DNA of 24,114 nt, taken from positions 1-24,114 of IMG/VR virus record IMGVR_UViG_3300051212_000451; one strand, written 5' to 3'. The translations under genes were made by a program, and so were the position numbers. The stretch comes from a virus. Positions 1-24,114 of this stretch are shown piece after piece; position 1 is the first letter of the stretch, and every line of letters starts with the position of its first letter. Below the pieces are notes generated by a model, which saw only the letters and a list, made by a program, of their open reading frames with translations, searched no databases and was not told where the DNA came from.

Positions 1-36
1 GCTCTATGGGCTTCACAGCAATCATTTGAAGAGTAA
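1..36 (+). CDS. 3' end of a rightward gene (partial)
   Basis: Frame 1 is open from the window edge to a TAA at 34-36 and gives an 11-residue C-terminus (ALWASQQSFEE). It is followed 36 bases later by a hairpin with a T-run on the same strand, which fits the end of a rightward transcription unit. The product cannot be identified from so little sequence. It converges on the leftward gene ending at 515. Confidence 0.4.
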   Translation, partial: ALWASQQSFEE

Positions 37-71
37 GCCAAGACTTCTCCCTCCCCCCACTTTTTTCTATC

Positions 72-98
72 CTCTATTGGCCTTATAGAGCCTTTTTT
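72..98 (+). terminator. Rho-independent terminator
   Basis: CTCTAT (72-77) and ATAGAG (85-90) form a 6-bp stem with a 7-base loop, followed by CC and six Ts (93-98). The position just beyond the stop codon at 36 and the T-run on the + strand suit termination of the rightward gene entering the window. Confidence 0.6.
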
Positions 99-152
99 GT
101 GGAGTAAAGTGGAGTATTGTGGAGAATATTTACTACAGATATGTGAGTAAAT
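99..152. repeat. Three tandem 10-bp repeats plus an inverted repeat
   Basis: GTGGAGTAAA, GTGGAGTATT and GTGGAGAATA follow one another without spacing (99-128). They run into an inverted repeat in which ATTTACT is matched by AGTAAAT about 11 bases later (to about 152). Short direct repeats of one helical turn beside a palindrome in AT-rich DNA resemble iterons or an operator. Function is not shown. Confidence 0.55.
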
Positions 153-246
153 ACTACTGTTATATATAATTAGATATATGTATGTAATTGAGCCATTTCA
201 CATATTGAGACGTAATGTCCATTTGCTAGAATTTGCTACAATATTT

Positions 247-273
247 CAGGGATTTTGTCAATAGCCTCGTAAA
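247..273 (-). repeat. CAGG/CGTAAA intergenic element, copy 1
   Basis: CAGG at 247-250 and CGTAAA at 268-273 on the + strand, start-to-start 21 bp, followed by a TTTTGCCCTC tail shared with copy 2. Belongs to a nine-member family confined to gaps of the leftward region. Confidence 0.65.
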
Positions 274-404
274 TGGCATATTTTGCCCTCATTGTCAAGC
301 ATTTTTTCATAGAAAATTCTGACAAATTCTGGCTATATTATGCTAGATTTAATATACATTTTGATCTATATTAGATCTATTTTATTATATTTCCTACAAA
401 TTTT

Positions 405-431
405 CAGGGATTTTTTACATGCTGTCGTAAA
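405..431 (-). repeat. CAGG/CGTAAA intergenic element, copy 2
   Basis: CAGG at 405-408 and CGTAAA at 426-431, again 21 bp start to start. Flanks match copy 1 (CAGGGATTTT to the left, TTTTGCCCTC to the right). It lies next to two DnaA boxes. Confidence 0.65.
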
Positions 432-465
432 TGGAAAATTTTGCCCTCAAATTTGCCCACAAAAA

Positions 466-496
466 ATCCACAGGCTGTGGATAAACCTGTGGATAA
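466..496. promoter_or_regulatory. DnaA-box cluster
   Basis: TGTGGATAA, the reverse complement of the DnaA box TTATCCACA, occurs at 476-484 and 488-496. A perfect palindrome, ATCCACAG-G-CTGTGGAT (466-482), overlaps the first. Two consensus boxes 12 bp apart in AT-rich non-coding DNA could form an origin-like or DnaA-titrating site. No binding is demonstrated. Confidence 0.55.
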
Positions 497-514
497 TTTG
501 GGCTAGATTAGTTT

Positions 515-823
515 CTATTTGGGTATATTTATATTTTCCCAAACATATGTTTGTTTTAACTTATCTAACTTCTTAGATAATTCATATGCCAGGAATAGTC
601 CTTCTGATGAGGTATTAGATTCATATATACCAGAAGGAGTTAATTCGTCTTCATGCCGCCTGCCGCCCCATTTAATTAACTGAGCTACAAGCTCCATAAT
701 TCGGTCAGTTGTATAGTATGGTTGGTCAATTAAGTAGCGAGCCATAATAGCAGGGTTGAACCAGTGGTCTTCTGCTAGATTTGCTATATCTTGTGCTGTC
801 TTGATTTCGGGTGTCTTACTCAT
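515..823 (-). CDS. Hypothetical phage protein, 102 aa
   Basis: A soluble, mainly helical protein with no signal peptide or membrane segment and no family I recognise. It contains a run of histidine, arginine and glutamate residues (GGRRHEDE, about residues 53-60) and a lysine-rich C-terminal helix. An AAAGGCGG ribosome-binding site lies 6-8 bases before the ATG, and the promoter at 847-868 gives a very short leader. It is the last gene of the long leftward array, converging on the rightward gene that ends at 36. Confidence 0.7.
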   Translation of the reverse strand: MSKTPEIKTAQDIANLAEDHWFNPAIMARYLIDQPYYTTDRIMELVAQLIKWGGRRHEDELTPSGIYESNTSSEGLFLAYELSKKLDKLKQTYVWENINIPK

Positions 824-846
824 AGTCCGCCTTTCTTGAACCCTAG

Positions 847-868
847 ATTATATCATAGGGGGCTGACT
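847..868 (-). promoter_or_regulatory. Leftward promoter P1 (for 515-823)
   Basis: On the minus strand AGTCAG (863-868), 10 bp, then a perfect TATAAT (847-852) preceded by TGA (extended -10). One mismatch to the TGTCRG box. The box sits inside a GC-rich hairpin at 858-881. Confidence 0.65.
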
Positions 869-881
869 TCCGCCAGCCCCC
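858..881 (-). terminator. Hairpin overlapping promoter P1
   Basis: GGGGGCTG (858-865) and CAGCCCCC (874-881) form a perfect 8-bp GC-rich stem with an 8-base loop. It lies downstream of the Lsr2-like gene (stop at 925) on the minus strand. There is no strong T-run, so it could be an inefficient terminator or an RNA-stabilising hairpin. It overlaps the box of P1. Confidence 0.45.
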
Positions 882-924
882 ATTAGTATGTTCGCAATTT
901 ATCGATATGCGAGATCGACCTGTG

Positions 925-1077
925 TTACTTTTGGAGCTTTGCTGCAGGCTTTTCGGTAGCGAAGGTGACTCCAGCCTTCTCCGCCTCCTGAAGAGCTACC
1001 TTAGCAGCTCCAGAAAAGCGACCACGGGCACCAACTACGATTCCCTTGGACTTCAGATATTCTCTCTTTGTTTGCAT
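925..1077 (-). CDS. Minimal Lsr2-like DNA-binding protein, 50 aa
   Basis: The N-terminal half (REYLKSKGIVVGARGRF) resembles the C-terminal DNA-binding domain of the actinobacterial nucleoid protein Lsr2: a short helix, KG-I/V-V, then an RGR triplet (residues 18-20) of the kind that enters the AT-rich minor groove, then an alanine-rich helix. The Lsr2 N-terminal dimerisation domain is absent, so this is about half the usual length. An AAAGGA site sits 8 bases before the ATG. A rival GTG/ATG frame on the other strand (907-1107) is its shadow. By inference it could bind AT-rich phage or host DNA, perhaps competing with host Lsr2. Confidence 0.7.
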   Translation of the reverse strand: MQTKREYLKSKGIVVGARGRFSGAAKVALQEAEKAGVTFATEKPAAKLQK

Positions 1078-1113
1078 GTTATGGATCCTTTCATGATCAC
1101 TTGTTGAATGTAA

Positions 1114-1135
1114 ATTATATCAGCTATCCACGATT
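1114..1135 (-). promoter_or_regulatory. Leftward promoter for the Lsr2-like gene
   Basis: TATAAT (1114-1119, minus strand) preceded by TGA gives an extended -10. The upstream box is degenerate (AATCGT) compared with TGTCRG and overlaps a CAGG/CGTAAA element. The -10 lies about 37 bases before the ATG. Confidence 0.5.
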
Positions 1136-1155
1136 TTGTAAATAGCCCCCGTAAA
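1129..1155 (-). repeat. CAGG/CGTAAA intergenic element, copy 3
   Basis: CACG (one mismatch to CAGG) at 1129-1132 followed by ATTTT, and CGTAAA at 1150-1155, start-to-start 21 bp. A second CGTAAAA follows at about 1177. This copy overlaps the promoter of the Lsr2-like gene. Confidence 0.5.
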
Positions 1156-1197
1156 CCAGGCATTTCGCCCATTCGTCGTAAAACGGACATTTTGCCC

Positions 1198-1317
1198 CTA
1201 TTTATTTTTTTTAGAAAGCCCATCTTCAATTAGATTAGTTATAATCTGACGGGCATTTTGCTCATCGCCTGCCTCCAAAAGGAGGCGGGCTAGAGCCAGC
1301 TGCAGGTCGACACTCAC
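1198..1317 (-). CDS. Small helical protein, 39 aa
   Basis: A GTG start overlaps the TGA stop of the 28-aa gene (GTGA), with AGGGGA just upstream, so translation is probably coupled. The peptide is amphipathic and helical, with a leucine/alanine-rich first half (LQLALARLLLEAGDEQNA), followed by IITNLIEDGL and a KKNK tail. It resembles a short dimerisation or TPR-like helical hairpin, but I recognise no family. It is the last gene of the unit that begins at 3437. Confidence 0.5.
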   Translation of the reverse strand: MSVDLQLALARLLLEAGDEQNARQIITNLIEDGLSKKNK

Positions 1318-1400
1318 ATTATCCCCTGCTCATATAGATCCAACAGATTAGATATATAACTCCATGAGCCAATGCTATTTCTAATGGACTCATTCATCAT
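1314..1400 (-). CDS. Very small ORF, 28 aa
   Basis: Begins at ATGATG inside the last codons of the 126-aa gene (stop at 1390) and ends in a TGA that overlaps the next GTG start. The peptide contains polar and aromatic residues (SIGSWSYISNLLDLYEQG). Support rests on the unbroken chain of overlaps on both sides. It could also be a leader that passes ribosomes to the 39-aa gene. A competing 24-codon frame starts at the ATGA overlap. Confidence 0.35.
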   Translation of the reverse strand: MMNESIRNSIGSWSYISNLLDLYEQGIM

Positions 1401-1770
1401 CTTCTCCGTCATCCAACCAACCGTCGTCGTCTAATGCGACTAGGAAATCGTTATCAATCATCCAATCACGGATTACCTCTTCAATAATTTCTCCGCCATG
1501 GTCCATGTTGAGTCCCAGACTGTCTACATCCTCCCAGAACTTATCAAAGATTTGTTTTAACTCTGTGCCCTCTGCAATGACATAGTCATTGTATTCGGCA
1601 ATCTCCTTGTTGTCTTCATAGATGTTACGTAACACATCAAAGGCCCAGGTCCACATCAATGACGGGAAGACAGGCAAGGCTGATAACTGGTCAACAATCT
1701 TGTTTAATTCATTATAAACGTTGTCCCTACGTTCTAGATCTGTAGGTAGTTCAACTTCCTTAATTGCCAT
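1390..1770 (-). CDS. Acidic hypothetical protein, 126 aa
   Basis: The start at 1770 is chosen because a strong AAGGAGG lies 7 bases upstream; an in-frame ATG 13 codons earlier has none. It overlaps the end of the preceding gene by 11 bases. The protein is strongly acidic, above all in the last 20 residues (clusters of D and E with two W), and predicted helical throughout. Acidic tails of this kind occur in DNA-mimic and protein-partner proteins of phages, but no family is recognised and no function is assigned. Confidence 0.7.
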   Translation of the reverse strand: MAIKEVELPTDLERRDNVYNELNKIVDQLSALPVFPSLMWTWAFDVLRNIYEDNKEIAEYNDYVIAEGTELKQIFDKFWEDVDSLGLNMDHGGEIIEEVIRDWMIDNDFLVALDDDGWLDDGEDDE

Positions 1771-2047
1771 TCTTTGCCTCCTTATCAGCAATTGCAAATG
1801 ATAGGTCATATGTAAGGCTGTATAGGTTTGCTAGAGCGTCTGTATAGCCTTCCCAGTACTTCCGCTCCATGGATTCCATAGCGTCGCTATAGTCATTCTC
1901 TTCCTCAATCTCCTGAGCCATTTGCAGTTCTGCTTCAGCCTCCAGCATTTTGATTTTGAGTTCTCCGTGCATGATATCAATGCCGCTAACACCAAGGTTA
2001 ACGAGTTTATGTAGACGTGGGTCTAGTTCAGTTGCTGTTATATTCAT
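1760..2047 (-). CDS. Hypothetical helical protein, 95 aa
   Basis: The ATG overlaps the preceding stop (ATGA at 2044-2047). The middle of the protein (about residues 28-68) is a charged helix rich in E, M, A and Q, likely coiled coil, followed by an aromatic-rich segment (YWEGYTDALANLYSLTYDL). No membrane segment or catalytic motif is visible. It is part of a tightly coupled chain of small helical proteins between 3437 and 1198. Confidence 0.7.
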   Translation of the reverse strand: MNITATELDPRLHKLVNLGVSGIDIMHGELKIKMLEAEAELQMAQEIEEENDYSDAMESMERKYWEGYTDALANLYSLTYDLSFAIADKEAKNGN

Positions 2048-2268
2048 GAGCCCATTATATCCTCTACCACTGACAAAATGTGGCGGGTAGCAATGGACTG
2101 TCCTGATATATAGTTATACTCATAATCTAATTCTTTACAAGCCTTAGATTCAGGGTCAAGTTCTTCCATTTCCTGAGATATATTCTCTAGGTCCTGTTCC
2201 AAACTAATTATATGTAGTTTGATATATTCTTTTAGTTGACCAGTTCTATTAATATATTCTGATTCCAT
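2044..2268 (-). CDS. Coiled-coil protein, 74 aa
   Basis: The ATG shares bases with the preceding TAA (TAATG). Residues about 10-45 form a glutamate- and leucine-rich helix with heptad-like spacing, followed by a YNYISGQSIATRHIL segment. Sequence and size suggest an oligomerising small protein. No known family is recognised. Confidence 0.7.
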   Translation of the reverse strand: MESEYINRTGQLKEYIKLHIISLEQDLENISQEMEELDPESKACKELDYEYNYISGQSIATRHILSVVEDIMGS

Positions 2269-2432
2269 TATATTCGTCCTTCCTCTAATAGCCCGTCAAG
2301 AAAGTTCCATACATTTACTAGCCCGTCAACTAATTCCTGACTGTACTTGCCGTCTCTAATAAAAACGGCGGCTTCAAGAACTTGTCCTGCCATAATATCT
2401 ACATCTTGTTCTGTATATCCCATTAGGCTCAT
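2268..2432 (-). CDS. Small hypothetical protein, 54 aa
   Basis: The start overlaps the stop of the 78-aa gene (ATGA at 2429-2432) and the stop overlaps the next start (TAATG at 2266-2270), so the gene fills its slot exactly. The protein is acidic and helical (TEQDVDIMAGQVLEA, then LVDGLVNVWNFLDGLLEEG) and contains no cysteine. The function is unknown. Exact coupling on both sides is the main support. Confidence 0.65.
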   Translation of the reverse strand: MSLMGYTEQDVDIMAGQVLEAAVFIRDGKYSQELVDGLVNVWNFLDGLLEEGRI

Positions 2433-2665
2433 GCTTCTTCATCCCATTCTAAATAATATTGGTCTTCAGGTTTCAAATCATAAAATAGATTAAATCTACC
2501 TTTGATATAGTTATCATTGGACATTTCTGCAAATCTATAATCTGCATACATCTGACCTTCATCTAAATTAGATTGAACCCAATCTTCAACTAACTGTTCG
2601 CCAATCTCTTGATAGATTGCATCTATAACCATTTGGTTTTCATTTTCTAGAAATGATTCAGCCAT
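2429..2665 (-). CDS. Acidic hypothetical protein, 78 aa
   Basis: Overlaps the end of the preceding 259-aa gene by 8 bases. It is acidic and aromatic-rich, with a predicted helical first half (ENQMVIDAIYQEIGEQLVEDW) and a C-terminal tyrosine-rich part. No signal peptide, membrane helix or metal motif is visible. No family is recognised. Confidence 0.7.
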   Translation of the reverse strand: MAESFLENENQMVIDAIYQEIGEQLVEDWVQSNLDEGQMYADYRFAEMSNDNYIKGRFNLFYDLKPEDQYYLEWDEEA

Positions 2666-3437
2666 TTATTTGCTCCATTCTGTAATCAGGGACATGCTCG
2701 GAATCCAAGTATATCTTATGGGTCTGACATTCTTTGACACAATCAAGGTCTGCCTCCCCCATATAATTACAAGATGAACATATCTCACCACAATCATTCT
2801 CACAGTATTCCATTGTGTTTATTTCATCACAATCTCTGCATTTATTATCGTATTCTTCTAGTTCTGTTACATTGCCACGAAGAATCTCATATTCCCCACC
2901 CCAACCTGTTTCTTCTTCAAATGATAAAGTAAGTAAGGAGTTAGGAATAAGTAATGATAGTTTAGTTAGAATAGTTACAGCAGGAGACCATGCAGTATTA
3001 TACTTATATACAAGCCATTGGTCCTCGCCTTTAGATGTGTGTTCTAGTAATTCTGTTTCAGGCCATTCGTCACCGTCACGAACAGCAACATCCCATTTGG
3101 TTCCCCAATTAGATGTATTCCAGTTATACCAATCCTTTTGAGTTTTGGCATGTGCAATTTCTTTAGCAAACCATTCAGGGTCTTGTGGGTCAATTCCTAG
3201 ACGACTAGGTTGCTGAACATATTCTTCCATGGTAATACCCTCTTCAAGTGGAGAGTGGATATTCCAGAATGCAAAGACAGGGGCGGAATAATGAGTTTCA
3301 GATACTTCCATCTCCATAGTCTTAGAATTCCAAGAATCATGTAATACAGTAAATGGCTTATTTAGCCTATCTTTGATATAATCGATTTCTGACTTTGGAC
3401 CTTGTATGGTCAAAGTGTTATATACCCAGTTTGGCAT
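2658..3437 (-). CDS. DUF1281/YubB-like protein with C-terminal cysteine-rich domain, 259 aa
   Basis: The first residues (MPNWVYNTLTIQG) match the opening of DUF1281/YubB ferredoxin-like proteins, common on plasmids and phages and of unknown biochemical role. The middle part contains NWGTKWD and EETGWGGEYE, also typical of that family. From about residue 200 there is a cysteine-rich tail with CxxC pairs (CRDCDE, CENDCGEICSSC, CVKEC) that could hold one or two zincs. A TTG 10 codons upstream lies on the promoter -10, so the ATG behind GAAAGGA is chosen. It is the first gene of the unit that runs to 1198. Confidence 0.75.
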   Translation of the reverse strand: MPNWVYNTLTIQGPKSEIDYIKDRLNKPFTVLHDSWNSKTMEMEVSETHYSAPVFAFWNIHSPLEEGITMEEYVQQPSRLGIDPQDPEWFAKEIAHAKTQKDWYNWNTSNWGTKWDVAVRDGDEWPETELLEHTSKGEDQWLVYKYNTAWSPAVTILTKLSLLIPNSLLTLSFEEETGWGGEYEILRGNVTELEEYDNKCRDCDEINTMEYCENDCGEICSSCNYMGEADLDCVKECQTHKIYLDSEHVPDYRMEQING

Positions 3438-3466
3438 TTTATATCCTTTCGTTTGGTTGGAAACCA

Positions 3467-3488
3467 ATTATATAACGGACCACTGACA
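3467..3488 (-). promoter_or_regulatory. Leftward promoter P2 (for 3437-1198)
   Basis: TGTCAG (3483-3488), 10 bp, TATAAT (3467-3472) on the minus strand. The box is extended to TGTCAGTGG. The leader is about 25 bases and includes AACGAAAGGA. Confidence 0.75.
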
Positions 3489-3531
3489 TTTGTCTATATG
3501 ATGTGTCTCACATCCAGCTTGATCAAATTTC

Positions 3532-3557
3532 CAGGGATTTTACTTGACTTCCGTAAA
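3532..3557 (-). repeat. CAGG/CGTAAA intergenic element, copy 4
   Basis: CAGGGATTTT begins at 3532 and CGTAAA is at 3552-3557, start-to-start 20 bp (the other copies are 21). Located upstream of promoter P2. Confidence 0.6.
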
Positions 3558-3597
3558 CAGAATATGATACCCTCAATCTTTTGCGGGCAAAGAAGAA

Positions 3598-3744
3598 CCC
3601 CTCCCCGTGCACGGATGCACAAAGGAGGGGCTGTAATAAAGGCTGCTAAATCCACCAACGAAAGGAAAAGGATTTGCCTTACTTAGCGACTGGGAAGAAA
3701 TTCCTATTAGCCGCACCCTTGATGAATAGGTCCCCCTGGACCTA
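3598..3744. ncRNA. Candidate structured RNA of four hairpins
   Basis: Four stems follow one another. CCCCTCC/GGAGGGG (3598-3630) encloses GTGCA-CGGA-TGCAC. AAATCC/GGATTT (3648-3675) is closed outside by GGC/GCC. GGAA-GAAA-TTCC (3693-3704) carries a GNRA loop on the + strand. TAGGTCC-CCCT-GGACCTA (3727-3744) is a perfect 7-bp stem. The minus strand shows TTCTTC after the first stem, so that hairpin may simply terminate the unit that ends at 3751. The strand and any independent RNA are uncertain. Confidence 0.35.
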
Positions 3745-3750
3745 CTCATA

Positions 3751-4116
3751 TTATACCATAATTAGTTGACTGTATTTTGTACAGAAATCGACTAGTGACA
3801 TGGAGAAGACTTTTGTTTTTAAATCTTCTTCATACAATGTAAACGTTTGGTTACGCCAATCGATTACAGGGACCTTATGCTCGTTGTCGCCAATCTCATT
3901 TACATGTAGACCCCATCCAAGTTCCTGGTTCCAGTCTTCACCTACCAAATGACTAATTGCGATACGTGTTGCATATGATTCGTCGGTCCACCTTGGCCGT
4001 GCTGCAGTGACAGCGTCTGCCAATTTCTCAAGCATGCCATGGCCTGCCCAGTGCCCGTACAAAAACACTACATTCTCATTGGACTGTCTAAATCCAAAGT
4101 TTGCTCTATCTCCCAT
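3751..4116 (-). CDS. Conserved phage hypothetical protein, 121 aa
   Basis: It opens with MGDRANFGFRQ and continues with VVFLYGHWAG, a combination I associate with a conserved protein family of actinobacterial and other phages that has no established function. A DWNQELGWGLHV segment follows in mid-protein. It is compact and globular, with no membrane segment. AAGGCGG precedes the ATG and the gene starts one base after the stop of its neighbour. It is the last coding unit of the transcript from promoter P3. Confidence 0.75.
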   Translation of the reverse strand: MGDRANFGFRQSNENVVFLYGHWAGHGMLEKLADAVTAARPRWTDESYATRIAISHLVGEDWNQELGWGLHVNEIGDNEHKVPVIDWRNQTFTLYEEDLKTKVFSMSLVDFCTKYSQLIMV

Positions 4117-4117
4117 T

Positions 4118-4327
4118 TTATTCCGCCTTTTCTAGTTCAGGGACCGCTTCTTCTACACGGTCCAATTCTATTACCTCATAGGCCTTGCTGTCAAGTGCCT
4201 CTTTATTCTTTGCGTAGTGGTGGCCACAAAAAGCTAGCTCACCTTCTATTAGTTTAACTAAGAATTTAGCTTGAGCTGAGCTGCATTGATCGCAGCCAAT
4301 CCATTTGTTTAGATCCTCAGAGGTCAT
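4118..4327 (-). CDS. DUF7455-like zinc protein, 69 aa
   Basis: Shows the pattern CDQC-SSAQA ... LAFCGHHY: a CxxC pair followed about 20 residues later by a Cys-Gly-His-His, as in the small DUF7455 proteins of actinobacteria and their phages. The four residues probably hold one zinc. The ATG at 4327 is preferred to a TTG five codons upstream because it overlaps the preceding stop by 11 bases and has GGTGG in front. The role is unknown. The family link supports an actinobacterial host. Confidence 0.7.
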   Translation of the reverse strand: MTSEDLNKWIGCDQCSSAQAKFLVKLIEGELAFCGHHYAKNKEALDSKAYEVIELDRVEEAVPELEKAE

Positions 4328-4472
4328 AATCCACCGTGCCAAATTCTATGCGGTCAGCAATGTCATCATAGACCTGCCCGTCATCAGAACTCTCAGCCCA
4401 TTGGCGAATATTAGCAATGATAACTTCACGAGCAAATGTCACGCCGTCTTGGAATCCCTCTTGATAATCCAT
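4317..4472 (-). CDS. Small hypothetical protein, 51 aa
   Basis: Starts one base after the stop of the 70-aa gene, with AGGAG 7 bases upstream, and overlaps the next gene by 11 bases. It begins with YQEGFQDGVTFAREVI, a pattern common in small phage proteins, and ends in an acidic segment (SSDDGQVYDDIAD). The coupling and good ribosome-binding site support it. No function is assigned. Confidence 0.65.
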   Translation of the reverse strand: MDYQEGFQDGVTFAREVIIANIRQWAESSDDGQVYDDIADRIEFGTVDYDL

Positions 4473-4473
4473 T

Positions 4474-4686
4474 TTAACTCCTAGTGTATCCTGTTTCTAT
4501 TGCATCTGCTGTATAAGTTTCTTTTAGATTAAACTTATCACGAATGCGACTTACTTTCTCAATACTACCAGTTCCAATGTTGAAAGTCAATGGCGGCATG
4601 AATTCAGGGTCAAGTCCAGAAATTTGTGCTTCCCAATAGGCCATCTCAAGAGACAGCCTATCAGGAGCGGTAAGTTCAAAGTACAT
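4474..4686 (-). CDS. Hypothetical protein, 70 aa
   Basis: The ATG overlaps the previous TAA (TAATG at 4684-4688). The protein has a helical N-terminus (SLEMAYWEAQISGLDPEF) and a small mixed C-terminal part, with no cysteine, signal or membrane helix. It is the second gene of the five-gene unit from promoter P3. No family is recognised. Confidence 0.7.
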   Translation of the reverse strand: MYFELTAPDRLSLEMAYWEAQISGLDPEFMPPLTFNIGTGSIEKVSRIRDKFNLKETYTADAIETGYTRS

Positions 4687-5141
4687 TAGAACTCGATATC
4701 CGCATCTTCAACATCAAATGAATCTACGATTACATCTCCGTTGTATGCATCTAGCGTGAGCACATCTTGTGCAAAGTAACGAGCATCAAAGTCTTCAACC
4801 TCTTCAAGAGGGCAGTCATAGCGCAACTCGAATGTCATTGTTCCTTTGATTACAATTTCCTGCTTTGGCTCATGGTCTAGGATTTCGCAAAGTTCTGCAA
4901 GAATAGTTTCTTTATCTGTATTTGGGTTGTACCAACTTTCTACAGATAGGTTATCTATAATCTTGCTAATTGTTCCCTGCGAACGAGACAAAAAGTCTTC
5001 TAGGTTCTTGATACGCTCCAATTTATATTCAAGGTCATTAACCTTGATGATTGGAAATGTAACAACTCCGTCAGTAATATCCTTATATTGAACAAGGTTA
5101 TTAGCATTGTAGGTCGTTGGGACCTCGATAGTGTTTTCCAT
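4686..5141 (-). CDS. Hypothetical protein, 151 aa
   Basis: The start at 5141 follows GAAAGGA by five bases; the open frame extends 18 codons further, but through the promoter and leader. The protein has a central helical segment (LERIKNLEDFLSRSQGTISKIIDNL), then a beta-rich acidic part (KGTMTFELRYD ... DSFDVEDADIEF). First gene of the unit 5141-3751 and probably cytosolic. No recognised family. Confidence 0.7.
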   Translation of the reverse strand: MENTIEVPTTYNANNLVQYKDITDGVVTFPIIKVNDLEYKLERIKNLEDFLSRSQGTISKIIDNLSVESWYNPNTDKETILAELCEILDHEPKQEIVIKGTMTFELRYDCPLEEVEDFDARYFAQDVLTLDAYNGDVIVDSFDVEDADIEF

Positions 5142-5172
5142 TGTGTTCCTTTCATTTGTTGTCATGGCGAGA

Positions 5173-5194
5173 ATTATACACCCCTGGACTGACA
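5173..5194 (-). promoter_or_regulatory. Leftward promoter P3 (for 5141-3751)
   Basis: TGTCAG (5189-5194), 10 bp, TATAAT (5173-5178) on the minus strand. A Crp-type palindrome is centred 59 bp upstream of the -10 centre. Confidence 0.75.
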
Positions 5195-5210
5195 AATATC
5201 AAGGGGATTC

Positions 5211-5237
5211 CAGGATTTTTTTTACATGTGCCGTAAA
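5211..5237 (-). repeat. CAGG/CGTAAA intergenic element, copy 5
   Basis: CAGG at 5211-5214, CGTAAA at 5232-5237, start-to-start 21 bp. Its right half-site lies inside the Crp-like palindrome at 5227-5242. Confidence 0.65.
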
Positions 5238-5242
5238 TCACA
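5227..5242. promoter_or_regulatory. Crp/GlxR-like site upstream of P3
   Basis: TGTGC-CGTAAA-TCACA, 9 of 10 matches to TGTGA-N6-TCACA. Its centre is 59 bp from the -10 centre of P3. Confidence 0.45.
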
Positions 5243-5298
5243 AAAGCTGCCTTCACGTATGGGGGCGTCTCACATATTGATATTGCTATCTCATATTG

Positions 5299-5371
5299 CG
5301 ATTCGTACGGGATTTGAACCCGTGATCTCTACCGTGACAGGGTAGCGCTTTAACCACTAAGCTAACGAACC
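5299..5371 (-). tRNA. tRNA-Asp (GTC)
   Basis: The minus strand folds into a full cloverleaf. The acceptor arm is GGTTCGT/ACGAATC with one G-U pair. The D arm contains AGTGGTTAAAGC. The anticodon arm is CTACC-CTGTCAC-GGTAG with GTC at positions 34-36. The T arm is ACGGG-TTCAAAT-CCCGT. The base after the acceptor is G, the expected Asp discriminator. CCA is not encoded. It lies between the DUF932 gene and promoter P3, so it is probably cut from the transcript of promoter P4. Confidence 0.93.
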
Positions 5372-5420
5372 AAATAAAAGTGGAGCAGTTTAAAGACTTG
5401 CTCAGGTCTATTGCGTTTAA

Positions 5421-6428
5421 TTAAAACGCTTTTACCATTTTGAGAATTTTATTTTTCTCAGCGGTAAGAATTGGGTCAAATCCGCTAGCACCAGCCATTA
5501 GTGTTTCGGAATTGCCACGACCCGAACGGAAATAATCAAGGCGTTCAGTAAGCGCATTAAAAGCACCCCATTTTGTTCCCTTGATATTAGCGTTAGTCGG
5601 TGAGTTATGATAAAGGTCATCTAGCAAGACAACTTTATTTTCCCACTTAGTAATAGCAACTTTCGCTGCGTCTTTATCAGGCTTAGGATAAATTGTCTGA
5701 ATCAACTTAGAGAATTCAGCGTCAGTAATTGCTTGATTGAATAAGCCCTGCGCTTCTTTCTCGAATTCATCAAAGTATCCAAGAGCAAGACCAAGAGTCT
5801 CACGAGCAACTTGAATGCGACCTTCGACAGATTGCGTGTGGCGAATCTTGAAAGATTGCTTAGCAGACTTCATCGCAAGGTTTAGCGTGTTTTGGCATAC
5901 AACACGAACAGGTGTAATCGCTGCTTGAACAGCAACAGAGCCGTCGTGTGATGTCCATACGATTAGATAAAGTTTTGTTTGGTCATTAGCACCTTGTGGG
6001 TCTAATACCATTGTGCGAGGAACATCAACAGTTCCAAATACAACTTTACCATTCTTTAGAGAGCCAGCGGATTCCCAACGGCACTCAGGATTAGCGTCAT
6101 GAATATTATCTGCGAAAGCAAATAGTTCTTCATTCTGAACAGGCTTATATCGCTTACCGACAGTAGCAAGAACATCAGTTCCGCCATTGAATGGGTTATC
6201 ACGAATAACTAATTGAGCATTAGATACATCGTTCCATTCGGTAGAGATATGGTCAGTCAATGGAGACAAGCGAACATTCCAATTGGAAAGTTTTGCTTCA
6301 TCAAGCATTGTTTGTGTAGTTACATCTTCATCTTGTGAGAAGATTCGATTTGCGAGATTGTGCCATGCGGGAGTTCCACGCAAAGCAAAGGCAACTTCAT
6401 TGCCATTTGTTTCAAGGTTATGAGCCAT
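5421..6428 (-). CDS. DUF932 phage/plasmid-like protein, 335 aa
   Basis: The start (AHNLETNGNEVAFALRGTPAWHNL) and the central WTSHDGSVAVQAAITPVRVVCQNTLNLAM segment are diagnostic of DUF932, also described as the TIGR03299 phage/plasmid-like family. Members are widespread on mobile elements and their molecular role is not firmly known. Length is normal for the family. GAAAGGA lies five bases before the chosen ATG; the frame opens 18 codons earlier, inside the promoter. First gene of the unit that also carries the tRNA-Asp. It has the most certain family assignment of the left arm. Confidence 0.9.
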   Translation of the reverse strand: MAHNLETNGNEVAFALRGTPAWHNLANRIFSQDEDVTTQTMLDEAKLSNWNVRLSPLTDHISTEWNDVSNAQLVIRDNPFNGGTDVLATVGKRYKPVQNEELFAFADNIHDANPECRWESAGSLKNGKVVFGTVDVPRTMVLDPQGANDQTKLYLIVWTSHDGSVAVQAAITPVRVVCQNTLNLAMKSAKQSFKIRHTQSVEGRIQVARETLGLALGYFDEFEKEAQGLFNQAITDAEFSKLIQTIYPKPDKDAAKVAITKWENKVVLLDDLYHNSPTNANIKGTKWGAFNALTERLDYFRSGRGNSETLMAGASGFDPILTAEKNKILKMVKAF

Positions 6429-6459
6429 GATTTTCCTTTCATTTGTTAGATTGAGCCTA

Positions 6460-6481
6460 AGTATAACATGGGGGTCTGACA
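6460..6481 (-). promoter_or_regulatory. Leftward promoter P4 (DUF932 gene and tRNA)
   Basis: TGTCAG (6476-6481), 10 bp, TATACT (6460-6465), preceded by TGT (extended -10). A perfect Crp-type palindrome is centred 65 bp upstream. Confidence 0.75.
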
Positions 6482-6519
6482 TTGTCTATAGTTAGTTACT
6501 ATATGTCCGAATTGTCTCT

Positions 6520-6535
6520 TGTGATCAATCTCACA
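6520..6535. promoter_or_regulatory. Crp/GlxR-like site upstream of P4
   Basis: TGTGA-TCAATC-TCACA, a perfect match, with outer T/A extending the dyad to TTGTGA/TCACAA. Its centre is 65 bp from the -10 centre of P4. Confidence 0.65.
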
Positions 6536-6541
6536 AATTTT

Positions 6542-6597
6542 CAGGAGTTATCCACAGGCTGCCGTAAAGCTGTGGAAAACCCCGCAGCATTTGGGGG
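6542..6597 (-). repeat. CAGG/CGTAAA element copy 6 with DnaA boxes and hairpin
   Basis: CAGG at 6542-6545 and CGTAAA at 6563-6568 are 21 bp apart. A perfect DnaA box TTATCCACA (6548-6556) lies between them, and TGTGGAAAA (6571-6579) follows in the opposite direction, so the two can form an inverted repeat. CCCC/GGGG (6580-6597) makes a weak hairpin just after the stop of the 80-aa gene. Confidence 0.65.
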
Positions 6598-6603
6598 CCA
6601 GCT

Positions 6604-6846
6604 TTACCCAAGAAGTTTTGTTAGTTCAGTTTTCTTTGGAATAACTTCCATTGGTAAATAAAGTGCTGTTGTCTTTTTCTTTTTTAGATTATCATAAACA
6701 TAAGCACGAACATTACCTGAAAAACGGCGGAGATTAGAAAATACTAATTCAGTTAGATATTCTTTATCTACACCTTGCTCAGAATAAATTGTTAGGTCAT
6801 TATTCTTATTCTCGTCATAGATCTCAACACGATAACGATTTTTCAT
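6604..6846 (-). CDS. Hypothetical basic protein, 80 aa
   Basis: Starts at the ATG behind AGAAAGTAA; the longer frame adds 13 residues over the promoter. The protein alternates charged and aromatic residues (MKNRYRVEIYDENKNNDLTIY), then a helix and a KKKK-containing turn, consistent with a small alpha/beta fold. No motif or family is recognised. It forms a one-gene unit under promoter P5. Confidence 0.7.
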   Translation of the reverse strand: MKNRYRVEIYDENKNNDLTIYSEQGVDKEYLTELVFSNLRRFSGNVRAYVYDNLKKKKTTALYLPMEVIPKKTELTKLLG

Positions 6847-6875
6847 TTTGTTACTTTCTGTTAGTAGGGATAAGA

Positions 6876-6897
6876 AGTATAACATTAGGGGCTAGAT
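6876..6897 (-). promoter_or_regulatory. Leftward promoter P5 (for 6846-6604)
   Basis: TATACT (6876-6881) with TGT extension. At the box position stands ATCTAG rather than TGTCRG, part of the hairpin 6887-6911. The downstream half is like P4. Confidence 0.5.
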
Positions 6898-6911
6898 TTT
6901 GTCTAGCCCCT
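6887..6911 (-). terminator. Hairpin between 60-aa gene and promoter P5
   Basis: AGGGGCTAGA and TCTAGCCCCT form a perfect 10-bp stem with a 5-base loop, immediately after the stop at 6918. There is no clear T-run. It shares bases with P5. Confidence 0.55.
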
Positions 6912-6917
6912 AAATAA

Positions 6918-7100
6918 TTATGCGCCGATTTTGACCATAGCCCAGCGCAAGCCATTTTCAGTATTCAAGCCCAACTTAGTTAGATTAGGTCTAATTGAGA
7001 CAATCTCGCTAATTGTTCCTGTAATTCCTGATTTGCCTGTTGTAAAGACATCGCCTTTCTTATAGAAGCGACCCTTACGGACATCTAGAATTGGAGACAT
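6918..7100 (-). CDS. Small SH3/KOW-like protein, 60 aa (paralogue of 7658-7831)
   Basis: Contains the pattern GD-x-FTT-x-KS-x2-TG-x-I-x-EI, then a beta stretch and NG-x-RW, shared almost position for position with the 57-aa protein at 7658-7831. Alternating hydrophobic residues and glycine turns suggest a small beta-barrel, as in SH3 or KOW nucleic-acid-binding domains. That fold is inference. A CACGAAAGGA leader precedes the ATG. It follows the coiled-coil gene in the unit from promoter P6. Confidence 0.7.
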   Translation of the reverse strand: MSPILDVRKGRFYKKGDVFTTGKSGITGTISEIVSIRPNLTKLGLNTENGLRWAMVKIGA

Positions 7101-7162
7101 TTTATTTCCTTTCGTGTAGTTGGTGTGGTGAGCAGTTTTGTATCTTGCTCAGGATAATTTTA

Positions 7163-7582
7163 TTACAAGTATCTTGCGATAGCGTTGTAAGTTGAAGTTG
7201 AAACTACTTCCTCGTCCGTCATCTTGAGGATACGGATAGCATTTTCAATTTCCTCTACCATTTCCTTGTATTGCCAATCGTGGAAACTCTCAAAATCCTT
7301 TTCAGGTTCTTTTGGAAGTTCAATAGTTCCCTTTGGCAAGGAGAACGATACATTTATTTCGCCATTGTAGCGAGTGTGAGCAGACAAGTCCTCTGCCTTA
7401 GAGATTTGAGCAAGTGCTAACTTAGCAACTTCCTTGTTGTATTTCTCTTGAGCCTTTGAGAACTTCTCCTCATTGACTTTTTGGTTAGCCTTATCTTTCT
7501 TGATTTGGTCTAACTTGTTTTCCAAAGCCTTGATAACTTTGGTTGTTGCGATTTTTACATTTATCGCTTTTCCTCTACTCAT
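7163..7582 (-). CDS. Coiled-coil protein, 139 aa
   Basis: Residues about 10-65 are a long lysine/glutamate/alanine-rich helix with heptad spacing, strongly coiled coil. A beta-rich middle (YNGEINVSFSLPKGTIEL) and an acidic C-terminal helix (FHDWQYKEMVEEIENAIRIL) follow. It resembles conserved actinophage hypotheticals, but no function is known to me. AACGAAAGGA precedes the ATG. First gene of the P6 unit. Confidence 0.75.
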   Translation of the reverse strand: MSRGKAINVKIATTKVIKALENKLDQIKKDKANQKVNEEKFSKAQEKYNKEVAKLALAQISKAEDLSAHTRYNGEINVSFSLPKGTIELPKEPEKDFESFHDWQYKEMVEEIENAIRILKMTDEEVVSTSTYNAIARYL

Positions 7583-7612
7583 TTTTTTCCTTTCGTTAGT
7601 TGGTGTGTGAGT

Positions 7613-7634
7613 ATTGTAGCAGAGCCCACCGACA
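7613..7634 (-). promoter_or_regulatory. Leftward promoter P6 (for 7582-6918)
   Basis: TGTCGG (7629-7634), 10 bp, TACAAT (7613-7618) with TGC extension. The box is directly preceded by a hairpin at 7634-7658. Confidence 0.75.
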
Positions 7635-7658
7635 TTATCGGTGAGCCCTGCCGATAAT
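7634..7658 (-). terminator. Hairpin at the end of the 57-aa gene
   Basis: ATTATCGG (7634-7641) and CCGATAAT (7651-7658) form a perfect 8-bp stem with a 9-base loop. It begins at the stop codon of 7658-7831 and ends at the first base of the P6 box. Confidence 0.5.
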
Positions 7659-7831
7659 TACGCTAGGCTATCCGCTGAGATAGTTGTCCAGCGTTCGCCG
7701 TTGTCTGTTGCCAGACGGACACGCACCGAGCCAGATGCGTTAGGAATAATCTCTTTGATTACGCCTGTTTCTTTTGACTTTAGGGTGGTGAATAAATCGC
7801 CAACCTGATAGGTTTTGTTTCCTATGGTCAT
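7658..7831 (-). CDS. Small SH3/KOW-like protein, 57 aa (paralogue of 6918-7100)
   Basis: Shares GD-x-FTT-x-KS-x2-TG-x-I-x-EI and NG-x-RW with the 60-aa protein 560 bases downstream, so the two are clear paralogues. The protein is glycine-punctuated and beta-rich. An AACAGAAAGGA leader precedes the ATG. It has its own promoter (P7) and a hairpin at its stop codon. Nucleic-acid binding is possible from the fold but not shown. Confidence 0.75.
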   Translation of the reverse strand: MTIGNKTYQVGDLFTTLKSKETGVIKEIIPNASGSVRVRLATDNGERWTTISADSLA

Positions 7832-7867
7832 TTTGCTTCCTTTCTGTTAGTTGTTGTTTGGAGGGCT

Positions 7868-7889
7868 ATTCTAGCATAGCCCACCGACA
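7868..7889 (-). promoter_or_regulatory. Leftward promoter P7 (for 7831-7658)
   Basis: TGTCGG (7884-7889), 10 bp, TAGAAT (7868-7873) with TGC extension. The -10 lies within an inverted repeat GGGCTA-N8-TAGCCC (7863-7882). Confidence 0.75.
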
Positions 7890-7907
7890 TCTGTATAGTT
7901 ATTAGAG

Positions 7908-7923
7908 TGTGATTTTAGTCATA
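7908..7923. promoter_or_regulatory. Crp/GlxR-like site upstream of P7
   Basis: TGTGA-TTTTAG-TCATA, 9 of 10 matches. Its centre is 45 bp from the -10 centre of P7. It overlaps the last codons of the 91-aa gene 7915-8190. Confidence 0.5.
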
Positions 7924-8190
7924 CTGCGGCAGCCAAGCGTCTAGGTGGTGAGCCTCTACGATAGCGTTAGCAGGTGCGGTATTTTGATCCCGCCAAGTAA
8001 TTGGGGCGGGTAGTGTGATAAGTCTATTATAATCCTCATCGTAGTAAGCATCTATGGCATCAATACAAGGTTGAACCATTGAGCGGGGGACGGGTGGATA
8101 ATGATTAGCAGATAAGTGTATAGCAATACTATCCTCTAAAGATAAACCTAAATCTAGTTCAGCTAAATCGGTTGCGAAATTACTCCCCAT
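7915..8190 (-). CDS. Hypothetical protein, 91 aa
   Basis: Overlaps the end of the preceding gene by 11 bases. It opens with an acidic helical part (ATDLAELDLGLSLEDSIAIHLSANHYPPVPRSM), followed by aromatic residues and proline-rich turns. Only one cysteine and no membrane segment are present. No family is recognised. Last gene of the P8 unit. Confidence 0.7.
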   Translation of the reverse strand: MGSNFATDLAELDLGLSLEDSIAIHLSANHYPPVPRSMVQPCIDAIDAYYDEDYNRLITLPAPITWRDQNTAPANAIVEAHHLDAWLPQYD

Positions 8191-8455
8191 TGTTCATTAC
8201 CTCATCTCTCATTGTTTCAAGTTCGTCAATAGCGTTCATCAAGTCTATAATCTGTTCCTCATTTAGTAAAACTTTCATAGCCTTATCTACTGCGAGAGAA
8301 GCAAGCATAGTTGAATAAATATAAATAGACTTAGCGAATTGTTCAGTATCCAAGTCCTTAGCGTGGTGGCAGAAAGCCTGAGCAAAGCCCATTACTTCCT
8401 CGTCAAAAATACTTTCTTCAGTTGCCTGAATAAGAGCGGTGGCGGTGGCTATCAT
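8180..8455 (-). CDS. Hypothetical all-helical protein, 91 aa
   Basis: The ATG at 8455 follows AACGAAAGGA; the frame opens 13 codons earlier over the promoter. The sequence is alanine- and glutamate-rich, predicted entirely helical, with two histidines in FCHHAKDLD. Helical small proteins like this are typical of phage early regions. Function unknown. First gene of the P8 unit. Confidence 0.7.
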   Translation of the reverse strand: MIATATALIQATEESIFDEEVMGFAQAFCHHAKDLDTEQFAKSIYIYSTMLASLAVDKAMKVLLNEEQIIDLMNAIDELETMRDEVMNNGE

Positions 8456-8484
8456 TTGTTTCCTTTCGTTGTTGTGGTGGGCTA

Positions 8485-8506
8485 GATTATACACTAGCCC
8501 ACCGAC
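8485..8506 (-). promoter_or_regulatory. Leftward promoter P8 (for 8455-7915)
   Basis: TGTCGG (8501-8506), 10 bp, TATAAT (8485-8490). The -10 lies in the 8-base centre of a perfect inverted repeat GGTGGGCTAG (8475-8484) / CTAGCCCACC (8493-8502), a possible operator or a hairpin in melted DNA. Confidence 0.78.
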
Positions 8507-8510
8507 ATTA

Positions 8511-8762
8511 TTAGGCTAGGGCTACTAGAGCCTGCGAAGCGCCTGCGTTGATTCGGTCTAACTCATCCTGCAATTCTTGACGAGTCATTAGGGCGGGATT
8601 ACCAATAAGTTCTCCTACCATACGAACATTTTCAGCAGTAAAGATTCCAGCAGGCAAGCGTTCTACCTGAGAATAGAATGAGCCTTGTGGGTCTAGTTTA
8701 GATACAAAATCTACACCCTCAACGGAGAATGGGTATGAAGCCCAGTTATCTGTATTTAGCAT
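8511..8762 (-). CDS. Hypothetical protein, 83 aa
   Basis: A small globular protein starting MLNTDNWASYPFSVEGVDFVSKLDP, with a C-terminal helix (RQELQDELDRINAG) and a hydrophobic tail. AACGAAAGGT precedes the ATG. It forms a single-gene unit under P9, and its stop codon abuts the P8 box. No known family. Confidence 0.7.
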   Translation of the reverse strand: MLNTDNWASYPFSVEGVDFVSKLDPQGSFYSQVERLPAGIFTAENVRMVGELIGNPALMTRQELQDELDRINAGASQALVALA

Positions 8763-8790
8763 TTGTTACCTTTCGTTTGTTGATAGCGCA

Positions 8791-8812
8791 ATTATAGCCG
8801 AAGCCACCGACA
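8791..8812 (-). promoter_or_regulatory. Leftward promoter P9 (for 8762-8511)
   Basis: TGTCGG (8807-8812), 10 bp, TATAAT (8791-8796). A perfect Crp-type palindrome is centred 59 bp upstream of the -10 centre. Confidence 0.78.
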
Positions 8813-8844
8813 TTTTCCACTTCATTATCGGCGTGTCGTGGCAT

Positions 8845-8860
8845 TGTGAGAATTGTCACA
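8845..8860. promoter_or_regulatory. Crp/GlxR-like site upstream of P9
   Basis: TGTGA-GAATTG-TCACA, a perfect match, extended to TTGTGA/TCACAA. Its centre is 59 bp from the -10 centre of P9. Confidence 0.65.
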
Positions 8861-8865
8861 AAATC

Positions 8866-8920
8866 CAGGAGTTATCCACAACCACCCGTAAGCCTGTGGA
8901 AAACCCCGCAAGCTTGCGGG
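8866..8920 (-). repeat. CAGG/CGTAAA element copy 7 with DnaA boxes and terminator hairpin
   Basis: CAGG (8866-8869) and CGTAAG (8887-8892) are 21 bp apart. A perfect DnaA box TTATCCACA is at 8872-8880 and TGTGGAAAA at 8895-8903. The 16-bp perfect palindrome CCCGCAAG/CTTGCGGG (8905-8920) starts one base after the stop of the 33-aa gene. On the minus strand it is followed by GTTTTCC, so it can act as a terminator. Confidence 0.7.
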
Positions 8921-8921
8921 C

Positions 8922-9023
8922 CTATTTGATCTTGAACACCAAATAAATTCCAAGAGGAATTGGAATCACAATTAAACTAATTAATGCAATTCCAATTACA
9001 GCTCCAATTAAATCAGCAATCAT
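8922..9023 (-). CDS. Single-pass membrane peptide, 33 aa
   Basis: Starts in an ATGA overlap with the stop of the GP88-like gene. Apart from an N-terminal MIAD and a C-terminal KIK, it is a continuous hydrophobic stretch (LIGAVIGIALISLIVIPIPLG) that would span the membrane once. A perfect palindromic hairpin follows the stop codon directly. Small phage membrane peptides can affect lysis or exclusion, but no role is visible here. Confidence 0.7.
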   Translation of the reverse strand: MIADLIGAVIGIALISLIVIPIPLGIYLVFKIK

Positions 9024-9739
9024 TTTTTACTCGCAGAAAATCTAATATCTGCTTTATTGTAAACACACAATCCGCATGACACGCATGCAGAACCGTTAGT
9101 AGAAATAAGCGGAATGCGTTTCATATTTTCAGGACATTTAGCACCAGGCTTACCAGTTAATTCTTTCATTACGCTTTCAGTGACAGCGAATGTCTTCCCT
9201 AGATAAGCAAGACGGATACCTTGATTAAGTTTTAAATCATGAGCAATTTCTTTATTCTCATCATCCGTTGAATAGTAAAGTGATAGATTAGGAATATCCT
9301 TAAGAATTAATGCTGCAGACTTTACACGAGTATATACCCAGAATTGAATATCTGGCTGCTCTTCGATTACCATGCGCCATGCGTGTGCGTACTCATCATT
9401 AAAGAAATCTCCGTCCCAATGGATACGGAATAACATAGGCGCATTCTTTTTAACGCATTCTGTTTTGAATTCTGCAATCATATCGGAAAGCAATGCAAAC
9501 ATCTCCATGCGGTCCGCATTACGTAGCAATTCCCAATTGTGTAAAAGTACGGCCTTTACACCCTTGTAGACTTTTTCAAGTTTTCCTGCGTAGCATACGC
9601 TCTCACAAACACTAGTGGCACCAGGACACGAGAAAGCCTTACCAGCAGGCAATCCAAAAGTGTTGGCAATTGTTGGGGTTTTTCCATTTGGTGAGACTGC
9701 ATTAGCAACTTTCCTATCGTTAGAACGTTTTAATTTCAT
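9020..9739 (-). CDS. GP88-like phage protein with two cysteine clusters, 239 aa
   Basis: Resembles the 'gene product 88' family of actinobacterial phages: an NTFGLPAGKAFSCPGAT start, CESVCYAG, then RIHWDGDFF and FWVYTR. Cysteines form C-x6-C-x3-C near residues 38-49 and C-x2-C-x2-C at 219-225, with one more near 202, a pattern suited to an iron-sulfur cluster or zinc. The family's reaction is unknown to me. Length is normal. AACGAAAGGT precedes the ATG, and the stop overlaps the small membrane gene. Confidence 0.8.
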   Translation of the reverse strand: MKLKRSNDRKVANAVSPNGKTPTIANTFGLPAGKAFSCPGATSVCESVCYAGKLEKVYKGVKAVLLHNWELLRNADRMEMFALLSDMIAEFKTECVKKNAPMLFRIHWDGDFFNDEYAHAWRMVIEEQPDIQFWVYTRVKSAALILKDIPNLSLYYSTDDENKEIAHDLKLNQGIRLAYLGKTFAVTESVMKELTGKPGAKCPENMKRIPLISTNGSACVSCGLCVYNKADIRFSASKK

Positions 9740-9764
9740 TAGTTAACCTTTCGTTATGTTCACT

Positions 9765-9786
9765 ATTATAGCAGGGCCCACTGACA
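9765..9786 (-). promoter_or_regulatory. Leftward promoter P10 (for 9739-8922)
   Basis: TGTCAG (9781-9786), 10 bp, TATAAT (9765-9770) with TGC extension. A half palindrome (TCACA at 9816-9820) stands where a Crp-type site would be centred 45 bp upstream. A broader dyad GGGTGT/ACACCC (9804-9823) surrounds it. Confidence 0.78.
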
Positions 9787-9801
9787 TTTTACAAAAAATT
9801 C

Positions 9802-9857
9802 TAGGGTGTTTTTGATCACACCCGTAACGACACGCCCGACCCCGCAGCTCTTGCGGG
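9802..9857 (-). repeat. CAGG/CGTAAA element copy 8 with terminator hairpin
   Basis: TAGG (9802-9805) and CGTAAC (9823-9828), 21 bp apart. CCCGCA (9841-9846) and TGCGGG (9852-9857) make a 6-bp GC stem with a 5-base loop. A second palindrome, GTTGAAATTTCAAC (9863-9876), ends at the stop codon of the 52-aa gene. Confidence 0.6.
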
Positions 9858-9875
9858 CGCTTGTTGAAATTTCAA

Positions 9876-10034
9876 CTATCTAAAAAATGGAGCGATCAAT
9901 TCGCAATAAGTTTTTAGATATTTTTCTTTTTCATTTTTTGTTTTTCGTTTATATTTTTTCTTAGAAGGAATTGGTGTTGCCGCATTACTGCGGCGCAATT
10001 CTTGAACACGAGTTACTTTATTTTTCTTTTCCAT
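9876..10034 (-). CDS. Small highly basic protein, 52 aa
   Basis: Roughly 40% of residues are lysine or arginine, concentrated in KKKYKRKTKNEKEKY (about residues 25-39) and in an RVQELRRSNAA start. A short hydrophobic aromatic tail follows. The charge suggests nucleic-acid or ribosome binding. AAAGGA precedes the ATG. It ends at a perfect 14-bp palindrome. Last gene of the P11 unit. Confidence 0.7.
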   Translation of the reverse strand: MEKKNKVTRVQELRRSNAATPIPSKKKYKRKTKNEKEKYLKTYCELIAPFFR

Positions 10035-10051
10035 TTTCTGTCCTTTATTTT

Positions 10052-10240
10052 TTAGTTAGAGAAAGTTGGTATTTTATAATTTGACGCAGAATAAAATCTA
10101 TTTGCGTCAAATCGTGGATTATCTTTTGCGAACATCTCCGCAAAATCAACAACCATTTTAGAAAATACAGCAGGGTGAGTTTTATCGCTAACATACTTTA
10201 GAATTTCTGCGGTAGCGATGTAGTCTTTTCTAGTCATCAT
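10052..10240 (-). CDS. Hypothetical phage protein, 62 aa
   Basis: The ATGATGA start overlaps the preceding TGA; the first or second ATG may be used. It begins TRKDYIATAEILKYVSDKTHPAVF and continues with a helix and FDANRFYSAS. This pattern (RKDY-x3-A ... NPRFD-x2-RF) recurs in small conserved proteins of many phages with unknown role. It is compact and soluble. Confidence 0.75.
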   Translation of the reverse strand: MMTRKDYIATAEILKYVSDKTHPAVFSKMVVDFAEMFAKDNPRFDANRFYSASNYKIPTFSN

Positions 10241-10437
10241 CGGTGAGATACCAAACCTGTTCTATCAAAGTTTTTTGTATACATTTTGCCTGTTGGCATT
10301 TCTAGATTATAGGTTGCGTTTTCAATAGCAAAACCCACATCTTTACATCTTGCGAAAGCCTCAAAGGCTTCAAGAGCGTCTGCGAATTGGTGTGTGAATT
10401 CCAATTTTCCGTCATAGTAAGTAAATAGTTTATACAT
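10237..10437 (-). CDS. Hypothetical protein, 66 aa
   Basis: Begins in a TAATG overlap with the 52-aa zinc-type gene and ends in ATGA with the next. It is an aromatic-rich small alpha/beta protein (YKLFTYYDGKLEFTHQFADALEAFEAFARC). No metal cluster or membrane part. Its conserved position in a chain of tightly coupled genes supports it. Function unknown. Confidence 0.7.
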   Translation of the reverse strand: MYKLFTYYDGKLEFTHQFADALEAFEAFARCKDVGFAIENATYNLEMPTGKMYTKNFDRTGLVSHR

Positions 10438-10595
10438 TAGTTCTGTTCCTTTACAAATAGAGAGCCGTCAAATACATCATCAGACAAATTACAATCACAA
10501 GGTTCTATGTTGTAATCCTCTTGACCGCCATAGTAAAGATAACCCTCGCCATAGCACATTGAGCAATCAAACTTTAGTGTTTTGATTAGTTTCAT
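10437..10595 (-). CDS. Small cysteine-rich (zinc-type) protein, 52 aa
   Basis: Contains CSMC-YGEG near residue 11 and PCDC near residue 33, the spacing of a half DnaJ-type zinc finger (CxxCxGxG followed by a CxC). Probably binds one zinc. AACGAAAGGA lies before the ATG, and the TAA overlaps the next start. First gene of the P11 unit, whose promoter lies inside the coding frame of the upstream 42-aa gene. Confidence 0.65.
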   Translation of the reverse strand: MKLIKTLKFDCSMCYGEGYLYYGGQEDYNIEPCDCNLSDDVFDGSLFVKEQN

Positions 10596-10597
10596 TT

Positions 10598-10726
10598 TTA
10601 GTTTTCCTTTCGTTCTGTTGTTGTTGGAATTGTAGCAGAAGCCACTGACAAAATAGCCTCTAGGTTTTGCGCCTTTTGCGCCTTGCGTTGCTCTATAACA
10701 AGAGCCTTGAATTCATCTAGTTTCAT
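10598..10726 (-). CDS. Small basic protein, 42 aa, containing promoter P11
   Basis: ATG after AGAAAGGA, in frame for 42 codons to a TAA just two bases before the ATG at 10595. The first 27 residues are helical and basic (KLDEFKALVIEQRKAQKAQNLEAI). The rest is translated from promoter P11 and its leader, so the C-terminal third may be a by-product of that overlap. Probably a real but rapidly changing gene. Confidence 0.5.
   Translation of the reverse strand: MKLDEFKALVIEQRKAQKAQNLEAILSVASATIPTTTERKEN
10629..10650 (-). promoter_or_regulatory. Leftward promoter P11 (for 10595-9876)
   Basis: TGTCAG (10645-10650), 10 bp, TACAAT (10629-10634) with TGC extension, located within the coding frame of the 42-aa gene. 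Confidence 0.72.
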
Positions 10727-10740
10727 TTAGTTTTCCTTTC

Positions 10741-10956
10741 TTAGTAATCTGAAATTCTTACAGCGACAGTAGCCCATTCGTCATTTAGGCGACCTGTTGG
10801 GCGATAGCGAATAGCGAAAGCCTCATAGCCTTCGGGTGGATAGACATCTTCACGCTTTTCTGCGTGGTTGATAATTCCGCCATTGAAACGACGGCGGAGA
10901 GAAGTAGGCGCATAGTAAGTATCTACTAGCAAATCAACAATAGAGTATGCTCTCAT
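10741..10956 (-). CDS. Hypothetical protein, 71 aa (paralogue of 12207-12401)
   Basis: Shares with the 64-aa protein at 12207 the order Y-x-V-x2-LLV ... GII-x2-AE ... DVY ... RYRPT-x2-L-x-D ... VAV, so the two are paralogues. It is a beta-rich small protein with an arginine-rich SLRRRF loop. AACGAAAGGA precedes the ATG. First gene of the P12 unit. No function known. Confidence 0.75.
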   Translation of the reverse strand: MRAYSIVDLLVDTYYAPTSLRRRFNGGIINHAEKREDVYPPEGYEAFAIRYRPTGRLNDEWATVAVRISDY

Positions 10957-10982
10957 TTAGTTTTCCTTTCGTTAGGGTAGCA

Positions 10983-11004
10983 ATTTTACCAAAAGCCACC
11001 GACA
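10983..11004 (-). promoter_or_regulatory. Leftward promoter P12 (for 10956-10598)
   Basis: TGTCGG (10999-11004), 10 bp, TAAAAT (10983-10988) with TGG extension. A perfect Crp-type palindrome is centred 75 bp upstream. Confidence 0.75.
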
Positions 11005-11052
11005 TTTACAAATCCAAATCGGTTTTTCTCAAATTTTGAGACGCTCAAGCCT

Positions 11053-11068
11053 TGTGATAAAAATCACA
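11053..11068. promoter_or_regulatory. Crp/GlxR-like site upstream of P12
   Basis: TGTGA-TAAAAA-TCACA, a perfect match, extended to TTGTGA/TCACAA. Its centre is 75 bp from the -10 centre. It contains the stop codon of the 40-aa gene. Confidence 0.65.
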
Positions 11069-11186
11069 AAGCTCCCTCTTGAAATAAACCAATTTCAAGG
11101 TCTAGCAATTCTTGAGGTGTAGCCTCGCTGAGGTCAACCCAGCCAGCACCCTCATCATTCATTCTAAAAATTTCAATGTAACCCAT
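11064..11186 (-). CDS. Small acidic protein, 40 aa
   Basis: AGAAAGGA is followed 10-12 bases later by the ATG. The peptide (GYIEIFRMNDEGAGWVDLSEATPQELLDLE) is acidic with a short beta then helix layout. The stop codon lies inside a Crp-like palindrome. Second gene of the P13 unit. Size is below ordinary gene-calling limits. No family is recognised. Confidence 0.6.
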   Translation of the reverse strand: MGYIEIFRMNDEGAGWVDLSEATPQELLDLEIGLFQEGAL

Positions 11187-11202
11187 TATTTATTTTTCCT
11201 TT

Positions 11203-11400
11203 CTAGTTAGGGAGAATTTCTGTTCCGTAGTATTCTACGGCTTCATAGAGGGAAGTCATTCCCTTATAATCTTTACATCTTGGGCAAAATCTATTCCACC
11301 CGTCTGTAAGTGTTGAACAAAATACGCAGATTTTATCTGTTACGCAGAAATCATTTTCTACTAAGTATTCAATTATTTCATTTTTATTTAGTGTAGTCAT
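11203..11400 (-). CDS. Zinc-ribbon protein, 65 aa
   Basis: CVFC (about residues 25-28) and CPRC (about 39-42) form a two-knuckle zinc ribbon. An N-terminal helix (TLNKNEIIEYLVENDF) precedes it and EAVEYYGTEIL ends the protein. The frame extends 61 codons upstream through terminator, repeat and promoter sequence, so the ATG at 11400 behind GAAAGG is chosen. Small zinc ribbons of this kind bind nucleic acid or partner proteins. The target is unknown. Confidence 0.75.
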   Translation of the reverse strand: MTTLNKNEIIEYLVENDFCVTDKICVFCSTLTDGWNRFCPRCKDYKGMTSLYEAVEYYGTEILPN

Positions 11401-11438
11401 TTTATGACCTACCTTTCTTTTTTTTATCTTATGCCTAT

Positions 11439-11460
11439 AGGCTACCATAGACCACTGACA
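11439..11460 (-). promoter_or_regulatory. Leftward promoter P13 (for 11400-11064)
   Basis: TGTCAG (11455-11460), 10 bp, weak TAGCCT (11439-11444) with TGG extension. A Crp-like palindrome (8 of 10) is centred 65 bp upstream. Confidence 0.62.
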
Positions 11461-11498
11461 TTTTGACCCGTTTTTCGGGCGTGTCGCAAAACTTTTTT

Positions 11499-11514
11499 TG
11501 TGATTTAGATCATG
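11499..11514. promoter_or_regulatory. Crp/GlxR-like site (weak) upstream of P13
   Basis: TGTGA-TTTAGA-TCATG, 8 of 10 matches, centred 65 bp from the -10 centre of P13. It overlaps a DnaA box at 11513-11521. Confidence 0.35.
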
Positions 11515-11595
11515 TGGATAACTTACGCTCAAATTCCAGGGTTTTTCCACAGGTGTGAATAAAGCTGTGGATAACGCCCCCAAGTACTTGCGGGC
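11513..11595 (-). repeat. CAGG/CGTAAA element copy 9 with four DnaA-type boxes and hairpin
   Basis: CAGG is at 11537-11540, with AATAAA at the CGTAAA position (11558-11563), 21 bp away. DnaA boxes: TGTGGATAA at 11513-11521 and 11566-11574, TGTGAATAA at 11554-11562, and TTTTCCACA at 11543-11551. GCCC-C-CAAG-TA-CTTG-C-GGGC (11576-11595) is a hairpin with one C-C mismatch. It is followed upstream by GATTTG-T-CAAATC (11603-11615). Confidence 0.65.
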
Positions 11596-11628
11596 AGCTG
11601 CCGATTTGTCAAATCGACACGCCGCTAT

Positions 11629-11775
11629 TTAGATGTTATCTGTATCACGCTTTAGCAAGCGCACCGAATAAATTAGGGCGGGTATTCCGATTAGTAAATA
11701 CATAGGGATATTAGCGTATAGCCCTAAGAAATCAGAATTGATATATAAGAAATCCCAAGTAATTTCGATCTCCAT
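11629..11775 (-). CDS. Single-pass membrane protein, 48 aa
   Basis: Starts directly after the stop of the 56-aa gene, with AGAGGAGG 6-8 bases upstream. An N-terminal acidic/aromatic part (EIEITWDFLYINSDF) is followed by one hydrophobic span (about residues 17-37, YANIPMYLLIGIPALIYSV) and a positive tail (RLLKRD). The topology is probably N-out, C-in by the positive-inside rule. Function unknown. Confidence 0.65.
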   Translation of the reverse strand: MEIEITWDFLYINSDFLGLYANIPMYLLIGIPALIYSVRLLKRDTDNI

Positions 11776-11946
11776 TTAGAAATCCTCCTCTGCTAAATCA
11801 AAACCATCTTCCATTATTTCATCAAGAGAGATTTCTTCAATCTCTAAATCTTCTTCATCTTCGTAGGTATCTATTACCTCGTATCCGTGTTGGATACTTT
11901 CGTATTTGTAATCGTGATTATTTAGTTCCCAAGACATAGCGTACAT
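11776..11946 (-). CDS. Small strongly acidic protein, 56 aa
   Basis: TAATG overlap with the preceding stop. The C-terminal 35 residues are mostly D and E with interspersed hydrophobics (YEDEEDLEIEEISLDEIMED). A start three codons later (MSW) is possible. Small acidic phage proteins may mimic DNA or cap host DNA-binding proteins; that is only a suggestion here. Confidence 0.6.
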   Translation of the reverse strand: MYAMSWELNNHDYKYESIQHGYEVIDTYEDEEDLEIEEISLDEIMEDGFDLAEEDF

Positions 11947-12107
11947 TACTTAGTTTCCTTTCTTACTGCTAGTAGGTTATAACTAGCGTCCTTGTCTATC
12001 ACTTGTAGTTCTTTCATAAAGTCTAGTAGTTCTTTAGTAGAGTAGAAGGTTTCTACTGCTAGCACCTTAGTTTTCTTACCATTCCAAATCGCTGCTTCTA
12101 GTTTCAT
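11946..12107 (-). CDS. Small hypothetical protein, 53 aa
   Basis: ATG after AATAGGAAATAAA, 53 codons, ending in TAATG with the next gene. Alpha/beta pattern: beta strand (KLEAAIWNGKKTKVLAVETF), helix (STKELLDFMKELQVI), then a short strand (YNLLAV). It resembles a minimal ferredoxin-like half. First gene of the P14 unit. No family is recognised. Confidence 0.65.
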   Translation of the reverse strand: MKLEAAIWNGKKTKVLAVETFYSTKELLDFMKELQVIDKDASYNLLAVRKETK

Positions 12108-12149
12108 TTTATTTCCTATTCTTTCGTTTGTTTATTTTGTTATGTCGTT

Positions 12150-12171
12150 AGACTATCAGGCCTGACCGACA
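12150..12171 (-). promoter_or_regulatory. Leftward promoter P14 (for 12107-11629)
   Basis: TGTCGG (12166-12171), 10 bp, TAGTCT (12150-12155) with TGA extension. Nearly identical to P15, including the flanking GATAA upstream and GACATAACA downstream. Confidence 0.65.
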
Positions 12172-12199
12172 TTATCAAGCCGACACGCACCCGTTAGGG

Positions 12200-12215
12200 T
12201 GTGATACTAATCACA
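12200..12215. promoter_or_regulatory. Crp/GlxR-like site upstream of P14
   Basis: TGTGA-TACTAA-TCACA, a perfect match, centred 55 bp from the -10 centre of P14. It contains the stop codon of the gene 12207-12401. The central TA-containing spacer also fits the GlxR consensus. Confidence 0.65.
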
Positions 12216-12401
12216 CGCTACGGCTACGATACGATACTTATCAGATAGCCCATGAGTAGGGCGGATACGGACTAGGTACGCATTAGCGTTATCATAGTAG
12301 ACATCAGACGGCTCAGCGTCTTGGATAATACCCTCTAGGGTACGGCTACGATAAGCCTTGCCTACTAGTAGGGATTGGACATTGTATAGATTAGCACTCA
12401 T
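12207..12401 (-). CDS. Hypothetical protein, 64 aa (paralogue of 10741-10956)
   Basis: Shares LLV-x-K/D-x-Y, GII-x2-AE, DVY, RIRPT and VAV with the 71-aa protein at 10741. Its promoter P15 is itself a near copy of P14, so this stretch probably grew by duplication. AACGAAAGGT precedes the ATG. The last codons lie in a Crp-like site. Function unknown. Confidence 0.75.
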   Translation of the reverse strand: MSANLYNVQSLLVGKAYRSRTLEGIIQDAEPSDVYYDNANAYLVRIRPTHGLSDKYRIVAVACD

Positions 12402-12442
12402 TAGGCTACCTACCTTTCGTTAGTTAATTTTGTTGGGAGCGA

Positions 12443-12485
12443 TTATTTGCTAGGCTCACCCTTTCGGTTTATTTGCTAGGCTCAC
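12443..12485. repeat. Direct repeat of 17 bp
   Basis: TTATTTGCTAGGCTCAC occurs at 12443-12459 and again at 12469-12485, 26 bp start to start, in the leader between promoter P15 and the 64-aa gene. It may be a recent local duplication or a regulatory leader element. Confidence 0.6.
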
Positions 12486-12517
12486 GCTCTAATTCTTATT
12501 TAATTGTTATGTCTGTA

Positions 12518-12539
12518 AGACTATCACCTATGACCGACA
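12518..12539 (-). promoter_or_regulatory. Leftward promoter P15 (for 12401-12207)
   Basis: TGTCGG (12534-12539), 10 bp, TAGTCT (12518-12523) with TGA extension. It is the sister of P14. Confidence 0.65.
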
Positions 12540-12559
12540 TTATCAAGGCGACACACCCT

Positions 12560-12658
12560 CTAATCGGTGTGATTATGGACACACTGACTTTCTATCTCGT
12601 GTCCAAACTCCTCTACTAATTCCTCGTAGATTTCATCCATATAGTCTAGATAATCCAT
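12560..12658 (-). CDS. Small acidic protein, 32 aa
   Basis: AACGAAAGGAGA lies before the ATG. The peptide is acidic and aromatic (DYLDYMDEIYEELVEEFGHEIE), ending in CVHNH, with one Cys and two His close together. It is the first leftward gene next to the divergent control region and is driven by P16. Too short for a family call. Promoter and ribosome-binding site support it. Confidence 0.55.
   Translation of the reverse strand: MDYLDYMDEIYEELVEEFGHEIESQCVHNHTD
12568..12583. promoter_or_regulatory. Crp/GlxR-like site upstream of P15
   Basis: TGTGA-TTATGG-ACACA, 9 of 10 matches, centred 55 bp from the -10 centre of P15. It lies within the end of the 32-aa gene. Confidence 0.5.
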
Positions 12659-12687
12659 TGTGGTTATCTCCTTTCGTTATATATATA

Positions 12688-12709
12688 ACTCTACACTACC
12701 CCACCGACA
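12688..12709 (-). promoter_or_regulatory. Leftward promoter P16 (for 12658-12560)
   Basis: TGTCGG (12704-12709), 10 bp, TAGAGT (12688-12693). It is the outermost leftward promoter, with a Crp-like site centred 75 bp upstream. Confidence 0.62.
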
Positions 12710-12757
12710 AATATCAACTCGCAAAACGGACATAAGAGACAAATTGAAAAAATACTT

Positions 12758-12773
12758 TGTGAGATACACCACA
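12758..12773. promoter_or_regulatory. Crp/GlxR-like site upstream of P16
   Basis: TGTGA-GATACA-CCACA, 9 of 10 matches, extended by TT/AA outside. Its centre is 75 bp from the -10 centre of P16. Confidence 0.5.
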
Positions 12774-13170
12774 AAAACACCATTTATGGGCGCACTATCG
12801 GACAAATCGGACATCGTTTAAGATGTGTATCATACAAATTAAAATTATATTAACATTTTGTAAAAATAAAAATACTAGTCGACTAAAATTAATATACCAT
12901 TAGTGCATTAAGATACTATGCCATTAGTGCAAATAAAAATGGCTGAAACTATTGACTTCGCAATTTTTGCAATGCTATACTTAAGACTGGTTTTCGGGGG
13001 GTTTACACTGAGACTCAAATATACCAAGTATTTCTTGGGAGTTTGGTGAAGCTTCTCTCTTTCTCACATAAAAGTTTTTTATGGGGGGAGGGGGGGTTTT
13101 GCTAAAATCTAAATTCCCAAGTATCCAATAAAAAACATATATAATATATATAAGGAGAAGTGTATAAAAT
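12774..13170. other. Divergent control region and leader
   Basis: No supported gene. It is very AT-rich up to 12950 and contains CTAGTCGACTA (12875-12885), two copies of CCATTAGTGCA (12897-12907 and 12921-12931) and a rightward promoter (12952-12981). A leader of about 180 bases follows. It has a CCAAG/CTTGG hairpin (about 13023-13037), CATAAAA-GTT-TTTTATG (about 13069-13085) and a G-run block GGGGGGAGGGGGGG (about 13084-13097). An open frame on the minus strand (12981-13187) has no ribosome-binding site. Confidence 0.55.
12952..12981 (+). promoter_or_regulatory. Rightward promoter for the 13171-14060 cassette
   Basis: TTGACT (12952-12957), 18 bp, TATACT (12976-12981) preceded by TGC. An ordinary sigma-70/sigma-A type with extended -10, unlike the leftward promoters. 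Two 11-bp direct repeats lie 20-55 bases upstream. Confidence 0.75.
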
Positions 13171-13299
13171 ATGACAGAAGAAATCAAGTGTGACTTTTGT
13201 GATAGACCTAAATATGTTCAAAGATTAAACAATAAGGGTGTACTGGAGAATTACTGTTCAGTATGTATTAAAAATATAAGTAGAAATTTATGGGATTAA
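13171..13299 (+). CDS. Small zinc-ribbon protein, 42 aa
   Basis: AAGGAG lies about 10 bases before the ATG. CDFC (from residue 7) and CSVC (from residue 29) form a two-knuckle zinc ribbon (CxxC-x18-CxxC), with basic residues between. It overlaps the next start by 10 bases and so is coupled to the 256-aa protein. Probably a zinc-binding partner or nucleic-acid-binding peptide. Confidence 0.75.
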   Translation: MTEEIKCDFCDRPKYVQRLNNKGVLENYCSVCIKNISRNLWD

Positions 13300-14060
13300 A
13301 GTCAAAAGAACCTCTAGTCATATATTGGTCTCCCTATTCATCTGCTGGAACAAGTGAGCCGTTAGTAGGCGAATACAATTTACTATATCCAGATCCTGAG
13401 AATGTATACTCTAGCCTAGTTAGGCGGATGCCAGAATCAAAAAACGACAGATCCATTCAAACATATATGTCATGTCCTGCAGCATCAGCTAGACTTAAAA
13501 ATATGTGGGTATTTAAAGCTCCTTTCACTATGGAATATGGTTATGACTTTTCAGATCCTGAGAATCCTCAAGTATGGAATATTACTGAAGGATATTTTGC
13601 TGCAAGAGTAAATAGAAAGTCGGTAATTAAAGATGCAGCAATAGTTAGTTTTTCAATTAAACACATGTTCTTTTCAGAAGAGTCGACAATTCCATTATTT
13701 GGTCCACCTATCATGTTTAAGCCTAGATATATGAACTATGGGACCTCAATTCCTGGAGCATTCGACATATCTAAATGGTTTAGACCACATGTATTTGAAG
13801 TTCAAATGTGGGATAGTGTTGGAACCTTTAAAATTGAAGAAGGTGAACCATTATTTACTGTAGAGTTTATTACAGATAGACCAATACAGATGAAAAGATT
13901 CGCAATGTCTAAAGCACTTATTGAATATTCAGATAGCTGCGTAGATTCTCATCAATACTTTGGTCGTTGGATAGGACTTGCTAAAAAATATGATATTTTT
14001 ACAAATTCTAAAATGGATAAACTTGTTCTTAAAGAAATTAAAAATAATCTAGTCGACTAG
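13290..14060 (+). CDS. Conserved phage hypothetical protein, 256 aa
   Basis: No signal peptide, membrane helix or catalytic motif. An SCPAASARLKNMWVFKAPF segment (about residues 61-79) and EEGEPLFTVEFITDRPI (about 183-199) run parallel to SCAPFMDAFLTGYYIPAP and KAGTPIAQIIPIKSEPW in the 233-aa protein at 15011. They may be distant members of one fold, which the latter makes look like the DUF6065 type (weak call). The second region also recalls the C-terminal strand of dUTPase-like folds. Together with the zinc-ribbon gene it forms an independent rightward cassette. Confidence 0.7.
   Translation: MGLKSKEPLVIYWSPYSSAGTSEPLVGEYNLLYPDPENVYSSLVRRMPESKNDRSIQTYMSCPAASARLKNMWVFKAPFTMEYGYDFSDPENPQVWNITEGYFAARVNRKSVIKDAAIVSFSIKHMFFSEESTIPLFGPPIMFKPRYMNYGTSIPGAFDISKWFRPHVFEVQMWDSVGTFKIEEGEPLFTVEFITDRPIQMKRFAMSKALIEYSDSCVDSHQYFGRWIGLAKKYDIFTNSKMDKLVLKEIKNNLVD
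14049..14060. repeat. CTAGTCGACTAG palindrome at the end of the cassette
   Basis: A perfect 12-bp palindrome forming the last codons and stop of the 256-aa gene. Its first 11 bases recur at 12875-12885 before the cassette promoter. The two copies bracket the rightward gene pair. Confidence 0.5.
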
Positions 14061-14084
14061 AATAATACTATATAAAGAAAAATT

Positions 14085-14115
14085 CCCAATCAGAGGCGGA
14101 TCCGATTGGGATTTT
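14085..14115. terminator. Bidirectional terminator
   Basis: CCCAATC (14085-14091) and GATTGGG (14104-14110) form a 7-bp stem with a 12-base loop, flanked by an A-run on the left and ATTTT on the right. It works for both the rightward cassette and the leftward operon ending at 14182. A second dyad, GAGACA/TGTCTC (about 14143-14160), lies just beyond. Confidence 0.75.
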
Positions 14116-14181
14116 CTAGTATATTGCTATACATTATATAGGGAGACACGGGAATGTCTCTACCTACACATTCATATTGTA

Positions 14182-14481
14182 TTATACTTCACTTTCTAAG
14201 TCAACAGTTTCTTCAACTATTTTTCGGGCGGGAGGAACTTGGGTTATAAACCCATATGGATTAGATTTGGTCTCAGGATGATTACCTAAGAACTGCAGAT
14301 ACTCTGGTAGATTAGTAATTTCAGCCAATAAGACCATAAGATCATAACATCTGGTGTGGGCAGTCTGATTTACTGTCCAACATGAATAATTCTCATCTAC
14401 ATTTGGACATACAGCTAGTATCTCTTTTAGTCTAAATACTACCATATGAGCAAATTCCATCTGATCCTGGGTATATGCCAT
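14182..14481 (-). CDS. Hypothetical protein, 99 aa
   Basis: Overlaps the previous stop by one base (TAATG). Mostly helical (TQDQMEFAHMVVFRLKEILAVC), with three cysteines scattered in mid-protein, followed by a proline-rich C-terminus. No family is recognised. It is the last gene of the lysin operon, ending before the bidirectional terminator. Confidence 0.7.
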   Translation of the reverse strand: MAYTQDQMEFAHMVVFRLKEILAVCPNVDENYSCWTVNQTAHTRCYDLMVLLAEITNLPEYLQFLGNHPETKSNPYGFITQVPPARKIVEETVDLESEV

Positions 14482-14720
14482 TACTCTTCTCCTAGTTGTA
14501 CATCTTTAGGTGTATATGCAGGTTCTGGGCCTAATAGATAGCCTTGTTCATGATATCCCACCATTTTTGCTGTATCTTCGCTTCCCGCCACCTTGTCGGC
14601 AATTAGCGAAAGTAGATCATAAATTCTGTGAAGCATGATATATGTAACCATTGGCAGATTGTCTTCAATTGACCCTGCTTCTTTTACTATTGCTCCATCA
14701 GGTAATTGTTCTTCATTCAT
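14481..14720 (-). CDS. Hypothetical protein, 79 aa
   Basis: Overlaps the preceding gene by 8 bases. An acidic N-terminus is followed by one amphipathic helix (LPMVTYIMLHRIYDLLSLIADKVAG), not long enough to be a clear membrane span, and a proline/glycine tail (LLGPEPAYTPKD). It could be a small virion or chaperone component. No family known to me. Confidence 0.7.
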   Translation of the reverse strand: MNEEQLPDGAIVKEAGSIEDNLPMVTYIMLHRIYDLLSLIADKVAGSEDTAKMVGYHEQGYLLGPEPAYTPKDVQLGEE

Positions 14721-14916
14721 TTATAGCTCCATCTGTAAGGGGATATATTTGTGGAGTTCTCCACTCATTGATAATATTAATATTGTTATATTCGAAAATG
14801 GGTTCTTCTAGTTCCGCCGCACTGAAATTTTCACTTTTTTCGGCACTTGCACTATTTGTCTCAATTTTTAACCCTTGACCACATGCACATGAACCACCGC
14901 AGCATCCATTACTCAT
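14713..14916 (-). CDS. Protein with cysteine-rich N-terminus, 67 aa
   Basis: The ATG at 14916 overlaps the stop of the 31-aa cysteine-rich gene (ATGA); an in-frame ATG four codons upstream lies inside that gene. Residues 5-12 (CCGGSCAC) hold four cysteines, a metallothionein-like knot; the rest is a plain acidic chain ending in TPQIYPLTDG. With the preceding gene it forms a cysteine-rich pair. Metal binding is likely, role unknown. Confidence 0.65.
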   Translation of the reverse strand: MSNGCCGGSCACGQGLKIETNSASAEKSENFSAAELEEPIFEYNNINIINEWRTPQIYPLTDGAINE

Positions 14917-15008
14917 CTGTGCCCACATCCTTCCGATTTGCTACAGCAGCATGTGCAATTATTTTGCGGACAACCGCAAGAACATTGAAATGTCTCATTT
15001 GTTTCCAT
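14913..15008 (-). CDS. Metallothionein-like peptide, 31 aa
   Basis: Eight of 31 residues are cysteine (positions 9, 11, 13, 18, 20, 21, 22, 28), with a histidine at 30, in CSCGC and CTCCC runs typical of metal-thiolate clusters. AAAGGA lies about 12 bases before the ATG. It starts two bases after the stop of the 233-aa gene and is coupled by ATGA to the next cysteine-rich gene. It may bind zinc, copper or cadmium. It could also be a structural cysteine-rich peptide. Confidence 0.65.
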   Translation of the reverse strand: METNETFQCSCGCPQNNCTCCCSKSEGCGHR

Positions 15009-15010
15009 AA

Positions 15011-15712
15011 TTAGTTGTATTCCTTTCTTCTCCAGAATTTATTTTTATACCATCCAATAATATGCTTTAATGATTCGCTTCTTGCCAGTTTAGCCTCTTT
15101 CAATAAATCTGTATTTCTTTCAAGTACCCAAGGCTCTGATTTTATTGGGATAATCTGAGCAATAGGAGTGCCAGCCTTTATGATACCCTCAAACCCCATC
15201 TGAAGAAGAAATGGCAATTTTCCACCGTTCATAGGATAGTTTGCATCAACCACTCCAGAAAGTGTCCTAAAAGGCAGGTCGTCCCTGTTTAAAGGGTGTG
15301 TTATTAATAAGCTATACCCATCTTCTACCTTAAGAATTTGTTTTGTACTCCATGAAAAGTGATTGTCATGATATCCTTGAGGTATAGGTAGAGTTGGCAC
15401 CATGCCTTTATCTCTTTCAATTATAAAATCTGTTTCTTGATAATCAAAATCAAACCAATTCCAGCTTATTTTTGGTCCATGCGGCGTTTGTTCTACTAAA
15501 AAATCTACTGGAGCTGGAATATAATATCCAGTCAAAAATGCATCCATAAATGGCGCACAGCTTTTAACTGTTATGGTAGAAGGAGCTATGCTCAACTTAC
15601 CACCCGAAAATTTTTCTATCTTTTTAAACCAGTCTGGCATTACGTTCTTCATATAGCCTATAGGTTCGAACACAGGGTGGTACAAATCGTATTGTAGCTT
15701 TTTAGGCTTCAT
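15011..15712 (-). CDS. Conserved phage protein, possibly DUF6065-like, 233 aa
   Basis: Features a conserved SC-x8-TGYYIPAP-x-D segment (about residues 51-70), then YSLLITHPLNRDDLPFRTL (about 133-151) and FEGIIKAGTPIAQIIPI (about 174-190). I associate this with DUF6065-type proteins of phages and bacteria, whose function is not established. The last segment is like the dUTPase-type strand before its catalytic tail, but the dUTPase motifs are absent. Overlaps the preceding gene by 11 bases. Confidence 0.65.
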   Translation of the reverse strand: MKPKKLQYDLYHPVFEPIGYMKNVMPDWFKKIEKFSGGKLSIAPSTITVKSCAPFMDAFLTGYYIPAPVDFLVEQTPHGPKISWNWFDFDYQETDFIIERDKGMVPTLPIPQGYHDNHFSWSTKQILKVEDGYSLLITHPLNRDDLPFRTLSGVVDANYPMNGGKLPFLLQMGFEGIIKAGTPIAQIIPIKSEPWVLERNTDLLKEAKLARSESLKHIIGWYKNKFWRRKEYN

Positions 15713-15920
15713 TTAAATTCTTTTCTACTTGGCTTACTATTTTATCATACATAGCATTACCAAGATATTGTTTGTAGTTACAAGATATACAGTATAAAAA
15801 TATTTCTTCGTTGACTGATAGGTTGCAAAGAAGAAGGCCCTGATCCATTGGACATTCTAGTCTAGGAACAAGGCCTTCTTCTGCAAGGGACAGGTACTTA
15901 GACACGTATTGTATCTTCAT
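15702..15920 (-). CDS. Zinc-ribbon protein, 72 aa
   Basis: Contains CP-x6-C (about residues 23-32) and CISC (about 44-47), two knuckles of a degenerate zinc ribbon, between an N-terminal helix (SKYLSLAEEG) and a C-terminal helix (YDKIVSQVEKNL). AGAAAGGA precedes the ATG. Probably binds one zinc. It lies between the lysin gene and the 233-aa gene and overlaps the latter. Confidence 0.7.
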   Translation of the reverse strand: MKIQYVSKYLSLAEEGLVPRLECPMDQGLLLCNLSVNEEIFLYCISCNYKQYLGNAMYDKIVSQVEKNLNEA

Positions 15921-15932
15921 GTACCTTCCTTT

Positions 15933-16484
15933 CTAATTTGGGAACTTTAATAAAAATTCCTTATATCGGTCTCCACCTAATGAAGACCAGGATGACCAAT
16001 CGGTTCCGCCTTTGGTCATATAATACGTTATCTCTGCATTTATTACGGGATCAAACAATAGTATGTTTGACTTTAATTCAAATTTTTCTTTACGATCAAT
16101 GCCGAGTTTACCCAACATATTAATCTGAAAAATTCCGTAGGAACTGTCTCCAGTTTTCCTGTTACCATTGTAAGCCATAGGTCTTGAATTAGATTCTGAC
16201 TTAGCAATAGCCCAAGCCTGTTTAAGGGCTTTTCCTTCAAAGCCAACAGCTGATAAGAGCTCTTTTAGTTCTCCGTCTGTCAGCATCTCAGAAGGCTTGT
16301 ATACAGTATTGCTGTACTTCTCTAAGGTTTCTTTCTTTAGTTGTACTGTTGATTTAGGTGTTTCCACCTGCAAAGCTTGAGTTACTGTTGGACCAGGCTG
16401 GACAGTAAATAAAAATAATGTTATCATTCCTATATACGACCAGTTATGAGCAACATCGCTCAAACGTTGTTTGATATTCTCCAT
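15933..16484 (-). CDS. Membrane-anchored lysozyme-like transglycosylase, 183 aa
   Basis: A hydrophobic segment at residues about 15-30 (SYIGMITLFLFTVQP) is a signal or anchor. From about 68 follows a soluble-lytic-transglycosylase/lysozyme-like domain: WAIAKSESNSRP with probable catalytic Glu97, then GDSSYGIFQINML (about 112-124) and a late W-x2-W. It would cleave peptidoglycan in the cell wall. The ATG at 16484 has AGAGGAGG 8 bases upstream; longer starts fall inside the promoter. First gene of the lysin operon. A virion-associated role is also possible. Confidence 0.85.
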   Translation of the reverse strand: MENIKQRLSDVAHNWSYIGMITLFLFTVQPGPTVTQALQVETPKSTVQLKKETLEKYSNTVYKPSEMLTDGELKELLSAVGFEGKALKQAWAIAKSESNSRPMAYNGNRKTGDSSYGIFQINMLGKLGIDRKEKFELKSNILLFDPVINAEITYYMTKGGTDWSSWSSLGGDRYKEFLLKFPN

Positions 16485-16517
16485 TGGCATTTCCTCCTCT
16501 AGAGATAACGAACTACT

Positions 16518-16547
16518 ATAATAACATTGTTTGGCAGCAGGTGTCAA
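16518..16547 (-). promoter_or_regulatory. Leftward sigma-A promoter of the lysin operon
   Basis: A perfect TTGACA (16542-16547), 18 bp, TATTAT (16518-16523) on the minus strand. It is unlike the TGTCRG promoters of the left arm. It fixes the lysin start at 16484 because upstream starts would lie in the -35. Confidence 0.75.
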
Positions 16548-16568
16548 GCCAGTTGACTAAGAAAATAA

Positions 16569-17570
16569 ATGAAAATATCCTATTACACTATTAAAGCAGG
16601 ACTCAATCCAGCCGTTGGATTCGGTTACGCTGGAAAAAATATAGTTAAATCTTTAAATAATTTAGGATATGAAGTTTCATTTGCAAATCCTAAATCTGAT
16701 ATTCAATTAAATTTTACACAACCTCATCATTTTAAATTACACAGGAATCAATATCAGATTGGTTATACTCCGTGGGAATCTACAAGTATGCGTAAAGACT
16801 GGGTGGAAAAGTTTAATGTTTGTGACGAAGTTTGGGCCACATCAGATTGGGTAGCAGAAGTTTTTAAAAATAATGGTGTAACTAAACCAATATATGTTTA
16901 TCCACATGGGATAGAAGATATTTGGAAACCAAAAAGAAGAGTTTTAAAACCAGGACAGCCATTTAAGTTTTTACATGTTGGTGAGCCTTCTCCAAGAAAA
17001 GATGGGCAGCTTGTTGTAGAAACATTTATAAAGTTATTTGGAAACAACCCAGATTATCATTTAACAATTAAAGCTCATGGATTTAATACCGTTAGAATAT
17101 ATGATAAAAATAATGAATTTGTTAATCCAGATAAAGCATATAATAATATTACTATAATTACAGAAGAATATTCTGAAGAAGATTTAGTATCTTTGTTCCA
17201 TAGCCATCATGCTTTAGTATACCCGTCTTGGGGAGAAGGTTTTGGTTTCATCCCGCTTCAAGGATTAGCAACTGGAATGCCAGTTATTTCAACATACGAT
17301 TGGGCACAGTACAGTAATTATATAGGCCCATTAAAGTTAAAGTCTCAACTAACAAGTGATACTTTGCCAAAAGCAGTAGGAGATCCACATGTTGGACAAA
17401 TGTTTAGACCAGATAGACAACATTTAGAAGATTTAATGTATGATGTAGTAATAAACAGTAAAGCTTATTTTGGATACTATTATGCACAGTCTACTAAAAT
17501 ACATAAAGATTATAATTGGGATCAGTTGACTAAGAATGCTTTTGAAAGACTTTCTAAAAAGTTTTCATAA
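16569..17570 (+). CDS. GT-B fold glycosyltransferase (GT4-like), 333 aa
   Basis: N-terminal Rossmann part with GFGYAGKNIVKSLNNLGYEV (about residues 17-36), linker ATSDWVAEVF, and C-terminal half with FLHVGEPSPRKDGQ and GEGFGFIPLQG (222-232). This is the GT4 pattern for sugar-nucleotide donors. The usual second glutamate of the EX7E motif is replaced by glutamine (EX7Q), which may affect donor choice. It may modify virion proteins, DNA or host wall polymers. The ribosome-binding site is weak. It starts 85 bases from the divergent lysin start. Confidence 0.85.
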   Translation: MKISYYTIKAGLNPAVGFGYAGKNIVKSLNNLGYEVSFANPKSDIQLNFTQPHHFKLHRNQYQIGYTPWESTSMRKDWVEKFNVCDEVWATSDWVAEVFKNNGVTKPIYVYPHGIEDIWKPKRRVLKPGQPFKFLHVGEPSPRKDGQLVVETFIKLFGNNPDYHLTIKAHGFNTVRIYDKNNEFVNPDKAYNNITIITEEYSEEDLVSLFHSHHALVYPSWGEGFGFIPLQGLATGMPVISTYDWAQYSNYIGPLKLKSQLTSDTLPKAVGDPHVGQMFRPDRQHLEDLMYDVVINSKAYFGYYYAQSTKIHKDYNWDQLTKNAFERLSKKFS

Positions 17571-17663
17571 GCTCTTCTCTTTTAAATAATTCTTTGATAG
17601 AATAGAGCACTTACTTAATTTTTATTATTAACCGTAAAAGGCGGACGAAAGGTATTATTCAAA

Positions 17664-19598
17664 ATGTCAAGGATTATTGAAAATCCATATGAAAATTTTA
17701 TTGCTTTATCTCGTTATGCACGTTGGATGCCAGAAGAAAATAGACGTGAGACATGGGGAGAAACAGTAGATAGATATTTTAACTTTATTCTCAACCACCT
17801 GGACAAAAACTATTCATATGTTCCAGATGAAAAGCTTATTAAAGATTTAAAAGAGGCAGTTTATAATCGAAACGTAATGCCTTCCATGAGAGCAGTCATG
17901 ACTGCGGGTGCTGCTCTTGATAGAGACCATGTAGCAGGATATAACTGCTCATTTGTCCCAGTAGACTCACCTCGTTCTTTTGATGAAACAATGTATATCT
18001 TGATGTGTGGAACAGGTGTTGGATTCTCTGTTGAATATAAATATGTTAACAAGCTTCCTGCCGTCCCAGAGTCATTTGAAAAATCTACAACTACAATTGT
18101 AGTAGAAGACTCTAAGACTGGCTGGGCAAAATCTTATCGTGAACTTCTTGCAATGCTTTGGGCTGGTCAAATTCCATCTGTAGATGTTTCTAAACTTCGC
18201 CCAGCAGGTGCACGTTTAAAGACTATGGGCGGAAGATCTTCAGGACCACAACCACTTATTAATCTTTTTGATTTTACTATTGCTAAGTTTAAGCAAGCAG
18301 CGGGTCGTCAGTTAAAGCCTATCGAGGCACATGACATAATGTGTAAGATAGGTGAAGTTGTAGTGGTTGGCGGAGTGCGTCGTTCTGCAATGATTTCTTT
18401 GTCTAACATTAATGATATTGAAATGGCAGCAGCAAAGTCAGGAAACTGGTGGGAAAACAATTCTCAAAGAGCTTTGTCTAATAACTCAGTAGCATATTCT
18501 CGTAAACCAGAGATGGAACAGTTTATTGCTGAGTGGAAGAATCTTTATGACTCAAAGTCAGGAGAGCGTGGCATATATAATGTTGCAGCAGCACAAAAGC
18601 AGGCATCTAGATGGGGTCGTAGAGATCCAGAAATTCACTATGGAACTAATCCTTGTTCAGAAATTATCCTTCGTCCTTATCAGTTTTGCAACCTATCAGA
18701 AGTTGTAATTCGTGAAAGCGACACCACAAAAACAGTAGCTGAAAAAGTAAGACTTGCAACAATACTTGGAACCTGGCAATCTACTCTTACAGACTTTAAG
18801 TATCTTCGTAAAATTTGGAAAGATAATACAGAAGAAGAACGCCTACTGGGTGTTTCTCTTACAGGGCAGTTCGGTAATAAGTTCTTTTCTGGTAAAGAAG
18901 ATTTGAATAAACTAGAAGATGCACTAGGACGTCTAAGAGAATACGCTAGAGAAACAAATAAAGAAGAGGCAACAAAAATTGGCATTCAAGAATCTGCAGC
19001 AATAACTTGCGTAAAGCCTTCAGGAACTGTTTCTCAGCTGGTTGGAGTATCTTCTGGAATGCATGCTTGGCATTCTCAGTATTATATTCGTACAGTCCGT
19101 GGAGACAAAAAGGATCCACTGTCAACATTTTTAAAGGAAGTCGGAATTCCAGTAGAAGACGACTTCATGAAGCCAAATGATACTTATGTATTTTCATTTC
19201 CAGTAAAAGCTCCAGAAGGAGCAATTACAAGAGATCATTTAAATGCTATTGATCATTTAAATACATGGTTGGTATATCAAAGAGCTTGGTGTGAGCATAA
19301 GCCATCTATCACTGTATCTGTTAAAGAAGATGAGTGGATGGAAGTAGGCGCTTGGGTATATAAGCATTTTGATGAAGTGTCTGGAATTTCGTTCCTTCCG
19401 CATTCAGATCATTCTTATAAGCAAGCCCCGTATCAAGAGGTTACAGAAGAAGAATACTTGGAGCTTCTTGCTAAAATGCCATCAAATATTAGATGGGAAG
19501 ATTTATCTTTTTATGAAACAGAAGACGGCACTAGTGGAACTCAAACGTTAGCCTGCACTTCAGATGGAAATTGTGAGATTGTAGACATTTCCGCATAA
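17664..19598 (+). CDS. nrdJ: Adenosylcobalamin-dependent ribonucleoside-triphosphate reductase (class II), 644 aa
   Basis: Reduces ribonucleotides to deoxyribonucleotides for phage DNA synthesis using coenzyme B12. Conserved features: YNCSFVPVD (Cys95) and FCNLSE (Cys342), the redox pair; NPCSE with the thiyl-radical Cys331 and Glu333; and PSGTVS. A C-terminal pair, Cys631 and Cys637, would recharge the enzyme. At 644 residues it is about 100 shorter than the Lactobacillus monomeric enzyme (about 740). AAAGG lies 11 bases upstream of the ATG. No thioredoxin or class I subunit is in the window. Confidence 0.93.
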   Translation: MSRIIENPYENFIALSRYARWMPEENRRETWGETVDRYFNFILNHLDKNYSYVPDEKLIKDLKEAVYNRNVMPSMRAVMTAGAALDRDHVAGYNCSFVPVDSPRSFDETMYILMCGTGVGFSVEYKYVNKLPAVPESFEKSTTTIVVEDSKTGWAKSYRELLAMLWAGQIPSVDVSKLRPAGARLKTMGGRSSGPQPLINLFDFTIAKFKQAAGRQLKPIEAHDIMCKIGEVVVVGGVRRSAMISLSNINDIEMAAAKSGNWWENNSQRALSNNSVAYSRKPEMEQFIAEWKNLYDSKSGERGIYNVAAAQKQASRWGRRDPEIHYGTNPCSEIILRPYQFCNLSEVVIRESDTTKTVAEKVRLATILGTWQSTLTDFKYLRKIWKDNTEEERLLGVSLTGQFGNKFFSGKEDLNKLEDALGRLREYARETNKEEATKIGIQESAAITCVKPSGTVSQLVGVSSGMHAWHSQYYIRTVRGDKKDPLSTFLKEVGIPVEDDFMKPNDTYVFSFPVKAPEGAITRDHLNAIDHLNTWLVYQRAWCEHKPSITVSVKEDEWMEVGAWVYKHFDEVSGISFLPHSDHSYKQAPYQEVTEEEYLELLAKMPSNIRWEDLSFYETEDGTSGTQTLACTSDGNCEIVDISA

Positions 19599-19610
19599 TA
19601 GGTATATAAT
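19582..19610 (+). promoter_or_regulatory. Rightward promoter before the EF-hand membrane gene
   Basis: TAGACA (19582-19587), 17 bp, TATAAT (19605-19610). It overlaps the end of nrdJ. The transcript leader would carry hairpins GGGT-AAG-ACCC and CTGGGC-ACAAT-GCCCAG (19637-19653). Confidence 0.72.
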
Positions 19611-19636
19611 AGATATTGGGGTAAGACCCAAAATTC

Positions 19637-19653
19637 CTGGGCACAATGCCCAG
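19637..19653 (+). other. Leader hairpin before 19672
   Basis: CTGGGC (19637-19642) and GCCCAG (19648-19653) form a perfect 6-bp stem with a 5-base loop, without a T-run, eleven bases before the GGAGG ribosome-binding region. It may protect or regulate the message. Confidence 0.5.
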
Positions 19654-19671
19654 AAATAAGGAGGATCTAAA

Positions 19672-19908
19672 TTGGCAACAATTAAACAAGATCTTAACAA
19701 TGATGGAAAGGTAACAATGCAAGAGAAGATTCTAGCAGCGTTGGCAAGCTATGGACGTCACTTTTTAGGTGCCGCTATTGCTCTTTACATGACTGGAAAT
19801 ACTGACCCAGGAGACTTACTTAAGGGCGGAATTGCAGCAGTACTGCCAGTAATTCTAAAAGCACTTAATACAAACGAGCCTGCTTTCGGTTTTACAAAGA
19901 AGTCATAA
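19672..19908 (+). CDS. Small membrane protein with N-terminal EF-hand loop (holin-like), 78 aa
   Basis: A TTG start with GGAGG seven bases upstream. Residues 7-18 (DLNNDGKVTMQE) form a canonical 12-residue EF-hand loop with D, N, D, G and final E in place. Two hydrophobic helices follow, about residues 20-41 (ILAALASYGRHFLGAAIALYMTG) and 49-66. The size and layout suit a phage holin, and the gene sits between the reductase and the tail-fibre genes. Calcium binding is inferred from the motif only. Confidence 0.75.
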   Translation: MATIKQDLNNDGKVTMQEKILAALASYGRHFLGAAIALYMTGNTDPGDLLKGGIAAVLPVILKALNTNEPAFGFTKKS

Positions 19909-19929
19909 TTTAATAAAGTAGTTAGGACG

Positions 19930-19960
19930 ACTCCTGTGCTAAAATAAGCATAGGAGTTTT
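19930..19960 (+). terminator. Terminator after the EF-hand membrane gene
   Basis: ACTCCTGTGCT (19930-19940) pairs with AGCATAGGAGT (19947-19957) through one G-U pair, with a 6-base loop and TTTT after it. It lies between the stop at 19908 and the next start at 19978. Confidence 0.72.
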
Positions 19961-19977
19961 CCTATTTTAGGAGATTT

Positions 19978-20325
19978 ATGGCAGCCCAAAAGAATTTTGA
20001 AGTAGATCAAAATACTACATTTTCATTTATTGTAGAGTATAAAGACAATAATGACTTACCAATAGCCTTAACTGGTGCATCAGCAAAAATGCAGGTTAGG
20101 GATACAAAGGGTGGGTCTAAATTAGCATTTACACTATCTTCACCAACTTCAGGCATATCTATAAACGAAAGCGCTGGAAGTTTAACAATAAAAATGAGTC
20201 CAGCTCAAACAAATTCTCTTTTTTATCCTAAGTCTTCTTATGATATTATGATTACAGACTCTAATGGAAACAAGACTAAGCTTCTTGAGGGATATCTTAC
20301 GCTAAGTAGGTCGGTGACAATATGA
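19978..20325 (+). CDS. BppU-like baseplate/fibre protein, 115 aa
   Basis: An immunoglobulin-like beta protein: NTTFSFIVEYKDNNDLPIALTGASAKMQVRD, then a turn-rich strand series and a closing GYLTLSRSVTI. This matches small 'phage baseplate upper protein' and tail-associated proteins. AGGAG precedes the ATG; the TGA stop overlaps the next ATG by four bases (ATGA). Probably a tail-tip or fibre-base component. Confidence 0.75.
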   Translation: MAAQKNFEVDQNTTFSFIVEYKDNNDLPIALTGASAKMQVRDTKGGSKLAFTLSSPTSGISINESAGSLTIKMSPAQTNSLFYPKSSYDIMITDSNGNKTKLLEGYLTLSRSVTI

Positions 20326-20762
20326 CAGAAAAAATCATAGTAACTGAAGTTAAAAATGATGTAGTTATATCCGCCCCTGGACCACAAGGCCCAAGAGGAA
20401 GAACCATCCTTAATGGAACTGGAGCACCTTCGAACTCCATAGGCCTTGAAGGTGATTTTTATTACGATAAGAACACGACAAGGTTTTACGGTCCAAAGCT
20501 TAACGATCTTACCTGGGACGGAGCGAATAATTACCTTTTAAGTACTGGAACACTAACATACCCATGGAACATAAACCAGATCACTGGGCCAGTAAACGGT
20601 GTTTATTCTTTACAAATAACCCATAACCTAGGGTATAATCCAAATGTTACTGTAAAAAATAGCGCAGGAGACATATTAGAAACGGGAATAGACTATAATA
20701 GTATTAACCAAATTACACTGACTATGGCACAACCATTTTCAGGGACAGCGTACCTGTCCTAA
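20322..20762 (+). CDS. Tail-fibre protein with collagen-like stretch, 146 aa
   Basis: A short GPQGPRG collagen-like triplet run (about residues 18-26) precedes a module with GDFYYDKNTTRFYGP. It ends in a beta domain (LQITHNLGYNPNVTVKN ... NQITLTMAQPFSGTAYLS) that recurs at the C-terminus of the 463-aa fibre. Part of a rightward array of virion genes with ATGA or short-gap spacing. Confidence 0.8.
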   Translation: MTEKIIVTEVKNDVVISAPGPQGPRGRTILNGTGAPSNSIGLEGDFYYDKNTTRFYGPKLNDLTWDGANNYLLSTGTLTYPWNINQITGPVNGVYSLQITHNLGYNPNVTVKNSAGDILETGIDYNSINQITLTMAQPFSGTAYLS

Positions 20763-20774
20763 AGGAGAGTAAAT

Positions 20775-22166
20775 ATGGCAAGATTATTTGTAACTAACAT
20801 TGACCTCAATAAAAATGAGTTGCTCAATGCACGAATTCAGAATTTAAGTTCAGCACCATCAAATCCAGTAGTAGGTCAGATTTACTATGACACATCTACA
20901 AATACAATGTACTACTACAATGGGCTTACCTCTCCTAACGGCCCATGGATGCCAATGTCTGGCTCCACAGAAGTTATTCAAGATGTAATTGGTTCAGCAA
21001 TTGTAGGTGGAGTTGGTTTAACAGCAACTTATAGCGATACAGCTGGAACAACAACACTTGATTTAGATAATACAACAGTTTCAGCTGGAGATTACGGATC
21101 TACAACAAAGATTCCTACTTTTACAGTAGATGCTCAAGGTAGATTAACCGCAGCAAGCGAAGTAGATGTTGCAACAGAACTTACAATTCTTGATGATGCA
21201 GATTCACCAATAGGAATTAATCTTCTTACCGACGACTTATCAATTAAGGGTGGAGAAGGTATTGATGTATCAGCTTCAGGTACTACAGTAACAATTTCTG
21301 CCGAAGATGCAACCTCTACAAATAAAGGTGTTGCTTCATTTGATTCAACAGATTTTACAGTAACACAAGGTGCAGTAACATTAAACGCTGAGCGTGTTCA
21401 GGATATTGTTGCTTCACAAGTTGTTGCTGGAGAAGGTATCGATGTAACATACGATGACGCTGCAGGAACATTAACAGTAGATGCAGAAATTGCAACAACT
21501 ACAAATCGTGGTGTTGCATCCTTTAACACAAATGATTTTACAGTAACTGATGGCGCAGTTGATATCAAGAATGTAAATCTTGGTTCACAAACAACTGGCG
21601 ATTATGTAGCAAACATTGTAGGAACAGATAATGAAATAACTGTAAGTCCTACATCAGGTGAAGGCACAACAGTAACAATTGGTTTGCCAGAAAACGTAAC
21701 AATCGCTGGAAACTTAGATGTTAGTGGAAACCTAAACGTAACAGGCACTATTAATGCTGTAAATACAACAGAAATTAATATTGTTGATAACAAGATCAAT
21801 CTTAATAGCAACGCAACAGGAACACCAGTAGCAGATGCTGGAATTAAAGTTGAGCGTGGAGATGCTTCAGATGCTGAAATTCTATGGAATGAAGCTTCAG
21901 ACGTATGGCAGATTGGTACAGTTGGCGGATCATACCATGCAATAACAAGAAAATATGCAGAAAATATATCTAATACAACAAATGAAACATCTTTTGTTAT
22001 TACTCATAATCTAAATACAGACGATGTAACTGTTAATGTCTATGAAACAGGCGGATCAAAGGCACTTGTTGAAACAGACGTAGAGCGCACATCCTTGAAT
22101 ACAATTACTTTAAGATTTGCTACAGCGCCAGCAAGTGGAGCGTATAGAGTAGTTATCACAGGATAA
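20775..22166 (+). CDS. Tail-fibre protein with internal repeats, 463 aa
   Basis: The N-terminal module (MARLFVTNIDLNKNELLNAR ... GQIYYDTSTNTMYYYNG) recurs in shorter form in the next gene. A long repetitive beta shaft follows, with two copies of EGIDV ... GVASF-x-DFTV (about residues 161-200 and 219-260). Next comes GNLDVSGNLNVTGTI, a pattern common in cyanophage and T4-like fibres, and a C-terminal ITHNL ... ITLRFA domain. Trimeric shaft structure is expected. AAGGAG precedes the ATG. Confidence 0.85.
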   Translation: MARLFVTNIDLNKNELLNARIQNLSSAPSNPVVGQIYYDTSTNTMYYYNGLTSPNGPWMPMSGSTEVIQDVIGSAIVGGVGLTATYSDTAGTTTLDLDNTTVSAGDYGSTTKIPTFTVDAQGRLTAASEVDVATELTILDDADSPIGINLLTDDLSIKGGEGIDVSASGTTVTISAEDATSTNKGVASFDSTDFTVTQGAVTLNAERVQDIVASQVVAGEGIDVTYDDAAGTLTVDAEIATTTNRGVASFNTNDFTVTDGAVDIKNVNLGSQTTGDYVANIVGTDNEITVSPTSGEGTTVTIGLPENVTIAGNLDVSGNLNVTGTINAVNTTEINIVDNKINLNSNATGTPVADAGIKVERGDASDAEILWNEASDVWQIGTVGGSYHAITRKYAENISNTTNETSFVITHNLNTDDVTVNVYETGGSKALVETDVERTSLNTITLRFATAPASGAYRVVITG

Positions 22167-22168
22167 TC

Positions 22169-22468
22169 ATGGCAAGACAATTCTTAGCAACACTGTCTCT
22201 GCCTTCATTATCAGAAAACCCGTCTACGGGCCACGCTGGGTCTTTATATTATAATACAACAATGAATGCATTGATGATGCATACTGGCTCAGACTGGATG
22301 CCAGTGAATGCTTCTCAATATGTTCTTGAAAATCACATACATACATATGATGGAGATGTACATACAGTATACGCTGGATCATATAATCCAAACTTATCTA
22401 TATTTGATGGCGGTACTTCTGGACAGCAATACAATTCTCAAACAGGAATTGACGGGGGAGTTGGATAA
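22169..22468 (+). CDS. Small virion/fibre-linked protein, 99 aa
   Basis: The first 50 residues (LATLSLPSLSENPSTGHAGSLYYNTTMNALMMHTGSDWMPV) repeat the N-terminal module of the 463-aa fibre. The C-terminal half is glycine- and tyrosine-rich, with HIHTYDGDVHTV, and may bind metal. It starts 3 bases after the previous stop and overlaps the next start by one base. Probably an adaptor or short fibre. Confidence 0.7.
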   Translation: MARQFLATLSLPSLSENPSTGHAGSLYYNTTMNALMMHTGSDWMPVNASQYVLENHIHTYDGDVHTVYAGSYNPNLSIFDGGTSGQQYNSQTGIDGGVG

Positions 22469-23892
22469 TGGCAATTAGAATACAGATAAGAAGAGACACG
22501 GCCTCAAACTGGACAACAAATAATCCAATTTTGCAATCAGGCGAAATGGGTTATGATATAACTAATAAAAAATTTAAAGTGGGTATTGCAAACGACAATA
22601 CTTCAAGGTGGCAAGTTTTGCCATATATTAATACAACACCAGCAGAGTTGCTTGAATTGGTGCAAGATTATATTAACGACACACTAGTTGAAGGCACAGG
22701 AATTAATTTTACATATAATGACACTGCGGGAACACACACAATTGATGTAGATACATCAGTTATTGCAGAAAAAACTTATGTTGATACAGCAGTCTCAGGG
22801 CTCAGCAATACATCTGCAGAAACCTATATACCGATAAGTCTTTTAGGCAACGTTGAGGGTGTAGCAGAACTTGATGCAAGCGGATATGTTCCAGATACAC
22901 AAATTAGTCCATCAATTACAAGAGATTCAGAGCTTACATCAGCAATTAGCCAAGAAGTTACAGATAGAAATACAGCAATTTCAACTGCAATATCAAACCT
23001 TTTAGATTCAGCTCCAGAAGCACTAAATACATTAAATGAGTTGGCGGCAGCAATTAACGATGATGCTTCTTATGCATCAACAATAACAACTGCTCTAGGA
23101 ACAAAACTAGATACATCTACAGCTACTGCAACATATGTTCCAAAAACAGAAGCTGCAATAGATTACTATATAACAAATGCTGGAACGGGATCATACACAG
23201 TAAATGGTATATCAAATGGAACTTTGCATTTTGAAAAAGGTAAAAGATATAGAATAGTAGTTAATGCATCAGGACACCCATTTTGGATTCAAACTGTTTC
23301 TGGAGCCTATAGCTCTGGAAATGTTTATTCAACAGGAATAACAAATAATGGAACAGATAATGGTTCTATTTTAGTAGAGCTAAGTCAGTCTGCACCAGAA
23401 CCAAGTTTATTTTATGCATGTCAGTATCACCCATCAATGGCAGGAACAATATTTGTAGGAAACAGACCTGCTACAGCAAAAGCAATAGCAGATTTGTCAA
23501 ACGTAGACAATACATCTGATATAAACAAACCAATATCAACAGCAACACAAGCAGCATTAGATTTAAAGTCTGATGAAAAGCTACAATATATAAGTGAGTC
23601 TGGAACAGCAAGAACCATATCATCCTCAGACCTGTATAAAATAATTCATACATCATCTGGGTCTAATATAACAGTAACAATCCCTAATGATGTTGGAGAC
23701 GTTTTATTTCCTATAGGCTCTTATTTTGAAATTAGACAAATGGGAGCTGGACAAGTAACAGTTTCTGTAACAAGTCCAGCAACAGCAGTTGCTTCAGATA
23801 ACGGATTTAAAACTAGAGTTCAATATTCTTCAATTATAGCTGAAAAACACGCTACTAACTCTTGGTACGTTACTGGAGATACAACTGCATAA
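22468..23892 (+). CDS. Tail-fibre protein with Mtd-like N-terminus and cupredoxin-like domain, 474 aa
   Basis: The N-terminus (RIQIRRDTASNWTTNNPILQSGEMGYD ... FKVGI) resembles the major-tropism-determinant N-terminal domain. The shaft contains SAPEALNTLNELAAAINDD, frequent in phage fibres. Residues about 243-332 look like a cupredoxin fold, with His270 (GHPFW) and Cys318, His321 and Met324 in CQYHPSM, the four ligand types of blue copper proteins. A further beta domain ends the protein. It overlaps the previous stop by one base. Confidence 0.82.
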   Translation: MAIRIQIRRDTASNWTTNNPILQSGEMGYDITNKKFKVGIANDNTSRWQVLPYINTTPAELLELVQDYINDTLVEGTGINFTYNDTAGTHTIDVDTSVIAEKTYVDTAVSGLSNTSAETYIPISLLGNVEGVAELDASGYVPDTQISPSITRDSELTSAISQEVTDRNTAISTAISNLLDSAPEALNTLNELAAAINDDASYASTITTALGTKLDTSTATATYVPKTEAAIDYYITNAGTGSYTVNGISNGTLHFEKGKRYRIVVNASGHPFWIQTVSGAYSSGNVYSTGITNNGTDNGSILVELSQSAPEPSLFYACQYHPSMAGTIFVGNRPATAKAIADLSNVDNTSDINKPISTATQAALDLKSDEKLQYISESGTARTISSSDLYKIIHTSSGSNITVTIPNDVGDVLFPIGSYFEIRQMGAGQVTVSVTSPATAVASDNGFKTRVQYSSIIAEKHATNSWYVTGDTTA

Positions 23893-24114
23893 TGTCAAGA
23901 AAAAAACGTAAAATAAATGTAGTTGCTTCTAGACTAAAAGCCTTACTTTCCCTAGTAGAAAACTTTTCTAGATCCACCCTAACAAACGCTGGTGCAACCT
24001 CTGCCAAATGGAGGCATGTGGTTTCTGGCTGGGGAGTTTCAGGCGGAAAAGGAACAGCATCTTCAATAGGGGCTTTAATATCTACAATGTTTGCATCTAC
24101 CGATGCAGTATTAA
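23892..24114 (+). CDS. Tail-fibre or virion protein (partial, 5' end)
   Basis: Starts in a TAATG overlap with the 474-aa gene and stays open to the window end (74 codons seen). The start is basic (SRKKRKINVVASRLKALLSLVENFSR). A GATSAKWRHVVSGWGVSGG segment and a serine/alanine/glycine-rich stretch follow, as in fibre shafts. The strand and spacing place it in the fibre array. Confidence 0.7.
   Translation, partial: MSRKKRKINVVASRLKALLSLVENFSRSTLTNAGATSAKWRHVVSGWGVSGGKGTASSIGALISTMFASTDAVL

Follow-up and report, generated by a model that had tools for sequence, protein, structure and literature searches.

Bacterial metallothioneins of the SmtA/BmtA type (Pfam PF02069) are small, cysteine-rich proteins of ~55 aa that contain histidine and CxC motifs, and MymT is a small, cysteine-rich metallothionein of mycobacteria that has been proposed to bind Cu(I). 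Here, we consider a 31-aa peptide (the 31-mer) encoded within a 24,114-nt IMG/VR virus record, the whole of which was analyzed and is referred to as the window. The 31-mer resembles SmtA/BmtA in being small and cysteine-rich with histidine and CxC motifs, and it resembles MymT in being small, cysteine-rich, and actinobacterial. It differs from SmtA/BmtA in length (31 versus ~55 aa) and in the spacing of its residues, CxCxCx4CxCCCx5CxH. No match to PF02069 was detected in 16 family members at E values up to 10, nor in the window peptide, and searches of NCBIfam and Pfam revealed no match between the family and MymT. MymT is not known to have a CCC run or a C-terminal GCxHR.

Two further precedents are relevant. 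Polycysteine leader ORFs have been reported in mycobacteria (Canestrari et al. 2020, cited in PMC9094748). They share with the 31-mer the character of short ORFs with consecutive Cys codons; unlike them, the 31-mer has conserved non-Cys residues, internal starts, and copies fused to longer proteins. The whiB gene of freshwater actinophages offers a different likeness, as a gene of host type carried, like that of the 31-mer, by phages of acI (Nanopelagicales phages, PMC10202952). The non-subscription literature searched yielded no report of a phage or viral metallothionein, or of one in Planktophila.

The gene for the 31-mer (METNETFQCSCGCPQNNCTCCCSKSEGCGHR) occupies 14913..15008 on the minus strand, with its start at 15008, and is supported by an ORF, by homologues, and by pN/pS. 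The sequence-only reading of this DNA had described a 31-aa peptide with eight cysteines and a terminal histidine; the minus-strand ORF bears out the eight cysteines, and the histidine is present, but it is next to last in a peptide that ends His-Arg. The reported ATGA junction with a 67-aa ORF is also there, as are the four cysteines within the first twelve residues of that protein: the 31-mer gene ends ..CACAGATGAG.., and the start codon of the 67-aa gene lies on its stop. The 67-aa phage protein (MSNGCCGGSCACGQG...; 14713..14916, minus strand) has a CxCGxCxCG-type head and a W-x-x-P-x-(I/V)-(F/Y)-P-x-T-D-G tail. Next in the operon is a 79-aa conserved phage protein (phrog_12271, no assigned function; 14481..14720, minus strand), the gene of which overlaps the end of the 67-aa gene, followed by a 99-aa conserved phage protein, also with no assigned function (14182..14481, minus strand). 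Directly upstream of the 31-mer lies the gene for a 233-aa conserved phage protein (PHROG 7084, no assigned function; 15011..15712, minus strand), the junction of which was the marker used for finding relatives. Homologues of this protein with 31–35% identity are encoded by tailed viruses of haloarchaea (HRTV, HSTV, HF1 group), and none turned up among the bacterial phage records of the searched collection; the haloarchaeal homologue was set aside as a guide to the locus, its surrounding annotation describing a different gene neighborhood.

Cysteine content alone is a poor guide to whether such an ORF is a gene. An open stretch this dense in cysteine (at least eight in 31 residues) appeared in 0.5% of simulated windows, and the window itself has two more, both antisense to other ORFs, so the count is insufficient as proof; it is the conserved family that raises the 31-mer above chance. 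That family was not apparent from conventional searches. The 31-mer and 67-aa peptides gave no tblastn match among 50,697 phage records, the window 31-mer had no match in PHROG, and the family found no supporting match among Pfam, NCBIfam, and PDB profiles. A Pfam C2H2_ASCIZ match (E 0.011, nine residues) fell below the cut-off and was rejected. Scanning IMG/VR with a loose cysteine pattern, CxCGCx4CxCCC, returned mostly low-complexity or antisense frames, yet small ORFs of identical spacing surfaced among them.

A stricter pattern, C-x-C-x-C-x4-C-x-C-C-C-x4-G-C-x-H, recovered seven other viral contigs from IMG/VR, all genuine members (6 distinct sequences), and 19 contigs from 84,980 prokaryote species. 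Fourteen of the latter belong to Nanopelagicales/Actinomycetota; two of these are labeled Clavibacter, but the sequences matched are those found in genomes assigned to the same order as G001. The remainder (4 Xanthomonas, 1 Flavonifractor) were dismissed as chance GC-rich frames without the fixed Gly or start context. The reversed pattern had 0 matches in 296 Nanopelagicales genomes. When the His requirement was dropped and Gly and Ser were fixed, only two low-complexity frames were gained and all real matches retained His, which is thus a real feature of the family and not a product of the pattern. The resulting signature, C-x-C-G-C-x4-C-x-C-C-C-S-x3-G-C-x-H, is found in seven other viral contigs and ~14 Nanopelagicales (acI) genomes, within a start-to-stop ORF or as an in-frame domain. 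A profile built from 16 members matched 15 of the 296 Nanopelagicales genomes at 58–64 bits. The next match scored 21 bits, and those of <22 bits were rejected as weak; the peptide is therefore rare even in its hosts. Across the class, 296 evenly drawn genomes gave one strong match only.

All eight cysteines and the histidine are kept in the 16 aligned members, and Gly, Ser, and Arg are nearly fixed. Across all codons of 21 distinct core sequences, pN/pS is 0.13; with the Cys/His pattern excluded, it is 0.29, and almost none of the codons then counted had been fixed by the search pattern. The alignment of window and host copies starts at the N terminus (METNETFQC.. in the window, MSESNETFQC.. 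in L157). One host copy detected by the profile only, that of L201, has its first Cys replaced by Ser and lacks a clear start; it may be decaying. Judged by its homologues and codon constraint, the 31-mer is a real, conserved microprotein of tiny freshwater actinobacteria that is also present in their phages.

In the host lineage, the gene resides in the chromosome as a single copy and in recurring neighborhoods of Nanopelagicales contigs. In one subgroup, it lies between an AhpE-type peroxiredoxin (preceded by DUF3052 and a long ORF, presumably pyruvate dehydrogenase E1) and a DUF4287/DUF1801 protein. In a second, it is flanked by DUF1801 and DUF4287 proteins, and in a third, by a GNAT acetyltransferase region on one side and an MFS transporter on the other. 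Many of the starts, which are internal, are preceded by SD-like sequences. No metal-resistance or metal-regulator gene was recognized adjoining host or phage copies.

The window phage can be placed through its relatives. whiB is reported to be an actinophage marker and is found in isolated Nanopelagicales phages (PMC10202952; PMC6802176); matches to WhiB exceed the Pfam cut-off in G306, a close relative of the window, and in three contigs that carry the peptide. Many genes are common to the window and the peptide-bearing G006, G301, and G007, at 36–82% identity, and the other part of the window is closest to G306, which does not carry the peptide. By gene content, then, the window belongs to an actinophage lineage, and from its relatives we infer a Nanopelagicales host.

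Several other features of this lineage deserve mention. Seven perfect DnaA-box sequences (TTATCCACA) occur in the window, at 476-496, 6548, 8872, 11513, 11566, and 16898, where 0.27 would be expected. They are apparently mostly intergenic, and two fall in a 30-nt stretch identical to a region without annotation in Streptomyces phages, Faust among them. G006, G007, G300, and G301 have a cluster of three DnaA boxes ~350–500 nt from the microprotein gene. The boxes could be origins, sites of DnaA titration, or a shared operator. Between 4686 and 8494, several early minus-strand ORFs carry an upstream extension, T/NNERKxM, which corresponds to a repeated AACGAAAGG-like ribosome-binding sequence, and their true starts are probably the inner ATG. 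A 269-aa protein (2658-3467), 53% identical to its counterpart in G006, has a C-terminal Cys-rich stretch (CRDCDEINTMEYCENDCGEICSSCNYMGEADLDC) that is probably a zinc-binding module.

Phage copies of the 31-mer occupy at least four contexts. In L065 and L145, it follows a ribonucleotide reductase that is 90% identical to that of the window; in L048 and L107, its ORF overlaps the end of a ~84-aa protein; L128 and L143 encode a protein of that kind with the 31-mer fused to its end; and in L141, it stands alone. In the window, it takes the form of a ~97-nt insertion (approximate extent 14917..15010, minus strand) between the 233-aa gene and the 67-aa (CxCG) gene. It is absent at this junction from all relatives readable there, in which the 233-aa gene leads directly to the CxCG gene. 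In the relatives, the CxCG start follows a ribosome-binding region with the sequence AAAGGAATACAACTA or one very similar; in the window, this sequence lies ahead of the 31-mer. A different small-ORF insertion (MNKYSVGFNDDGILVVEQ...) is present one junction further along this operon in the relative L022 (5931-6057), so the operon seems to accept insertions of micro-genes.

The single chromosomal gene of the hosts, the scattered contexts in phages, and an insertion absent from relatives together favor a host gene captured by phages, an origin that the sequence-only reading had not recognized. A tree built from 75 nt places the window copy among host copies and the other phage copies in separate groups, with weak support; its nearest nucleotide copies are also in hosts (up to 79% identity, against 61–71% for phages). 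These observations suggest that capture probably occurred more than once, although a peptide of this length cannot yield a dependable tree, so that how often and in which direction transfer took place is uncertain.

As for function, a very small protein with conserved Cys in CxC/CC motifs has the hallmarks of the metallothionein class, and the 31-mer has 8 Cys in 31 aa. The sequence-only reading had proposed such a function and had regarded cysteines not conserved in homologues as fatal to it; the cysteines and histidine are conserved, and the metallothionein-like reading is strengthened. Eight thiolates and an imidazole are fixed within 22 residues, other positions drift, and no recognized domain is present, which makes a minimal metallothionein the most economical explanation. 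We regard it as moderately probable that the 31-mer is a small metal/thiol-chemistry protein of Ca. Nanopelagicales, acquired by phages and most likely metallothionein-like. It would have entered the genomes of Nanopelagicales phages, apparently more than once, and would fold around a cluster of soft metal ions with the eight Cys and one His as ligands. The metals held would be Cu(I) or Zn(II), with Cd(II) less likely, and the metal would be buffered or sequestered in the infected cell, as by a minimal metallothionein; the phage might benefit through buffering, supply, or denial of metal. In the window phage, insertion between the ribosome-binding site and the CxCG start codon would allow the 31-mer to use that site and to hand ribosomes to the 67-aa gene via ATGA coupling. 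The ORF, its family, the conservation of Cys/His and of other positions, the host chromosomal copies, the scattered phage positions, and the insertion are observations, whereas the direction of transfer, translation, metal binding, and role in infection are inferred.

The main rival, which we nonetheless consider unlikely, would make the peptide a module for redox chemistry or zinc and not a store of metal, its cysteines serving thiol/disulfide chemistry or a single structural zinc site through which a partner protein is bound. The AhpE-type peroxiredoxin beside the gene would suit such a role, but this neighbor is found in one host subgroup and is not common to the others. Likewise, the 31-mer forms the C-terminal domain of a larger protein in L128 and L143, as an interaction module might, whereas eight Cys and a His in 22 residues exceed what one zinc site needs.

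It is improbable that the gene is a cysteine-responsive leader ORF, in which the CCC run would stall ribosomes at low cysteine and so tune downstream genes. The run itself, the actinobacterial lineage, the coupling to a downstream gene, and the cysteine-rich regulatory sORFs of mycobacteria to which PMC9094748 refers all invite the idea. A polycysteine leader would be leaderless or 5′-terminal, with free non-Cys residues and a fixed regulated gene; the 31-mer has internal starts, often with SD-like sequences, purifying selection on its non-Cys codons, and a fixed spacing to Gly, Ser, His, and Arg. Its downstream genes vary by context, and the copy in L128 and L143, being the end of a longer protein, could not act as a leader. 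The constraint outside Cys, the changing downstream genes, and the fusions thus disfavor this possibility.

The sequence-only reading had also joined the 31-mer and the 67-aa protein as a metallothionein pair. Were they to act together, the 31-mer might pass metal to the CxCG head, and the ATGA overlap in the window phage and the clustered Cys of both proteins could be read in this way. However, the 67-aa family is present in all relatives of the operon and in every one seen is without the 31-mer, and the other phages and the hosts that have the 31-mer have no member of the 67-aa family beside it; at no other locus seen, whether in phage relatives, other phages, or hosts, do the two stand together. 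As each gene occurs elsewhere without the other, the pair is unsupported, and we think it quite improbable. The 17 distinct sequences of the 67-aa family each have exactly four Cys, a CxCGxCxCG-type head, and a W..P.(I/V)(F/Y)P.TDG tail. On this evidence, the 67-aa protein is an older phage gene product, unrelated to the 31-mer and not a metallothionein, perhaps with a single predicted metal site; an AlphaFold model of it (pLDDT 53) was unusable. A suggested supply of metal to a lysin fares no better. A lysozyme-like protein (Pfam SLT_3; 15933..16547, minus strand) is encoded upstream in the same direction, without specific link to the microprotein, and elsewhere the peptide adjoins a ribonucleotide reductase or is fused to an unrelated protein in phages, or resides in a lysin-free host chromosome. 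The restriction of the 31-mer to the window contig at this junction, and the Cys-rich chance frames of the window, might suggest a frame open by chance or an assembly artefact, but either is scarcely credible given its homologues, >20 distinct sequences, constrained codons, and host chromosomal copies.

Returning to the metallothionein-like reading, we tentatively advance a fuller version as possible rather than probable: the phages of Nanopelagicales may have repeatedly captured a minimal metallothionein restricted to that lineage, found among sequenced prokaryotes essentially in a subset of it, and may have placed it at different sites or fused it to phage proteins; its role during infection would be the control of metal, probably copper or zinc. 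Few freshwater bacteria are as abundant as the acI actinobacteria, the genomes of which are streamlined. If the proposal is true, their phages would carry a very small metal-handling protein as an auxiliary gene. Such genes are probably missed routinely, because they are shorter than the cut-off of most annotation. The narrow Cys/His signature of the family may also provide a host marker for uncultured actinophages.
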